64,000 nucleotides of DNA from Paracoccaceae bacterium (lineage in GTDB: Bacteria > Pseudomonadota > Alphaproteobacteria > Rhodobacterales > Rhodobacteraceae): contig JAFIEO010000022.1 in the NCBI GenBank assembly GCA_020832445.1, positions 1 to 64,000 of the forward strand, read 5' to 3'. The notes under the pieces were generated by a model, which was not told the DNA's origin, ran no database searches, and saw nothing but the letters and a program-made list of their open reading frames with translations. The position numbers and the translations under genes were made by a program. Each line of letters opens with the position of its first letter. The first letter of the stretch is position 1. Of this stretch, positions 1-64,000 are shown piece by piece.

Positions 1-115
1 CCCGAGTCAGAATAAGGTGATCACAAGCTCGTGATTTGCGTAAGCCCGAGGATTCTGTTGCCCATACGTTGCCCACTCCACGAGTTCCACAATGATCGCA
101 ATCCGCCGAAGTGAA

Positions 116-142
116 TTTATCTTTATATCTCATATAGATAAA
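116..142 (-). terminator. AT-rich imperfect palindrome just 3' of tRNA-Phe
   Basis: TTTATCT at 116-122 and AGATAAA at 136-142 are exact inverted repeats, and the inner ATAT blocks also pair with a two-base bulge. It starts directly after the CCA end of the minus-strand tRNA. It may help end or process the tRNA transcript, but the stem is AT-rich and weak. The remaining bases 1-115 show no gene I can support. Confidence 0.3.
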
Positions 143-217
143 TGGTGCCCGGGGGCGGAATCGAACCACCGACACGAGGATTTTCAATCCACTGCTCTAC
201 CCCTGAGCTACCCGGGC
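143..217 (-). tRNA. tRNA-Phe (anticodon GAA)
   Basis: Read on the minus strand this is a full cloverleaf with encoded CCA. The acceptor arms GCCCGGG and CCCGGGC pair perfectly, the T-loop reads GGTTCGATTC, and the anticodon loop is TTGAAAA, giving anticodon GAA (phenylalanine). The anticodon stem has one T-T mismatch at its second pair. The tRNA follows yacG on the same strand, 123 bases downstream of its stop. Confidence 0.96.
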
Positions 218-340
218 ACGGGTGTGTGAGTGTCACACGAAACGCAACTTCTTGCGCTGGGTGCGGGCTTCTTATGTCAGGGAAATCGTGCTGTCCAGAG
301 GGTTGTTGAAAAAACGCGGTGATAATCACCCGGAAAATTT

Positions 341-505
341 TTACGGGCTGTCGTCGGGGTCCAGATCCGGCAATTCCTCGACCTCGGGGCCGGGAATGGC
401 GTATTCCCCTTTAAGCCAGCGCGCCAGATCCACATCGGCGCAACGGCGCGAGCAGAAGGGTTTGAACGCGGGAACTGTCGCGCGTTTGCAGATCGGGCAG
501 GACAT
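341..505 (-). CDS. yacG: YacG, small zinc-binding DNA gyrase inhibitor
   Basis: A 54-residue protein too short for most gene finders. It has a four-cysteine zinc-binding pattern C3-x2-C6-x11-C18-x3-C22 (CPIC then FCSRRC), followed by the family's DLARWL segment and an acidic, proline-rich tail. YacG binds GyrB and inhibits supercoiling in E. coli; that function is family knowledge. The ATG overlaps the stop of the upstream RNase gene by one base (TAATG), so the two are probably translationally coupled. The order maf, RNase E/G, yacG is common in Rhodobacteraceae. Confidence 0.93.
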   Translation of the reverse strand: MSCPICKRATVPAFKPFCSRRCADVDLARWLKGEYAIPGPEVEELPDLDPDDSP

Positions 506-1539
506 TACAGACAGGCCGATAGCGCCACGCGGTCGCGTTTGCGCGTCAGTTCATAATTGCCAAGCGGCGTCCAGCCGGCCAGCACCGTATCGCGCCCGTC
601 CCGCCGGAAGCTGGCGCGCAGGGATTGCTCCAGCACCTGCCGGTCTTTCTTGGCGCAAGGTGCAAAATCAATCATCACCTGCCCGCCCAACCCGCGCAGG
701 CGCAACTGGCGGGGCAATTCGCGTGCGGCTGCAATATTCGCCTTCAGCCCCGCAGCGGGGCTGGTGTCGGGGCCGGTATTCACATCGATCGTGACAAATG
801 CGCTGGTCACTTCAACCTGCATATGCGCGCCCCCTGACAGGGGCACATGCGCCTGACGCAGGCTGTCTATGGCGTCGATTACATTGTGGCGCTGAAAACT
901 GTCTGCCGCATCATCCAGTGTGTCGGGCATGGCCCAGTCGCGCCACGCGGCCATATGCGGACCTGCTGCGGCCACAAGGGTTTCCGGCCCACCCGCAGAA
1001 TCGGCCAGCACCTGCCCGGCCAATTCACGCATCCGCGCGATGTCCTGTGCAATTTCGTCCTCATCCGCATCCGCACAGGCGGAGCGCAAGATCAGCCCCA
1101 TGCCGGTTTGTGCCCCCTTCATCGCGCTTTGCGCCAGACCGGCGAGGATTGCGCGCAGATCATCGTCCACAATCTGGCGCGAAATGTTCAACCCCGGCGC
1201 ATCGGGCGTGACAATCGCATAGCGGCTTTTGAACAAAAGGCGCGTTGTGACAGGGACAGCCTTGCCTTGTTCGGCAAGGCCCGTCACCTGCACCAGCACC
1301 GGATCACCGGGGCGCAGGCCCTTGGTCTGGCGCAGAAAGCCGCGCATCCCATCGGGCAAATCCACAAACGCCCCCCCCAACCCCTTGACGGGGCGGCCCA
1401 TTTTACCACGCAAAATGGTTTCGGGTGCAACAACACCATCGGGCAAGGCAAGAATGACATCATCCAGATGCCCGTCGATCATAAGCGCTGCGGCTTCCTT
1501 GCCATTGAACTGGTCAAGGGCAATCACACTGCCTTTCAT
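505..1539 (-). CDS. Short ribonuclease E/G family protein
   Basis: A 344-residue RNase E/G homologue, far shorter than RNase E (about 1000 residues) and shorter than RNase G (about 490). It keeps the catalytic core: an IDVNTG motif at 251-256 and a VMIDF motif at 288-292, whose aspartates correspond to the two metal-binding residues of RNase E. The zinc-link CPxCxG and the C-terminal degradosome scaffold are absent. It therefore looks like the short alphaproteobacterial paralogue and not the main RNase E. It overlaps maf by four bases (ATGA) and yacG by one, so the three form a tight unit. Whether it is catalytically active cannot be decided here. Confidence 0.88.
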
Positions 1540-2111
1540 GGGGTGTTATCCATTTTATAGCCTGCCGCGCGCAACAGGGTTAAAGTTTCGACCGCAGGCA
1601 GGCCCATGACGCCCGTATATGACCCGGATATCCACGGGATGAATGCGCCGCCACGGCCCTGAATGGCATAGCCGCCGGCCTTGCCCTGCCATTCGCCACT
1701 GGCAAGGTAGCCGTTCAGGTCGTCATCGGACAAGCGCTTCATCTTGACAGTGGTCACCTGTGTGCGCATCCAGTGCCTGCCTGCACGCCGCAACGCGACC
1801 GACGTGATCACCGAATGGCGCCGCCCCGCAAGTTTCAGCAGGAATTCCGCCGCCTGCGCGGCATCATGCGGTTTGCCCAGAATGCGACGGCCCAGCGCAA
1901 CGGTGGTATCTGCGCACAGCACGATATCATCATCATCTGCGGCAATCGCATCCAGTTTCGCGCGCGTCACCCGTTCGCAATAGGGACGCGGCAGTTCCTG
2001 CGCATGCGGGGTTTCATCGATATCGGCCGCGATAATTTCGTCCGGCACAATGCCAAGCTGTGCCAGAATTTCGCGTCGCCGCGGACTTGCAGACCCAAGG
2101 ATCAGGCGCAT
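1536..2111 (-). CDS. maf: Maf-like nucleoside triphosphate pyrophosphatase
   Basis: 191 residues, typical family length. The N-terminal [12 protein letters not shown] signature, an IDET segment near residue 32 and CADTTVALG near residue 66 identify the Maf/HAM1-like fold, which hydrolyses non-canonical nucleoside triphosphates (dTTP/UTP or modified pyrimidines) to monophosphates and pyrophosphate. This protects nucleic acids and has been linked to septum control in Bacillus. The gene lies three bases after the infA stop and overlaps the RNase gene by four bases, so it is probably co-transcribed from the infA promoter. Confidence 0.95.
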
Positions 2112-2114
2112 GCC

Positions 2115-2333
2115 TTATTTGAAGCGGTAGTTGATACGACCCTTGGTCAGGTCATAGGGGGTCATTTCGACTTGAACCTTGTCGCCGACCAGAACACGGA
2201 TGCGGTTCTTGCGCATCTTGCCTGCCATATGTGCGTTGATCTCATGGCCGTTTTCCAGCTCGACCCGAAACGTCGCATTTGGCAGGAGCTCCTTCACGAC
2301 GCCTGGGAATTCGAGCAGTTCTTCCTTGGCCAT
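2115..2333 (-). CDS. infA: Translation initiation factor IF-1
   Basis: 72 residues, the canonical length. It is a single S1/OB-fold protein with the IF-1 signature spanning [30 protein letters not shown] and a GDKVQVEM loop, ending in [11 protein letters not shown]-1 occupies the ribosomal A site and cooperates with IF-2 (also in this window) and IF-3. It heads the run infA-maf-RNase-yacG on the minus strand, with its own likely promoter in the preceding spacer. Confidence 0.98.
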
Positions 2334-2374
2334 GGTGACTCCGTATTTAAATTCTGCGCAGAATTGCGCGTCGC

Positions 2375-2404
2375 TTAGATGATCGCTATTGTGGTCTTTT
2401 TCAA
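2375..2404 (-). promoter_or_regulatory. Candidate sigma-70-type promoter of infA
   Basis: On the minus strand a TTGAAA (2404-2399) and an ATCTAA (2380-2375) are separated by 18 bases, about 40 bases upstream of the infA start. The -35 box overlaps the last bases of the upstream nitrilase gene. Called by eye only. Confidence 0.4.
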
Positions 2405-3297
2405 GCGCTATATGGGGGCTTCACCACCTCTATCGGCCCCAAAATGCGGTTTTTCTGTTCATTCCAATGCGCATGGTTCAGAACGGCCCCCTCGCGGCGC
2501 ACCCGCGCTATGGCATCGGGATCAATTTCCGCGCAGGTCCAGCCAGGCTTATTCATCGCGGTTTGCGACACTATTCCGGTTTCAGGAAAGCCCAGATCCG
2601 GCGGGCCATAGATTGCGGCGGCCCCGACATTCATGTCGACCGCAGGGCACCACGGGGCCGGGCCGACTGTCGGGGCGTGCACACATACGCACTGGTTTTC
2701 CAGCGCGCGCGCCATCGACCCCACCTTAACGCGTGTATATCCCGCCAGTGTTTCGGTGCAGGACGGGGCCAGCAGGAACTCTGCGCCGGAATCGACCAGT
2801 GCGCGCGCCAGCAGCGGGAATTCGCTGTCGTAGCAGATGATCACCCCGATCTTGCCCAGCGCGGTATCAAAGACCTTTAGCCCCTGCCCCGGTGCAATGT
2901 CCCATTCTTCGCGTTCAAAACGGGTCATGATCTGTTTATCCTGATGCCCGATCACACCATCAGGCCCATACAGGACAGCGCGGTTCACCGGACGCGCGCC
3001 GCCTGCCATGGCAGGACCACTGGCCCCAAGGATATGCACGCCGTGCGCGGCGGCCAAACGGCAATGCAGCGCAGTGACCGCCGCGTGATGGGACATCACC
3101 TCATGCAGGGCTGCTTCCAGATCACCGGCAACGGCTGCGCCCCCAAGGCTGGCCAGTTCCATGGCGCCGTATTCAGGAAAAACCAGCAGGTCCGCGCCAT
3201 CAGCCACGGCTTTTGCAACCCAGTCGGTCAGCTTGTGTTCATATGCGGCCCAATCGGGCAGAAAATCCAGCGGATAGGCGGCGGCGGCTATTTTCAT
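2401..3297 (-). CDS. Carbon-nitrogen hydrolase (nitrilase superfamily)
   Basis: 298 residues covering one complete nitrilase domain. The catalytic triad is visible: Glu42 in [11 protein letters not shown], Lys121 in DKQIMTRFE and Cys155 in IICYDSEFP. Members hydrolyse amides, N-carbamoyl amino acids or nitriles in the cytoplasm; the substrate cannot be read from the sequence. The start overlaps the end of an upstream GNAT gene by four bases, and that gene overlaps a SnoaL-like gene in the same way, so the three are one translationally coupled unit. The GNAT neighbour suggests a small-metabolite acylation/deacylation module, which is inference. Confidence 0.92.
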
Positions 3298-3881
3298 AGG
3301 TGTTTCATCCAGAATTGTAGCGTTTTCGGGCTGTCCCCGTCTTGTCCCACATCACGCCATGAAAACTGCGCGGTAATACCTTGTAGCGGGCCGTAGCCGC
3401 GTTTGCGCCAGAACGCGTCCAGCGGGGTATAGGCAGCGGGGCGCGCGGGGTGGTCATCCGGTCGCATAACACTGCAAAACGCCACAAGCCCGAACCCGTG
3501 GGCGCACGCATGTGCCTCGCGCAACTCAAAAAAACGATGCCCCGCGCCCTGCCCGCGATAGTCCGGCAACAGCACGGATTCCGCGCAATAGAATATCTGC
3601 GACACATCATGCGGGCTGTGGGCGAAGGCCTGCGCAAATTCCGCATCTGCATCGGCCATGGGCAGGCCGGTGGCAGCGCCAACCAGTGTTTCGCCATCAA
3701 ATGCGCCCACCACAACAGCGCGGGGGTTGTCCCGATACACACGCAAATAGCTGCGTTCATAGTCCAGATCGCCATCGTATAAATAAGGCCAGTCGCGAAA
3801 CACGCTGATCCGCAACGCCGCCAGCCCATCGATCACCGGATCAATATCGGCCCCTGACAAGGACAGAAAACGCAGACTCAT
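3294..3881 (-). CDS. GNAT family N-acetyltransferase
   Basis: 195 residues. The acetyl-CoA pyrophosphate-binding loop is RGQGAG at 109-114, preceded by a beta strand with AESVLLPDYRG, as in GNAT motif A. The N-terminal half contains the paired strands expected of the fold (RAVVVGAFDGETLVGAAT). The acceptor substrate is not predictable. It overlaps its neighbours by four bases on both sides (nitrilase downstream, SnoaL-like upstream). Pairing of a nitrilase with a GNAT protein recurs in bacteria, which supports a shared pathway. Confidence 0.85.
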   Translation of the reverse strand: MSLRFLSLSGADIDPVIDGLAALRISVFRDWPYLYDGDLDYERSYLRVYRDNPRAVVVGAFDGETLVGAATGLPMADADAEFAQAFAHSPHDVSQIFYCAESVLLPDYRGQGAGHRFFELREAHACAHGFGLVAFCSVMRPDDHPARPAAYTPLDAFWRKRGYGPLQGITAQFSWRDVGQDGDSPKTLQFWMKHL

Positions 3882-4276
3882 GCCGAAACCTGTCTGATCC
3901 AGTCTTGCAGGTTGTAATAGGTTGTTATGCGCGTAATTTTTTCGCCCTTCAGCGCAAAGAACGACCCCGCAGGCAGGATATATGTCTGGCCGTTGGCCGC
4001 AGGCAGGCCCGGATCGGTTTGCAGATATTCGCCATGGACAGTGAATTCCGCAGCCGCGCGTGTGCCGTGGTCATTCACGAAAATCACCATATCGCGCAAC
4101 TGCTCGCGGTAGCTGACACCCATATGCGCGCAGAATTCAGCGAATTTCGCGCGGCCTTTGCGCATATCGCCCTGATTGACGAAATGTTCCACATCATCGC
4201 TGACAAGTGCCAGCATGGTTTTGGTATCACCGGTATTGAATGCCTCGAAATAGCGGTTGATGATCTCGCGGCTCAT
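3878..4276 (-). CDS. SnoaL-like / ketosteroid isomerase-related protein
   Basis: 132 residues with the NTF2-like cone fold pattern: an N-terminal helix INRYFEAFNTGD followed by MLALVSDDVEHFVNQGDMRKG, and later FFALKGEKITRITTYYNLQDW. Such small proteins act as isomerases, hydrolases or binding modules; no catalytic assignment is possible. It begins three bases after the phosphatase stop and overlaps the GNAT gene by four bases, so it probably belongs to the same operon. Confidence 0.82.
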   Translation of the reverse strand: MSREIINRYFEAFNTGDTKTMLALVSDDVEHFVNQGDMRKGRAKFAEFCAHMGVSYREQLRDMVIFVNDHGTRAAAEFTVHGEYLQTDPGLPAANGQTYILPAGSFFALKGEKITRITTYYNLQDWIRQVSA

Positions 4277-4279
4277 GTC

Positions 4280-4738
4280 TTACCTTTCTGTTGGCGGCCC
4301 GAACCGGCCCAGCAGCCGTTCCTTTATCTGGTCGCGGGTCTGGCGATAGGCGTCCAGCTTGGCCTCCCGCGTCTCTCCCAGACCGGACGGGTCCATGATG
4401 GGCCAGTATTCGACATCAATATGGGCAAAGCGCGTCAGTTCCAGCGCCTGACGCTGGCTTGCAGGTGACAGCGCCACAATCAGGTCGAACCCGCCCAGAT
4501 CATCGCCCCATTCGATCATTTCATCGAAAGACCGCGCGCGGTGGTGGTCCAGTTCAACCCCGTCTTCTGCGCTGACTGCAATTGAAAAGCCGTCAATGTC
4601 ACGGTCGCTTTTGACCCCCGCAGATTGCACATAGGCGCGTTGCCCATACATTTTTTTCATCAACCCTTCGGCGATCGGCGAGCGCACTGAGTTGTGGTCG
4701 CAACAAAACAAAATCGAAGAAGGGAAGCAACCCGCCAT
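4280..4738 (-). CDS. Low molecular weight protein-tyrosine phosphatase-like protein
   Basis: 152 residues. The P-loop is a CX5R motif with Cys13 and Arg19 (CDHNSVRS), preceded by the hydrophobic strand SSILF as in LMW phosphatases and arsenate reductases of the same fold. A distal MDPSG near 115-119 supplies the likely general-acid aspartate. The start codon follows the UPF0262 stop with no gap (TGAATG), so translation is coupled. This phosphatase/UPF0262 pair is a conserved neighbourhood in Rhodobacteraceae. Whether the substrate is phosphotyrosine or arsenate cannot be decided. Confidence 0.88.
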   Translation of the reverse strand: MAGCFPSSILFCCDHNSVRSPIAEGLMKKMYGQRAYVQSAGVKSDRDIDGFSIAVSAEDGVELDHHRARSFDEMIEWGDDLGGFDLIVALSPASQRQALELTRFAHIDVEYWPIMDPSGLGETREAKLDAYRQTRDQIKERLLGRFGPPTER

Positions 4739-5221
4739 TCAGCCCCCGAAATGCAAAACGCAAACCAGGGTGAACAAGCGCCGCGCGGTGTCTATATCCA
4801 TCTCGGCCTTGCCCTCAAGGCGCTCTTGCAGGATACGCGCGCCCTCATTGTGAATGCCCCGCCGCGCCATGTCGATGGCTTCAATCTGGCTGGGGGGCAG
4901 GCGCTTGACCGCTTCGAAATAGCTGCCGCAAATCTGGTAGTAATCCTTGACCACCTGCCGGAACGGCCCCAGTGACAGCTGCAATTCAGCTATCTGCGCG
5001 CCAGCTTCGTTCTTGATATCAATGACAAGGCGCCTGTCACGAATACCAAGTTTCATGGCAAAGGGGCCATCGGGCGCCAGCTTTCCATCACGGGCGGCCA
5101 GCACAAAACTGTTGTCTTCCAGCAGGTCGAACACTGCAACCTTGCGTTCTTGCTCGACCTCTGGTGTGGGGGTCGGCAATCCGCAATCATCGATATCTAT
5201 CTGGCAAATCCGGCTCATCAT
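4739..5221 (-). CDS. UPF0262 family protein of unknown function
   Basis: 160 residues matching the alphaproteobacterial UPF0262 family by its overall pattern: QIDIDDCGL near the N-terminus, a strand-rich middle with GPFAMKLGIRDRRLVIDI, then LSLGPFRQVVKDYYQICGSYFEAV and RRGIHNEG. No catalytic motif or membrane segment is seen. Two ATG codons are adjacent at the start (5221 and 5218), so the start is uncertain by one residue. It is fused translationally to the phosphatase gene, which suggests a shared role, possibly as its partner. Confidence 0.88.
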   Translation of the reverse strand: MMSRICQIDIDDCGLPTPTPEVEQERKVAVFDLLEDNSFVLAARDGKLAPDGPFAMKLGIRDRRLVIDIKNEAGAQIAELQLSLGPFRQVVKDYYQICGSYFEAVKRLPPSQIEAIDMARRGIHNEGARILQERLEGKAEMDIDTARRLFTLVCVLHFGG

Positions 5222-5363
5222 CGCTCTTTACACTGGGTTACAGAAACTTGATGCCCCGTCCTGACACTATACGCAAGGCGCTTAACCGCGATAACGCGCC
5301 GCTGCTAGTGCGCGGACGGTGCCCACAATACGCATATGATCGTGAAATTCCGTAATTTGCAGC

Positions 5364-5732
5364 CTAGCGCGCAGCGTTCGCGCAGAACACGTCATACACA
5401 ACTTCGATAATCCGCGCGGCGCGCTGGTCATGCAGGGAATAGTAGATGGTTTTCCCGTCCCTGCGGCACGACACAAGCCCTTCCAGCCGCAAACGCGCAA
5501 GCTGCTGGCTGACCGCCGCCTGACGTGACTGCAAAAGCTGCTCCAGTTCTGTCACGGATTTTTCGCCTGAAGACAGATGGCACAGAATCATCAGCCGCCC
5601 CTCATGCGCAAGGGCCTTCAGGAAATTCGATGCGGCCTGCGCCTGCTCTGTCATGTCCTGAGGGGCGACCCCCTCTGGATTTGTGTCTTTCATCTCAAGC
5701 AGATCGTCCGCGATGGTGCTGTCAATCTTCAT
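5364..5732 (-). CDS. ArsR-family repressor of the SqrR/BigR persulfide-sensing type
   Basis: 122 residues with an ArsR winged helix (EQLLQSRQAAVSQQLARLR as recognition region, then GLVSCRRDGKTIYYSL wing). Cys51 (in LMILCHL) and Cys117 (in YDVFC) are 66 residues apart, as are the two reactive cysteines Cys41 and Cys107 of Rhodobacter SqrR; the HEGRLMILCHL context also matches BigR/SqrR. Those proteins form an intramolecular polysulfide link and release sulfide-oxidation genes. An extra Cys89 is present. No sulfide quinone reductase or rhodanese-like gene is adjacent, so its targets lie elsewhere. The isolated position suggests its own promoter in the spacer at 5733-5920. Confidence 0.87.
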   Translation of the reverse strand: MKIDSTIADDLLEMKDTNPEGVAPQDMTEQAQAASNFLKALAHEGRLMILCHLSSGEKSVTELEQLLQSRQAAVSQQLARLRLEGLVSCRRDGKTIYYSLHDQRAARIIEVVYDVFCANAAR

Positions 5733-5920
5733 GGATCACCCCTAGAATCCCGGCACTGCCTGGCCGGGACGCAGCCGCGCGCGACATCACGCACAACAAT
5801 TGCAGTAAATCGAATATGTAAGCAAATCTGCGCAAAATGCAAGCCATGCAACCGGACTTGCGCAAAACTTGGCCTGAAACGCGGTTTAGGCGCAAAAACA
5901 GGCATATCAGGCATTGGAAA

Positions 5921-5946
5921 CGCCCGCTGAAACCAGTCAGCGGGCG
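5921..5946 (-). terminator. Hairpin terminating the rpsF-rpsR-rplI operon
   Basis: CGCCCGCTGA (5921-5930) and TCAGCGGGCG (5937-5946) pair over 10 bp with a 6-base loop, 22 bases after the rplI stop. The T-tract on the minus strand is short (TTTCC), so termination efficiency is uncertain. Confidence 0.6.
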
Positions 5947-5968
5947 CATCAGTCAGTTCCGGCTTGTC

Positions 5969-6583
5969 TTAAGCCTCGCGCGGGTCATCGCTTTCGCCAT
6001 GATTGCGGGGGTCATCATCGTCCATACCGGCAGCGCCGATATCGTCGAACAGTTCCGAGATTTCGAATTCAGCAGCGGCTTCTTCTTCAGCAGCCAGTTC
6101 CTGAATGGATTTACCGGAAGCCTGTAGTTCAGCTTCTTCGGCGGAACGTGCGACATTCAGATGAATCTTTGCTTCGACTTCGGGGTGCAGGGAAATTGTT
6201 GCACCATGCAGACCCAGCAATTTGATCGGCGTCGGAATGACGATCTGGCGGCGTTCGACTGTTACACCGGCTTCGGCCAGAAGATCGGTGACATCGCGCG
6301 GGCTGACAGAGCCGTAAAGCGCGCCGCCATCAGATGCCTGACGGATAACGATATAGGTTTCGCCATCCAGACGCTCGGCCATGGCCTGCGCTTCCTTGCG
6401 GGTTTCAAGGTTTTGCGCTTCCAGTTCCGCCTTGCGGGCCTCGAAGGATTTGATGTTGTCATCAGACGCACGCAGCGCCTTGCCTTGCGGCAGCAGATAG
6501 TTACGCGCGTAACCGGGCTTGACGCTTACGACGTCGCCCATCTGGCCCAGCTTGGCCACGCGTTCAAGAAGGATCACTTGCAT
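5969..6583 (-). CDS. rplI: 50S ribosomal protein L9
   Basis: 204 residues. The N-terminal RNA-binding domain has the L9 signature ([20 protein letters not shown] at 14-33), followed by the long connecting helix and the C-terminal domain with [13 protein letters not shown]. It is about 50 residues longer than the E. coli protein owing to an acidic Ala/Glu/Asp-rich tail, a known feature of Rhodobacteraceae L9. It is the last gene of rpsF-rpsR-rplI on the minus strand, 12 bases after rpsR. Confidence 0.98.
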
Positions 6584-6595
6584 GTCTCGTTCTCC

Positions 6596-6823
6596 TTATT
6601 TCACGGCGTAAGGCAGAAGTGCCAGAAAGCGGGCGCGTTTGATGGCGCGGGCCAGCTCACGCTGTTTCTTGGCAGAAACGGCGGTGATGCGCGATGGCAC
6701 GATCTTGCCGCGCTCTGATATATAGCGCTGAAGCAGACGCGTATCCTTGTAGTCGATCTTGGGCGAATTCTCACCCGAGAAAGGGCACACTTTGCGACGG
6801 CGGAAAAATGGTTTTGCAGCCAT
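6596..6823 (-). CDS. rpsR: 30S ribosomal protein S18
   Basis: 75 residues, canonical length. It has the S18 core with [20 protein letters not shown] followed by [20 protein letters not shown]. It sits between rpsF and rplI in the standard order, with spacings of 19 and 12 bases. S18 binds the platform of the 30S subunit next to S6. Confidence 0.98.
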
Positions 6824-6842
6824 GTCTTATACTCCTACTGGA

Positions 6843-7196
6843 TCAGGACGCGCGACGACGCGGTTCGCGCTCGTCACGTTTCTGCATCTGGGCAGAAGGC
6901 CCTTCTTCATGGGCTTCGACCTTGACTGTCAGAACCCGCATCACGTCATCATGCAGGCGCATCAGACGCTCCATTTCCTGCACGGCGCTTGCGGGCGCAT
7001 CGGTGCGCAGGAAGGCGTAATGCCCTTTGCGGTTCTTGTTGATCTTGTAGGCCATTGTCTTGACGCCCCAATACTCGTGTTCAACGAGTTTCCCGCCATT
7101 GTCGGACAGGACGGCACCAAAATGTTCGATCAGCGCTTCGGCCTGTGTATTCGACAGATCCTGACGCGCGATCATGACATGCTCGTATAGCGGCAT
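6843..7196 (-). CDS. rpsF: 30S ribosomal protein S6
   Basis: 117 residues starting MPLYEHVMIARQDLS. An open frame extends upstream, but this ATG is chosen because GGAGAT lies just ahead of it and because it matches the S6 N-terminus. Core S6 motifs YWGVKTMAYKINKNRKGHY and MRVLTVKVE are present, with a charged Arg-rich tail. First gene of rpsF-rpsR-rplI. The promoter should lie in the 261-base spacer shared with the divergent bioY gene; I could not pick a convincing -35/-10 pair. Confidence 0.97.
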   Translation of the reverse strand: MPLYEHVMIARQDLSNTQAEALIEHFGAVLSDNGGKLVEHEYWGVKTMAYKINKNRKGHYAFLRTDAPASAVQEMERLMRLHDDVMRVLTVKVEAHEEGPSAQMQKRDEREPRRRAS

Positions 7197-7457
7197 GCGA
7201 TCTCCAATCATGTATGTGGTACATTTCAAAAGGCGGGCCATCTTTCCACCCCCACCTACGAGAGCTGCACCGGTTCCATTGCTCGTGGAAAGACAGGGTT
7301 GCGCATAGGGCAGTTGCGGCCTGCTTGCAAGTGCATTCAGCCAGCAGGGCGGACAGAAACAGGATGATTTGGCGCTAACGCTGTTTGCGCCGCTTGCCAT
7401 ATGCGCCAAGTTTCAGCATAACCGACAACAACAGTTTGCAAACAAGAGGGGTCCATC

Positions 7458-8033
7458 ATGGCTCATACTACACCCTTGGTCACGGCACTTGGCGGCAATG
7501 ACACCATTGCCCGCAAGGTGGCGATGGTTCTGTTCGGTTCGGTTCTGGTGGCCATGTCGGCCCAGATCAGCGTGCCGATGTTTCCGGTGCCGATGACCCT
7601 TCAGACACTGGTAATTTCGTTGATCGGGCTGACCTATGGGTCGCGTCTGGCGGCGGCGACGCTGGTCACCTATCTGGCGCAGGGCGCGATGGGCTTTCCG
7701 GTCTTTGCTGGCGGGGCGGCTGGGCTGGCCTATATGGCAGGCCCGACAGGCGGTTTTCTGGTGGGCTTTGTCGCCATGGCATGGCTGACCGGCCTGCTGG
7801 TGGAACGCGGCATGAACCGTGGCTTCGCGCGCCTGTTTCTTGCGGCACTCATCCCCGCATTGCTGCTGTTTATCCCCGGTGTTCTATGGCTGTGGGTCAT
7901 CACACCGCTTGATCTTGAAGCGGCCTTTATGGCGGGTGCACTGCCCTTCCAGCTTGGTGGTGTCGTGAAATCCGCCGTTGCCGCACTGATTGCGACGGGG
8001 GCCTGGGCTGCGCTGAAATCGCGCGTTGGCTAA
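7458..8033 (+). CDS. bioY: BioY, biotin-specific S component of an ECF transporter
   Basis: 191 residues with about six hydrophobic segments and the BioY signature: QISVPMFPVPMTLQTL in the first loop and a later GPTGGFLVGF motif. BioY binds biotin in the cytoplasmic membrane and normally works with the EcfT/EcfA energising module (BioN/BioM). No bioM or bioN is adjacent, so it is either a stand-alone BioY or uses ECF components encoded elsewhere. A strong ribosome site (GAGGGG) precedes the ATG and a terminator follows, so it is monocistronic. I did not find the usual alphaproteobacterial BioR box (TTATNNATAA) in the spacer. Confidence 0.95.
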   Translation: MAHTTPLVTALGGNDTIARKVAMVLFGSVLVAMSAQISVPMFPVPMTLQTLVISLIGLTYGSRLAAATLVTYLAQGAMGFPVFAGGAAGLAYMAGPTGGFLVGFVAMAWLTGLLVERGMNRGFARLFLAALIPALLLFIPGVLWLWVITPLDLEAAFMAGALPFQLGGVVKSAVAALIATGAWAALKSRVG

Positions 8034-8051
8034 GGTATTGTCAGATACTGC

Positions 8052-8080
8052 AAAAGGCGGGCCGTGTGCCCGCCTTTTTT
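8052..8080 (+). terminator. Rho-independent terminator of bioY
   Basis: AAAAGGCGGGC and GCCCGCCTTTTTT form an 11-bp stem with a short loop and six Ts, starting 19 bases after the bioY stop. The A-rich left side could also serve minus-strand transcription. Confidence 0.9.
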
Positions 8081-8100
8081 CATGGCGGATGTGGTTTGAA

Positions 8101-8297
8101 GGGGGCGTTCGTGCTGGGAATAAGCCCGCGCCAGCGGTGGGCCGGGGTCTGCCGATCCGGCGTTAGTGAAGTTCACTTTATGCAGGCTGCATACTCCGAC
8201 ACCAAAGGCTTGGCATGACATCAGCCAAATCGGCAGGCCGCGGGACGGCCAGACCTATGGCGCGGTGGGCTGCGCCCTTTGCTCCGCGCCTTGGGGG
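8101..8297 (-). repeat. Dispersed inverted-repeat element, copy A
   Basis: Reverse-complement copy of the elements at 20839-21048 and 37930-38142. Shared blocks include GCTCCGCGCCTTGGGG at the right end (8281-8296), TTCACTTTATGCAGGC (8172-8187), and CCGCGCCAGCGGTGGGCCG (8126-8144) facing CGGCCAGACCTATGGCGCGG (8246-8265). The last two are the inverted-repeat arms, degraded here by one inserted base and substitutions. The element fills the gap between bioY (plus) and the DUF1284 gene (minus), i.e. a convergent spacer. The rest of the 303-base gap holds only the bioY terminator. Confidence 0.85.
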
Positions 8298-8336
8298 AAC
8301 TTCTTCAGCCAGCCATCCGCATCCCTGCGCGCGACC

Positions 8337-8750
8337 CTAGCCCCGATGCAGTTCGGACAATGCCGCTTCGCATAATCCGAATTCCAGCCACTGACACCCT
8401 GCACATAAATCACTTAGCGAACCGGGCGGAACATGCGTGCGGATACGCGATTTCGCGTCAGACCATGTCAGGCGCTGGCCCGCGTGCAGGCCCAAAGCCT
8501 GCGCGTGCCGGTCGTCCAATGCGGCAATCTGGGCGACTTTGACGCAGGATTGCCCGCGCCGGTGCGGGCAAGGCGTGCAGATGCTGTCGGCCTGGGCGGT
8601 CACCTTTATCACTGTGTCCCCGCCATCGGGGCCACGCAACTGCGCGACGATTGCGGCCATGTTCTGGGTAAAGCTGCCCGAATACCCTTTGCCCTGAAAG
8701 CCCAGCGCACACAGAAAATGATGCGGGCGAAACTGGACAGGCCGGGTCAT
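8337..8750 (-). CDS. DUF1284 domain protein with clustered cysteines
   Basis: 137 residues. The family hallmark RPHHFLC-ALGFQGKGYS is at residues 8-24, then C58-x2-C61-x7-C69 and a C-terminal DLCAGCQWLEFGLC. The cysteine pattern suggests an Fe-S cluster or zinc site; the function is unknown. The start at 8750 is preferred over an upstream in-frame ATG because it overlaps the purF stop as ATGA, indicating translational coupling to purine synthesis. It reads into repeat copy A. Confidence 0.82.
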   Translation of the reverse strand: MTRPVQFRPHHFLCALGFQGKGYSGSFTQNMAAIVAQLRGPDGGDTVIKVTAQADSICTPCPHRRGQSCVKVAQIAALDDRHAQALGLHAGQRLTWSDAKSRIRTHVPPGSLSDLCAGCQWLEFGLCEAALSELHRG

Positions 8751-10198
8751 TCCGCCGCTTTGGGCATGAAACCGCGTTCGATCATGTCCTGCGGTGCGAC
8801 AGGGTATTCCCCTGAAAAACAGGCATCGCAATATTGCGGACAGGCATTGTTGCGCCCTGACGCCTCGCCTGCGGCACGGTAAAGCCCGTCAAGCGACACA
8901 AACCTAAGGCTGTCCACCCCGATATGATCGCGCATTTCATCTTCGGTCATCTGTGCGGCCAGCAGGTTTTCGCGATCAGGGGTATCAACCCCGTAAAAGC
9001 ACGGCCATGCTGTCGGCGGCGATGCGATGCGGAAATGCACCTCGGCGGCGCCCGCTTCAATGATCATTTCCTTGATCTTCTGGCTGGTCGTGCCGCGCAC
9101 AACCGAATCATCCACCAGAATAATGCGCTTGCCGCGTATAAGCGCGCGGTTCACATTCAGCTTCAGCCGCACGCCCATGGACCGGATCTGCTGTGACGGC
9201 TCGATAAAGGTGCGCCCCATATACTGGTTGCGCGTGATCCCCAGCGCGAAGGGAATGCCCGATTCCTGACTGAAGCCAATCGCGGCGGGCGTGCCGCTGT
9301 CGGGCACGGGGCAGACCATATCGGCATCGACAGGCGCTTCGCGGGCCAGTTCAACACCAATCTGGCGGCGCGTTTCATAGACGGACCGCCCTGCAAAAAA
9401 GCTGTCAGGGCGCGAGAAATAGACATGTTCAAAGATGCAGAAACGCGGCGTTTTCATCGCAAAAGGCCGCATGCTTTCGACACCCTTGGCACTGATGACC
9501 ACCATTTCGCCGGGGTCAATCTCGCGGTCGAATTCGGCCCCGATAATGTCCAGCGCACAGGTTTCCGACGCCAGCACCCAGCCATTGGCCAGACGCCCCA
9601 GAACCAGCGGGCGCACGCCCAGCGGGTCGCGCACACCGATAAGCTTGGTGCGCGTCATGGCGACGATGGAAAAGGCCCCTTCGGCGCGGCGAAGCGCATC
9701 CTTCATCCGTTCGGGAATGGTTTTCTGGAACGACCGCGCCATCAGGTGAATCAGGCATTCGCTGTCGGAACTGGACTGGAAGATAGACCCGCGTTCAATC
9801 AATTCACGGCGGATGCTTTCGGCATTGGTGATATTGCCGTTATGCGCAAGCGCTGCACCGCCCATGGCGAATTCGCCAAAGAAGGGCTGGACGTCACGAA
9901 TCTGTGTGGCCCCTTTGGACCCCGCCGTGGAATAGCGCACATGGCCTATTCCGATTGATCCGGGCAATCCTTCGATCACGCCGGCCTTGGTGAAATTGTC
10001 CCGCACAAGGCCGAATCTGTGGGCGGAATGAAAACCTGATTCGGGGTGATGGGTGATGATTCCGCCAGCTTCCTGACCCCTGTGCTGTAGGGCATGAAGG
10101 CCAAGGGCTACGAAATTGGCGGCGTCTTCCAGCCCGATGCAACCAAATACCCCGCATTCTTCGCGTAGCTTGTCATCATCGAAAGGGTGGCTGAGCAT
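8747..10198 (-). CDS. purF: Amidophosphoribosyltransferase
   Basis: 483 residues. It catalyses the first committed step of purine synthesis, PRPP plus glutamine to phosphoribosylamine. The N-terminal Ntn-hydrolase domain has Cys15 (CGVFG) after a 14-residue propeptide, as in the Bacillus-type enzyme. The PRPP loop IILVDDSVVRGTTS is present, and a cysteine group CPQYCDACFSGEYP near the C-terminus fits the oxygen-sensitive 4Fe-4S cluster of that type. It follows cvpA at a distance of 109 bases, the cvpA-purF order known from many proteobacteria. Confidence 0.98.
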   Translation of the reverse strand: MLSHPFDDDKLREECGVFGCIGLEDAANFVALGLHALQHRGQEAGGIITHHPESGFHSAHRFGLVRDNFTKAGVIEGLPGSIGIGHVRYSTAGSKGATQIRDVQPFFGEFAMGGAALAHNGNITNAESIRRELIERGSIFQSSSDSECLIHLMARSFQKTIPERMKDALRRAEGAFSIVAMTRTKLIGVRDPLGVRPLVLGRLANGWVLASETCALDIIGAEFDREIDPGEMVVISAKGVESMRPFAMKTPRFCIFEHVYFSRPDSFFAGRSVYETRRQIGVELAREAPVDADMVCPVPDSGTPAAIGFSQESGIPFALGITRNQYMGRTFIEPSQQIRSMGVRLKLNVNRALIRGKRIILVDDSVVRGTTSQKIKEMIIEAGAAEVHFRIASPPTAWPCFYGVDTPDRENLLAAQMTEDEMRDHIGVDSLRFVSLDGLYRAAGEASGRNNACPQYCDACFSGEYPVAPQDMIERGFMPKAAE

Positions 10199-10307
10199 GG
10201 GCGCATTAGCTCCTGTCTGCTATGTCGCGCATGCACTAACCCATCGGCGGGCGAGTGTCACGCCTTGATGCAACACCAGTCCCGCCAAGTTGTGCGCGAA
10301 GCCCGCT

Positions 10308-10859
10308 TTAGTTGCACACAGCAACCAGTTCTTCATATTTCTGAACCAGCCAGTTGGGCGCGTCATGCGGCACGGCATCATTCAGATTGCCCGACAACTG
10401 CCCGAACACCGCCGCAGAGCGCGAGTTTTCGACCATATCGACAGACCCTGCGGGCACTGCGCGGTCAAACACCAGAAGCGCGATGGCCACCAACAGCACA
10501 CCCCGCGCCACACCAAACAAAAAGCCCAGCGCCTGATCCAGTCCCCCAAGGGCGGAATTGCGCACGAATGACGAAAACAGCGGCGTAAACAGTGATGCCA
10601 ACAGCAGCGCGATTGCAAACACCACGGCAAAGGCGGCAATCACCGTCAATTCGCAGCTGTCGCCCAGAAACCCGCCGATAAACGGGATTTCACGGACCAA
10701 TGGCTGCACTGCCGGTGCCAGAACATAGGCCAGCACAGCCGCCGCAACCCATCCCAGAATCGCCATCGCTTCGCGCATGAAACCACGCGAATAGGCCAAT
10801 ATGCCCGATACAATAATGACGACCGCTACACCGCCGTCGATGATTGTAAAGCCTTCCAT
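10308..10859 (-). CDS. cvpA: CvpA family membrane protein
   Basis: 183 residues with about four transmembrane helices and the CvpA pattern: TIIDGGVAVVIIVSGILAY, SRGFMREAMAILGWVAAAVLA, then ALGGLDQALGFLFGVARGVLL. CvpA is required for colicin V production in E. coli and is linked to envelope homeostasis. It lies between radA and purF on the same strand, a conserved arrangement. It ends with a single C-terminal cysteine (VAVCN). Confidence 0.93.
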   Translation of the reverse strand: MEGFTIIDGGVAVVIIVSGILAYSRGFMREAMAILGWVAAAVLAYVLAPAVQPLVREIPFIGGFLGDSCELTVIAAFAVVFAIALLLASLFTPLFSSFVRNSALGGLDQALGFLFGVARGVLLVAIALLVFDRAVPAGSVDMVENSRSAAVFGQLSGNLNDAVPHDAPNWLVQKYEELVAVCN

Positions 10860-10903
10860 GACAGTCTCCCTGTGGGCGCTGTGGGCGGCCCTGACGTTTC
10901 TGT

Positions 10904-12262
10904 TCAGCCTGCGCCAAATATCTGGCCGACCACTTCGGCAAGATCAGGCATTTGTCGCAATATCATTTCATCCACCCCCAACGGTTTTGCAAGTGTCGGG
11001 GCGATTGCCGTGCAGAAACCAAGTTTTTGCGCCTCTTTCAACCTTTTTTCGGTCTGGGCTACGGGGCGTAAGGCCCCCGACAGGCTGATTTCGCCGAAAA
11101 CCACGGTATCTGCGGGCAGTGCTATGTCTTCGCGCGCCGATAAAAGCGCGCAGGCCACCGCCAGATCGGCGGCGGGTTCATGCACGCGCATGCCACCGGC
11201 GACATTCAAAAACACATCCATGCCCGCAAACGGAATACCACAGCGCGCTTCCAGCACGGCCAGAATCGTGGACAGGCGCGCGGAATCCAGCCCCACGACA
11301 GTGCGGCGCGGTGTGCCCAGCGGCGAGGGTGCGACCAGTGCCTGAATTTCCGTCAGCATGGGGCGCGTGCCTTCAATCCCCGCAAAAACAACAGAACCGG
11401 GCGCGGGCGCGCCACGTTCGGACAAAAACAGCGCCGACGGGTTTGCCACTTCGGCCAGGCCCGCGCCTGTCATCTCAAAAACGCCAATTTCATCGGCGGG
11501 GCCGAAGCGGTTCTTGACGGCGCGCAGAATGCGGAACTGGTGGCCGCGCTCGCCCTCGAAATACAGCACGGTGTCGACCATATGTTCCACCACACGGGGA
11601 CCGGCAATCTGCCCTTCTTTGGTGACATGGCCTACAAGAATGACCGACACGCCGCGCCGCTTGGCAAAGCTGACAAGTTCGTGTGCGGCAGCACGCACCT
11701 GCGACACCGACCCCGGCGCGCTGTCCACGCTGTCCAGCCACATGGTCTGGATCGAATCGATCACCATCAGGTCGGGGCGTTCTGCATCCACGGTTGTCAG
11801 AATGTCACGCAGGTTGGTTTCCGCGCCCAGTCGCACGGGGGCCTGCGACAGCCCAAGGCGCGATGCACGCAGGCGGACCTGCGCAGCCGCTTCCTCGCCC
11901 GAGATATACATACAATTCAGGCCGGAATTGGCGAAGGCCGCGACCGCCTGCAACAAAAGCGTGGATTTGCCGATACCGGGATCGCCCCCCACCAGAATGG
12001 CCGAGGCCGCAACCAGCCCGCCCCCCAAGACGCGGTCAAGTTCGGCAATGCCTGATGTGCGGCGCGGCGGCGGGGTTTCGGAATCCGCCAGCGTTGACAA
12101 CGCAATCTGGCGCCCCTTGGTGGTGCGCGGGCCGGGGCCTGCCGAAAGCGGGGCTTCTTCGATGATGCAATTCCACCCGCCGCAGGCATCGCAACGCCCT
12201 GCCCATTTGCGATGGGTTGCGCCGCAGGCGGTGCAGGTGAACTGGGGAAGCGCTTTTGCCAT
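10904..12262 (-). CDS. radA: DNA repair protein RadA (Sms)
   Basis: 452 residues. The N-terminal zinc finger is C10-x2-C13-x10-C24-x2-C27. The RecA-like ATPase has Walker A GGDPGIGKSTL near residue 93 and the RadA-specific KNRFG motif, followed by the Lon-like C-terminal domain with GMDVFLNVAGGMRV. RadA drives branch migration during recombination. It is 44 bases upstream of cvpA on the same strand. Confidence 0.97.
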   Translation of the reverse strand: MAKALPQFTCTACGATHRKWAGRCDACGGWNCIIEEAPLSAGPGPRTTKGRQIALSTLADSETPPPRRTSGIAELDRVLGGGLVAASAILVGGDPGIGKSTLLLQAVAAFANSGLNCMYISGEEAAAQVRLRASRLGLSQAPVRLGAETNLRDILTTVDAERPDLMVIDSIQTMWLDSVDSAPGSVSQVRAAAHELVSFAKRRGVSVILVGHVTKEGQIAGPRVVEHMVDTVLYFEGERGHQFRILRAVKNRFGPADEIGVFEMTGAGLAEVANPSALFLSERGAPAPGSVVFAGIEGTRPMLTEIQALVAPSPLGTPRRTVVGLDSARLSTILAVLEARCGIPFAGMDVFLNVAGGMRVHEPAADLAVACALLSAREDIALPADTVVFGEISLSGALRPVAQTEKRLKEAQKLGFCTAIAPTLAKPLGVDEMILRQMPDLAEVVGQIFGAG

Positions 12263-12286
12263 GACCGCCGTTATTGCAGGGTGCGG

Positions 12287-13432
12287 CTAGTCGCGCAAGC
12301 CGGTGCTGATGCGGTGCAGGCGCAGAACGACAACTTCCGGCAGGGCCTCGGTCAGGGTGTCGGCCAGTTGCGCTTCGGTCTGGCGGGGGTCTGCTTCGGG
12401 GCGCAGATCGGCCAGCAATTCCACATGCAGGCCATCGTCAAAATAGCCAAGGCGCAGCGAATCTAGTGCAATCACCATCGGATGGGCCTGCGCAAGGGTC
12501 ATGATCATGCCCTCGACTTCGGCGCGCAGGGGGGCCGCTTCGGCGCCAAACCCCTCGAAATGGCCCGCCGGTTCCACATGGATGATCAGATCGGACAGCG
12601 CGTCAATTTCATCCAGTGCGCGCGCACGCGCTACTTCTGCAATGCGGTGCCCTTCGGTCACGCTGATCTGGGGGTCCACCATCACGGACACATCGGCCAA
12701 CGTCTGCGCGCCGTGCTGGCGCATGCGCAAATCGCGCAGGCCCTGCACACCGGGGGTGGCCGTCAGGTTCCCTTCAAGCGCAGTGCGCAGATCATCGGGG
12801 GCTTGCGTGTCCACCAGTTCCGCAGCGGCGGTTTTGCCAAAGCCCCAGCCCGCATGCAGCAACATCAGCGCAATCACGATGGCCGCCAGCGGATCGCCCC
12901 AGCCAAACCCCAATTGCGCCGCCCCGATCCCCACCAGCGCCACCACGGACGACAGCGCATCCGTGCGGTGGTGCCATGCGTTGACTTCCAGCAATGCCGA
13001 CCCGGTGGCGCGACCAACCCGCAAGGTATAGTGATAAAGCCCCTCCTTGACGATGATCGACACCGCCACCACGCCAAGCGCCAACGCCCCGGGGGCCAGT
13101 TCCCCACTGGACATCAGCCGCGCCGACGCGTCCCAGATGACCCCCACCCCCGTCAGGGCCAGTATCGCGGCAAGCGCCAGCGTTGCCAGCGTTTCAAAGC
13201 GGCCATGGCCGTAAGGGTGGTCCGCATCGGGCGCGCGCGCGGACTGGCGCAAGGCCCAAAGCACCATGATATCGGACGCCATATCGCCCAAGGAATGAAA
13301 CCCGTCCGCAACCAAGGCGGGGCTGGCCAGCATAAGCCCTGCTGCGATCTTCAGGACAGACAATACCAGATTGATTGCACAGCCCCCCCGCGTGACATGC
13401 ATCTTGGCCTTGGTATTCGAAGGGCTGGTCAT
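12287..13432 (-). CDS. Cation diffusion facilitator family transporter
   Basis: 381 residues from the ATG at 13432 (MTSPSNTKAKM); an in-frame ATG at 13519 would add an Arg/Cys-rich extension not expected of this family. About six transmembrane helices occupy the N-terminal half. The metal site is visible as HSLGDMASD in TM2 and HRTDALSS in TM5, followed by a long cytoplasmic region with two ferredoxin-like segments (the family usually has one). CDF proteins export Zn2+, Fe2+, Cd2+ or related ions by proton antiport; HxxxD in TM2 and HxxxD in TM5 fit the zinc/iron group, but the ion is not certain. Confidence 0.9.
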   Translation of the reverse strand: MTSPSNTKAKMHVTRGGCAINLVLSVLKIAAGLMLASPALVADGFHSLGDMASDIMVLWALRQSARAPDADHPYGHGRFETLATLALAAILALTGVGVIWDASARLMSSGELAPGALALGVVAVSIIVKEGLYHYTLRVGRATGSALLEVNAWHHRTDALSSVVALVGIGAAQLGFGWGDPLAAIVIALMLLHAGWGFGKTAAAELVDTQAPDDLRTALEGNLTATPGVQGLRDLRMRQHGAQTLADVSVMVDPQISVTEGHRIAEVARARALDEIDALSDLIIHVEPAGHFEGFGAEAAPLRAEVEGMIMTLAQAHPMVIALDSLRLGYFDDGLHVELLADLRPEADPRQTEAQLADTLTEALPEVVVLRLHRISTGLRD

Positions 13433-13555
13433 GGGCAGTAATCCGGCACAACTGGGCGGGCATAGGCCGCGCCGTTTGTCCGACCTTAGCCGCCGTGTCA
13501 AGCAAGGTGCAACCGTCAAGGCACTATGCGTGGCCCCTGCCCCCCTGCCCGCCTG

Positions 13556-14470
13556 TTACGCAAAAACGCCGTCATCGCGTGTAATCTCGGTCATCAGCCA
13601 GTCGCGAAAGGCGCGCACCGCCGCACCTTCGGGCGCATGTTCCGGTGTCATCAACCAATAGCCGGACCCGTTGGCCCATTCCGGCCCAATCGCCACCAGA
13701 TCACCTGTGGCCAGTTCACTGTGATACAGAAAGGGCGGCAACAACGCCACACCAAGCCCCGCCACACAGGCCTGCGCCAGCGTGGCAAGATGTTCGAACA
13801 CCATATCCGGCGCGGGTGCGGGCGGCAGGTCATGCGCGGCCATCCAGCCGTCCCATTCTGCGGGGCGTGTGGCCAGCGCCAGCCGTGACAGGCGCGCAAT
13901 CTGCGCCGATGTCGTCCCTGTGGCGCCCGTCAATGCAGGGGCCACCAATGCAGGGGCCGCCATGGGCTGCACGCGATCTTCGAACAATTGCAAGGCCAGC
14001 GCTTGCGGCCAGTCGGGCCGGCCCGCGTGAACGGCGGCATCCACCCCTTCGGACAGCAAATCAAACTGCCCGATGCGTGTGGTGAAATGCAGCGTGATTT
14101 CAGGATGCATACGCAGGAAACGCGGAATGCGCGGGATCAGCCAGCGCGTGCCAAAGGTGGGCAGGATGGCCAGCGTCAGACGCCCTTTGTCCTGCGCGCC
14201 CTGCAAGGCCAGCGCGGCCTGTTGCAACTGCTGCAAAGCAGATTGCGCAGCCGTCGCATAGGCCCGCCCCTGCGCGGTGGGCGACACCGACCGTTTGCCA
14301 CGCACCAACAACACCTGCCCCAGTTGCGTTTCCAGCGCGGCCACCTGACGCGACACCGCAGATTGCGTCAGCGCCAGTTCCTGCGCCGCAGCCGTAAAAC
14401 TGCCCAACCGCACCACCGCGTCAAATGCCTGCAAGGATTGTGTCGAGGGCAGAAACCGGCGGGAGATCAT
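13556..14470 (-). CDS. LysR-family regulator, probably of gcdH
   Basis: 304 residues from the ATG at 14470 ([17 protein letters not shown]); upstream ATGs at 14512 and 14482 are possible. The N-terminal helix-turn-helix [25 protein letters not shown] is typical of LysR proteins, followed by a periplasmic-binding-like effector domain similar to the GcvA group. It is divergent from gcdH with a 104-base spacer, the classic arrangement for a LysR regulator and its target. An inducer linked to glutaryl-CoA or lysine/tryptophan breakdown is inferred from the neighbour only. Confidence 0.9.
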
Positions 14471-14475
14471 CCAGT

Positions 14476-14490
14476 ATTCCATTTCAGAAT
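14476..14490. promoter_or_regulatory. Candidate LysR operator in the divergent gcdH spacer
   Basis: ATTCCATTTCAGAAT, i.e. ATTC-N7-GAAT, is an interrupted palindrome fitting the T-N11-A rule for LysR binding sites. It lies six bases upstream of the chosen LysR start and 85 bases from gcdH, suited to autoregulation. No second site was confirmed. Confidence 0.4.
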
Positions 14491-14574
14491 GGGTATATGC
14501 GACATAATTCATTTATATTTGTGCAACCATACCTTATTCAATGCTTAACCGGAATAATCAGCAGGATACCGATC

Positions 14575-15798
14575 ATGCCACTGGACACCCCCGCATTGAA
14601 AGCAAAAGACGCCCCTGATCTGGGCAAATTCGTCTGGGACGACCCGCTGCGTCTGGAAAGCCAGCTGTCCGAGGATGAACGCATGCTGCGCGATGCCGCG
14701 CATGAATTCGCGCAATCCACGCTACAGCCGCGCGTGATTGATGCCTACCGCGAAGAACGCAGCGATCCCGAACTGTTTCGCCTGATGGGCGATGCGGGCC
14801 TGTTGGGGGCCACCTTGCCCGAAGCCTATGGCGGGCTTGGGGCGTCCTATGTCACCTATGGCCTGATCGCCCGCGAGATTGAACGCGTGGATTCAGGCTA
14901 CCGGTCCATGATGTCGGTGCAATCGTCACTGGTGATCTATCCGATTTATGCCTACGGGTCGGAAGAGCAGCGGCAAAAATACCTGCCCGGCCTGTGTTCG
15001 GGCCAGTTGATAGGGTGTTTCGGCCTGACCGAACCGGACGCGGGGTCCGACCCCGCAGGCATGAAAACCCGCGCCGAGAAAACCGCCAACGGCTACCGCC
15101 TGAGCGGAACCAAGACCTGGATTTCCAACAGCCCCTTTGCCGATGTGTTTGTTGTCTGGGCAAAATCCGACGCGCATGGCGGGCGCATTCGCGGCTTTGT
15201 GCTGGAAAAAGGCATGAAAGGGCTAAGTGCGCCCAAGATTGGCGGCAAACTAAGCTTGCGCGCGTCCACCACCGGTGAAATCGTCATGGACGGGGTCGAT
15301 GTGGGTGATGACGCCCTGCTGCCCAATGTCGAAGGGTTGAAAGGGCCGTTCGGCTGTTTGAACCGTGCGCGCTATGGCATTGCATGGGGCGTGATGGGGG
15401 CTGCCGAATTCTGTTGGCACGCTGCGCGTCAATACGGGCTGGACCGCAAGCAATTCGACAAACCACTGGCACAGACGCAGCTTTTCCAGAAAAAACTGGC
15501 AGATATGCAAACTGAAATCACCCTTGGCCTGCAAGCAGCCCTTCAGGTCGGGCGGTTGATGGATGACGCACAGGCCGCGCCGGAAATGATTTCGCTGATC
15601 AAGCGCAACAACTGCGGCAAGGCGCTGGATATCGCCCGCATGGCCCGCGACATGCATGGCGGCAACGGCATTTCTGAAGAATATCAGGTCATCCGGCATA
15701 TGGTGAATCTGGAAACCGTAAACACCTATGAAGGCACCCATGATGTGCATGCGCTGATATTGGGGCGGGCGCAAACCGGACTTCAGGCGTTTTTCTAG
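14575..15798 (+). CDS. gcdH: Glutaryl-CoA dehydrogenase
   Basis: 407 residues. It is an acyl-CoA dehydrogenase with the features of the glutaryl-CoA branch: [33 protein letters not shown], and the C-terminal catalytic Glu386 in [20 protein letters not shown]. The enzyme oxidatively decarboxylates glutaryl-CoA to crotonyl-CoA in lysine, tryptophan and benzoate catabolism, passing electrons to ETF. The ATG at 14575 is chosen because AGGA precedes it and it fits the family start; the frame is open further upstream. The product crotonyl-CoA could feed the 3-hydroxybutyryl-CoA dehydrogenase encoded near 41 kb. Confidence 0.95.
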
Positions 15799-15824
15799 GC
15801 GTTCCGGTAAATCCGTGAAGAATG

Positions 15825-15854
15825 AAACGCCGGGCTGACGCCCGGCGTTTATTT
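15825..15854 (+). terminator. Rho-independent terminator of gcdH
   Basis: AAACGCCGGGC (15825-15835) and GCCCGGCGTTT (15840-15850) form a perfect 11-bp stem with a TGAC loop, followed by ATTT. It starts 27 bases after the gcdH stop. Confidence 0.88.
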
Positions 15855-15918
15855 GAGTATTTTGGGCAAGATGAAGTATATCGTGGCACAATTGCCCGCG
15901 CCTATGAAAGACCGCCCC

Positions 15919-16602
15919 ATGACCGAACGCCTGCCCGCCCATCAGATTGCCTATATCGCACTTCGGGATATGGTGTTGTTCGGGGAACTGGCACCCGGCG
16001 ACGCGGTCACAATCGAGGGGCTTGTGGCGCGCCTTGGCCTTGGCATGACCCCCATACGAGAGGCGATTCGTCGCCTTATTGCGGAAGGCGCGCTGCAAAT
16101 GCTGGGCAACCGGCGCGTATGCGTGCCCCGACTGACCGACGCCGCGCTGGCCGATCTGGGATATGCGCGCGACGCGGTTGAAACGCGGCTGGCAGAACAG
16201 GCGGCGGGCCAGTGCGATGCGACGGTTATCGCAACGTTGCGCGCGATTGATGCCCGTCTGGATTACGCAATTTCAACAGGGGACATTCCCGCCTATCTGC
16301 GCATGAATCACGAATTCCATTTCGCGCTGTATTCCTGCGCGGGGTCAGATGTGCTGCACGCGCTGGCGGCGTCGCTGTGGTTGCGGTTCGGCCCGTCCCT
16401 GCGCGTGGTCTGCCAGGTGCCCGACGGCACGGGGGCGCGCGGCGCCGATGGGCAAATGCTGCATATGCCCGACCACCACAAACGCGCCATTGCCGCGCTG
16501 GAAACTGCGGACATAGCCGCGCTGAAAACGGCCATTCGCGATGATATTGCCCAAGGTGTTGCCAATATTCGTGCAGGGCTGCATGCGGGGTTGCTGGGGT
16601 AG
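15919..16602 (+). CDS. GntR-family regulator with FCD domain
   Basis: 227 residues from the ATG at 15919 (MTERLPAHQIAY); ATGs at 15871 and 15904 in the same frame are possible. The winged helix covers roughly residues 5-75 (FGELAPGDAVTIEGLVARL, then MTPIREAIRRLIAEGALQ) and the FCD effector domain follows, with a likely metal site from MNHEFHFALY and DHHKRAIAALE. FCD regulators typically bind an acid or amino-acid-derived ligand. The class III aminotransferase starts 84 bases downstream on the same strand, with a perfect palindrome between them, so it is probably the regulator's target. Confidence 0.9.
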   Translation: MTERLPAHQIAYIALRDMVLFGELAPGDAVTIEGLVARLGLGMTPIREAIRRLIAEGALQMLGNRRVCVPRLTDAALADLGYARDAVETRLAEQAAGQCDATVIATLRAIDARLDYAISTGDIPAYLRMNHEFHFALYSCAGSDVLHALAASLWLRFGPSLRVVCQVPDGTGARGADGQMLHMPDHHKRAIAALETADIAALKTAIRDDIAQGVANIRAGLHAGLLG

Positions 16603-16609
16603 TTGCGCA

Positions 16610-16625
16610 TAATTTGATCAAATTA
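16610..16625. promoter_or_regulatory. Perfect 16-bp palindrome, candidate GntR operator
   Basis: TAATTTGATCAAATTA is a perfect palindrome in the spacer between the GntR gene and the aminotransferase, immediately ahead of a possible promoter. AT-rich palindromes with a TGATCA-type centre are plausible FCD-GntR operators; binding by this regulator is inferred from proximity. Confidence 0.5.
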
Positions 16626-16627
16626 CC

Positions 16628-16655
16628 TTGACGGCACCCGCAACCCGCGTATCCT
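16628..16655 (+). promoter_or_regulatory. Candidate promoter of the aminotransferase gene
   Basis: TTGACG (16628-16633) and TATCCT (16650-16655) are separated by 16 bases and end 31 bases before the ATG. The palindrome at 16610-16625 lies just upstream, so a bound protein would contact or block polymerase. Confidence 0.45.
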
Positions 16656-16686
16656 TAAGCGAAATCCCGAGTTCTGGAGCACGGAC

Positions 16687-18081
16687 ATGACATTGCGCAA
16701 CACCCCGCCAACGGCTGAATTGCAGGCACTGGATGCCGCCCATCACATGCATCCGTTCACCGCCAACACGGCCCTTGGCCAAAAGGGCGCGCGCGTCATC
16801 ACCCGTGCCAAAGGCGTGCGGCTGACCGACAGTGACGGTGTAGAGCTGATTGACGGTATGGCAGGGTTGTGGTGCGTCAATATAGGCTACGGGCGGCATG
16901 AACTGGCGGATGCCGCCGCCCGCCAGATGCGCGAATTGCCGTATTATAACACGTTTTTTCAGACCACCCATGTCCCCGCCCTGCAACTGGCGGCGAAACT
17001 GGCAGAACTGGCACCGGGCGATCTGAACCATGTCTTCTTTGCCGGTTCGGGGTCTGAAGCCAATGACACAAATATTCGTATGGTGCGCCAATACTGGGCG
17101 CTGAAGGGCCAGCCCGCGCGCCGCACCATCATTGCGCGGCGCAACGGTTATCACGGGTCCACCATGGGGGGCGGCAGTCTTGGGGGGATGGCGGCCATGC
17201 ATGCGCAAGGTGGCCTGCCGATTGCGGACATCGTGCATATTGACCAGCCCTATTGGTATGGCGAAGGGGGCGACATGACGCCCCATGATTTCGGCATTGC
17301 CCGCGCGCGCCAGCTGGAAGAGACGATTCTTGAACTGGGGGCCGACACTGTCGCGGCCTTTATTGCCGAACCTGTGCAGGGTGCGGGCGGGGTTATCATA
17401 CCGCCAGAAAGCTACTGGCCGGAGATCAGCCGCATCGTCAAGAAATACGGGATTTTGCTGATCGCAGATGAGGTCATCACCGGTTTCGGGCGCACGGGGT
17501 ATTGGTTCGGGTCGCAAAGCTATGGCATTCAGCCCCATATCATGACCATCGCCAAGGGGCTAAGTTCAGGCTACCAGCCGATTGGGGGATCTATCGTCTG
17601 CGACGAGGTGGCGCAGACCATCGGGCAGGATGAATTCAACCATGGCTACACCTATTCCGGCCATCCGGTGGCCGCAGCCGTTGCGCTGGAAAACCTGCGC
17701 ATCCTGCATGAAGAAGGCATTGTCGAACGTGTGCGCACCCACACGGCCCCCCATCTGGCGCAGGCCTGGGGCAGTCTGGCCGATCACCCGCTGGTGGGCG
17801 AGGCCGTATCGCGTGGCATGATGGCCAGCCTTGCGCTGACGCCGGACAAGGCAAGCCGCGCGCGCTTTGCGTCAGATGCGGGCACAGTGGGCTATATCTG
17901 CCGCGAATATTCCTTTGGCAACAATCTGGTCATGCGCCATGTTGGTGACCGCATGATCATTGCGCCGCCCCTTGTTATTACCCCTGCGGATATTGACGAA
18001 TTGGTCATTCGCGCCCGCAAGACGCTGGACCAGACCCTTGATCATTTGCAGCGCGAAGGGTTGTTTCAGGCTGCGGCCTGA
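16687..18081 (+). CDS. Class III pyridoxal-phosphate aminotransferase
   Basis: 464 residues, a full-length omega-aminotransferase. PLP Lys290 lies in MTIAKGLSSGYQP; the ADEVITGFGRTG motif carries the aspartate contacting the PLP ring, and GSGSEANDTNIRM binds phosphate. The sequence style (aspartate aminotransferase family, SpuC/putrescine-pyruvate or beta-alanine-pyruvate group) suggests an omega-amino compound as donor and pyruvate as acceptor, but the exact substrate is not resolvable. It is preceded by a GntR regulator gene that probably controls it. Confidence 0.93.
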   Translation: MTLRNTPPTAELQALDAAHHMHPFTANTALGQKGARVITRAKGVRLTDSDGVELIDGMAGLWCVNIGYGRHELADAAARQMRELPYYNTFFQTTHVPALQLAAKLAELAPGDLNHVFFAGSGSEANDTNIRMVRQYWALKGQPARRTIIARRNGYHGSTMGGGSLGGMAAMHAQGGLPIADIVHIDQPYWYGEGGDMTPHDFGIARARQLEETILELGADTVAAFIAEPVQGAGGVIIPPESYWPEISRIVKKYGILLIADEVITGFGRTGYWFGSQSYGIQPHIMTIAKGLSSGYQPIGGSIVCDEVAQTIGQDEFNHGYTYSGHPVAAAVALENLRILHEEGIVERVRTHTAPHLAQAWGSLADHPLVGEAVSRGMMASLALTPDKASRARFASDAGTVGYICREYSFGNNLVMRHVGDRMIIAPPLVITPADIDELVIRARKTLDQTLDHLQREGLFQAAA

Positions 18082-18275
18082 CGCAACGCAGATTTGCGGG
18101 CAAATCGGCATCCAGGCTGTTTTCGTGGTGAACGGATCAGCCGGTGCTGGCTGGATGCCCGTGCCTGTGCCGATCTGCTGGCGCTGGTGGTGCGAAAAAC
18201 CCCACCCTGGGCAGTTCATTGCGGCACCTGATGGGGGGCTTGCCCATAGGGGGCCAGCGGCCCTAACTGAAAATC

Positions 18276-18360
18276 TGGTGCGGGTGGAGGGACTTGAACC
18301 CCCACGCCTTGCGGCGCCAGAACCTAAATCTGGTGCGTCTGCCAATTTCGCCACACCCGC
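18276..18360 (-). tRNA. tRNA-Leu (anticodon UAG)
   Basis: Minus-strand cloverleaf of 85 bases with encoded CCA and a long variable arm (class II). Acceptor arms GCGGGTG/CACCCGC pair fully, the anticodon stem is CCAGA/TCTGG with loop TTTAGGT, and the T-loop is GGTTCAAGTCC. The anticodon TAG reads CUN leucine codons. Confidence 0.95.
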
Positions 18361-18474
18361 AATGCGCGCTACTTAGCAAAAGCAAAATGCGGATGCGAGC
18401 ACTATTTCACCTGCGCGCCATATCTTCAACACGCCCCCGACACTGCCGCAGAAATATGCCCCTTGGGACACACC

Positions 18475-19146
18475 TTAGCCCAAGATGAAATCACTGACAT
18501 GCGCCACCACGCGGGCCGGTGTATTCTCACTATTGGACGACACGGCCACTGCCACAAGCTGTTGCAGTGGCTGGTTGAAAACGCGGGGAAAATCACGCGC
18601 AAGATCGACATTTTCGGAAAACTGGCCCGTTTCAGGCCTGCGCGTGATCAGATTGCGCAGCCGGTCGGGCGCATGCGGGCTTGGCACCACTGTGCCCGGT
18701 GCCTGATTGCCGCCCCACGTATACATCAGCACATTCACGGCACGGTTGCGCAACAGCCGCGAAATGCTGGTCCCTTCGCGCACGCGGGCGGCCTGATCGG
18801 CGGGCATGCTGACGAAGAATACCCCCAGATTGCGGTCATCATTGCCGATTTGCGACAGATCAGACGGCGGCGCCGAAGATTCGACCTGCCATGTCCAGCG
18901 CGCATTGGTCCGGCCACGCAAATCATCTGGCAGGATACGGTATAGAATGGATGATGCGCCGTCTGATATGACGGTCAGCCGGTTCGGGCTTAATTCAAAC
19001 CGGTTCGGGCTAAGCCGCCTGAAGGTTAGATGATCCCATGATGCATCGAATGTGACCGGCCCGGCCTGCAAGGGCGATGTCTGCGTGCCAACAAATGCGA
19101 CACCTGCGGTTGCGCCGGTCAGGAAAAGTCTGCGGGACAGGGTCAT
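18475..19146 (-). CDS. DUF3047 protein with Tat-like signal peptide
   Basis: 223 residues. The N-terminus has SRRLFL (residues 4-9), a twin-arginine-type motif, then a hydrophobic stretch and an alanine-rich cleavage region ending TSPLQA, so export to the periplasm is likely. The DUF3047 body shows a TWQVESSAPPSDLSQIGNDDR segment, then FFVSMPADQ and NVLMYTWGGNQAPGTVV. The function is unknown and no cofactor motif is obvious. It is divergent from the SDR pair across a 192-base spacer. Confidence 0.83.
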   Translation of the reverse strand: MTLSRRLFLTGATAGVAFVGTQTSPLQAGPVTFDASWDHLTFRRLSPNRFELSPNRLTVISDGASSILYRILPDDLRGRTNARWTWQVESSAPPSDLSQIGNDDRNLGVFFVSMPADQAARVREGTSISRLLRNRAVNVLMYTWGGNQAPGTVVPSPHAPDRLRNLITRRPETGQFSENVDLARDFPRVFNQPLQQLVAVAVSSNSENTPARVVAHVSDFILG

Positions 19147-19223
19147 GGGTTCCTCCTTGTTGGGGCCTGTTGATGATAGTTACGCAAAACACAGGCCATA
19201 AGTGTCACCACCGCACTCACAAT

Positions 19224-19240
19224 ACCGCGATCATCGCGGT
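19224..19240. promoter_or_regulatory. Perfect palindrome between DUF3047 and the SDR pair
   Basis: ACCGCGATCATCGCGGT has 8-base arms about a single central base and lies in the divergent spacer, 84 bases from DUF3047 and 98 from the first SDR. There is no U-tract, so an operator is more likely than a terminator. No local regulator gene is an obvious candidate. Confidence 0.4.
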
Positions 19241-19338
19241 GTGTGGCCGATATCTTGCGTATAAGCGCCCTTTCCTTTCGGCCTTGGTGCGTTAGGGTTC
19301 ACCCCTGACAATCGCGCGCGGGACAAAGGCAGGGTTCC

Positions 19339-20052
19339 TTGAAAGCCAAACTGATATTCGTGACAGGCGGTGCGTCTGGGCTGGGGCTGGAACTGGTGCG
19401 TGCAGCGCGCCGGAACGGGCATCGCGTGATATGCACGGGCCGCAGGGGCGCGCAGGATCTGCCCGTTGATTTTCCCGATATTCCCTATCTTTCCTGCGAT
19501 CTGGCGTCAGAGGATGGCGCGCATATGGCCGCCGACTGGGCGCTTCAGCATTCTGTCGGGCAGATTGGCTGTGCGCTTCTGAATGCCGCTGACGGATATT
19601 TCCGCCCGATGACGCTGGAAACGCCCGATGCAATCACGCGGGTTCTGTCGGTGAATCTGGAAGCCAACATGATCCTTGCGCACAGACTGTATCCGGCACT
19701 TGGGGGCGGACATCTGGCACTGATCGGTTCGGTGGCGCATAAGGGCGCTGCGGGAATGCCTGTTTATGCCGCCAGCAAGGCCGCATTGGACGGATTTGGC
19801 CGCGCATTGGCGGAAGAATGGCGCGGGCGCACTTATGTGCGTGTGTTGCACCCCGGCCCCACGGCAACAGGCATGGCCGAACGCGCGGGGCGCAGGCCCA
19901 ATGCGGCCGACAAGCTGTTTCTGGCCCCGCGCCCGATGGCGCAGGCCGTGCTGGATGCAGCGCTTGCCACCACAGGGCGTGACCGTCAGGTTATTTCCTA
20001 TGGCCGCGTGCTGTTCAGTCCGGCGCGCTGGCGGCGTAAGGGGGCCGCGTGA
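19339..20052 (+). CDS. Short-chain dehydrogenase/reductase (first of a pair)
   Basis: 237 residues, Rossmann fold. The NAD(P) loop TGGASGLG is at 9-16, with Arg35 and Arg36 after the second strand (ICTGRRG), which favour NADPH. The catalytic Ser is in IGSVAHKG and Tyr143/Lys147 in YAASK. The best start is a TTG at 19339, which directly precedes the first beta strand and has AGGG upstream. The substrate is unknown. It overlaps the second SDR gene by one base (TGATG), indicating coupled translation and possibly a heteromeric enzyme or consecutive steps. Confidence 0.88.
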   Translation: MKAKLIFVTGGASGLGLELVRAARRNGHRVICTGRRGAQDLPVDFPDIPYLSCDLASEDGAHMAADWALQHSVGQIGCALLNAADGYFRPMTLETPDAITRVLSVNLEANMILAHRLYPALGGGHLALIGSVAHKGAAGMPVYAASKAALDGFGRALAEEWRGRTYVRVLHPGPTATGMAERAGRRPNAADKLFLAPRPMAQAVLDAALATTGRDRQVISYGRVLFSPARWRRKGAA

Positions 20053-20792
20053 TGACGCGTGTGTTGATCACGGGGGGAGGCAGTGGGCTTGGACAGGCTT
20101 TGGCGGCGCAATGCCGCGCCCAAGCTGGCATGTCGGTCTGTGTGGTGGATATCGCGCCGCCCGCTGACGGGGCCAGCGACTGGATTACCCATGACATGGG
20201 CGACCCAGCCAATGACAGTTGGAGCGCGCTATCGGACACATTGGCAGCCAAAGGCCCGTTTGATCTGGTGATCCTGAACGCAGGGATAAATGCAACAGGC
20301 CGGTATGAGCAGGTGCCGGTTGCCGCGCATCTGGCAGTTGCGCGCGTCAATCTGCTGGGGCCGATGCGGCTTCTACATATACTGCTGCACAAAAACCTTC
20401 TCACATCAGGCGGGCGGGTGGTCTTCATCTCGTCGCTATCGGTGTTCACCGGCTATCCGGGGGCGGCAAGTTATGCTGCCAGCAAGGACGGGCTGGCCTG
20501 CCTTGCGCGGTCCCTGCGCAAACCCTTGCGCAAGGCCGGCAATATCCATGTGCAACTGGTGTGCCCCGGCCCGATGGACACCCCCCATGCCACGCGCCAC
20601 GCCCCCGAAGGCGCGCGTGCCGACCGGCGTATAGACCCAGCAAAAGTGGCGCGTATGATCCTTGCGCAACCTGGCAGGCGTTTTTTACTGGTGCCGGGGG
20701 CTGGCGCGCGCATGGCTGCGGCGGCAGGGCGGGCGTTCCCGCAGACAATGACGCGCATCATGGGCAAGGTCTTGTTCCGCAAGCTGACCTGA
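20052..20792 (+). CDS. Short-chain dehydrogenase/reductase (second of a pair)
   Basis: 246 residues from the ATG at 20052; a GTG one codon earlier is also possible. TGGGSGLG forms the nucleotide loop, NAGIN the structural motif, ISSLS the catalytic serine region, and Tyr141/Lys145 (YAASK) complete the active site. Asp33 after the second strand (VVDIAPP) points to NADH preference, unlike the upstream partner. The C-terminal third is Ala/Arg-rich with LLVPGAGARMAAAAGRAFP. Repeat copy B begins 46 bases after the stop. Confidence 0.88.
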   Translation: MTRVLITGGGSGLGQALAAQCRAQAGMSVCVVDIAPPADGASDWITHDMGDPANDSWSALSDTLAAKGPFDLVILNAGINATGRYEQVPVAAHLAVARVNLLGPMRLLHILLHKNLLTSGGRVVFISSLSVFTGYPGAASYAASKDGLACLARSLRKPLRKAGNIHVQLVCPGPMDTPHATRHAPEGARADRRIDPAKVARMILAQPGRRFLLVPGAGARMAAAAGRAFPQTMTRIMGKVLFRKLT

Positions 20793-20838
20793 GCACGCGG
20801 CATTTGCTTGGCGAATGGCCTGAAGCGGTCATTGAACC

Positions 20839-21048
20839 GCCCCAAGGCGCGGAGCAAAGGCCGCAGGCCGCCGCGCCATCGGTGGGCCGTCCCGCGGCCT
20901 GCCGATTTCGCTGATGGTGATTCAATCCTTTGAAGTCAGGAGTATGCCGCCTGCATAAAGTGAACTTCTCTGGCGTCGGACCGGCAGGCCCCGGCCCACC
21001 GATGGCGCGGGCTTTATCCAAGCACGAAGGGCAGCTTCAGGCCACCCG
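20839..21048 (+). repeat. Dispersed inverted-repeat element, copy B (best preserved)
   Basis: Copy with the most regular structure. The outer arms CCGCGCCATCGGTGGGCCG (20871-20889) and CGGCCCACCGATGGCGCGG (20992-21010) are perfect 19-bp inverted repeats. Inside, GGCCTGCCG (20896-20904) pairs with CGGCAGGCC (20982-20990), so a two-part stem of 28 bp encloses about 77 bases. Outside the stem, CCCCAAGGCGCGGAGC marks the left end and a segment with CTTCAGGCCA the right end, both shared with copy C. It fills the convergent spacer between the SDR pair and gltB. No transposase or direct-repeat target duplication is visible. Confidence 0.88.
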
Positions 21049-21083
21049 CAAAACATAGCGGCGCAAGGTTTCCCCTGCGCCGC
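21049..21083 (-). terminator. Probable terminator of gltD-gltB
   Basis: GCGGCGCA (21058-21065) and TGCGCCGC (21076-21083) form an 8-bp stem. On the minus strand it is followed by TATGTTTT, a modest T-tract, and it lies 26 bases after the gltB stop. Confidence 0.55.
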
Positions 21084-21108
21084 CGGATGTTGAACCACCA
21101 AGGCTGAA

Positions 21109-24100
21109 TTATTCCGCCGGAACCGCGTCCGCTTCATAGCTTAGCGGTTGGGGCAGATGCACCAGCATTTCCTTGGGGCAAATCTGCACGAAATGCGCGC
21201 GTTCGCGGTCCCAGTTGCGCAGGATTTCCAGCGCGCGCTGAGATTCCGTTTCTTTGGCATGCATTTCAATCAGGCCTTTCAGCTGATCTTCCCAATGATC
21301 CACCGTGACCGCGCAGGTCACCAGTGATTCCATGTTGATCAGGTCTGCCGCCTGCCCTTCGGGGTCATACAGATACGCCATGCCGCCCGTCATGCCTGCG
21401 CCGAAATTCGCGCCGATACTGCCAAGGATGACAGCCACGCCGCCGGTCATATATTCGCACCCGTTCGATCCACAGCCTTCGATCACGACTTTTGCACCGG
21501 AATTGCGCACGGCAAAACGTTCGCCGGCGCGGCCTGCGGCAAACAAATGGCCATCAGTTGCACCATAAAGCACCGTGTTCCCGATGATCGTGTTGTCATG
21601 CGCAATCAGGGGCGATGACATGCGCGGGCGCACCACGATCATACCGCCTGACAGGCCCTTGCCAACATAGTCATTGGCATCACCGAACACTTCGATCTTC
21701 AGGCCCGGCGCGGCAAATGCCCCCAACGACTGGCCCGCGCTGCCTGCCAGTTTGACAGTCAGGTGGTCGGGTTGCAGGTTGTTGCGCATGCCAAACCGCT
21801 TGACGATATGACTGGATGCACGCGTGCCGACCGTGCGGTGGGTGTTTTCCACCGCATAGGACAGTTGCATCTTTTCACCGTCTTCAAAGAAGCGCGCGGC
21901 ATCGCGGATGATTTCGGCATCCAGCGTGTCGGGCACAGCGTTGCGCGGCTTGTCACGGTCATAGCGGATATGCTCGGACCCGTCGACAGTCAGCAGCAGC
22001 GGGTTCAGGTCCAGATCATCCAGATGCGCCGCACCACGGCTGACCTGCGCCAGCAGATCGGCACGGCCAATCACTTCATCCATGGACCGCGCGCCAATGC
22101 TGGCCAGAATTTCACGCACTTCCTGCGCATAGAACGTGATCAGGTTCACCACCTTGTCGGCATTGCCGGTGAATTTGGCGCGCAGGTCTTCGTTTTGCGT
22201 GCAAACCCCCACAGGACAGGTGTTCGACTGGCACTGACGCACCATGATACAGCCCATGGCAATAAGTGCAGCGGTGCCAATGCCGTATTCTTCGGCCCCC
22301 ATCATGGCGGCCATGACAATATCGCGCCCTGTGCGCAGCCCGCCATCGGTGCGCAATGTCACCCGTTCGCGCAGCTTGTTCATGGCAAGCACCTGATGCG
22401 CTTCCGTCAGGCCCATTTCCCATGGCAGGCCCGCATATTTGATGGAGGTGGCAGGGCTGGCCCCCGTGCCGCCATTATGGCCGGAAATCAGGATGACATC
22501 GGCCTTGGCCTTGGCCACACCGGCCGCGATTGTGCCCACGCCCGATGATGCCACCAGTTTCACAGTGACCTTCACACGCGGGTTGATCTGTTTCAGGTCA
22601 TAGATCAGCTGCGCCAGATCCTCGATCGAGTAGATGTCATGGTGGGGGGGCGGTGAAATCAGTGTCACACCGGGGGTGGAGTGGCGCAGGCGGGCAATCA
22701 GCTTGGTCACCTTCATACCCGGAAGCTGGCCACCCTCGCCCGGTTTCGCCCCCTGTGCCACCTTGATTTCCAGTTCTTCGCAGGCGTTCAGGTATTCAGC
22801 AGTCACACCGAACCGGCCCGATGCCACCTGCTTGATCTTCGCGCAGGGGTTGTCGCCATTGGGCAGCGGGTGGGCATGTGCGGGATCTTCGCCCCCCTCG
22901 CCCGAGTCCGATTTTGCGCCAATGCGGTTCATGGCAATGTTCAGCGTCATATGCGCTTCAGGGCTAAGCGCCCCAAGCGACATGCCGGGGGTGACAAAAC
23001 GTTTGCGGATTGCCGTAATGCTTTCCACTTCTTCAATCGCAATCGCCTTGCCCAGTGGTTTGATGTCCAGCAAATCGCGCAGGTGAATGGGCGGGTTGGC
23101 CTGCATCGCGGCGCTGTATTGCTTCCACAATGCATAGCTGGACTGGTTGCAGGCATGTTGCAGCAGATGCATGGTCTGCGCTTCCCATGCGTGTTTTTCG
23201 CCCGAGCGCCGCGCCTTGTAAAACCCGCCAATGGGCAGAACATCCTGCCCGCCGCGCCAGCCCTTGGCGTGCACTTCTTCCAGTTTCATCTGGATGCCGT
23301 TCAGACCAATGCCGGAAATGCGGCTTTGCATTCCGGGGAAATATTCCGCACACAACGCGCGCGAAAGGCCCACAGCTTCAAAATTCAAACCACCGCGATA
23401 GGATGAGATCACGGAAATGCCCATCTTGGACATGATTTTCAGCAAGCCCGCATCAATCGCGGCACGGTAGCGGCGCATTGCATCGACAAGCGACCCTTCC
23501 ACCAACCCGCGATCAATGCGGTCGGCAATCGTTTCCTGCGCCAGATAGGCGTTGACGGTGGTCGCCCCGCAGCCAATCAGCACCGCGAAATAATGCGGAT
23601 CAATACATTCCGCCGACCGCACATTCAGCGAACAGAACGTGCGCAGCCCTTTGCGTGTCAACCAGCCATGCACTGCACTGGTCGCAAGAATCATGGGCAT
23701 GGCAACCTTGTCCGGCCCCTGATGCTCATCCGTCAGGACCAGATGGCCCGCACCGGAGCGCACGGCATCTTCGGCCTCGGCGCGGATACGCGCCAGACCA
23801 TCGCGCAGCGCATCGTCGCGCGCACCAATCGGGAATGTGCAGTCAATGAACGCGACCTGATCGCCGAATTCGCGCACCATCTCGTCGAATTCGCCATTCG
23901 CGACAAAGGGGCTTTCCAGAACCAGAATTTCGGTCTGGCTGCTGTCTTCGTCCAGCACATTGCGCAGGTTGCCAAAGCGGGTTTTCAACGACATCACACG
24001 GAATTCGCGCAAACTGTCGATGGCCGGGTTCGTCACCTGACTGAAATTCTGGCGGAAGTAATGCGACAGCGGACGATAAATCTGGCTAAGCACCGCTGAC

Positions 24101-25647
24101 GGCGTATCATCCCCCATCGAGGCGATCATTTCCTTGCCGTCTTCGGCCATCGGTGCCAGAATCTGCTCGACCTCTTCAATGCTGTAGCCTGCTGCCACCT
24201 GACGCTTGCGCAATTCGGCGCTGTCCAGTTGGCGGGTTTCCGGCACATCGCGCAGCTTGTCATTCAGATCGACAATCTTGTCGTTCCAGTCCCCGAACGG
24301 TTGCGCAGTGGACAGTTTGTTCTTGATTTCGGTGTCGTGATACAGCCTGCCTTGGACCATATCGACCGCGATCATCTGGCCCGGACCCAGCGCGCCCTTT
24401 TCGCGCACGCCAAGTTCGTCAACAACGACCATTCCCGCCTCGGACCCGGCAATCAGCAACCCGTCGCCTGTCACGACATAGCGCATGGGGCGCAGGCCGT
24501 TGCGGTCCAGACCAGCGCAGACCCAGCGCCCGTCAGTCATGGCCAGGGCTGCGGGGCCGTCCCACGGCTCCATCACGGAATTGCAATAGGAATACATGTC
24601 GCGCCACGCCTTGGGCATTTCCACGGCCTGTTTGGACCACGCTTCAGGCACCAGCATTGTCTTGGCCATGGGCGCGCTGCGGCCCGCACGCACCAGCACT
24701 TCGAACACGGAATCCAGTGCCGCCGAATCCGATGCGCCCGACGCCACGATCGGTTTGATATCTTCGGCCATGTCGCCGAATGCCGATGACGCCATGCGGA
24801 TTTCATGGCTTTTCAGCCAGTTCAGGTTGCCTTTCAGCGTGTTAATCTCGCCATTATGGGCCAACATGCGGAACGGCTGCGCCAACCACCATTGCGGGAA
24901 AGTGTTGGTCGAATAGCGCTGGTGATAGATGGCAAAGGCCGATTCAAAACGCTCATCCTTCAGGTCAGGATAGAATTCCGCAACCTGTTCGGCCAGCATC
25001 ATGCCCTTATAGATGATCGACCGGCACGACAGCGAACAGATGTAGAAACCCGCGATACCTGCGGCGGTGATCGCTTTTTCAATGCGGCGGCGGATGACAT
25101 ACAATTCGCGCTCGAATGTTTCTTCATCCGTGCCCTTGGAATTGCGGATCAGGATCTGCTCGATTTCAGGACGCGTTGCATTGGCCTTGTCGCCCAGCAC
25201 GCTGACGGTGACCGGCACATGGCGCCAACCGTAAATCGCGTAACCCATGCGCAAAACTTCGGTTTCGACAATCGTGCGGGACCGTTCCTGTGCTGCAAAA
25301 TCCGTGCGCGGCAAGAACACTTGCCCCACGGCCACCAACTGGTCAACCATGGGTTCATGACCCGTGCGACGGATCTTGTCATAGAAGAAATTGACGGGGA
25401 TCTGCACATGGATGCCCGCGCCATCGCCTGTCTTGCCGTCTGCATCAACCGCGCCGCGGTGCCAGATGGCCTTCAGTGCATCAATGCCGTGTTCAACCAC
25501 CTTGCGCGATGGTTTGCCGTCCAGCGACACCACCAGCCCCACCCCGCAGGATGAATGTTCATCTTCGGGTTTATACAGGCCATGTTCAGCGACAAAGGCA
25601 CGGCGGGCTTCTTCACGGGCGGCCCATGCGTCATCATATTGCGTCAT
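21109..25647 (-). CDS. gltB: Glutamate synthase (NADPH) large subunit
   Basis: 1512 residues, full length. The N-terminal glutaminase domain starts at Cys34 (CGVGLVV) after a propeptide. The central and FMN-binding synthase domains follow, with the 3Fe-4S cysteine cluster in RQCQSNTCPVGVCTQ and the GXGXG-rich beta-helix domain at the C-terminus (GYG/GAG-like repeats around GGMIVVRPR, then GGVAVILGSIGANFGAGMTGG). With GltD it converts glutamine and 2-oxoglutarate to two glutamates, the GOGAT half of ammonium assimilation. It lies 26 bases after gltD on the same strand and ends at a terminator next to repeat copy B. Confidence 0.98.
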   Translation of the reverse strand: MTQYDDAWAAREEARRAFVAEHGLYKPEDEHSSCGVGLVVSLDGKPSRKVVEHGIDALKAIWHRGAVDADGKTGDGAGIHVQIPVNFFYDKIRRTGHEPMVDQLVAVGQVFLPRTDFAAQERSRTIVETEVLRMGYAIYGWRHVPVTVSVLGDKANATRPEIEQILIRNSKGTDEETFERELYVIRRRIEKAITAAGIAGFYICSLSCRSIIYKGMMLAEQVAEFYPDLKDERFESAFAIYHQRYSTNTFPQWWLAQPFRMLAHNGEINTLKGNLNWLKSHEIRMASSAFGDMAEDIKPIVASGASDSAALDSVFEVLVRAGRSAPMAKTMLVPEAWSKQAVEMPKAWRDMYSYCNSVMEPWDGPAALAMTDGRWVCAGLDRNGLRPMRYVVTGDGLLIAGSEAGMVVVDELGVREKGALGPGQMIAVDMVQGRLYHDTEIKNKLSTAQPFGDWNDKIVDLNDKLRDVPETRQLDSAELRKRQVAAGYSIEEVEQILAPMAEDGKEMIASMGDDTPSAVLSQIYRPLSHYFRQNFSQVTNPAIDSLREFRVMSLKTRFGNLRNVLDEDSSQTEILVLESPFVANGEFDEMVREFGDQVAFIDCTFPIGARDDALRDGLARIRAEAEDAVRSGAGHLVLTDEHQGPDKVAMPMILATSAVHGWLTRKGLRTFCSLNVRSAECIDPHYFAVLIGCGATTVNAYLAQETIADRIDRGLVEGSLVDAMRRYRAAIDAGLLKIMSKMGISVISSYRGGLNFEAVGLSRALCAEYFPGMQSRISGIGLNGIQMKLEEVHAKGWRGGQDVLPIGGFYKARRSGEKHAWEAQTMHLLQHACNQSSYALWKQYSAAMQANPPIHLRDLLDIKPLGKAIAIEEVESITAIRKRFVTPGMSLGALSPEAHMTLNIAMNRIGAKSDSGEGGEDPAHAHPLPNGDNPCAKIKQVASGRFGVTAEYLNACEELEIKVAQGAKPGEGGQLPGMKVTKLIARLRHSTPGVTLISPPPHHDIYSIEDLAQLIYDLKQINPRVKVTVKLVASSGVGTIAAGVAKAKADVILISGHNGGTGASPATSIKYAGLPWEMGLTEAHQVLAMNKLRERVTLRTDGGLRTGRDIVMAAMMGAEEYGIGTAALIAMGCIMVRQCQSNTCPVGVCTQNEDLRAKFTGNADKVVNLITFYAQEVREILASIGARSMDEVIGRADLLAQVSRGAAHLDDLDLNPLLLTVDGSEHIRYDRDKPRNAVPDTLDAEIIRDAARFFEDGEKMQLSYAVENTHRTVGTRASSHIVKRFGMRNNLQPDHLTVKLAGSAGQSLGAFAAPGLKIEVFGDANDYVGKGLSGGMIVVRPRMSSPLIAHDNTIIGNTVLYGATDGHLFAAGRAGERFAVRNSGAKVVIEGCGSNGCEYMTGGVAVILGSIGANFGAGMTGGMAYLYDPEGQAADLINMESLVTCAVTVDHWEDQLKGLIEMHAKETESQRALEILRNWDRERAHFVQICPKEMLVHLPQPLSYEADAVPAE

Positions 25648-25673
25648 GTCAGGTTCCTTTGATCGGAATGCGA

Positions 25674-27116
25674 TTATTCGGCAGCAACCTGTGCGGGTGC
25701 CGAAAGATAATTCAGAATCGATTGCGCAGCTTCACGCCCGTCGCGGATGGCCCAGACCACAAGGCTGGCCCCGCGCACGATATCGCCCACTGCCCAGACA
25801 CCGGGCATATCGGTTTCATGCGTGTTGAACTTCGCGCGGACAGTGCCCCAGCGGGTCACCGGCAAATCAGGCACGCCCCAGAGTGTGGGCAGATCTTCCG
25901 CTTCAAAACCCAGCGCCATGATCGCCATATCTGCGGTTTCGGTGTAATCTGCGCCTTCGATCACTTCGGGGGAACGGCGGCCGGATGCATCGGGCTGGCC
26001 CAGACGCATTTTCTGGACACGAACACCTGTCACGCTGCCATCATCATCGGTGACAAAACCCGCAGGTGCGGCAAGCCAGACAAATTCGACACCTTCTTCT
26101 TCGGCATTCTGGGTTTCACGGCGCGAGCCGGGCATGTTTTCACGGTCACGGCGATACAGGCATTTGACCGAAGTTGCGCCCTGCCGGATGGCTGTGCGCA
26201 CGCAATCCATGGCCGTATCACCGCCACCAATGACAACGACACGCTTGCCACGCGCATCAAGGGCGCCCGAATCGAATTCCGCGACATCGTCACCGAAACT
26301 TTTTCGGTTCGACGCGGTCAGATAATCCAGCGCCTTCAGCACACCTGTTGCAGATGCATTGGGCGTGTTCAGATCGCGCGCCTTGTAGACGCCTGTTGCA
26401 ATCAGCACGGCGTCATGTTTGCCGCGAATGGCGTCAAAGCTGATATCCTCGCCGACATTGCAGTTCAGGACGAATTCAACGCCGCCATCTTCCAGTTGCT
26501 CGATCCGGCGCATGACAACGGGTTTTTCCAGCTTGAAGCCGGGAATGCCGTAAGTCATCAGCCCGCCCGCGCGGTCATAGCGGTCATAGACCGTCACTTG
26601 CACGCCGGCACGGCGCAGCACATCTGCGGCGGCCAAACCACCCGGGCCGGCCCCGATAATACCCACGGATTCAGCGCGGTCTGTCGCCGCAACCACAGGG
26701 CGCACCCAGCCTTCCTGCCAAGCCATATCTGTCAGGTATTTCTCGACCGACCCGATGGTGACAGTCCCGTGGCCGGATTGTTCAATGACGCAGTTTCCTT
26801 CGCACAAACGGTCCTGCGGGCAGATACGGCCGCAGATTTCGGGGAAGGTATTTGTGGATTGTGACACCTCATAGGCCTCTTGCAAACGCCCCTGGGCGGT
26901 CAGCATCAGCCAGTCGGGAATATTGTTGTGCAACGGGCAATGGGTCTGGCAATAGGGCACGCCACACTGGCTGCACCGTCCAGCTTGTTCTGCTGCCTTT
27001 TCGGCGGCAAATTCGCGGTAGATTTCATCGAAGTCTTCGGTCCGCAAGTCCGCTGGGCGCTTTGGGGGCGTTTCCCGTCCGACTGTCACGAAACGGAGCA
27101 TTTGCTGCTTGGCCAT
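25674..27116 (-). CDS. gltD: Glutamate synthase small subunit (NADPH-binding)
   Basis: 480 residues from the ATG at 27116 (MAKQQMLRFVTVGRETPPKR); an upstream in-frame ATG would add an unrelated 42 residues. The N-terminal Fe-S region has CSQCGVPYCQTHCPLHNNIP and CGRICPQDRLCEGNC, two 4Fe-4S sites. FAD binding (GIIGAGPGGLAAADVLRRAG) and NADPH binding (VVIGGGDTAMDCVRTA) follow. It transfers electrons from NADPH to GltB. The 207-base spacer shared with divergent uppP should contain the promoter, though no clean boxes were seen. Confidence 0.97.
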   Translation of the reverse strand: MAKQQMLRFVTVGRETPPKRPADLRTEDFDEIYREFAAEKAAEQAGRCSQCGVPYCQTHCPLHNNIPDWLMLTAQGRLQEAYEVSQSTNTFPEICGRICPQDRLCEGNCVIEQSGHGTVTIGSVEKYLTDMAWQEGWVRPVVAATDRAESVGIIGAGPGGLAAADVLRRAGVQVTVYDRYDRAGGLMTYGIPGFKLEKPVVMRRIEQLEDGGVEFVLNCNVGEDISFDAIRGKHDAVLIATGVYKARDLNTPNASATGVLKALDYLTASNRKSFGDDVAEFDSGALDARGKRVVVIGGGDTAMDCVRTAIRQGATSVKCLYRRDRENMPGSRRETQNAEEEGVEFVWLAAPAGFVTDDDGSVTGVRVQKMRLGQPDASGRRSPEVIEGADYTETADMAIMALGFEAEDLPTLWGVPDLPVTRWGTVRAKFNTHETDMPGVWAVGDIVRGASLVVWAIRDGREAAQSILNYLSAPAQVAAE

Positions 27117-27323
27117 GGCTGATCCTCCAGAATTCTGAAATTGTGTCTTAGACAAGGTCCGGCCCAAAGAAAAGTCATACATACTGACCCAAATCAATAA
27201 TTTTTCAGCACTTCGGCAAGATTTGTCCATTTCAGGTTGCAATATATGTCAATAATGCTGTCATACTTATCTGATTGCCTTCGACGTAATCTACAGTAGC
27301 TTGCCAAAAAGCACGGGGACATC

Positions 27324-28127
27324 ATGACTTTATTTCACCTTTTCCTGCTCGCAATAATTCAGGGTGTCACGGAATTCCTGCCGGTATCTTCGTCCGGCCA
27401 CCTGATTTTGCTGCCCGCACTGACATCGCTGGATGATCAGGGGCTGGTCATCGATGTTGCGGTTCATATCGGGACACTATTCGCGGTGTGCTGGTATTTT
27501 CGCGCCGATGTCGGGCTTGCGCTGCGCGGTGTGCCGCATCTGCTGCGCGGCAATCTGAACGACAGGGGCGGATTTCTGGCCTTTTGTCTGGCAATCGCAA
27601 CGGTCCCTGTCATCATACTGGGGCTGATTTTCAAGATATTCGGCATCATGGATATGATGCGCAGTATAGCCGTGATTGGCTGGATGATGATCATTTTCGG
27701 CATTGTCCTTTACCTGACCGACAAGATGGGCAAACAGACCCGCGTGGCGCAGGAATGGACTATGAAACACGCCCTTATCCTGGGACTTTGGCAGGCGATT
27801 GCGCTGATCCCGGGCACGTCACGGTCGGGGATAGTTATTTCTGGCGCGCGCGCGTTGGGATATTCGCGCCATGATGCCGCGAAACTGTCCATGCTGATGT
27901 CCATCCCCACGATCATTGCATCCGGCACGCTTATGGGGCTGGATGTGGTGCGTGTGGCGGATTGGCAGGCGGCAAAAGACGGCGCCATCGCCGCCGTTAT
28001 TTCCTTTTTCGCGGCTTGGGCGGCGCTGGTTTTCATGATGAAGCTGCTGCGCTCGGTCAGCTTCACGCCGTATGTCATTTACCGTCTGGTCTTGGGTGCG
28101 GTCCTTCTGGTTATCGCGTATAGCTGA
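27324..28127 (+). CDS. uppP: Undecaprenyl-diphosphate phosphatase (UppP/BacA)
   Basis: 267 residues with about eight transmembrane segments. Both family signatures are present: QGVTEFLPVSSSGHL near residue 13-27 and a PGTSRSG motif about residue 165. The enzyme dephosphorylates undecaprenyl pyrophosphate in the cytoplasmic membrane, recycling the lipid carrier for peptidoglycan and other cell-wall glycans, and confers bacitracin tolerance. It is a single gene between gltD and the convergent ubiG (24-base gap). Confidence 0.96.
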   Translation: MTLFHLFLLAIIQGVTEFLPVSSSGHLILLPALTSLDDQGLVIDVAVHIGTLFAVCWYFRADVGLALRGVPHLLRGNLNDRGGFLAFCLAIATVPVIILGLIFKIFGIMDMMRSIAVIGWMMIIFGIVLYLTDKMGKQTRVAQEWTMKHALILGLWQAIALIPGTSRSGIVISGARALGYSRHDAAKLSMLMSIPTIIASGTLMGLDVVRVADWQAAKDGAIAAVISFFAAWAALVFMMKLLRSVSFTPYVIYRLVLGAVLLVIAYS

Positions 28128-28151
28128 TACCCCCCCCCGCAGGGGCCGCGA

Positions 28152-28904
28152 TCAGCCCGCCCCCTGCCCCGGTTTGACCGACGTTGTTACATAATTCACC
28201 GACAGGTCCCGTTCGGAAATCGACCAGTCCCAGCGCAGTTTGTCAAAAACAAATCCCTTGCGGTCCACCGGATCGAACCCGGCCTGCCGCAGCAAGTCAT
28301 AAAGTTCATCAGGCGTGATGAATTTGGACCATTCATGTGTGCCTTTGGGCAACCAGCGCATGACATATTCGGCGCCTATGATGGCCATCAGGTAGCTTTT
28401 GGGGTTCCGGTTCAGGGTTGAGCACACCATCATCCCGCCCGGTTTCAGCAAACGCTGGCAGGCTGTCAGATAGGCCAGCGGGTCGGCCACATGTTCGACC
28501 ACTTCCATATTCAGCACAACATCGAACTGCTCGCCCGCGTCCACAAGTGCCTCGGCGGTGGTGTGGCGGTAATCGATGCGCAGCCCTTGCTGTTCGGCAT
28601 GGATTTGCGCGACGGGAATGTTGCGCGCGGCGGCGTCCGCGCCCACGACATCCGCGCCAAGCCGCGCCATGGGTTCCGACAGCAACCCGCCCCCGCACCC
28701 GATATCCAGCAAGCGCAGCCCCTTGAAGGGGTCGGGCGTGGACATGTCACGGCCGAATTCGGCGGCGATCTGGCGGGTAATATAGTCCAGCCTGCATGGA
28801 TTAAGCATATGCAGCGGCTTGAACTTGCCATGCGGGTCCCACCATTCGGCGGCCATTGCTTCAAATTTGGCGACTTCTGCGGGGTCAATCGTTGATGTAG
28901 TCAT
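28152..28904 (-). CDS. ubiG: Ubiquinone biosynthesis O-methyltransferase UbiG
   Basis: 250 residues from the ATG at 28904, preceded by GGAG. SAM-binding motif [24 protein letters not shown], then [17 protein letters not shown] and [16 protein letters not shown], all typical of UbiG. It performs both O-methylations of ubiquinone synthesis. [16 protein letters not shown] near the N-terminus is the family's lipid-interaction region. It is divergent from the iminopeptidase gene with 67 bases between. Confidence 0.96.
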
Positions 28905-28971
28905 GCGCACTCCGGTTTTTTTCATCTATCGCATATGGCAGGCAGGCCGTTACAGGTATATAGTCCAATTT

Positions 28972-29964
28972 ATGGATAAGTCTGCCGGACATGACACCGC
29001 AGTTTCGGGTCTTTACCCGATACCCGAACCATTCGACCAGCGCATGCTTGATGTGGGGCATGGGCATCAGGTCTATGTTGAACAATGCGGCCATTCCGAT
29101 GGCATTCCCGTTGTTGTTCTGCATGGCGGGCCGGGCGGCGGATGCAGCCCCGCAATGCGGCGATTTTTCGATCCGCAGACCTATCGCGCCGTCTTGTTCG
29201 ACCAACGCGGATGCGGCCGGTCAAAACCGGCAGCCAGCATCGAGCACAACACAACACAGCACCTGATTGCCGATATTGAACAGATTCGCCAGACGCTGGG
29301 AATCAAGCGTTGGGTCGTGTTCGGCGGCAGTTGGGGGGCAACATTGGCGCTGGCCTATGCGCAGGCCCATCCCGACAGTGTGGCCTATCTGGTGTTGCGC
29401 GGCGTGTTTACCGGGACGCAGGCCGAACTGGACTGGTTTTATGGCGGCGGTGCCGGTCGCTTCTTTCCCGAACTCTGGGCGCAATTTACCCGGTTGATTC
29501 CGCCGGATGAACAGCATGATCTGATCGGCGCCTATGGCAAGCGGCTGTTCAGCGGGGACCGCCAGACCGAAGACCGTTTTGCCCGCGCATGGACACGCTG
29601 GGAAAACGCGCTGGCATCCATTCAGACGCGCGGGCTTGGCGGTGCCGATGCGCCCAGCACCTATGCCCGCGCTTTCGCGCGACTGGAAAACCATTACTTC
29701 CGCAACGGGTGCTTTCTGGGTGAAGGGCAGGCATTGATGAACGGGCTGGACCGCATGCGCCACATTCCCGGAACCATCGTTCAGGGCCGCTATGACATGA
29801 TCTGCCCGCCGAATACGGCATGGGAATTGCACGCCGCATGGGGCATGTCGCGGCTGGAAATGGTGCCGGTGGCAGGGCACGCCCTGTCCGAGCCGGGGAT
29901 CAGCGCGGAACTTCTGCGCGTGATGAACCACCTGCGACACGACACGCACCGCCTGAACCTTTAG
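28972..29964 (+). CDS. pip: Prolyl (proline) iminopeptidase
   Basis: 330 residues, alpha/beta hydrolase of peptidase family S33. Oxyanion-hole motif HGGPGGG, nucleophile Ser120 in GGSWGATLAL, Asp275 in GRYDMICP, His303 in VAGHALSE. The FDQRGCGRS segment is characteristic of the enzyme, which removes N-terminal proline from peptides. The start at 28972 fits the family; the frame is open upstream into ubiG antisense. Transcription is separated from rimP by the terminator at 30039-30065. Confidence 0.95.
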   Translation: MDKSAGHDTAVSGLYPIPEPFDQRMLDVGHGHQVYVEQCGHSDGIPVVVLHGGPGGGCSPAMRRFFDPQTYRAVLFDQRGCGRSKPAASIEHNTTQHLIADIEQIRQTLGIKRWVVFGGSWGATLALAYAQAHPDSVAYLVLRGVFTGTQAELDWFYGGGAGRFFPELWAQFTRLIPPDEQHDLIGAYGKRLFSGDRQTEDRFARAWTRWENALASIQTRGLGGADAPSTYARAFARLENHYFRNGCFLGEGQALMNGLDRMRHIPGTIVQGRYDMICPPNTAWELHAAWGMSRLEMVPVAGHALSEPGISAELLRVMNHLRHDTHRLNL

Positions 29965-29967
29965 CGC

Positions 29968-29996
29968 TTGCGTTTCCATTGGCGCCGACCTATATG
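29968..29996 (+). promoter_or_regulatory. Candidate promoter ahead of rimP-nusA-infB
   Basis: TTGCGT (29968-29973) and TATATG (29991-29996) are separated by 17 bases. It begins three bases after the pip stop, and a terminator hairpin lies between it and rimP, so it could drive an attenuated leader. By-eye call. Confidence 0.4.
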
Positions 29997-30038
29997 AATG
30001 CCAACAGCGGCGCCTGTGAAGGCCCACCGGAAAAACCA

Positions 30039-30065
30039 ACGGGCCGCATGGCCCGTTTTTTTATT
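30039..30065 (+). terminator. Terminator or attenuator upstream of rimP
   Basis: ACGGGCC (30039-30045) and GGCCCGT (30050-30056) with a GCAT loop, followed by seven Ts then ATTTT. It is 75 bases after the pip stop and ends 20 bases before the rimP ATG. It can end pip transcription, or act as an attenuator if the promoter at 29968-29996 is real. Confidence 0.88.
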
Positions 30066-30085
30066 TTGCCCCTTGGGAGGGCTGC

Positions 30086-30685
30086 ATGAGCGACCTGATC
30101 GCCAAAACCACATTGGACCAGCGTGTTGCTGCCATCGTCGCCCCTGTCATCGAAGGACTGGGGTTCGAACTCGTGCGGTTGCGCGTGATGTCAGGCAAGA
30201 CGCCAACGCTGCAAATCATGGCCGACCGTCCCGAAGGCGGGATAGAAGTTGAGGATTGCGCCAGAATTTCGACCGCGGTTTCCGCCGTTCTGGATGTCGA
30301 AGACCCGCTGGACGATGCCTACACGCTGGAAGTGTCCAGCCCCGGCATTGACCGTCCCCTGACCCGGCTGAAGGATTTCGACGTCTGGAGCGGGTATGAG
30401 GCGCGTCTGGAAACCACAGAACTGATTGACGGACGCCGCCGCTTCAAGGGCGTTCTTGCCGGTGTCGAAGGCGAAGAGGTTCTGATAGAAATCGAAGAAC
30501 ATGGCGAGCAACTTACCATCGGGCTGCAATTTGACTGGCTGTCAGAAGCGAAGCTTGTGCTGACCGATGAACTGATCGCCGAAATGTTGCGCACACGCAA
30601 AGACAGCGGCGCCATTGACGAAAGCAAGTTTGACCAGATCGAAACGGACGCGCCCGACACCGGTGCGGACCAAGAGGAGCACTGA
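30086..30685 (+). CDS. rimP: Ribosome maturation factor RimP
   Basis: 199 residues, somewhat longer than the usual 150-160 because of an acidic C-terminal tail. Core motifs [28 protein letters not shown], and [12 protein letters not shown] are all present. RimP helps assemble the 30S subunit. GGGAGGGC precedes the ATG. First gene of the conserved rimP-nusA-ylxR-infB operon; nusA starts three bases after its stop. Confidence 0.97.
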
Positions 30686-30688
30686 GAC

Positions 30689-32311
30689 ATGGCGATCACC
30701 TCTGCCAACCAGCTTGAACTTCTGCAAACCGCCGACGCAGTCGCCCGCGAAAAGATGATCGACCCAGAACTGGTCGTTCAGGCGATGGAAGACAGCCTTG
30801 CACGGGCGGCCAAGTCGCGCTACGGGGCCGATATGGACATTCGCGTTCGGATCGACCGCAAAACCGGCGTTGCCACATTCAGCCGCGTGCGCACCGTTGT
30901 CGCTGATGAAGAACTGGAAAACCACCACGCCCAACTGACCGTCGCGCAGGCAGCGCCCTATCTGGATGAGCCCAAGATTGGCGATGAAATAAGCGATCAG
31001 GTTCCACCAGTGGAACTGGGGCGTATTGCGGCACAATCTGCCAAGCAGGTGATCTTGCAAAAGGTCCGTGAAGCAGAACGCGACCGCCAGTATGAAGAAT
31101 TCAAGGACCGCGCAGGCACCATTCTGAATGGTGTCGTAAAACGCGAAGAATACGGCAATCTGGTCATCGACATTGGCCGTGGCGAAGCGGTGCTGCGCCG
31201 TAATGAAAAAATTGGCCGCGAAAGCTACCGCAATGGCGACCGCATCCGCTGCTATGTCAAGGATGTGCGCCGCGAAGCGCGCGGTCCGCAAATTTTCCTG
31301 TCGCGCACAGCGCCGGAATTCATGGCCGAATTGTTCAAGATGGAAGTGCCCGAAATCTATGACGGCATCATCGAGATCAAGGCCGTTGCCCGCGACCCCG
31401 GTTCGCGCGCCAAAATCGGCGTGATAAGCCACGATTCGGGCATTGACCCTGTCGGCGCCTGCGTCGGTATGCGCGGCAGCCGTGTTCAGGCGGTTGTGAA
31501 CGAACTTCAGGGCGAGAAGATCGACATCATTCCCTGGACAGAAGATCAGGCGACATTCCTTGTGAACGCGCTGCAACCTGCCGAAGTCAGCAAGGTTGTG
31601 ATCGACGATGACGCAGGCAAGATCGAAGTTGTCGTCCCTGACGAGCAATTGTCACTGGCAATCGGCCGTCGCGGCCAGAACGTGCGTCTTGCCAGCCAGT
31701 TGACCGGCCTTGATATTGATATTGTCACCGAATCCGACGATTCGGCGCGCCGTCAGGCTGAATTTGCCGAACGCACGCGCCTGTTCATGGAAGAACTGGA
31801 CATTGATGAAATGATGGCCCAGTTGCTGGTTGCTGAAGAATTCAGCTCGCTGGAAGAAGTGGCCTATGTCGATCTTGATGAATTGCTGGCCATTGACGGG
31901 TTTGACGAAGACACCGCAAATGAATTGCAGACCCGCGCGCGCGAAAAACTGGAAGCGATTGCAACTGCTGCGCTGGAAAATGCACGCGCCCTTGGGGTTG
32001 ACGACAGCCTGATCGGGTTTGAGGGGCTGACCCCGCAGATGGTCGAGGCATTGGCCAAGGACGGCATCAAGACGCTGGAAGATTTCGCGACCTGCGCCGA
32101 CTGGGAACTTGCAGGCGGCTGGACAACCGTGGACGGCGCGCGTGTCAAGGATGAAGGGTTGCTGGAAGGCTTTGACATGAGCCTTGAAGAAGCGCAGCAT
32201 CTTGTCATGACCGCGCGTGTCATGCTGGGCTGGGTTGATCCGTCGGAACTGGAACCCGCAGAAGAAGAAACGGACGTCGCAGACACCGAAACTGCGGACG
32301 AAGACAGCTAA
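30689..32311 (+). CDS. nusA: Transcription termination/antitermination protein NusA
   Basis: 540 residues. The N-terminal RNA polymerase-binding domain is followed by an S1 domain (GTILNGVVKREEYGNLVIDIG), two KH domains (GACVGMRGSRVQAVVNELQGEKID and LAIGRRGQNVRLASQLTG) and two helix-hairpin-helix repeats in the C-terminal third (LDELLAIDGFDEDTANELQ, VEALAKDGIKTLEDFATCADWEL), with an acidic tail. It modulates pausing, termination and antitermination. It is second in the operon, nine bases before ylxR. Confidence 0.98.
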   Translation: MAITSANQLELLQTADAVAREKMIDPELVVQAMEDSLARAAKSRYGADMDIRVRIDRKTGVATFSRVRTVVADEELENHHAQLTVAQAAPYLDEPKIGDEISDQVPPVELGRIAAQSAKQVILQKVREAERDRQYEEFKDRAGTILNGVVKREEYGNLVIDIGRGEAVLRRNEKIGRESYRNGDRIRCYVKDVRREARGPQIFLSRTAPEFMAELFKMEVPEIYDGIIEIKAVARDPGSRAKIGVISHDSGIDPVGACVGMRGSRVQAVVNELQGEKIDIIPWTEDQATFLVNALQPAEVSKVVIDDDAGKIEVVVPDEQLSLAIGRRGQNVRLASQLTGLDIDIVTESDDSARRQAEFAERTRLFMEELDIDEMMAQLLVAEEFSSLEEVAYVDLDELLAIDGFDEDTANELQTRAREKLEAIATAALENARALGVDDSLIGFEGLTPQMVEALAKDGIKTLEDFATCADWELAGGWTTVDGARVKDEGLLEGFDMSLEEAQHLVMTARVMLGWVDPSELEPAEEETDVADTETADEDS

Positions 32312-32319
32312 GCAAAGGC

Positions 32320-32961
32320 ATGGCAGGCATGGCCCGCGGCGGCAAAAAGACGGAACAGGACGGCCCGGAACGGCGGTGCATCGCAACGGGCCAGTCACAA
32401 CCGGCAGCCGGGCTGATCCGCTTTGTTGTCGGGCCGGACAACCAGATCGTGCCTGATCTGGCTGGCAAGCTGCCCGGTCGTGGGATATGGGTAAGTGCCG
32501 ATCGCGATGCACTGGCCCGCGCCGAGGCGAAGAAATTGTTTTCGCGGGCAGCAAAACGACAGGTCAGCGTGCCCGACGGGCTGGTTGATCTTGTGGAACA
32601 GCTGGTGGCGAAGCGTGTTCTGGAATTGCTGTCTCTGGCGCGAAAGGCCGGCTTTGCGATCGCCGGATATGAGAAATGCCGCGATCTGGCACTGAAGGAC
32701 CAGATGTTTGTGTTGATCCAGGCAAGTGACGGATCACCCCGCGGAAAGACAAAATTGCGCCCCCCTGACGGGGACGACAGTTACATAGATTGCCTGAATG
32801 CACAGGAATTGGGTTTTGCATTTGGGCGGGAACATGTGATACATGCCGCGCTTCGCTCTGGTGGACTGAGCAAAGCTGTTGTACAGGAAGCGGCAAGATT
32901 GGCCGGACTGCGCCAGATAATCGGCGGAACGACCGCCGGAGAGGACAAGACGAACGCATGA
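32320..32961 (+). CDS. ylxR: YlxR (DUF448) RNA-binding protein with L7Ae-like C-terminal domain
   Basis: 213 residues, about twice the length of a plain YlxR. Residues near 19-85 are the YlxR domain (RRCIATGQ, then [18 protein letters not shown]). The second half ([30 protein letters not shown], then [12 protein letters not shown]) looks like an L7Ae/L30e RNA-binding fold, a fusion common in Alphaproteobacteria. It overlaps infB by four bases (ATGA). The function is unproven; the operon position implies a link to translation or rRNA. Confidence 0.92.
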
Positions 32962-35465
32962 GCGATACTGACGGAAAAAAACCACTCGGACTCGGCGGCA
33001 AAGGCGGCCAGGTGAAGCAAAGCTTCAGCCATGGGCGCACCAAATCTGTGGTGGTCGAGAAGAAGCGCAAGCGTGTTGTGGTCCCGAAACCAGGGGCGGC
33101 CGGGAGCACACAACCCTCCAGCGGCGCGACACCGCGCCCTGATCCGGCAAGACGTCCCGCAGGCATTTCCGATGCCGAAATGGAACGCCGCCTGAAAGCG
33201 CTGGCCGCAGCCAGATCCCGCGAGATCGAGGACGCAGCCATTCGTGCAGCGGACGAACAGGCACGCGAAGAAGATCGCCAGCGCCGCCGCGAAGAAGCCG
33301 AAGCGCGTGAACGCGAAGAACGCGAACGCGAAGAAGCGTTGCGTGCGAAGGCGCAAGAAGAAGCCCGTGCCGCGGCCGAAGCCGAAATTCGCAAAGAGCG
33401 CAAGGATGCAGCAGAGGCAGAGGCCGCCAAACCGGCAGCACCCACTGCGCCCGAGGCACCGCTTTCGGAACGCGCACGCCCTGCATCCACGGACGCGCGC
33501 AAGGCCCCCAACAAACGCCCCGATGATGACCGTCAGGCCCGCGCGAAACCGCGCGAGGATGCTGGCCGTCGTTCCGGCAAACTGACGCTGAAAGATGCGC
33601 TTTCCGGTGATGGTGGGCGTCAGCGTTCGATGGCTGCGATGAAACGCAAGCAGGAACGCGCCCGTCAAAAGGCGATGGGCCAGTCGCAAAGCCGCGAAAA
33701 AGTTGTGCGCGAAGTGCAACTGCCCGAAACCATTGTGGTTCAGGAACTGGCCAACCGCATGGCCGAACGCGTGGCCGATGTGGTCAAATCGCTGATGAAA
33801 ATGGGCGTCATGGCGACCATGAACCAGTCGATTGACGCCGACACCGCGGAATTGCTGATCGAGGAATTCGGCCATAAGGTTGTCCGTGTTTCCGATTCGG
33901 ATGTCGAGCAAGTCATCCATCAGGTCGACGACGCGCCGGAATTGCTGCAACACCGCCCGCCGATCATTACGATCATGGGCCATGTGGACCACGGCAAGAC
34001 CAGCCTTCTGGACGCACTTCGCAAAACCAATGTGGTTTCCGGCGAAGCAGGCGGCATTACGCAGCATATCGGGGCCTATCAGGTCACAACCGAATCAGGC
34101 GCGGTCCTCAGCTTTCTGGACACGCCGGGCCATGCTGCATTTACCAGCATGCGGGCACGCGGCGCGAATGTGACCGATATTGTGGTGTTGGTTGTGGCCG
34201 CCGATGATTCGGTGATGCCGCAAACCATCGAAGCCATTAACCATGCAAAAGCGGCCAAAGTGCCCATGATTGTCGCGATCAACAAATGCGACAAGCCCGC
34301 AGCAGACCCCAACAAGGTGCGCACCGGCTTGCTGCAACACGAAGTTGTCGTCGAGGCAATGTCAGGCGATGTGCAGGATGTCGAAGTGTCGGCGATGACC
34401 GGCATGGGGCTTGATACCCTGCTGGAAGCGATTGCCCTTCAGGCAGAAATTCTGGAACTGAAGGCGAACCCGGACCGTTCCGCAATGGGTGCCGTGATCG
34501 AGGCGCAACTTGATATCGGGCGTGGTCCGGTCGCGACTGTTCTTGTGCAGAACGGCACATTGCGTCAGGGCGACATCTTTGTTGTGGGCGAGCAGTGGGG
34601 CAAAGTCCGCGCGCTGGTCAACGACAAGGGCGAACGCGTCAAGGAAGCGGGGCCTTCGGTTCCTGTCGAAGTGCTGGGCCTGAATGGCACCCCCGAAGCG
34701 GGCGACGTGCTGAACGTGGTTGAAACCGAAGCGCAGGCGCGTGAAATTGCAGATTACCGCCAGCAAGCCGCCAAGGACAAACGCGCAGCCGCCGGTGCCG
34801 CCACCACGCTGGAGCAGCTTATGGCCAAGGCCAAGGCTGACAAGGACATCTCGGAACTGCCGGTGCTGTTGAAAGCCGATGTTCAGGGGTCTGCCGAAGC
34901 GATCGTTCAGGCGCTTGAGAAAATCGGCAATGACGAAGTGCGCGTGCGTGTGCTGCATTACGGTGTGGGCGCGATCACCGATACGGATGTCGGGCTTGCC
35001 GAAGCATCAGGCGCGCCGATCATCGGGTTCAATGTGCGGGCCAATGCGTCAGCGCGGCAATCTGCCAACCAAAAGGGCGTTGAGCTGCGCTACTACTCGA
35101 TCATTTATGATCTTGTAGATGACATCAAGGCTGCTGCATCCGGGCTGTTGTCGGCCGAAGTACGCGAAAACTTCATCGGTTATGCCGAAATCCGGGACGT
35201 GTTCAAAGTATCCGGCGTTGGCAAGGTTGCAGGCTGTCTGGTGACCGAAGGGGTGGCACGGCGTTCGGCGGGCGTGCGCCTGCTGCGCGACAATGTGGTC
35301 ATTCACGAAGGCACGCTGAAGACCCTCAAGCGGTTCAAGGACGAGGTCAAGGAAGTGCAGTCCGGTCAGGAATGCGGTATGGCCTTCGAGAATTATGAAG
35401 ATGTCCGCGTGAAAGACGTGATCGAGATTTTCGAGCGCGAAGAAGTCGAACGCACATTAACCTAA
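32958..35465 (+). CDS. infB: Translation initiation factor IF-2
   Basis: 835 residues from the ATG at 32958, which overlaps the ylxR stop. A charged, Arg/Glu/Ala-rich N-terminal region with coiled-coil character (about residues 75-160) precedes the GTPase domain: G1 GHVDHGKT at 341-348, DTPGHAAF (G3) and NKCDKP (G4). The C-terminal fMet-tRNA-binding domain ends with [16 protein letters not shown]-2 recruits initiator tRNA. It is last in the operon and followed by a clear terminator. Confidence 0.98.
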
Positions 35466-35497
35466 ATCAGGCAGTTGCCCCTTTTGGTGCAAGTTTG

Positions 35498-35534
35498 AAA
35501 TGCCGCAAGCGCCCTACCGGCCTTGCGGCATTTT
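35498..35534 (+). terminator. Rho-independent terminator after infB
   Basis: AAATGCCGCAAG (35498-35509) and CTTGCGGCATTT (35522-35533) form a 12-bp stem with a 12-base loop, followed by T-rich sequence. It begins 33 bases after the infB stop. Confidence 0.88.
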
Positions 35535-35661
35535 GATATCTGTTCTGATGCGCATCACCTTGCCTGAGATGCGACAGGGGCTATCTTTGCAAAAGAAACC
35601 GTTTTTGTTGCGGTTTTGCTAAATTTCATTCCAGCCGCGCTTATTGCTACCGGAGTATGCC

Positions 35662-36261
35662 GTGAACGTTCCCATATCCCCCAGACCGGTTGATGTCCGG
35701 TCCCAAAGTCGCTACGTCCAGCAGGCATCAGGCGGCGACACATCAACTGACAAGGGCACGGTGCTGGAACAGGGCTTTATACCGGATGCAGATAATGCAC
35801 GCGCGTTTCGCGACGCGCTGGGTCAGTTTGCCACCGGCGTCACACTTGTTACCATCGCCAGCGAAAACGGGCCTATGGGATTTGTCGCAAACAGCTTTTC
35901 GGGCCTGTCACTGGATCCGCCGTTGATTCTATGGTCGCCTGCCCGTTCATCCAGCCGGTTTGCGCATTTTGCCACGGCGGCGCATTTTTCAGTTCATATC
36001 CTGCGCGATGATGCGAAAGACTGGATTGCACGCTTTGGCCGTCACGGCGCTGGCTTTGACGGATTGCAACATCTGGTCACGCCCGAAGGCAACCCTGTTC
36101 TGGACGGGGCGCTGGCGCGGTTTGATTGCGCCTTGCATGACACCCATGATGGCGGGGATCACCTTATTGTTGTGGGGCGTGTCCTGCGCTGCCACAGCAG
36201 CCGTGGTGCCCCGCTTGTGTTCAGCCAAGGCAGCTATGGCAGCTTTCACCAACAGCCCTGA
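35662..36261 (+). CDS. Flavin reductase family protein
   Basis: 199 residues from a GTG at 35662, chosen because GGAG sits seven bases upstream; a TTG at 35644 would add six residues. The FMN-binding split-barrel signature is clear: RDALGQFATGVTLVTIASENG, then GFVANSFSGLSLDPPLILWSP, with a SRFAHFATAAHFSVHIL segment. Such proteins supply reduced flavin to a partner monooxygenase or act as flavoprotein reductases. About 40 N-terminal residues precede the domain and look disordered. No monooxygenase is adjacent, so the partner is unknown. Confidence 0.9.
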   Translation: MNVPISPRPVDVRSQSRYVQQASGGDTSTDKGTVLEQGFIPDADNARAFRDALGQFATGVTLVTIASENGPMGFVANSFSGLSLDPPLILWSPARSSSRFAHFATAAHFSVHILRDDAKDWIARFGRHGAGFDGLQHLVTPEGNPVLDGALARFDCALHDTHDGGDHLIVVGRVLRCHSSRGAPLVFSQGSYGSFHQQP

Positions 36262-36315
36262 ATGACGCGCCCTGCCCGCCGGACATCACAAGGGCGATTC
36301 TGGCGCAGCCTGGCA

Positions 36316-36356
36316 GTTGCTGGCAAACCGACATGCCCAACGGCATTGCCAGCAAC
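36316..36356. repeat. 11-bp inverted repeat after the flavin reductase gene
   Basis: GTTGCTGGCAA (36316-36326) and TTGCCAGCAAC (36346-36356) are perfect inverted repeats separated by 19 bases, 55 bases after the stop. No U-tract follows. It may be a weak terminator or an mRNA 3' stabilising stem. The rest of the 305-base gap to rpmJ holds only the terminator at 36509-36545. Confidence 0.5.
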
Positions 36357-36508
36357 GGCCCCACACTGGCCGGAATATATGTGATCATCGGCGAATCATT
36401 TGTCAGGATCACATGTCACCGCCCTGCCCCCTTCTGGCTGGCTGTTTGCAGCGACGATGGCACGGCATCGGCGCAATTTACGAACGCACACCAAGCAATC
36501 CATATGCG

Positions 36509-36545
36509 AAAACCGCCCCCCCGCGATAACGGGAGGGCGGTTTTT
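36509..36545 (-). terminator. Terminator of rpmJ, possibly bidirectional
   Basis: AAAACCGCCC (36509-36518) and GGGCGGTTTT (36535-36544) flank a 16-base loop. Read on the minus strand it ends in a T-tract 22 bases after rpmJ; read on the plus strand it ends in five Ts and could stop flavin reductase transcripts. Confidence 0.8.
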
Positions 36546-36566
36546 CAACACATCAACGCTGATAAA

Positions 36567-36692
36567 TCAGCCCTGACGTGCCTTAAATTTCTTTTGTGTC
36601 TTGTTGATAACATAGACACGGCCCTTGCGGCGCACGATTTGACAATCGCGGTGGCGCTGCTTGAGCGACCGGAGCGAGTTTCTGACCTTCAT
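36567..36692 (-). CDS. rpmJ: 50S ribosomal protein L36
   Basis: 41 residues: [16 protein letters not shown], then [17 protein letters not shown] and a basic end KKFKARQG. This is the L36 form with only part of the four zinc-binding positions (a single Cys17), the so-called C-minus or YkgM-like type usual in Alphaproteobacteria. It is monocistronic, between tRNA-Val and its terminator. Confidence 0.96.
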
Positions 36693-36756
36693 CGGCCTTC
36701 TCCTTATCGCGGCGCGCTTGCGCCATTGCGGTTATCCTGCGGAATGCAGGGGTTAA

Positions 36757-36831
<75 letters not shown>

Positions 36832-36973
36832 TGACAGGTCCATCCACATACGCCCCAAACAAAAGGGACGCGGGATGTAACCGCGCCAATTGCGGCCCGT
36901 ATAGAAAGAATCGCAGGCATGATCAAGGGCTTTCGAAAGCCAGATCATTCGCGCTATAGTTATTTTCTGAAAC

Positions 36974-37849
36974 ATGGCCGGACAAATGAACGCATTTAAT
37001 TTTTTTCCTGCGCGTATGGCGACAAGTGCAGTGGTTTTCGCCTCTCCGCACAGTGGGCGGGAGTATGCGCCCGAGTTCCTGAAGGCGTCCGTTCTGGACG
37101 AACTCGCGCTTCGCTCGTCCGAGGATGCCTATGTCGATCTGTTCCTGAAAGGCGCGCCAGATGTCGGGGCACCCGTGCTGCTGGGCGGCGTGCCGCGCGC
37201 ATTCGTGGATTATAACCGTGCCGTCACCGAACTGGACCCGGCGCTGATTGCAGGTATTCCCAAATCCATGCTGAACCCCCGCATCATGTCTGGTCTGGGG
37301 GTGATTCCCCGTGTTGTTGCGGGATCACGCGCCATCTATGCAGGCAAGATCACCCGATCAGAGGCCGAAACCCGCCTGACCCGTTTCTGGCATCCCTATC
37401 ATGACAAGCTGACCGTGCTGATGGACCAGCAACGCCGGCGTTTCGGCAGGGCGATCCTGTTCGATATGCATTCAATGCCCCGCGATGCCACCAATCATGA
37501 CCGCAGATTCGCGGGCAAACGCCCTGACATCGTGCTTGGCGACCGCTTCGGGGCTGCATGTTCAGGCGATATCAGCGACAAGGTGGCTGCAGTGTTCACC
37601 GCAGCGGGTTTCCGCGTCGCACGCAATGCCCCCTTCGCGGGCGCGTATATTGCGCAGCGCTATGGCACCCCGTCGACAGGCCAGCATGTGGTCCAGATCG
37701 AAATTGACCGCGGTTTGTATCTGGATGAAGCAAGCGTAACGCCGAATGCCAATTTCGACCATTTTGCCAATGTCATGGGCGGGATCGTTCAGGAACTTGC
37801 GGATATTGGTCGCGCGCGCGACCAGACAGTGGCCCTCGCGGCGGAATAG
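36974..37849 (+). CDS. N-formylglutamate amidohydrolase family protein
   Basis: 291 residues (279 if the ATG at 37010 is not used and translation begins at 36986). The family pattern is visible: VVFASPHSGREY, VDYNRAVTELDP, FWHPYHDKL, ILFDMHSMPRD, then VQIEIDRGLYLDE. The histidines and acidic residues in SPHSG, YHDKL and DMHSM probably bind zinc. HutG-type enzymes release formate from N-formylglutamate in histidine degradation, but no hut gene is near, so another formyl- or acyl-amino acid is possible. Repeat copy C follows the stop. Confidence 0.9.
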   Translation: MAGQMNAFNFFPARMATSAVVFASPHSGREYAPEFLKASVLDELALRSSEDAYVDLFLKGAPDVGAPVLLGGVPRAFVDYNRAVTELDPALIAGIPKSMLNPRIMSGLGVIPRVVAGSRAIYAGKITRSEAETRLTRFWHPYHDKLTVLMDQQRRRFGRAILFDMHSMPRDATNHDRRFAGKRPDIVLGDRFGAACSGDISDKVAAVFTAAGFRVARNAPFAGAYIAQRYGTPSTGQHVVQIEIDRGLYLDEASVTPNANFDHFANVMGGIVQELADIGRARDQTVALAAE

Positions 37850-37929
37850 GCTGGGGGCGTTGTCGTAGTGTCATGCCCTGATGCGCTGGCAAGGCTGTTT
37901 AATTCTGGCCTTTTGCAGACATCGGGAAA

Positions 37930-38142
37930 GCCCCAAGGCGCGGAGCAAAGGCCGAAGGCCGCCGCGCCATCGGCGGGCCGTCCCGCGGCCTGCGGATTTT
38001 GCTGATGGCGGGCCAAGCCTTTGAAGTAAGGATACGCAGCTTGCATAAACTGCATTCCCATAATGTCGGATCGGCAGACCCCGGCCCACCGATGGCGCGG
38101 GCTTAGTCCCCGCGCGAATGACCGCTTCAGGCCAGCACCGCC
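37930..38142 (+). repeat. Dispersed inverted-repeat element, copy C
   Basis: Same orientation as copy B. It starts with GCCCCAAGGCGCGGAGC. The arms CCGCGCCATCGGCGGGCCG (37962-37980) and CGGCCCACCGATGGCGCGG (38082-38100) pair with a single mismatch; the inner 9-bp stem of copy B is degraded. The right end shares CTTCAGGCCA with copy B. It occupies the convergent spacer between the amidohydrolase gene and the antiporter gene, which is 337 bases long and otherwise empty. Confidence 0.87.
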
Positions 38143-38186
38143 CACAAACCGGATGTTTCAACCTGATCAGATCACGCGACAGCTAT

Positions 38187-40712
38187 TCATCCGCGCCCTG
38201 TCTGGGTTGGTGTGGTGCCAAAGACGCTCAGGTCCAGATCCACGCCGCGCTTGGCCGCGCTTTCCGACACGGCCTGCAACAAGGTCTTGTTGCGCGACAG
38301 CATCCGGCGAAAACGCACTTCATCCAGTTCAAGCAGTGTGGAATGGCTGATGGCACTGACCATAGCCTTGCGCGGCTCGCGTGCAAGCATCCCGATATGG
38401 CCGAAAAATTCCCCACGACCCAAACGCGCTTTCTGGCCCTTGCGTTCCACCTCTACCGCACCAGAGGCAATGAAGTAGACGCGACTCGCCACCTGCCCCT
38501 TGCGGATCAGCACAGCGCCGGGTTCAACATAGCGCGTGGTCAACGCGCGGGAAAGAATCTGGCGTTGCTCGTCCGTCATATCCTTGAACAAGGGGAAGCT
38601 GCGCACGAAGGCACTTTTCTGCAAGGCGAAATCCAGATGCGGGCGGGCTTCTACCTTGCTGCGGGCGGTGTTGGCGCGGTTTCGTAGGGTGGTGTATAAT
38701 TCGCGGCTGATCAGACCGTCACTGAACAGCGTTTCATATTCCCGTTCTTCCAGCCGCAAACTGGTCCGGCGAATGAACCTGCGTTCCATTTCCTCGGCAT
38801 AGCCGGGGTATTGCAGCCGCAGCCCCTCAATGGCGTTTTCTGTTTCCTCTTCGCGGCGGCGCAGTAGTTCGTGCAACAGATCGGCCACACGGCGGCCATG
38901 GATGCGCCTGATCTTGTTGTCCAGAAAGCCATGCAACTGCCCCAGAACCAGCCGCTGGTTCAGCAATATCTCGAACCGGTCTGCGGTCATGGTTTCCAGC
39001 AGCCATGACCATTTCAGGCGGCTGTGCAACCACACGGCCACGCGATACCACGCGCCATAGCCCAGCGCCATCCGGCCTGCGGCACGGTATTCATAGCGCC
39101 CGCCCTGCCGTGTGCGTTCAATCAGGCGGTCCACATCTGTCAGCATCTGTTCCACCAGACGGGCCGAAAACAGCTGCTGGCGGAAATTGTCGATAATCAG
39201 GTCGCGTTCGCGCCCTGCCAGTGCAATCAGCCCCAGCGTAATACGGTCACGGTCGGGAATGGCCTGCGCGTTTTCCGCCAGATCCACGGCAATATCCAAC
39301 CGCGCGGCAAAGCGCTTGGCCTCTGAACGAATAACCTCTTTGGGCAGGCGGTAATCGCGGGTCGTATCGGCCACCGCTTCGCGCACATTCTGCAACGCGA
39401 CCGCAATAACCTGATTGGACAGCGCGGTGTCCAGTGCGGGCAATCTGTCCAGTCCCAACCGGCTGATGACCCAGCGCAGTGTTGTCCCCTGCACCAGCAA
39501 CGTGAACAGGGTAAAGCCCGTGGCCAGAATGCCCACCTCGCGCTTGATTGCGGGCGGGACCAGCGCACTTTCGGTCACCGCCAGCGCCAGCGCCAGTGTG
39601 ACCGCCCCGCGCAGCCCCCCCCACAATATGGCCGCGCGGTAAGGGCGGTCCACGCGCGGGGACAGCTTCAACACCGACAGCACAGGCAGCATGCCAAACA
39701 AGATCACGGCGCGCGCCACAAAAGCAGCAACAACAATAACCCCGATCAGGAACACATCATTGGGGCGCACATCACCCATAAGCCGCGGGATCAGCAAGGC
39801 CGCCAGAATAAAGATCAGCGCACCCGCCCAATAGGCCAGCACGTCCCAGACTTCGCGCAGATAGTTGTAACTGGCAGGGGTAAGCCGCCCCGGCCCCAGC
39901 AGGTTCAGGGTCAACCCCGACACCACAACCGCAATCACCCCCGACGCAGAGGCAACCTGTTCCGCAACGATATAGGTCAGATAGGGCAGCGCCACACTGA
40001 CAGACACCTGCGCACGCGGAAATGTCGGGATCAATGCCATCAGGGACACGGTCACGCGCGCGAATACCCAGCCGATGCCCACCCCGCCCGCGATCAACCA
40101 TGGAAAGGCAACAAGCGCCTGTTGCAAGGTCGGGTCCGGCACGCCCAGCATGACGAAGGTGATGAAGAAACCAAACAGCGCAATGGCGGCTGCGTCATTC
40201 AACAGGCTTTCACCCTCGACAATGCGGGTCAGGCGCTGCGGGGCTGCGATGTTGCGGAAAATACTGACAACCGCAGACGGATCAGTGGTGGACACAATAG
40301 CGCCGATCAGCAAACACGCAACCAAAGGCAGCGTGGTAAAGGGCTTGAGTGCGTAGCCGATCACCACCGTTGCAACGACCACCGCCATGACCGCCATGAC
40401 CAGAATGGGCACCCAGTCATCCAGCATGCGCCGCGCATTCACCATAAGCGCGACCTGAAACAGCAATGTCGGCAGCAGAACATACAAGAAGACATTTGCG
40501 CGTATCGGCTGGTCCAGCAAACGCCTGACCGTGGGATTCAATGCCTCGCTCAGGTCGGAATTCAGCAAATACAACGCGATACCACCCAGAATACCGCCAA
40601 CGATGGCCAAAATCACAGTAAAAGGCAGCCTTGCCCGTTCAGACAAGGGTTCGGAAATGCCGATAACAACGAAAAGCACTGCAAGTGCAGCAACAAGGGT
40701 GATAATGTCCAT
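38187..40712 (-). CDS. Na+/H+ antiporter (CPA1) fused to a cyclic-nucleotide-binding domain
   Basis: 841 residues. The N-terminal ~420 residues form a CPA1 exchanger with about 12 membrane helices; the ion-site motif is in GESLLNDAAAIALFGF, with STTDPSAV upstream and WGGLRGAVTLALAL near the end. A long cytoplasmic helical linker (about residues 430-705, Arg/Glu-rich) follows. Residues about 715-825 are a cNMP-binding domain: GAVLIRKGQVASRVYFIASGAVEV, then RGEFFGHIGMLAREPRKAMVSAI. The architecture resembles animal sperm NHE (SLC9C), but no voltage-sensor segment is evident here. Nucleotide control of ion exchange is inferred. The short linker cassette FGHIGM replaces the usual FGExxL, so ligand binding is uncertain. 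Confidence 0.93.
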   Translation of the reverse strand: MDIITLVAALAVLFVVIGISEPLSERARLPFTVILAIVGGILGGIALYLLNSDLSEALNPTVRRLLDQPIRANVFLYVLLPTLLFQVALMVNARRMLDDWVPILVMAVMAVVVATVVIGYALKPFTTLPLVACLLIGAIVSTTDPSAVVSIFRNIAAPQRLTRIVEGESLLNDAAAIALFGFFITFVMLGVPDPTLQQALVAFPWLIAGGVGIGWVFARVTVSLMALIPTFPRAQVSVSVALPYLTYIVAEQVASASGVIAVVVSGLTLNLLGPGRLTPASYNYLREVWDVLAYWAGALIFILAALLIPRLMGDVRPNDVFLIGVIVVAAFVARAVILFGMLPVLSVLKLSPRVDRPYRAAILWGGLRGAVTLALALAVTESALVPPAIKREVGILATGFTLFTLLVQGTTLRWVISRLGLDRLPALDTALSNQVIAVALQNVREAVADTTRDYRLPKEVIRSEAKRFAARLDIAVDLAENAQAIPDRDRITLGLIALAGRERDLIIDNFRQQLFSARLVEQMLTDVDRLIERTRQGGRYEYRAAGRMALGYGAWYRVAVWLHSRLKWSWLLETMTADRFEILLNQRLVLGQLHGFLDNKIRRIHGRRVADLLHELLRRREEETENAIEGLRLQYPGYAEEMERRFIRRTSLRLEEREYETLFSDGLISRELYTTLRNRANTARSKVEARPHLDFALQKSAFVRSFPLFKDMTDEQRQILSRALTTRYVEPGAVLIRKGQVASRVYFIASGAVEVERKGQKARLGRGEFFGHIGMLAREPRKAMVSAISHSTLLELDEVRFRRMLSRNKTLLQAVSESAAKRGVDLDLSVFGTTPTQTGRG

Positions 40713-40743
40713 CGTTTTTTTATAGCCGGAAAACTGCGTTAAT

Positions 40744-40755
40744 CTAACACGTTAG
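40744..40755. promoter_or_regulatory. Short palindrome upstream of the antiporter gene
   Basis: CTAACACGTTAG has 5-base arms (CTAAC/GTTAG) around AC, 31 bases from the antiporter start on the other strand. Possible protein-binding site; the arms are short and chance occurrence cannot be excluded. Confidence 0.25.
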
Positions 40756-40805
40756 CATCACATTGATGACATTTTTCCTACAGCGCGATGTGTTTGCATC
40801 GGATA

Positions 40806-40821
40806 GGGGCAAAATTGCCCC
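40806..40821. promoter_or_regulatory. GGGGCAA-AA-TTGCCCC palindrome upstream of the hydroxyacyl-CoA dehydrogenase gene
   Basis: A perfect 16-base inverted repeat in the divergent spacer between the antiporter and the dehydrogenase genes. With only two central bases it cannot form an ordinary hairpin loop and looks more like an operator. The binding protein is unknown. Confidence 0.35.
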
Positions 40822-40957
40822 GCAACACACGGCCACCCGGCCCGATCAGGGGAATGTGTTATTCAGGCGTATGCCATGGTGAAAAAGGCATTCTCTCTTG
40901 CGCTGGCCGGTGCGAGGGTCATATGGTCGGCACGAAACAGAACATCGGGGGCGTGAA

Positions 40958-41833
40958 ATGGACATCAGGACAGTCGGAATTGTCGGCGCAGGCCAGATGG
41001 GGAACGGCATTGCCCATGTCTTTGCATTGGCCGGTTTCGATGTGAAGATGAATGACATATCCGAAGATGCCCTGAACAAAGCGGTTGCGTTGATTGACGG
41101 CAATCTTGAGCGGCAGGTTTCACGCGGCAAGGTCTCGGCCGAGGATAAGGCCGCCGCAATGGCGCGCATTCGCACCACCACCAATTTGCACGAACTTGGA
41201 CCTTCGGACCTGATAATCGAGGCAGCGACCGAACGCGAAACCGTCAAGCAGGCCATTTTCGAAGATCTGCTGCCCCATATCCAGCCGCATACGATCCTGA
41301 CATCGAACACATCGTCCATTTCCATCACACGACTGGCCAGCCGCACTGACAGGCCCGAAAAATTCATGGGCTTTCACTTCATGAATCCTGTGCCTGTCAT
41401 GCAGCTGGTGGAATTGATTCGCGGCATTGCCACGGATGAACCCACCTATAAGGCCCTTCTTGCCGTGGTCGAGAAGCTGGGCAAAACTGCCGCCAGCGCC
41501 GAGGATTTTCCGGCTTTTATCGTGAATCGTATTCTGATGCCGATGATCAACGAGGCGGTCTATACGCTTTATGAAGGTGTGGGGTCGGTCAAATCCATTG
41601 ACGAGTCGATGAAACTTGGCGCCAATCACCCGATGGGACCGCTGGAACTGGCTGATTTTATTGGGCTGGATACCTGCCTTGCGATCATGAATGTGCTGCA
41701 TGACGGGCTGGCCGATACGAAATACCGCCCCTGCCCCCTGCTGACCAAATATGTCGAAGCGGGCTGGCTGGGGCGCAAGACACAGCGCGGGTTTTACGAC
41801 TATCGCGGCGAGGCGCCGGTGCCAACGCGCTGA
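40958..41833 (+). CDS. 3-hydroxybutyryl-CoA dehydrogenase
   Basis: 291 residues from the ATG at 40958, preceded by GGGG; the frame is open further upstream. The NAD loop is GIVGAGQMGNGIA at 8-20; SNTSSISIT and GFHFMNPVPVMQLVE (catalytic His in the FHFMNP motif) match the family, and VNRILMPMINEA lies in the C-terminal domain. It oxidises (S)-3-hydroxybutyryl-CoA to acetoacetyl-CoA. It is monofunctional (about 290 residues) like PaaH/Hbd, not a FadB fusion. It could act downstream of GcdH and an enoyl-CoA hydratase encoded elsewhere. Confidence 0.95.
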   Translation: MDIRTVGIVGAGQMGNGIAHVFALAGFDVKMNDISEDALNKAVALIDGNLERQVSRGKVSAEDKAAAMARIRTTTNLHELGPSDLIIEAATERETVKQAIFEDLLPHIQPHTILTSNTSSISITRLASRTDRPEKFMGFHFMNPVPVMQLVELIRGIATDEPTYKALLAVVEKLGKTAASAEDFPAFIVNRILMPMINEAVYTLYEGVGSVKSIDESMKLGANHPMGPLELADFIGLDTCLAIMNVLHDGLADTKYRPCPLLTKYVEAGWLGRKTQRGFYDYRGEAPVPTR

Positions 41834-41890
41834 TGACGCACACGCGCCAGCGCTTTCGTTGACATGGAACAAGGCACCTTCGCCTGAAGC

Positions 41891-41899
41891 TGGTATAAT
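41891..41899 (+). promoter_or_regulatory. Extended -10 promoter of the 91-residue gene
   Basis: TGGTATAAT combines the TGN extension with a perfect TATAAT (41894-41899), 24 bases before the ATG. There is no good -35 at the right distance; a TTGACA at 41860 is too far away. The transcript leader would be about 18 bases with AGGAGGAGGG as ribosome site. Confidence 0.5.
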
Positions 41900-41923
41900 C
41901 CCGCATCAGGAGGAGGGCCGACC

Positions 41924-42199
41924 ATGATTAACGAAAACGATATTCTGGATATGACATCCCTGACGCGCGCGCAGATCGCGGCGATTGCGGAACATGAACA
42001 TATCACCCCGGTGCTCGCGGCAGAACTGGGCGAGTATATGATGCATATTCACCACGGACCACAGCGCGTGCAGCAGATGATCTGCGACGACATCGCCCAT
42101 GCATTGCATGCGGATGATCTGGTCAAGGCACGCGGGCTGTATGCCACACTGAAGCAGTTCATTGCAGAACACCCCGAAGCCTTGCGTGGCAACGGGTAA
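41924..42199 (+). CDS. Small conserved-looking protein of unknown function
   Basis: 91 residues, mostly helical, no signal peptide or membrane segment. His-rich patches EHEHITP and MMHIHHGPQRVQQM stand out. I do not recognise a named domain. A very strong ribosome site (AGGAGGAGGG) and an extended -10 element directly upstream support real expression. It lies 90 bases after the hydroxyacyl-CoA dehydrogenase and is convergent with the glycosyltransferase gene, whose stop is 5 bases away. Confidence 0.75.
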   Translation: MINENDILDMTSLTRAQIAAIAEHEHITPVLAAELGEYMMHIHHGPQRVQQMICDDIAHALHADDLVKARGLYATLKQFIAEHPEALRGNG

Positions 42200-42204
42200 G
42201 CGCG

Positions 42205-43401
42205 TCACGCATAGTTGCTGAACAGCGCTTTCAACTGTGCGGCGCTGTGCGTGATGTCATGGGCCGCTTCTACACGCGCGCGCCCCACAGCACCCATTGT
42301 TGCCAGTTCGTCCGGCGATGCCTGCATGCAAGCGCGCATCGCATCTGCAAGGGCCGGCACATCGCCTGCCGGCACCAGCCAGCCGGTCTGGTGGTCGACC
42401 AGTTCTGGGATGCCAGCAATATATGTGGAAATCACCGGCCGCCCCAGCGCATGCGCTTCCATGATCACGATGGGCAGGCCTTCGGCGAAACTTGGCAGCA
42501 ACAGCGCGCGCGCATCCGCAAGCGCGCCGCTGACGGCGGCATTGTCAGCCCAGCCGCGCAATTCCACATGATCTTGCAGCGCATGGCGTTCAACCGCACT
42601 GGCAATTGCGGGCCGCGTGTCGCCATCCCCGATGAATATGACGCGCGCTTGCGGGTGGGTCTGGTGCACCTCGGCCAGCGCAGCCACAATCAGTTCCTGT
42701 GCCTTTTGCACGCATAGCCGCCCGACACACACAAACGGTGCATCTGCGGCGGGTGGTGGCGCGGGGCGCAGCACTGCCATGTCCACCCCGCACCGCACAA
42801 CATGCAGTTTGGGCCAGATACCCATACCATATGCCAGCGCAAGCTGCACCCGCGCGAATTCGGTAATGGCCACAGCAAAGCGCGCGTGATGTAACTTCAA
42901 CCCAAGGGACGCAGCAGCAGGGTCCACAAATTCATCGGGACCATGCGCCGTAAACGAATACCCAGGCCCACCAAGGCGCGCGCACAACGCGGCAACTGCG
43001 GCGGTATTCGTCGAAAAATGCGCATGAACATGCGTGCACGCACGCGCCGCCCGCTTCAGATGCACCGCTTCCAGCAGATAGGCCACATGGCGCACGAATG
43101 TTGCGTGCCCAGCGTTGCGATGCATTTGCCATGCTGCCCGCGCCGCGCGCCACATCCCGCGCGGATTGCGCACCCCCTCGGACAAGGCCATACCCGCCAG
43201 CCGTAAACCGCCGGGGGCCAGCAAATAGGTTGTTCGTGTCTGCTCATCGCGGTCAGCCCCGTCAACCAACGGCTGGTCCCACGGGCGCACGGCGAAGCGT
43301 GTGACCGACACGTCTTGCGCTTCGAGTGCTGCAATCTCTCGCCGGATAAAGGTGGCAGAGGTCACAGGATAGGTATTCATCAGATAGGCGACATGCATCA
43401 C
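42205..43401 (-). CDS. Glycosyltransferase family 4 protein
   Basis: 398 residues, GT-B fold. The C-terminal nucleotide-sugar-binding half has PFVCVGRLCVQKAQELIVAAL, then ARVIFIGDGDTRPAI and the EX7E element in FAEGLPIVIMEAHALGRPVIST. The N-terminal half has HVHAHFSTNTAAVAALCARL and YSFTAHGPDEF. Acceptor and sugar are unknown; related enzymes build exopolysaccharide or capsule. It stands alone apart from the NDUFS4-like gene upstream (24 bases), with which it may be co-transcribed. Two ATGs adjoin at the start. Confidence 0.9.
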   Translation of the reverse strand: MMHVAYLMNTYPVTSATFIRREIAALEAQDVSVTRFAVRPWDQPLVDGADRDEQTRTTYLLAPGGLRLAGMALSEGVRNPRGMWRAARAAWQMHRNAGHATFVRHVAYLLEAVHLKRAARACTHVHAHFSTNTAAVAALCARLGGPGYSFTAHGPDEFVDPAAASLGLKLHHARFAVAITEFARVQLALAYGMGIWPKLHVVRCGVDMAVLRPAPPPAADAPFVCVGRLCVQKAQELIVAALAEVHQTHPQARVIFIGDGDTRPAIASAVERHALQDHVELRGWADNAAVSGALADARALLLPSFAEGLPIVIMEAHALGRPVISTYIAGIPELVDHQTGWLVPAGDVPALADAMRACMQASPDELATMGAVGRARVEAAHDITHSAAQLKALFSNYA

Positions 43402-43425
43402 ACCAGTCCCGTCAAAAAAATCGGG

Positions 43426-43737
43426 TCAGTGTGTCCAGACCTGCCGACGATTGGTTGCAAAATTGTCGCCATACCCGCCCGGGCGCAGATTCGGGCGGCG
43501 TGATTTTGGTTCAATGACGTTATATTCAATGCCATGGGCGCGGGCATAGGCTTCCGCGGCCTCACGCTCGTCAAACCGAAGTTTTACTTGCGCGTCCATA
43601 TCGCCGGAACTGGTCCAGCCCATAAGCGGATCGATCCGGCGCGCTTGCGCGGGCGAAAATTCCAGCACCCATTGATGCGTTTTGGCCGTGCCGGACTGCA
43701 TGGCGTTTCTGGCAGGTCGGTAAATACGGGCACGCAT
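43426..43737 (-). CDS. ETC complex I subunit, NDUFS4-like
   Basis: 103 residues matching the NDUFS4 (18 kDa) family: [23 protein letters not shown], then [33 protein letters not shown] and [26 protein letters not shown]. It is an accessory subunit of the peripheral arm of NADH:ubiquinone oxidoreductase, found in Alphaproteobacteria and mitochondria, and usually encoded away from the nuo operon, as here. No nuo genes are in the window. The 276-base spacer to divergent rplO shows nothing further that I can name. Confidence 0.92.
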
Positions 43738-44013
43738 GGCAAACCTCTTGTAAGGACGCCTGTTTTATGCGCGAAACCCGCCCCCGATGCAAGTATCGAC
43801 ACGGGCGCAGTTTTACCCAAAAACGATTGCCCTGCATCAGCAATGCGCGAACCAGGCTGTCTGACAATAAGCGCCCTGCCCCAACTGTGGCTTGAAACAC
43901 CGCAACAACCCGTCTATACGCCGCGCAGGGCAAAACATGCCCCTGATAATCACAACACGCCGCGTGGCCCCGATTCGTCGCTGATGGGGCTTTCCGGCAT
44001 AGGAGATAGCGAC

Positions 44014-44505
44014 ATGAAACTGAACGAACTTCGCGATAACGAAGGCGCAACCAAGAAACGCATGCGCGTAGGCCGTGGCCCTGGTTCGGGCAAAGGCAAG
44101 ATGGGTGGCCGCGGGATCAAGGGCCAGAATTCGCGTTCTGGTGTGGCGATCAAGTCCTATGAAGGCGGCCAGATGCCGCTTTACATGCGCCTGCCAAAGC
44201 GTGGCTTCAACAAGCCCAACCGCAAGGCATTCGCTGTTGTCAATCTTGGCTTGATCGAAAAATTCATCACCGACGGCAAGCTGGACGCCAGCAACACCAT
44301 TACCGAAGATGCGCTGATCGCATCCGGTCTGGTGCGTCGCAAGCGTGACGGTGTGCGCGTTCTGGCCAAGGGCGAGATCAGCACAAAGATCAACCTGCAA
44401 GTGACCGGCGTGTCCAAATCGGCACAGGAAGCTGTCGAAAAAGCTGGCGGCACGGTCGAGATTCTGGCGCCTGCCCCGAAAAAGGAAGCGGCGGAAGCCG
44501 AATAA
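44014..44505 (+). CDS. rplO: 50S ribosomal protein L15
   Basis: 163 residues. The N-terminal basic region [30 protein letters not shown] is characteristic, followed by [13 protein letters not shown], with an Ala/Glu-rich tail. AGGAGA precedes the ATG. It begins the cluster rplO-secY-adk-rpsM-rpsK-rpoA-rplQ; the genes normally upstream in the spc operon (rpsE, rpmD) are not in the window, so the cluster has its own start here. Confidence 0.97.
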
Positions 44506-44553
44506 TGGTTGTGACCGGCGCTTACGCCGCTTACATCACCGCATAGGGATTTC

Positions 44554-44586
44554 GCGCCGCCGACCGGGACCCCGGTCTGGCGGCGC
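44554..44586 (+). other. Strong hairpin in the rplO-secY spacer
   Basis: GCGCCGCC plus GACCGGG (44554-44568) pair with CCCGGTC and GGCGGCGC (44571-44577, 44579-44586), a 15-bp GC-rich stem with one bulged T. No U-tract follows and secY starts 23 bases later. It is more likely an RNA-processing, pausing or stability element than a full terminator. Confidence 0.7.
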
Positions 44587-44609
44587 TGACATGTAAGAGA
44601 GAGACGAGC

Positions 44610-45979
<1,370 letters not shown>

Positions 45980-45983
<4 letters not shown>

Positions 45984-46624
45984 ATATCATACTGATCGGC
46001 CCACCGGGTGCGGGCAAAGGCACTCAAGCGAAACGCCTTGTGACGGAGCGTGGCATGGTGCAGCTGTCCACCGGCGACATGCTGCGCGAGGCCAAGACTT
46101 CGGGCACGGAAATGGGCAATCTGGTTGCCGATGTGATGGCCCGCGGCGAACTGGTCACAGATGAAATCGTCATTGGCCTGATCGCTGAGAAGCTGGACAG
46201 TCTGGGTGGCGCGGGGGCCATCTTTGACGGGTTCCCACGCACATTGGCCCAAGCTGATGCGTTGGAAGCGCTTATGTCGTCCAAAGGCAGTGCCATCGAT
46301 CATGTTGTCGAAATGCGCGTGGATGATGATGCCTTGGTGGCCCGTATCACCGGACGCTTCACCTGCGCAACCTGCGGAGAGGTGTATCACGACACCACAC
46401 GCCCGCTGAAAACGGCAGGCGTTTGTGACGTGTGCGGCGGGACCGAATTCACGCGCCGCGCGGATGATACCGAAGATGCGCTGCGCACCCGTCTGATGGC
46501 CTATTACAAGCAGACCTCCCCCCTGCTGGGCTATTACCATGCCAAGGGTCGGCTTGAAGTCGTCGATGGCATGGGCGAGATGGACACGGTTTCCGCCAAG
46601 ATTTCCAGCATCCTGACACCGTGA
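45980..46624 (+). CDS. adk: Adenylate kinase
   Basis: 214 residues, long-lid type. P-loop [11 protein letters not shown] at 7-17, [11 protein letters not shown], and a zinc-binding LID with [10 protein letters not shown] and CDVCGG (four cysteines), a form common in Alphaproteobacteria. Interconverts ATP, ADP and AMP. It overlaps the secY stop and is followed by a 202-base spacer before rpsM that contains a hairpin. Confidence 0.98.
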
Positions 46625-46718
46625 TCATCAGGGCCGCAGAACTGGCCGATAGGCAGTCGCTGCATTGGCCTTGACCTTTGGCGCGAAAACGCATACGCGA
46701 CACACTCATACGCAGAAT

Positions 46719-46739
46719 CGCGCCCTGTTTCGGGGCGCG
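46719..46739 (+). terminator. Hairpin in the adk-rpsM spacer
   Basis: CGCGCCC (46719-46725) and GGGCGCG (46733-46739) form a 7-bp stem with a 7-base loop, followed by GTGTTGTTT, a weak U-rich tail. It could partly terminate the secY-adk transcript ahead of rpsM. Confidence 0.5.
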
Positions 46740-46826
46740 GTGTTGTTTAAAATGCACGCGGGCCATGCCCCCGTGTTGTGAAAAAAGGTTCTGGGATTAC
46801 GGAACCGCAACGAAAGGAAGACCCGC

Positions 46827-47195
46827 GTGGCACGTATTGCTGGCGTAAACATCCCGACGGGGAAGCGCGTCCCCATCGCCCTGACTTATATTCATGGCAT
46901 CGGTTCGAAATTCGCGCATCAAGTCTGCGAAGCAGTCAATATTGACACTTCACGTCGTATCAATGAATTGTCGGACGCCGAAGTTCTGGCAGTTCGTGAA
47001 TATATTGACGCGAATTTCACTGTTGAAGGTGACCTGCGCCGCGAAGTTCAGATGAACATCAAACGCATGATGGACATCGGCTCTTATCGTGGTCTGCGCC
47101 ATCGTCGCAACCTCCCTGTGCGCGGTCAGCGCACGCACACCAATGCGCGCACGCGCAAAGGTCCGGCAAAAGCTATTGCCGGCAAGAAGAAATAA
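46827..47195 (+). CDS. rpsM: 30S ribosomal protein S13
   Basis: 122 residues with a GTG start (46827), preceded by AAAGGAAG. Core motifs [19 protein letters not shown], and the C-terminal [22 protein letters not shown] are canonical. It contacts the head of the 30S subunit and the P-site tRNA. Followed by rpsK after 15 bases. Confidence 0.98.
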
Positions 47196-47210
47196 GGGAA
47201 GGGTTCAGAA

Positions 47211-47600
47211 ATGGCTCGTGATAAAACCCGCGTTAAGCGGAAGGTCCGCAAGAATATTGCCGCTGGCGTCGCACATGTGAATTCCAGCTTCAACAACACG
47301 AAAATCCTGATCTCTGACGTTCAGGGTAATGCGATTTCGTGGTCCTCTGCCGGCACAATGGGGTTCAAAGGGTCGCGTAAATCGACACCTTATGCCGCCC
47401 AGCTTGCCGCAGAAGATGCTGGCAAAAAAGCACAAGAGCATGGTGTGAAAACTTTGGAAGTCGAAGTTCAGGGTCCAGGGTCGGGTCGTGAATCGGCACT
47501 GCGTGCGCTGGCCGCTGCCGGTTTCAACATCACATCTATTCGTGATGTCACGCCAATGGCGCATAACGGCTGCCGCCCACCCAAGCGCCGCCGCGTCTAA
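47211..47600 (+). CDS. rpsK: 30S ribosomal protein S11
   Basis: 129 residues. Signature segments [51 protein letters not shown] and the C-terminal [18 protein letters not shown] are present. It forms the platform part of the mRNA exit site. rpoA follows after 114 bases. Confidence 0.98.
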
Positions 47601-47714
47601 TTCAGCAGATTTACAGGTCGGGCTGCGCATATCCGCGCGGCCCGATTACGTCATTATAGATCCTCGGGCGTTGTGTTGCTGGGTCATGGCAATGCGACAG
47701 GAATGGAGGCGACC

Positions 47715-48731
47715 ATGATCCATAAAAATTGGCAAGAACTCATAAAACCTGTGCAGCTTGATATCAAGCAAGGCGCAGATGCAAACCGCAGTGCAACTGT
47801 CACCGCAGAACCGCTGGAACGCGGCTTTGGTCTGACGCTGGGCAATGCATTGCGTCGCGTGCTGATGTCGTCGCTGCAAGGTGCTGCAATTACATCTGTC
47901 CAAATCGACAATGTCCTGCACGAATTTTCGTCCGTGCCGGGTGTGCGCGAAGATGTGACCGACATTGTGCTGAACTTGAAAAGTGTTGCGTTGCGCATGG
48001 ATGTCGAAGGGCCAAAGCGCGTGTCGCTGTCGGCACAGGGTCCGGGCATCGTGACCGCAGGCGACATCACCACCAGCGCGGGTATCGAGGTTCTGAACAA
48101 GGAACTGGTTATTTGTCACCTTGATGATGGCGCGTCCGTTTACATGGAACTGACCATCAACACCGGCAAAGGCTATGTTTCAGCCGACAAGAACCGCCCC
48201 GAAGATGCACCAATCGGGCTTATCCCGATTGATGCGATCTTCTCGCCGGTGCGCAAGGTCAGCTACGAAGTTCAGCCTACCCGTGAAGGGCAGGTTCTGG
48301 ACTATGACAAACTGACGATGAAAATCGAAACCGACGGGTCGGTCACACCAGAAGATTCCGTGGCTTATGCCGCGCGTATTCTGCAAGACCAGCTTCAGGT
48401 CTTTGTCAACTTCGACGAACCCGAAGCCGCTGGTGCGAAAGATGCCGATGACGGACTGGAGTTCAACCCGCTTCTGCTGAAGAAAGTGGACGAGCTGGAA
48501 CTGTCTGTCCGTTCGGCCAACTGCCTGAAAAACGACAATATCGTTTATATCGGCGATCTGATCCAGAAGACCGAGGCAGAGATGCTGCGCACCCCGAATT
48601 TCGGGCGCAAGTCGCTGAACGAAATCAAGGAAGTTTTGTCGGGCATGGGCCTGCATCTGGGTATGGATGTAGAAGAATGGCCGCCTGAGAATATTGACGA
48701 ACTGGCCAAACGGTTTGAAGACCAGTTCTGA
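47715..48731 (+). CDS. rpoA: RNA polymerase alpha subunit
   Basis: 338 residues from the ATG at 47715, preceded by GGAGG; an upstream in-frame ATG is spurious. The N-terminal dimerisation domain has [24 protein letters not shown]; the C-terminal domain that binds UP elements and activators has [17 protein letters not shown] and [13 protein letters not shown]. Followed by a 159-base spacer with a hairpin and then rplQ. Confidence 0.98.
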
Positions 48732-48768
48732 GGGGTGGGGCATCTAGGCGCCCCGCCTTCAAGAAAAA

Positions 48769-48802
48769 GCGTAGGGCGCGTGCATTTGCGCGCGCCCTAC
48801 GC
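48769..48802 (+). other. 12-bp hairpin in the rpoA-rplQ spacer
   Basis: GCGTAGGGCGCG (48769-48780) and CGCGCCCTACGC (48791-48802) are perfect inverted repeats with a 10-base loop. The following bases are GC-rich (CACCTGGG), so it lacks the U-tract of a terminator. It may protect the rpoA mRNA 3' region or direct processing. Confidence 0.7.
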
Positions 48803-48890
48803 CACCTGGGCCAAAAGCCCCAAGGAGAGCCGTGGTCACGCAATCCACGGCCAGACAAAGTAAAAATGACGACGTTAAAGGAGATATCAC

Positions 48891-49310
48891 ATGCGTCACG
48901 CCAGAGGTTACCGCCGCCTGAACCGCACCCATGAGCACCGCAAGGCGCTGTTTGCGAATATGTCAGGCTCGCTCATTGAACATGAGCAGATCAAAACCAC
49001 CCTGCCCAAAGCCAAGGAACTGCGCCCGATCATCGAAAAACTGATCACGCTGGCCAAGCGCGGCGACCTGCATGCGCGTCGTCAGGCCGCATCGCAGCTG
49101 AAGCAGGACATGCATGTTGCCAAGCTGTTCGAAATTCTTGGCCCGCGTTACAAGGACCGTCAGGGCGGCTATGTCCGTATCATGAAAGCCGGTTTCCGCT
49201 ATGGTGACATGGCGCCCATGGCGATCATCGAATTCGTCGAACGTGACGTTTCCGCAAAAGGCGCAGCCGATCTGGCCCGTCTGGAAGCCGAGGACGCGAC
49301 CGAAGAATAA
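48891..49310 (+). CDS. rplQ: 50S ribosomal protein L17
   Basis: 139 residues. Canonical N-terminus [20 protein letters not shown] and [39 protein letters not shown] follows. AAAGGAG precedes the ATG. Last gene of the ribosomal cluster, ended by a strong terminator. Confidence 0.98.
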
Positions 49311-49338
49311 GCCTGCGCCCCGCGCAGCGTGACTTATG

Positions 49339-49369
49339 AAAAAGCCCGCACCGGATGTGCGGGCTTTTT
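49339..49369 (+). terminator. Rho-independent terminator after rplQ
   Basis: AAAAAGCCCGCAC (49339-49351) and GTGCGGGCTTTTT (49357-49369) form a 13-bp stem with a 5-base loop, 28 bases after the rplQ stop. Confidence 0.94.
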
Positions 49370-49372
49370 GCG

Positions 49373-49402
49373 TTGAATTGTCTGCGGGCGGATACCTATA
49401 TC
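49373..49402 (+). promoter_or_regulatory. Candidate promoter of the DegP-type protease
   Basis: TTGAAT (49373-49378) and TATATC (49397-49402) with an 18-base spacer, directly after the rplQ terminator and 35 bases before the chosen ATG. Confidence 0.4.
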
Positions 49403-49437
49403 ATAGGAAATGCCGGTTCAGAAAAGGGAATGCGTTT

Positions 49438-50823
49438 ATGCGTCTTGTAGTTGTGCTTGCGATGGTTTGCGCAGCAATATTTCCTGCGGCTGCGTCGTCG
49501 CAATCCGTGCCCGAAACATTGGGTCAGGTGCAGCTTAGCTTTGCACCTGTTGTGCGTCATGCCGCCCCTGCCGTTGTCAATATTTATGCCCAGCGCATTG
49601 TCGCGCAGCGCCAAAGCCCCTTTGCCGATGATCCGTTTTTCGGAAATTTGTTCCGTGATTTCGGTCAGATCACACCACGCGTGCAGGACTCGCTCGGGTC
49701 AGGGGTCATCGTGTCTGACGACGGGATTGTTGTGTCCAACTTCCATGTTGTGGGCAATGCGACCGAAATTCGTGTCGTGCTGAATGACCGGCGTGAATAT
49801 GATGCAGATATTGTCCTGACCGATGAAGAAAGCGACCTTGCCATTCTGAAGCTGCGCAACGCGTCCGATTTGTCAGTTCTGGAATTTGCCGATTCCGATC
49901 AGGTTGAGGTGGGCGAGCTGGTGCTGGCCATTGGCAACCCGTTCGGGGTGGGGCAAACCGTGTCCAGCGGCATAATATCCGGCCTTGCACGCTCTGGCAT
50001 CGCGGTGGGGTCTGGGCGCGGCTATTTCATCCAGACGGATGCCCCCATCAACCCCGGCAATTCAGGCGGCGCACTGGTAGATATGCAAGGGCGGCTGGTG
50101 GGCGTGAATACAGCAATCATCACACGCTCTGGCGCATCGCATGGAATTGGCTTCGCCATTCCTGCCAATCTGGTGGCGCAAGTGGTGGAACAGGCGCGCG
50201 ACGGGCAGACACGGTTTCAGCGCCCATGGGCTGGTGTCACCGCGCAGGCGGTCGATGCCTCCCTTGCGCAAGCCTTTGACCAGCCCATCCCCGAAGGTGT
50301 CATCTTGCTGGACCTGCACCCTGACAGCCCGTTGTCTGAAGCGGGCCTGCAACGTGGCGATATTGTCCTGAGCGTGGATGGCGCGGCGGTCAATTCGGCA
50401 CCGGAAATGATGTTCCGGCTGGCCAGTCAGGGTATCGGATCATCATCCCAGCTGACCTACCGGCACGGCGATGACATACGCACGACACGCATGAACCTGA
50501 TAGCCCCGCCGGAAACACCGGACCGTCAGGCGCGCAGTGTTGACGGGCGTTCCGCGCTGCGCGGCTTGTCGGTCGCGCGCATCAATCCCGGCGTTATCGC
50601 GGAATTCAACCTGTCGCCAAGCGCAGAAGGTGTGCTGGCAACCAGCGTTCAGGATTTTGCCGCCCGCACAGGATTGCGCACAGGCGATATTTTGCTGGCC
50701 ATCAATGGTGAAGATGTGCGCACCACCGATGACGTGCTGCGCCTGAGTGGCAGCCAGTCGCGGAACTGGCATATCGACGTCTTGCGCGATGGCAGGCGGG
50801 TTTCTCTGCGGTTCCGGATATGA
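49438..50823 (+). CDS. DegP/HtrA-type periplasmic serine protease
   Basis: 461 residues from the ATG at 49438. A signal peptide (hydrophobic residues 3-20, cleavage near ASSQS) sends it to the periplasm. The trypsin-like domain has His103 (SNFHVVG), Asp133 (ESDLAIL) and Ser209 (NPGNSGG), followed by two PDZ domains (about 275-355 and 370-455). It should degrade or refold misfolded envelope proteins. No adjacent mucD-type regulator or sigma-E genes are present. rarA follows on the same strand after 48 bases. Confidence 0.95.
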   Translation: MRLVVVLAMVCAAIFPAAASSQSVPETLGQVQLSFAPVVRHAAPAVVNIYAQRIVAQRQSPFADDPFFGNLFRDFGQITPRVQDSLGSGVIVSDDGIVVSNFHVVGNATEIRVVLNDRREYDADIVLTDEESDLAILKLRNASDLSVLEFADSDQVEVGELVLAIGNPFGVGQTVSSGIISGLARSGIAVGSGRGYFIQTDAPINPGNSGGALVDMQGRLVGVNTAIITRSGASHGIGFAIPANLVAQVVEQARDGQTRFQRPWAGVTAQAVDASLAQAFDQPIPEGVILLDLHPDSPLSEAGLQRGDIVLSVDGAAVNSAPEMMFRLASQGIGSSSQLTYRHGDDIRTTRMNLIAPPETPDRQARSVDGRSALRGLSVARINPGVIAEFNLSPSAEGVLATSVQDFAARTGLRTGDILLAINGEDVRTTDDVLRLSGSQSRNWHIDVLRDGRRVSLRFRI

Positions 50824-50871
50824 CAGTATTTCGCCCTTTTACTGGCGCATGCATGGGCGTAGCCTGTGGCT

Positions 50872-52182
50872 ATGCCTGATCTGTTTGACACATCCGACGA
50901 TGCAGCCCCGCCCAGCGCCAACCGCCCGTTGGCAGACCGGCTGCGGCCTGCCGATCTGACACAGGTTATCGGTCAGGACAAGGCATTGGGACCAGACGGC
51001 CCGTTGGGGGCAATGCTTGCCAGCGGGCAACTGGCGTCCCTGGTGCTGTGGGGGCCGCCCGGTGTGGGTAAAACCACGATTGCGCGCCTGCTGGCCCATC
51101 AGACCGACATGCATTTCATCCAGATCAGCGCCATTTTTACCGGCGTGCCTGATCTGCGTAAAGTGTTCGAGCAGGCCAAGATGCGCCGCCAGAACGGGCG
51201 CGGCACATTGCTGTTTGTGGACGAAATCCACCGTTTCAACAAATCCCAACAAGACAGCTTTCTGCCCCATATGGAAGATGGCACCATCACTTTGGTGGGG
51301 GCCACGACGGAAAACCCGTCTTTTGAACTGAACGCCGCGTTGTTGTCGCGCGCGCAGGTTATTGTTCTGGAACGCCTGACACTGGCTGCGCTGGAACGTC
51401 TGGCCCAGCACGCGGAACAGGAACTGGCACGCCCCCTGCCCCTGACCGGCCCCGCCCGCGAGGCGTTGTTGGAAATGGCCGACGGGGATGGCCGCGCGCT
51501 TTTGAACCTGATCGAACAGGTCATGGGCTGGAAGGTGACGGGGAAACTGGACACCCACGCCCTTGCGCAGCGCCTGATGCGGCGCGCGGCGCAATATGAC
51601 AAGGGCGGTGATGCGCATTACAACTTGATATCGGCGCTGCATAAATCCGTGCGCGGGTCGGACCCTGACGCGGCGCTGTATTGGTTCGCGCGCATGATCG
51701 ATGGCGGCGAAGACCCGCGCTACCTGGCCCGCCGCCTGGCACGCATGGCGGTCGAGGATATTGGCCTTGCCGACCCGCAGGCGCAGCAGATCTGCCTTGA
51801 AGCATGGCAAAGCTATGAACGGCTGGGCAGCCCCGAAGGCGATCTGGCACTGGCGCAGGCGGTCATCTATCTGGCGCTCGCCCCCAAATCGAACGCAGGC
51901 TATGTGGCATGGAAAGGGGCGCTGGCACTGGCCAAGAAAACCGGATCAACCGTGCCGCCCAAACACATTCTAAACGCGCCGACCAAGCTGATGAAAGATC
52001 AGGGCTATGGCGAAGGCTATGCCTATGATCACGATGCCGAGGACGGGTTTTCAGGGCAGGATTACTTCCCCGAAGGGGTGAAACGCCCGGTGCTGTATCA
52101 CCCCGCCGAACGCGGCTTTGAACGCGAATTGTCCAAGCGTGTGGCATGGTTCGCCAAATTGCGCGCAAAACGCGCGCAATAG
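50872..52182 (+). CDS. rarA: Replication-associated recombination protein A (RarA/MgsA)
   Basis: 436 residues from the ATG at 50872; a GTG two codons upstream is possible. AAA+ ATPase with Walker A GPPGVGKTT at 61-69, Walker B LLFVDEIHRF, and the sensor 1 segment GATTENPSFE. The C-terminal tetramerisation part carries ALYWFARMIDGGEDPRYLARRL. It acts at stalled replication forks. It probably shares a transcript with the upstream protease gene. Confidence 0.96.
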   Translation: MPDLFDTSDDAAPPSANRPLADRLRPADLTQVIGQDKALGPDGPLGAMLASGQLASLVLWGPPGVGKTTIARLLAHQTDMHFIQISAIFTGVPDLRKVFEQAKMRRQNGRGTLLFVDEIHRFNKSQQDSFLPHMEDGTITLVGATTENPSFELNAALLSRAQVIVLERLTLAALERLAQHAEQELARPLPLTGPAREALLEMADGDGRALLNLIEQVMGWKVTGKLDTHALAQRLMRRAAQYDKGGDAHYNLISALHKSVRGSDPDAALYWFARMIDGGEDPRYLARRLARMAVEDIGLADPQAQQICLEAWQSYERLGSPEGDLALAQAVIYLALAPKSNAGYVAWKGALALAKKTGSTVPPKHILNAPTKLMKDQGYGEGYAYDHDAEDGFSGQDYFPEGVKRPVLYHPAERGFERELSKRVAWFAKLRAKRAQ

Positions 52183-52311
52183 CCTGTTGCCCTGCGTGTG
52201 TTTTGGCAAGATGCCGCGCTGATCCGCACGTCAGGGGGGCCGCGCGCAGGGCAATCGGTTGACAACAGGCCACGGGCAGGAAAAGGAAGGGCCACACACA
52301 AGGAACAGATC

Positions 52312-53349
52312 ATGAGCGCAGTGCAAACACGACAGGTGGGGCCGGAAGATGGCGGGCAAAGGCTGGATCGCTGGCTGAAGCGGCAATTCCCGCAGATCAC
52401 ACAAATCCTGATCGAGAAAGCCTGCCGCAAGGGCGAAATCCGCGTTGATGGCGGGCGGGTCAAGGCGTCCAGCCGCATCGAGGCTGGCCAGACCGTGCGC
52501 ATCCCGCCCCTGCCCGACACACCCGCAGCCCCCCCCACACCGAAAACAGGCATATCGCCCGCCGATGCCGAGATGATCCAGCGCGCCGTTCTTTGGAAAG
52601 ATGCCCATATCATCGCGCTGAACAAGCCTGCCGGTCTGCCCAGTCAGGGCGGCAGCGGACAGGGCGCGCGCCATGTCGACGGGCTGACCGAGGCATTGAC
52701 CTTCGGGTTCAAGGAACGCCCCGTTCTGGTGCACAGGCTGGACAAGGACACGTCGGGGGTGCTGCTGCTGGCGCGCACCCCGCGCGTGGCCCGCCGTCTG
52801 GCCGAAGCCTTTCGCCACCGTGAAGCGCGCAAGATATACTGGGCGCTGGTCGCGGGTGTTCCCCAGCCTGCCAAGGGCACAATCCGTTACGGCTTGTTGA
52901 AAACCGGCGGGCGCGGTGCAGGCGAGAAAATGCGCTGCATCCACCCCGCCGAAGTGGACCAGACCGAAGGCGCGAAACGTGCCATGACCGAATTCGCGGT
53001 TCTGGAACGGCTGGCGGGGCGTGCGGCATGGATGGCACTGTCGCCCATCACGGGCCGCACCCACCAGTTGCGCGCACATATGGCAGAAATTGGCCATCCC
53101 ATCATGGGCGATGGCAAATATGGCGGGTCTGCGCAGGAAAATCTGGGCGATGGCTGGGGCGCAGGTATCGGCGGCGCGGTCAGCCGCAAGCTGCATCTGC
53201 ATGCGCGGTCCTTGCGGATCATGCATCCGGTTACCAACAATCTGCTGGACCTGACCGCCCCGTTGCCAGACCATATGGAACAAAGCTGGAAACTGTTTGG
53301 CTGGAATGCACGCGATGTACCAGCCAACCCGTTCGAGGATGAAACATGA
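52312..53349 (+). CDS. RluC/RluD-type 23S rRNA pseudouridine synthase
   Basis: 345 residues from the ATG at 52312, preceded by AAGGA. An N-terminal S4 RNA-binding domain (about 14-62, GGQRLDRWLKRQFPQITQ) is followed by the synthase domain with catalytic Asp144 in HRLDKDTSGVLLLAR and GRTHQLRAHMAEIGHPI. The RLDKDTSG context is that of RluC/RluD; RluC is likely but the exact uridines are not determinable. It overlaps the HAD gene by four bases (ATGA). Confidence 0.93.
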   Translation: MSAVQTRQVGPEDGGQRLDRWLKRQFPQITQILIEKACRKGEIRVDGGRVKASSRIEAGQTVRIPPLPDTPAAPPTPKTGISPADAEMIQRAVLWKDAHIIALNKPAGLPSQGGSGQGARHVDGLTEALTFGFKERPVLVHRLDKDTSGVLLLARTPRVARRLAEAFRHREARKIYWALVAGVPQPAKGTIRYGLLKTGGRGAGEKMRCIHPAEVDQTEGAKRAMTEFAVLERLAGRAAWMALSPITGRTHQLRAHMAEIGHPIMGDGKYGGSAQENLGDGWGAGIGGAVSRKLHLHARSLRIMHPVTNNLLDLTAPLPDHMEQSWKLFGWNARDVPANPFEDET

Positions 53350-54008
53350 CCCGACGCCTTGTCATTTTCGATGTGGATGGCACGCTTGTGGACAGTCAGG
53401 GCCATATTCTGGCGGCCATGGAACTGGCATTTGGCACAATTGGACATGACCTGCCGGCGCGCGCGCAGGTTCTGTCCATCGTGGGGCTGTCACTGCCTGT
53501 CGCAATGGCACGGCTGGCGCCGGAACTGGACCCGGCAGAACACTTGAAGCTGGTTGTCGCCTATAAGGACGCGTTTGCATCCTTGCGCGCGCAAGATCTG
53601 TCCCCTCTATATACCGGTGCAGCGGACGTGTTGGCCGGGCTGGCGATGCAAAGCGATCTGGTGCTTGGCATCGCAACCGGAAAGTCGCGGCGCGGGCTGG
53701 ACCATCTGGTTGCCGCGCACGGTTGGGCAGGACGGTTTGCCACGATGCAGGTGTCCGATGACCACCCGTCAAAACCGCATCCCGCGATGATCCATGCCTG
53801 TCTGCGCGAAACCGGCATTGCACCCGCGCATGCGGTCATGGTGGGCGACACCACCTATGATATGGACATGGCGCGCGCGGCGGGAATACATGCGCTTGGC
53901 GTCAGTTGGGGCTATCACCCTGCGGAGGCATTGGGTCCAGATGTCATAGATGATTTTGCGGCCCTGCCCGCGGCCTTGGGGCGCATCTGGGCAGCGGGGC
54001 AGGCATGA
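53346..54008 (+). CDS. HAD-IA family hydrolase
   Basis: 220 residues. Motif I FDVDGTLVDS has nucleophile Asp9 and Asp11; motif II is the threonine in GIATGKSRRG; motif III/IV is K(PH) then GDTTYDMDMARAAG. It resembles phosphoglycolate phosphatase-like enzymes, but the substrate is unknown. It overlaps rluC upstream and ATP12 downstream by four bases each, so the three genes form a coupled unit. Confidence 0.92.
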   Translation: MTRRLVIFDVDGTLVDSQGHILAAMELAFGTIGHDLPARAQVLSIVGLSLPVAMARLAPELDPAEHLKLVVAYKDAFASLRAQDLSPLYTGAADVLAGLAMQSDLVLGIATGKSRRGLDHLVAAHGWAGRFATMQVSDDHPSKPHPAMIHACLRETGIAPAHAVMVGDTTYDMDMARAAGIHALGVSWGYHPAEALGPDVIDDFAALPAALGRIWAAGQA

Positions 54009-54718
54009 GCGGTTGGGTCAAGAAACGTTTCTGGACGGACGCCGTAGTCGAGGCGGCAGAGGGCGGCTTCACTGTCACGCTGGACGGGCGTTCCCTGAAA
54101 ACACCGGCCAAGGCACCGCTGCTGGTGCCGACGCGTGCTTTCGCGAACCTGATCGCGGACGAATGGCGCGCACAGGGCGATGTCATAAACCCCGAAACAA
54201 TGCCAGCCACACGCGCAGCCAATGCCGCAATCGACAAGGTGCGTGGCCAGAAAACCGAAGTGACCGCGATGATCGCCGATTATGGCGACAGTGACCTGAC
54301 CTGTTACCGTGCGCAAGCCCCGCAGGAACTGGTCGCACGCGAGGCGCAGGCATGGGACCCGTTGCTGGACTGGGCCGCGCATCGCTACGGGATAAGACCG
54401 GCCACCTATGTCGGTGTGATCCACGCCCCGCAACCGGCGGCACTACTGGCCAGCATGCGCAAAGATGTAGAACGCCTTGATGCGTTCGAACTGACGGCCT
54501 TTCATGATCTGGTGTCAATGTCGGGATCGTTGATTATTGGTCTGGCAACACTCGACCAATTCGCCCCCCCACAGGACTTATGGACCGCATCCCGCGTGGA
54601 CGAGGATTGGCAGATACAGCAATGGGGCAGCGATGAAGACGCCGAAAGGCTGGCCGCAGGCCGCGAGCGCGCATTTCTGGACGCCGCACGCTTCTATTTT
54701 GCGCTTCAGTCCGCCTGA
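54005..54718 (+). CDS. ATP12-family F1-ATPase assembly chaperone
   Basis: 237 residues. Family motifs: FTVTLDGRSLKTPAKAPLLVPT, EWRAQGDVINPETMPATRAANAAID, DSDLTCYRA, and WDPLLDWAAHRYG. ATP12 binds the alpha subunit during F1 assembly in mitochondria and Alphaproteobacteria. No atp genes are near. Its last 13 bases overlap the end of the convergent SixA-like gene. Confidence 0.94.
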   Translation: MSGWVKKRFWTDAVVEAAEGGFTVTLDGRSLKTPAKAPLLVPTRAFANLIADEWRAQGDVINPETMPATRAANAAIDKVRGQKTEVTAMIADYGDSDLTCYRAQAPQELVAREAQAWDPLLDWAAHRYGIRPATYVGVIHAPQPAALLASMRKDVERLDAFELTAFHDLVSMSGSLIIGLATLDQFAPPQDLWTASRVDEDWQIQQWGSDEDAERLAAGRERAFLDAARFYFALQSA

Positions 54719-55218
54719 TCCAGATCGCGCGGCACAATGAACGCCACTGCCTGCCCGCTGCCATACCCCACAGCGCCCCAATCGGACGCGTCAAATTCAG
54801 CAACAAGCGTTGAACAGGTCGGATAGCGGCCAAAATCCGGGTGGGTCGGGGGCACGCGAAGCAACATACGCGCGAACGCCGCAATGCCCGGATTATGCCC
54901 GATCATGATGACCGTTTGCGCGCGCGCCGTGCGCAAGACGCGCATCATCACTTCCGGCCCTGCATGATACAGCGCCGCGTCAAACTGCGCGGGCACGGCT
55001 ACGGGAAATTCGGCCGCCAGGCGTTCCCATGTCTGGCGCGTGCGTGTCGCATCCGACACCAGCGCTTGCTGCGGCAGATAATCATTGCGCACCAGCCAGC
55101 GCCCGATCGCGGGGGCCGCACGTTGCCCGCGCGGGTTTAGCGGACGCATATGATCCGAATCCAGCGGGTTGTCCCAGTCGGATTTCGCGTGGCGTGTCAG
55201 GATCAGGCGTAGGGTCAT
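54706..55218 (-). CDS. SixA-like histidine phosphatase
   Basis: 170 residues, branch 2-type small histidine phosphatase. The RHG/RHA motif is TRHAKSDWDN with His10; the second catalytic histidine is in VIMIGHNPG. SixA dephosphorylates the HPt domain of phosphorelay kinases, but many relatives act on small molecules. It overlaps the Fe-S protein gene by four bases upstream and the convergent ATP12 gene by 13 bases. Confidence 0.9.
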   Translation of the reverse strand: MTLRLILTRHAKSDWDNPLDSDHMRPLNPRGQRAAPAIGRWLVRNDYLPQQALVSDATRTRQTWERLAAEFPVAVPAQFDAALYHAGPEVMMRVLRTARAQTVIMIGHNPGIAAFARMLLRVPPTHPDFGRYPTCSTLVAEFDASDWGAVGYGSGQAVAFIVPRDLDQAD

Positions 55219-55868
55219 GGGTGAAACTGCCTCATATGGAATGCAGATTGGTCGGGGTGCCTGCCAAAGGCGCGCGACACCGGACAGGCGGCCCGCACAG
55301 CGCAGCCCCCCGACATGCAGCGCTGACCGTCCGCACTGTCAAGGAACGCATGGCAGGCGGGCACATCATAGCCTTGCGGTGTCAATGCGCCCACAGGGCA
55401 GGCCGTGGTGCAGGGCTGCGCGCAGCCTGTGCAGGGGGGGGCTGCGGGGCGCGCGGGCTGGTCCAACATGTCAGCGAACCCCAAGGCCCCGCGAAAAGAC
55501 GCCCAAAGCCCTGCCGTGTCATGCACCAGAAATTGCACGGGCGACGACCAGACGCGGCCCGTTGCCAGCGCCCAACTGTAGAAAGGGTGCGGCGGCCGGA
55601 CGCCAAACGGATAGATTGCGCGCGCCCCCAGCTGCCGCGCCATCGCATCAATGACACGGCGCGACCAACGGTCCATGGGGTCTGGGGCACTGTCCATATA
55701 TTCGGGGCTGGCAGAGAAGGTTTTCCAAAAGCCCGGCTCATGCGGGCCAAGCAGAACCAGTGTCTGCACGCCATCCGGCAAATCTGCCTGATCGCGCCCG
55801 ACACTGCCCATGACAGCAAGTGCATGTGCCTGCGCCAGATCAGCAATGCGCCCCAGCACCTGCGGCAT
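55215..55868 (-). CDS. 4Fe-4S ferredoxin-type protein, QueG-like
   Basis: 217 residues. Cysteine motifs CTGCAQPCTTACPVGALTP and, further on, MSGGCAVRAACPVSRAF, fit one or two 4Fe-4S clusters as in the C-terminal part of epoxyqueuosine reductase (QueG), but the protein is only about 60 percent of QueG's length and lacks an obvious cobalamin-binding N-terminal half. It is thus likely a paralogous ferredoxin of unknown partner. It ends 4 bases after argB begins its own run (3-base gap) and overlaps SixA by four bases. Confidence 0.85.
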   Translation of the reverse strand: MPQVLGRIADLAQAHALAVMGSVGRDQADLPDGVQTLVLLGPHEPGFWKTFSASPEYMDSAPDPMDRWSRRVIDAMARQLGARAIYPFGVRPPHPFYSWALATGRVWSSPVQFLVHDTAGLWASFRGALGFADMLDQPARPAAPPCTGCAQPCTTACPVGALTPQGYDVPACHAFLDSADGQRCMSGGCAVRAACPVSRAFGRHPDQSAFHMRQFHP

Positions 55869-55871
55869 GCG

Positions 55872-56762
55872 TCATCCCTGTGTTTGGGCCAATGGCACGG
55901 ACTCGCGGATGATACTGCCTGCGCCGTGATCGGTGAACAATTCCAGCAGGCACGCATTGGGTGCGCGCCCGTCAAGGATGACCACAGCACGCACGCCCCC
56001 GTCAATGGCATCAAGGGCGGTTTGCGTTTTCGGAATCATGCCGCCCGCAATCACGCCCTTTTCGGTCAACTCGCGGACATGCACGGGGCTAAGCTGTGTC
56101 ACCACATCACCGTGCTCGTTCTTCACGCCCGACACATCCGTCAGCAGCAGCAGGCGGTCGGCCTTCAGCGCGGCGGCAATGGCCCCTGCGGCGGTGTCGC
56201 CGTTGATGTTGTATGTCTCGCCCTGCAACCCCATGCCCAGCGGCGCTATGACCGGAATAAACCCGCCCGTGAACAGATGATGCAGCAATTCGGTGTTAAT
56301 GCTTGACGGGCGGCCCACAAGCCCCAGTTCCGGGTCGTCAGGTTCGCAGGTGACCATGCCCCCATCCTTGCCCGACAGCCCGACAGCCTTGCCACCTTCC
56401 AGCTGGATGGCCTGCACAATGCGTTTGTTCACAGACCCTGACAGCACCATTTCAACCACATTCATGGTGGCCGCATCGGTCACACGCTTGCCGCGCACGA
56501 ATTCGGACTGGATGTCCAGCTTTTGCAGCATTTCGTTAATCATCGGGCCGCCACCATGCACGATGACGGGGTTCACGCCGACCTGACGCATCAGCACCAC
56601 ATCGCGCGCGAAAGACGCCATCTCGTCGGCATCGCCCATGGCGTGGCCGCCAAATTTGATGACGACGATTGCGCCGGAATAGCGCTGCAAATACGGTAGG
56701 GCCTCGGACAGGGTCCGGGCGGTGGTAAACCAATCCTGTGTCATGGGGCGTTGCTTCTTCAT
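55872..56762 (-). CDS. argB: Acetylglutamate kinase
   Basis: 296 residues. [13 protein letters not shown] (phosphate/ATP loop), [14 protein letters not shown], and [11 protein letters not shown] with a C-terminal [16 protein letters not shown]-like segment identify ArgB, second step of arginine synthesis. The length and N-terminal extension fit the arginine-inhibited hexameric type, which is inference. It follows engB with a one-base gap and precedes the Fe-S gene. Confidence 0.97.
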
Positions 56763-56763
56763 G

Positions 56764-57417
56764 TTAAGTCAGGTCCGCGATAATCGCGCGCAAAGTGGGA
56801 ATACCGCCCCCCGTCTCGGAGGAGGTCACAATAATCTCCGGATATGCGGCGGGATGTTTAGCAAGCGCGCTGCGCACCTGTTCCAATGTCTGGTCCCGTG
56901 CTGCACTGCCCAGCTTGTCAGCCTTGGTCAGCACCACCTGAAAGGTGACTGCGGAACTGTTCAGAAGTTTCATGATTTCCGCATCGACCGGCTTAACCCC
57001 GTGGCGCATATCCACCAGCAAGAACGCCCGTCGCAATGTAGCCCGCCCCGACAGATAGGCTTTCAGCAAGCGCTGCCAGCGTTCCACAATGGGAATGGGG
57101 GCTTTGGCAAAACCATAGCCGGGCAAATCCACCAGATAATGACTGTCCGCAACGGTGAAATAGTTGATTTCCTGCGTCCGGCCGGGCGTGTTGGACGTGC
57201 GCGCAATCGCCTTGCGCCCCGTCAGCGCATTGATCAGGCTTGATTTGCCCACGTTGGACCGGCCTGCAAAGCACACTTCCATCCTGTCCGCAGGCGGCAG
57301 CCCGTCCATGGCAACCACGCCTTTGAGGAATTCCACCTGACCGGTCATCAGTTTGCGCCCGCGCTCGGCGGCCTCAGGGGTCGGGTCTTCGGAAATGGGA
57401 AAAGGCAGTTGTGTCAT
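56764..57417 (-). CDS. engB: Ribosome biogenesis GTP-binding protein EngB (YsxC/YihA)
   Basis: 217 residues from the ATG at 57417, which overlaps the MOSC stop; the ATG two codons upstream is less likely. P-loop [15 protein letters not shown]3 [12 protein letters not shown]4 LTKADKLG. It is an essential GTPase for 50S assembly. Lies between MOSC and argB. Confidence 0.97.
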
Positions 57418-58163
57418 GCGCAAAGCTCCGGTGTGTCGCCCGTGCGGATGGTGCCGCCGCGCGTGACAATGGCGTAGACGCCAAAATCTGTGTGGCCATA
57501 GCCTGCGTCCAGTTCCGCAAGCGTATCAACATCGATCCGGCCCGTGGCGCAATCCACCATTGTCGCGCGACACCGGGTGATACGTTCGACAATTTTCAGC
57601 CGCGCGTCACCAATCGCCAGTTCGCGGCCCAGAAGATCAAATTCTTCCCATGGGGCAAGCCCGTCCAACCACAGATTGCCGCGCCAGCGGTCAAGCCCCA
57701 GATCACGACCCAGACGTTTGCCCAGCACACGGTTTGACGCAAGGTTCAGGATGGATACGGATTCGAAATCCGTGTCCGTCATGCCCCGCCCTGCGGTGAC
57801 CAGCCGCACCGGCTGTGCGCGCCCGCCCGCCATCAGCGGCGCAACCCAGTTCAGGAAATCCGCCTGCCCTTGTGCGGTATCTGGCGCAAATGTCAGGGGC
57901 GGGCGTGCCGGATGGGTCAGGGTAATCTGGCCCGTCCCGTCATCCACCTGCGCGGAAATTGCCTGCAATGCGGGGGTTTTCGCGCCGCGCGTGAAATTCA
58001 TGCACGGGTTCCAGCCGTCGCGCAATCTGGCCGCTTCATGGGCCACAGCCCAATGGCGGTCAAAGGGCAGGCAACGCCCCTCGCTCAGGGCGACATGTGC
58101 CAGCTCTTGCCGACCATGCGCCTTGATGGGATGGCGGAAAATATGCGCCAGCCGCCACCCCAT
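57414..58163 (-). CDS. MOSC domain protein
   Basis: 249 residues: an N-terminal beta-barrel domain (MGWRLAHIFRHPIKAHGRQE) and a MOSC domain in the second half (RWRGNLWLDGLAPWEEFDLLG, then RITRCRATMVDCATGRIDVDTL). The conserved cysteine in RITRCRAT matches the C-terminal cysteine of molybdenum-cofactor sulfurases and of the mARC family. Its substrate is unknown. It lies four bases after yidC and overlaps engB, so it is part of the yidC run. Confidence 0.92.
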   Translation of the reverse strand: MGWRLAHIFRHPIKAHGRQELAHVALSEGRCLPFDRHWAVAHEAARLRDGWNPCMNFTRGAKTPALQAISAQVDDGTGQITLTHPARPPLTFAPDTAQGQADFLNWVAPLMAGGRAQPVRLVTAGRGMTDTDFESVSILNLASNRVLGKRLGRDLGLDRWRGNLWLDGLAPWEEFDLLGRELAIGDARLKIVERITRCRATMVDCATGRIDVDTLAELDAGYGHTDFGVYAIVTRGGTIRTGDTPELCA

Positions 58164-58167
58164 GTGC

Positions 58168-59940
58168 CTAGCCCTTCTTCTTCTTTTTCACGCCAATATT
58201 GCCCAGAAGGTCCGGCCTGCTGCCATTCATCGCCATGATGGAATATTGCTGCGTAAAGGTGATAACGTTGTTCGCGATCCAGTAAAGAACCAGACCCGAT
58301 GCGAACCAGCCCAGCATGAACATGAAAATCCACGGCATCCATGTCATCACGGCCTGCTGGATGGGTTCGGTGGGTGTAGGGTTCAGTTTCATCTGCAACC
58401 ACATCGACACACCCAGCAAGATGGGCAGAATACCGATGAACACCATCGCCAGAATGCTTTCGGGGTGCGGTGCCGCCCAAGGCAGCAACCCGAACAGGTT
58501 CATGATGGATGTGGGGTCAGGCGCAGACAGATCGTTGAACACGCCAAACCATTCCGCATGGCGCAAGTCGATCGTGACGAAAATAACCTTGTACAGCGAG
58601 AAGAAGATCGGAATCTGCAACAGGATCGGCAGGCAGCCCGCAGCGGGGTTTACCTTCTTTTCCTTATACAGCTTCATCATTTCCTGCTGCATCATCTGGC
58701 GGTCATCGCCCGCGCGTTCCTTCAGCGCCATCATTTCGGGCTGAAGCTCCTTCATCTTGGCCATGCTGACATAGGATTTCCACGCCAGCGGCAGCAACAC
58801 GGCCTTGATCAGCAGCGTCAGGGTAATGATGGACCACCCCATATTGCCGATGATTCCATTGATGAAATAGAGCGTCGCAAAGATGGGTTTGGTCAGAAAG
58901 AAAAACCAGCCCCAGTCAATCGCGTCAATGAACCGGTCAATCCCCAGTTCACGTTCATAGGCGCGGATGATGCTCCATTCCTTGGCACCGGCAAAGAACA
59001 TCGTCTGGACCTGTTCGCTTTCGCCCGGACCGACAACCAGTGTCGGCAGGTCGGCGCGGGTCTGATAAACATCACGCGACGGGATAAACCGTGACACGGC
59101 TGAAAACGCCTGCCCCGGTTCGGGAATAAGCATCGCCATCCAGTATTTGTCACTGATGCCCAGCCAGCCGTTTTCAGCAACTTCGGTCACACGCGCATTC
59201 GTATTCTCGCGTTCATGAACACGCAGGTCACGAATGGCCTTGTATTTGTCTTCATTCAGCTTGCCATCGGCAACTTCGATGAACCCTTCATGGCTGATGA
59301 AGAAATTTTCCAGATCGGACGGTTCGCCATGGCGCGAAAGCAAGCCATAGGGCGCAACTCGCGCCGTAACATCACCTGCATTTTCAACACCTTGCGTGAT
59401 GGTGAACATGAAATTTTCGTCCACATCATAGCGTTGTGTGAACCGCACGCCCTGATCGTTGGTCCAGGCGAGCATCACCGGCGCGCCCGGTGCAAGGCGC
59501 GTGCCGTCCACCAGTTCCCAGGCAGTGCTGGCACCCGGCACATCATCCCAGCCCATATCACGGCCCGGCCGCCAGCCATGCAGCGCGTAAAACGCCTCGC
59601 GCGAACCTTCGGGGGTCAGCAAATGCACAATGTCGGAATCGGCATCGACCGTTTCACGGTAATCGCGCAATGCCAGATCGTCGATGCGGCCACCACGCAG
59701 GTTGATCGTGCCGACCAGACGCGGGGTATCGATGTCGATACGCGGCAATTCCGGCAGCCCGTCACTGTCAAGCCCTTCGACCATGGCGGGCGCCTGCTCG
59801 CCTTCGGCAAGGGGCAGTTCAGCCACATCGGCGGCGTCCTGCGGCGCGGGTTCGGGCGGTGGGAACATCCACATCCAGACAACCAGCACAAACAGGCTGA
59901 GAGCAAAGGCCAAAAGCAGATTGCGGTTCTGTTCGTCCAT
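58168..59940 (-). CDS. yidC: Membrane protein insertase YidC
   Basis: 590 residues from the ATG at 59940 (MDEQNRNLLLAFALSL). An N-terminal membrane anchor, a large periplasmic beta-rich domain (about 60-340), then five membrane helices carrying LPLAWKSYVSMAKMKELQPE and GCLPILLQIPIFFSLYKVI. It ends with a basic KKKKKG tail. It inserts membrane proteins with or without SecY. It is followed 4 bases later by the MOSC gene. Confidence 0.98.
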   Translation of the reverse strand: MDEQNRNLLLAFALSLFVLVVWMWMFPPPEPAPQDAADVAELPLAEGEQAPAMVEGLDSDGLPELPRIDIDTPRLVGTINLRGGRIDDLALRDYRETVDADSDIVHLLTPEGSREAFYALHGWRPGRDMGWDDVPGASTAWELVDGTRLAPGAPVMLAWTNDQGVRFTQRYDVDENFMFTITQGVENAGDVTARVAPYGLLSRHGEPSDLENFFISHEGFIEVADGKLNEDKYKAIRDLRVHERENTNARVTEVAENGWLGISDKYWMAMLIPEPGQAFSAVSRFIPSRDVYQTRADLPTLVVGPGESEQVQTMFFAGAKEWSIIRAYERELGIDRFIDAIDWGWFFFLTKPIFATLYFINGIIGNMGWSIITLTLLIKAVLLPLAWKSYVSMAKMKELQPEMMALKERAGDDRQMMQQEMMKLYKEKKVNPAAGCLPILLQIPIFFSLYKVIFVTIDLRHAEWFGVFNDLSAPDPTSIMNLFGLLPWAAPHPESILAMVFIGILPILLGVSMWLQMKLNPTPTEPIQQAVMTWMPWIFMFMLGWFASGLVLYWIANNVITFTQQYSIMAMNGSRPDLLGNIGVKKKKKG

Positions 59941-60030
59941 GAAAAGGCCGTTTCCTGTCACATAATGGGTCGCGCCCGGTTCAACAGAAGCACTGGGCAA
60001 AGGTCAAGCGGTTTTCCCTGTTTTATCCTG

Positions 60031-60900
60031 TCACAAGGTCAGATCAGGGGGCGCATTCGGGTCGGGCGGTGGTTTGGCCCCGCGCGCAAGGGCCAGAAAA
60101 TCGAAAAGCTGTGGGTCCGGCATATGCGATGGACGCACATTCATCAAGGCACGGAACATGACATTCCGTCGCCCCGGACTGCGCTTTTCCCATTCATCCA
60201 GCAACGCCTTGACCTGCATGCGTTGCAACCCTTCTTGCGACCCGCACAGATCACAGGGAATGATGGGAAAATTCATGGCCCGCGCAAACCGGTCACAATC
60301 GTCTTCTGGCACAAAAGCAAGTGGGCGGTAGACAAACATATCCCCGTCTTCATTCAGCAGTTTCGGCGGCATGGTCGCCATACGCCCGCCGTGAAACAGG
60401 TTCATGAAAAAGGTTTCCAGCAGATCATCACGGTGATGGCCCAGCACCACAGCGCTGCACCCTTCTTCGCGGGCAATGCGATACAGGTTGCCGCGCCGCA
60501 ACCGCGAACACAGCGCGCAATAGGTGCGCCCTTGCGGCACCTTGTCCACAACAATGGAATAGGTGTCCCTGTATTCGATTCGGTGCGCGATCTGCATCCG
60601 TGTCAGGAATTCGGGCAGCACCGTCGCCGGAAAGTTCGGCTGGCCCTGATCCAGATTGCAGGCCAGAATCTCCACCGGCAACAGCCCGCGCCATTTCAAC
60701 TCGATCAATGCCGCCAGCAATGTGTAGCTGTCTTTTCCGCCCGACAGGCAAACCAGCCAGCGCGCGCCCTGCTCTATCATGCCATACTGCTCGATCACGG
60801 CGCGGGTTTCGCGGATGATGCGCTTTCGCAGCTTGCGAAATTCGGTCGTGTCAGGGGCGCCTTGCAGGATAAGCGGAAGATCAGCAGTTTCGTCAAGCAT
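60031..60900 (-). CDS. ttcA: tRNA 2-thiocytidine(32) synthetase TtcA
   Basis: 289 residues from the ATG at 60900; an ATG four codons upstream (60912) is also possible. PP-loop [12 protein letters not shown] near residue 51-62, then [10 protein letters not shown] and CDLCGSQEG, the two CxxC motifs that hold the catalytic Fe-S cluster, and [16 protein letters not shown]. It lies between yidD and yidC, which are usually closer neighbours; the insertion is seen in several Rhodobacteraceae. Confidence 0.94.
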
Positions 60901-60956
60901 TCGGGGAACCATCCTTGATTATATGCCTATGCCATAAAACCCGGCGCACTGCAAAA

Positions 60957-61211
60957 TCAGCGATGCTGTTTTGCATCATGATCGGCATCCGCGCCCGGCA
61001 CGGGGTCATAGCCCGCCCCCCCCAATGGATGGCACCGCCCGATGCGCCGCATCGTAAGCCACGCGCCCTTGATCGCACCGTGACGTTCCAGCGCTTCCAG
61101 CGCATAGGCAGAACAGGTGGGCTGAAAGCGGCAGCCATGCCCGACCCACGGACTGAACACGACGCGGTAAAACCGCACCGGCAGCGAAAAGACCCATGCC
61201 AGCGGGGTCAT
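60957..61211 (-). CDS. yidD: YidD membrane protein insertion efficiency factor
   Basis: 84 residues. The N-terminal amphipathic segment and the motif [23 protein letters not shown], then [17 protein letters not shown], are diagnostic. It overlaps rnpA by four bases. It assists YidC-dependent insertion. Confidence 0.96.
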
Positions 61212-61624
61212 TGCCCTGATCCGTGCAGCTTTTGCAATACATGTTCCAGATCAGCGCACATGGCGCCAAAGTCGCGGCTGACCGTCGCATCGGGCCTGCC
61301 GACCAGAACATAATCCCAGCCTGCCTGCCCCTGCCCCGCCATCACAATGCGCGCGATTTCACGCAAACGGCGTTTGGCACGGTTGCGCATAACGGCATTG
61401 CCCACTTTCTTGGAGCAGGTGAACCCAACGCGAAAGGGGCTTTCATCGCCACGCGCACGGGCCTGCACCAGAAATGCAGGACACGGCATGCGTTTGCCTT
61501 TAGCCACGCGCAAGAAATCAGCGCGCCGCTTCAGAATATCGGGTTTTGCATATGATAAAACCGCCGACGCATCCGCAGCGCAGGCGATTTGCCCAGCCAC
61601 ATCTGCTTTCGGCGGTGCCATCAT
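61208..61624 (-). CDS. rnpA: Ribonuclease P protein component
   Basis: 138 residues from the ATG at 61624 (preceded by AAGGGACC); a second ATG follows at once. The RNR motif is in [13 protein letters not shown], with [16 protein letters not shown] and [15 protein letters not shown] ahead of it. It binds the RNase P RNA and aids tRNA 5' processing. It lies 36 bases after rpmH. Confidence 0.97.
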
Positions 61625-61659
61625 GGTCCCTTCCGGCCCGAAACCTCGGGCCCAATACC

Positions 61660-61794
61660 TTAGGCCGACAGTTTCTTGCGGCCCATACGACGACGTGCGT
61701 TCAGAATCTTGCGGCCTGCTTTGGTCGCCATGCGTGCACGGAAACCGTGACGGCGCTTGCGGACCAGATTGCTGGGCTGATAGGTGCGTTTCAT
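61660..61794 (-). CDS. rpmH: 50S ribosomal protein L34
   Basis: 44 residues: [18 protein letters not shown], then [20 protein letters not shown] and KKLSA. Canonical length. First gene of rpmH-rnpA-yidD-ttcA-yidC-MOSC-engB-argB on the minus strand. Confidence 0.98.
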
Positions 61795-61863
61795 CGCTCC
61801 GTTCCTTCATTCCGGCAACCGCAACCCCTTCGGATTCGGCCACCCATCCAATTACAGACCCGC

Positions 61864-61892
61864 CAGATACGGCCCCAAACCGCGCAAGTCAA
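61864..61892 (-). promoter_or_regulatory. Candidate rpmH promoter
   Basis: On the minus strand TTGACT (61892-61887) and TATCTG (61869-61864) are separated by 17 bases, about 70 bases upstream of the rpmH ATG. Good sigma-70 spacing. Confidence 0.5.
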
Positions 61893-62061
61893 TTCGCAAT
61901 TGCACGGTTTCAAGTTGAATTTGGCAAAAATCACATCGGTCTGTAATATTTGCACGAATATACTCGCGGGCGATCAACCTGTTGTGATCATGCTATCGCG
62001 CACGAAACAATTGCGCCATCTGATACGAAGGTTAAGGACAACACCAACGAAGGATCGCCAC

Positions 62062-62796
62062 GTGAGCAACTCTGCCCCATTGCCGTCGTCACGATGGCGC
62101 CAGCGCCTGCCACTTTTGCTTATCGTCTGTATCGCAATCATCGGCGCAATCCTGCTGCGCGATTATCTGGGGTTCGACGCGCTGCGCGACAACCGCGACG
62201 CTTTGGTGGGGTTTCGTGATGCGCATTACACGCTGACGGCTGCGATATTTGTCGTGGCCTATATCGCAATCGTTGCGTTTTCGCTGCCCGGCGCGACGGC
62301 TGCCACCCTGACGGGGGGCTTTTTGTTCGGGCTGTTTCCGGGTGCGCTGTTCAATGTCATGGCTGCGACAATCGGGGCTGTGCTAATATTTCTGGCCGTG
62401 CGCGCAGGGTTCGGGCGTGCCATGGCCGCAAAAATTGATGCCAGTGACGGGCGGATGAAACGCCTGACATCCGCCATCCGTGAAAATGAAGCGCCTGTGC
62501 TGTTTTCCCTGCGGCTTATGCCGGTGCTGCCGTTTTTTGTCATGAATGTCATTCCTGCCCTGATCGGCGTGCGCCTGTCTGTCTTTGCGGCCACGACCTT
62601 CTTTGGCATATTGCCGGGGGGCTTTGTCTACACATGGGTTGGCGCCGGTCTGGGCGAAGTGTTTGCCCGCGATGAAACGCCGAATATGGGAATCATCTTC
62701 GAACCCCACATCCTTGGCCCGCTGCTGGCGCTGGCGGCACTTTCCGCGTTACCTGTTGTCATTAAAGCGCTGCGCAAAAAGGAAGCCCCGTTATGA
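62062..62796 (+). CDS. VTT (TVP38/TMEM64/DedA-type) membrane protein
   Basis: 244 residues from a GTG at 62062 with AAGGA eight bases upstream. About six hydrophobic segments; the family core is FSLPGATAATLTGGFLFGLFPGALFN, then LFSLRLMPVLPFFVMNVIPALIGV. Function of the family is unclear; it relates to lipid scrambling or small-molecule transport. It overlaps the oxidoreductase gene by four bases (ATGA), a pairing seen elsewhere with mercuric-reductase-like proteins. In-frame codons upstream of 62062 do not look coding. Confidence 0.9.
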   Translation: MSNSAPLPSSRWRQRLPLLLIVCIAIIGAILLRDYLGFDALRDNRDALVGFRDAHYTLTAAIFVVAYIAIVAFSLPGATAATLTGGFLFGLFPGALFNVMAATIGAVLIFLAVRAGFGRAMAAKIDASDGRMKRLTSAIRENEAPVLFSLRLMPVLPFFVMNVIPALIGVRLSVFAATTFFGILPGGFVYTWVGAGLGEVFARDETPNMGIIFEPHILGPLLALAALSALPVVIKALRKKEAPL

Positions 62797-64000
62797 ACGA
62801 TCTGACCACCGACATTTGTATCATCGGCGCAGGGTCCGGCGGGCTGTCCGTGGCCGCAGGGGCTGTGCAGATGGGCGCGCGCGTTATCCTGATCGAAGGC
62901 CATAAAATGGGTGGGGATTGCCTGAATTATGGCTGTGTCCCGTCCAAGGCGCTGCTGGCACAGGCCAAGGCCGCCAAGGCCCGCGGGGGCGCAAAACCGC
63001 AGGATTTCCGCGCAGCGATGGACCATGTGAATGCCACCATCGCCAGGATTGAACCGCATGATTCTGTTGACCGGTTCGAAGGGCTGGGCGTGCAGGTCAT
63101 TCAAGGCTACGCGCAGTTTACCACCCCCCACACGGTCAACGTGAACGGCACCACCATCCGTGCGCGCCGTTTCGTCATTGCCACCGGATCAAGCCCGCTG
63201 GTGCCCCCGATCCCCGGTCTGGACAGCGTGCCGTTTATGACCAATGAAACCCTGTTCACGCAACACGATTGCCCCGGCCACCTGCTGATTATCGGTGCAG
63301 GGCCAATCGGGCTGGAAATGGCGCAGGCCCATCGCAGGCTTGGCGCAAGGGTCACCGTGATTGAAGGCGCATCCGCGCTGGGGCGCGAAGACTCCGACGC
63401 GGCAGAAACTGTCGTCGCACAGTTGCGCCATGAAGGCGTTGAAATCATCGAACACGCGCAGGTCGAGAAGGTTTCAGGCCGCGTCGGCGCAATAGAGGTG
63501 CAGGTCAAGGGCGGCACCATATTCGCAGGCACGCATCTGCTAGTAGCCGTCGGGCGCAAACCCAATCTGGAGCGTTTGAATCTGGATGCAGCAGGCATTG
63601 CCCATGACCGCAACGGCATCAAGGTGGGGGCCGATCTGCGCAGCAAGAACCGCCGCGTCTTTGCCATTGGCGATGTGGCGGGGCATGGGCAATTTACCCA
63701 TCTGGCGGGCTATCACGCGGGCCTTGTTATCCGGTCCATCCTGTTTTCCCTGCCGGTCAGGGCGCGGCACGACCATATCCCGCGCGTCACCTATACCGAC
63801 CCCGAACTGGCCCAGATTGGCCTGACCGAAGTGCAGGCCCGCCAGAAATATGGCGGACAACTTAGCGTGCAGCGCATCGGGTATGACCAGATTGACCGCG
63901 CGCAGGCCGACGGGCGCACCGACGGGTTCATCAAGCTGATGGTCGCGCGCGGGCGGCCTGTTGGTGTCACGCTGGCAGGCGCGCAAGCGGGCGAGTTGAT
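62793..64000 (+). CDS. Pyridine nucleotide-disulfide oxidoreductase (mercuric reductase/LPD-like), 3' end beyond the window
   Basis: 402 residues visible; the dimerisation domain is cut by the right edge. FAD loop GAGSGGLSVAAGA at 12-24, redox-active Cys43 and Cys48 (GDCLNYGCVPSK), NAD loop in IIGAGPIGLEMAQAHRRLGA, and the FAD-ribityl motif FAIGDVAGHGQFTHLAGYHAG. It resembles the dihydrolipoamide dehydrogenase/mercuric reductase family; no N-terminal metal-binding domain or mer genes occur. Substrate unknown. Coupled translation with the VTT gene suggests a joint role in membrane redox or detoxification. Confidence 0.9.
   Translation, partial: MNDLTTDICIIGAGSGGLSVAAGAVQMGARVILIEGHKMGGDCLNYGCVPSKALLAQAKAAKARGGAKPQDFRAAMDHVNATIARIEPHDSVDRFEGLGVQVIQGYAQFTTPHTVNVNGTTIRARRFVIATGSSPLVPPIPGLDSVPFMTNETLFTQHDCPGHLLIIGAGPIGLEMAQAHRRLGARVTVIEGASALGREDSDAAETVVAQLRHEGVEIIEHAQVEKVSGRVGAIEVQVKGGTIFAGTHLLVAVGRKPNLERLNLDAAGIAHDRNGIKVGADLRSKNRRVFAIGDVAGHGQFTHLAGYHAGLVIRSILFSLPVRARHDHIPRVTYTDPELAQIGLTEVQARQKYGGQLSVQRIGYDQIDRAQADGRTDGFIKLMVARGRPVGVTLAGAQAGEL

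Follow-up and report, generated by a model that had tools for sequence, protein, structure and literature searches.

A dispersed palindromic repeat of the Rhodobacteraceae at gene 3' ends, with stable sites and probably copied-over contents

A palindromic unit between two convergent genes

What is the long, stem-forming sequence that lies between two convergent genes of a Paracoccaceae bacterium, and how do its many copies stay alike? In the window, by which we mean the whole stretch of 64,000 nucleotides analyzed here, it is bordered on the left by a short-chain dehydrogenase gene (positions 20049 to 20792, plus strand; PF00106) and on the right by the gene for the glutamate synthase large subunit (21109 to 25647, minus strand; PF00310, PF01645, PF04898, and PF01493), both as called by our own codon-usage caller. 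An earlier note on this DNA had placed a dispersed element at 20839 to 21048, between convergent genes and with no associated transposase. The convergence is confirmed, and no transposase gene adjoins the copy, the dehydrogenase and the synthase being its neighbors. The location also held, but the extent did not: the repeat unit spans 20816 to 21044 on the plus strand (229 bp; TGGCCTGAAGC ... GCTTCAGGCCA), and 23 bases on the left had been missed. We set the edges where near-identical copies in unrelated flanks cease to match, around the TGGCC and GGCCA with which the unit begins and ends; the nhmmer match of the window copy covers 20816 to 21043, i.e., positions 1 to 228 of the 229-position model.

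In the 30-copy alignment from the window genome, the order of parts from the outside in is terminal arms, a variable stretch, GGCGCGG, a side hairpin (GGSCGNAGSCC), a 19-bp arm, a short spacer, a 9-bp stem, and a 77-base block. The right terminal arm, GCTTCAGGCCA (21034 to 21044), is the reverse complement of the left one, TGGCCTGAAGC (20816 to 20826), which reads TGGCCTTTTGC in other copies; the arms of one copy are often mismatched (TTT with TTC in 11 of 87 and GAA with AAA in 7 of 87). Such terminal inverted repeats are a feature of MITEs. The GGCGCGG motif (20846 to 20852), nearly invariant in the 57-copy genus alignment, could pair with CCGCGCC (20871 to 20877) instead of leaving it to the far arm, an alternative fold suggested by complementarity in a segment that hardly varies. 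The side hairpin, GGCCGCAGGCC (20859 to 20869), has a C-GNA-G loop, and one of its pairs swaps between C-G and G-C among copies (41 CG and 39 GC among 87; 28 and 23 in the 57-copy genus set). The middle base of this loop is variable in most copies, which otherwise retain the C-GNA-G form; loops of this type are unusually stable in DNA.

Further inward, the main 19-bp arms (20871 to 20889 and 20992 to 21010) are perfectly complementary, and an inner 9-bp stem (20896 to 20904 with 20982 to 20990) encloses 77 bases (20905 to 20981), exactly as had been described; the main 5' arm and the 5' side of the inner stem show the compensatory changes detailed below. Conservation of the enclosed block had also been claimed and holds; its ATAAA (20955 to 20959) recurs in all 57 genus copies aligned and in 31 of 32 rows of a family-wide alignment. 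On folding of 20810 to 21055, each strand beats 200 of 200 dinucleotide shuffles (z = -5.46 and -5.87). In some copies about 42 weakly conserved bases per side lie beyond the unit. Nested insertion of the unit into outer repeats was considered and rejected: their arms, A and B, gave 19 and 8 matches, one of which lacks a copy nearby (contig C33, position 28200) and another of which adjoins a copy at C33:48295, and A and B swap sides of the core between copies.

Copy number and spread among genomes

The element is dispersed, as had been proposed: the fetched DNA of the 4.08-Mb window genome holds 103 distinct places that match the 30-copy profile at an E value of ≤1e-3, 84 of them near full length (≥200 of the 229 positions), while a few shorter places are contig-end pieces and could represent a single copy split in two. 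Two further places in contiguous stretches, C33:48295 and the partial C33:3346, come on top of the 103. Whole-genome BLAST returned at least 40 copies, and the 14-mer GGCAGNCCCCGGCC of the inner side has 100 exact genome matches versus 0 for a control pattern, at least one of these 100 (C31:12130, inside a coding ORF and free of a profile match) not being an element. The 12 places found in 463 kb of contiguous DNA (the window, contig C33, and 120 kb of contig C18, picked in the knowledge that C33 and the window carry copies) suggest about 105 per genome. The genome is a draft of 99 contigs, several of which break inside a copy (C6, C15, C25, C50, C67, C68, C74, C91, C95, and C96), and the count is therefore uncertain by a few. 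The copy between the convergent genes had been called the best preserved; it does have the top profile score (240.7 bits), but it was itself in the seed alignment. The window contains two more copies by profile match, at 8093 to 8302 (minus strand) and 37906 to 38133 (plus strand), both in the same direction in the nearest complete genome, that of Roseinatronobacter sp. S2, with cores 98.6% and 82.6% identical, respectively.

Searches of the genus and of the Rhodobacteraceae returned further copies widely. The DNA query matched in 22 of 37 genomes of the genus. For a covariance model we drew 60 copies (10 from the window genome, 2 from S2, and up to 6 per other species), 57 of which entered the genus alignment and the model; this structure model matched in 80 of 198 family genomes (79 of the 197 genera), at least 14 times in many of them. 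A class-wide draw gave matches in only 2 of 289 genomes, both of the same family and one of them the window genome. No match was obtained in phages, nor any exact match of the one pattern sought in viral contigs. No Rfam family matches at the gathering cutoff: the window yields only 3 tRNAs, and the region from 20780 to 21120 gave 3 matches with E values of up to 5, all far below gathering. Among the matches listed in a search of the open-licence literature, we found no published description of the repeat family. It represents a large structured repeat family in a well-studied bacterial family for which no Rfam model was found. The gltB-centered loci of 80 named relatives (1.52 Mb) contain no match by the own-genome profile (E ≤ 1) or by the genus structure model (E ≤ 0.001); synteny with these relatives ends at gltB, so that no empty site could be obtained from them.

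Annotated plasmids also carry the element. Nine of 95 matching records were opened, four of which represent the same site, leaving six distinct sites, all full-length by the structure model. By the incomplete gene tables of these records, five of the six are convergent (one each in Roseinatronobacter S2 and Salipiger and three in Pseudosulfitobacter), and the sixth lies behind ilvD, in line with the placement described below from our own gene calls. On one Pseudosulfitobacter plasmid (NZ_CP054608.1; locus L362), the copy sits between a gene for a GntR regulator and a RelE/RelB-type toxin-antitoxin pair.

Preference for gene 3' ends

The copies show a distinct relationship to genes. By our own codon-usage gene calls, no copy among the 103 reaches more than 60 bp into a gene, and among the 85 with both neighbors called, the gap is convergent in 65, tandem in 19, and divergent in 1; the adjoining gene ends comprise 149 3' ends (median distance, 43 bp) and 21 5' ends (median, 142 bp). 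Within the 463-kb contiguous sample, the element occupies 9 of 50 convergent gaps, 3 of 276 tandem gaps, and none of 50 divergent gaps (Fisher's P = 1e-6). Other species of the genus have 38 convergent, 21 tandem, and 1 divergent among 60 of 63 loci, one neighbor being missing at the other 3, and the convergent share is lower outside the genus (11 of 26, with 14 tandem and 1 divergent, out of 28 loci). An extragenic position combined with a preference for 3' ends and convergent gaps is thus shared with REP/BIME sequences. Within tandem gaps the direction of the element is even, with 26 in total the same as that of the genes and 28 opposite.

Two simple accounts of this placement were rejected. 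Targeting of stop codons through TAG or CTAG finds no counterpart in stop usage, which near elements (TGA, 83; TAG, 44; TAA, 35) does not differ from that of the convergent background (51, 28, and 21). Substitution for a terminator likewise drew no clear signal from the counts of terminator-like sites at occupied and unoccupied ends: between stop and element they number 29 of 156, about equal to the 38 of 246 at length-matched unoccupied ends, and within 150 nucleotides, element included, 91 of 156 versus 34 of 82.

A more elaborate possibility is that of a functional bidirectional hairpin, an end or stabilizer of the transcripts of both convergent genes that is under selection at every site. 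Its position at 3' ends and the near equality of directions in tandem gaps are in keeping with this, as is the shortage of wobble pairs described below, which is to be expected if both strands must fold; however, it is present in only 9 of 50 convergent gaps, the terminator signal is not clear, and the occurrence of 99%-identical cores at unrelated sites (see below) is left unexplained. We regard it as a serious contender, although on balance somewhat improbable. It is partly compatible with the overwriting of copies by one another that we favor below; as a rival, it denies such overwriting and credits their likeness to ancestry and selection.

Conservation of the fold and the question of strand

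The proposed stem was tested for compensatory changes in the genus and family alignments. Of 32 pairs in the former, 11 have changed on both sides, with 99 such cells versus 38.7 ± 3.7 in shuffles, and controls in which the pairing was slid reach a paired share of at most 46%; further pair types show no excess over shuffles (23 versus 23.1). The 5' arm can also fold on itself, with 95.7% of cells paired as against 73.7% for the 3' arm alone; as this local fold too is supported, two folds compete. The 32 rows of the family alignment stem from 30 genomes, which represent 29 genera, and from two plasmid records (33 or 32 rows were used out of 57 matches, the rest being opposite-strand or second matches). 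Across its 30 pairs it has 892 Watson-Crick, 6 G-U, 12 A-C, and 29 other cells, and 15 of the 30 pairs occur as two or more Watson-Crick types. The long two-part stem is therefore a hairpin-forming doublet with compensatory changes, as in REPINs.

Wobble pairs make up only 0.7% in the element versus 9.3% in the stems of 67 tRNAs from relatives. This shortage fits a structure acting at the DNA level or in RNA of both strands and argues against RNA of one strand. The excess of A-C over G-T points the other way: it is 55 to 6 and 61 to 1 in the long stems of the genus alignment and 38 to 7 in the family alignment (32 pairs and 33 rows), or 12 to 6 (32 rows) without two doubtful pairs, and it could mean selection on a minus-strand RNA. 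The suggestion that the hairpin acts either in DNA or in RNA transcribed from either gene may accordingly be narrowed in part; the near absence of wobble and the even directions in tandem gaps lean toward DNA or RNA of both strands.

The neighboring idea of a gene or cis-regulator working as RNA of a single strand can appeal to the conserved fold and loop ATAAA and to the A-C excess in the genus, which would be G-U on the minus strand. Nevertheless, neither an ordinary share of G-U pairs nor a single transcribed direction was found: wobble stands at 0.7%, tandem gaps show no preference of direction, 10 of 25 orthologous sites are inverted (see below), and no Rfam family matches at the gathering cutoff. 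We therefore rate it as very unlikely.

Stable sites with exchanged contents

We compared the window genome with that of Roseinatronobacter sp. S2 (our G033; the positions of elements on its replicon C3 agree with those on NZ_CP121115.1). Twenty-five of the 103 copies have both flanks in the S2 DNA at hand, which is part of that genome, and all 25 sites are occupied in S2, 15 in the same direction and 10 inverted. Four long stretches account for 20 of these sites (7 of the 20 inverted); since the stretches were fetched by synteny, their occupancy was not selected by element matches. The same four S2 stretches contain 26 elements, some partial, six of them without a paired copy in the window genome, so sites do differ. 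Similarly, a copy on contig C54 of another element-rich genome, G001, is absent from both the window genome and S2 (gap of 43 bp versus 283), which indicates that gains or losses of sites exist, and one of the six unpaired S2 elements, at 1970812, has no copy in G001, the window genome showing only one flank there.

The sites are stable, and their contents are exchanged, in either direction. At the 25 sites the coding flanks are identical to those of S2 at 0.955 and 0.953, and the intergenic DNA outside the unit at 0.907 (same direction) and 0.891 (inverted), versus 0.872 and 0.811, respectively, for the cores; random core pairs within the window genome have a mean identity of 0.835 (SD, 0.032). 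Intergenic identity exceeds that of the core at 18 of the 25 sites but not at the other 7, where fast drift rather than replacement is possible. The best S2 match of a copy is its ortholog at only 5 of 25 sites. Just three cores attain an identity of ≥0.96 (range, 0.97 to 0.99), all unflipped, and the 10 inverted cores all remain at 0.88 or lower. The window copy itself is inverted in S2, with a core identity of 0.85 or 0.82 by two alignments, and the adjoining intergenic DNA agrees at 83 of 87 bases. Conversely, the copies at C33:211864 and C20:196576 have cores 99.1% identical in unrelated flanks. Inversion was seen in 6 of 11 comparisons of other assemblies, which are drafts and not all independent, as several share a species; at one site shared by four species, the copy of G027 points the opposite way from those of G003, G004, and G026. 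This exchange and inversion at shared sites, like the family-wide spread and the preference for gene 3' ends, goes beyond what the earlier note had described.

Inversion at 10 of 25 sites speaks for a site-specific switch flipping in place. A pure flip, however, keeps the contents, and the inverted cores all stay at or below 0.88 while three unflipped ones reach 0.97 to 0.99; we consider such a switch scarcely credible. An equally slim chance attaches to the artifact of short-read misassembly having shuffled the cores, for which one could cite the 99-contig state of the window genome and the contigs that end inside a copy. Had the cores merely been shuffled, most of those in S2 should still have a close partner in the window genome, yet a partner at 0.95 among its 97 cores exists for only 3 of 31 S2 cores and for 5 of 25 loops, which disfavors such a permutation. 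Inversions also separate other assemblies (drafts as well), and the S2 assembly combines Nanopore and Illumina reads (PMC10508151).

A third reading holds that the element is a MITE moved by a transposase acting in trans, the differing contents reflecting successive insertions and losses at preferred targets near gene ends. The resemblance to MITEs pointed out previously is real, in that the unit ends in TGGCC and GGCCA with inverted terminal arms, and presence or absence between species is documented by the G001 copy on C54 and by S2 1970812, empty in G001. Beyond this resemblance, no partner transposase was identified in a search for Y1_Tnp, and no target duplication could be resolved at empty sites, the species pairs being too diverged at the junction. 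Moreover, repeated loss and reinsertion should leave some sites empty, and there is none among the 25 traced in S2. We hold this reading to be rather unlikely. For copy-over, in turn, no donor-recipient event was caught directly, and the outcome would look alike had an insertion newly landed in an older copy or on top of it. In four Pseudosulfitobacter plasmid records compared within the species, the flanking genes and direction are the same, these records being near-clonal.

Overwriting of copies and comparison with known repeats

We believe that the element is probably a palindromic DNA repeat of the Rhodobacteraceae, of the REP/BIME/MITE type, whose copies stay similar through copy-over between sites and which is tolerated or used at gene ends. 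Under this explanation, ectopic recombination (gene conversion) would replace one copy with the sequence of another, and could do so in both orientations, the two ends being inverted repeats and the unit nearly symmetrical. During mending, homology would run out in the terminal arms, which accounts for the edges of the unit, and new sites would arise more rarely than copy-over. The break that sets the process off may be caused by the cruciform or hairpin; cutting of hairpins, familiar from SbcCD, is our guess for the trigger. That a palindrome overwrites its own kind in this manner, a hairpin nuclease cutting it and another copy mending it so that some 100 sites share one drifting pool, is a speculative and, in our estimate, doubtful extension; if true, it would amount to a bacterial gene-conversion drive without an enzyme of its own. 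As for a role at gene ends, the hairpin might, in RNA of either strand, cap or end the transcripts of both neighbors, or the element may merely be tolerated there; tolerance, a both-strand transcript cap, and REP-like management of supercoils all fit.

If the exchange is real, the family offers a natural test bed for gene conversion keeping extragenic palindromes alike, including a cultured, fully sequenced relative in Roseinatronobacter sp. S2, and also a warning that intergenic DNA at gene ends may have a history different from that of its flanks. The idea has a precedent in a 1988 review by Higgins and others, whose title reportedly asks "evolution by gene conversion?" The enterobacterial REP/BIME sequences are likewise high-copy-number palindromic extragenic repeats, often in convergent gaps. 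REPs are described as 20 to 40 bp long (PMC3733652), frequent between convergent genes, bound by gyrase, IHF, and Pol I, and discussed in connection with supercoil management (PMC1525189). Unlike them, the present unit measures 229 bp, has a 77-base loop with ATAAA and a C-GNA-G side hairpin, and belongs to another lineage.

REPINs, too, are portrayed (PMC3116915) as miniature hairpin-forming doublets with compensatory changes and many copies, which our element resembles, but they are moved by a RAYT, and none over the cutoff was found in the window genome. A RAYT as the mover was rejected: Y1_Tnp (PF01797) exceeds the cutoff neither in the window genome nor in G001, S2, G028, and G034, which are rich in elements, S2 having a 30-position fragment match just below it (22.6 versus 23 bits). 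Of the 37 genomes of the genus, four have a Y1_Tnp match at E ≤ 1e-3, which passes the cutoff in G006 and G021 and falls short of it in G013 and S2; G006 and G021 have no element match by the DNA query. The data thus do not support a RAYT transposase, nor do they support a one-strand RNA gene or a simple invertible switch.

MITEs, ERIC, and the Brucella Bru-RS are similar repeats, sharing with the present one inverted terminal arms, an intergenic location, and the lack of coding capacity; it differs from them in the exchange of contents at stable sites and in having no resolvable target duplication or known mover. In its behavior the unit resembles a REP/BIME, and it looks like a MITE, but it is longer, from another lineage, and not accompanied by a RAYT over the cutoff. 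The small hairpin-flanked inversions of chloroplast intergenic DNA are reportedly alike in that segments between inverted arms occur in either direction among related species. In chloroplasts the loop flips in place, whereas here the whole unit is replaced, outer arms included.

Deleted, clustered, and composite copies

Several copies depart from the usual arrangement. One in the window genome (L097, at about 32.7 kb of contig C36) has lost its middle, profile positions 4 to 78 being joined to 168 to 228. Copies also cluster in twos or threes, about 1.5 kb or less apart, at L042 and L254 (both in G034), L025 (contig C79 of the window genome), L299, and L361, the last having two oppositely directed copies inside one convergent gap. 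Seven copies in the window genome (L132, L096, L019, L114, L071, L092, and L106) have beside them another dispersed repeat, some 105 bp in length (GTTAGAGCATGTCTCGTGAATGCGAAT...), the examples of which are 84 to 100% identical to one another.
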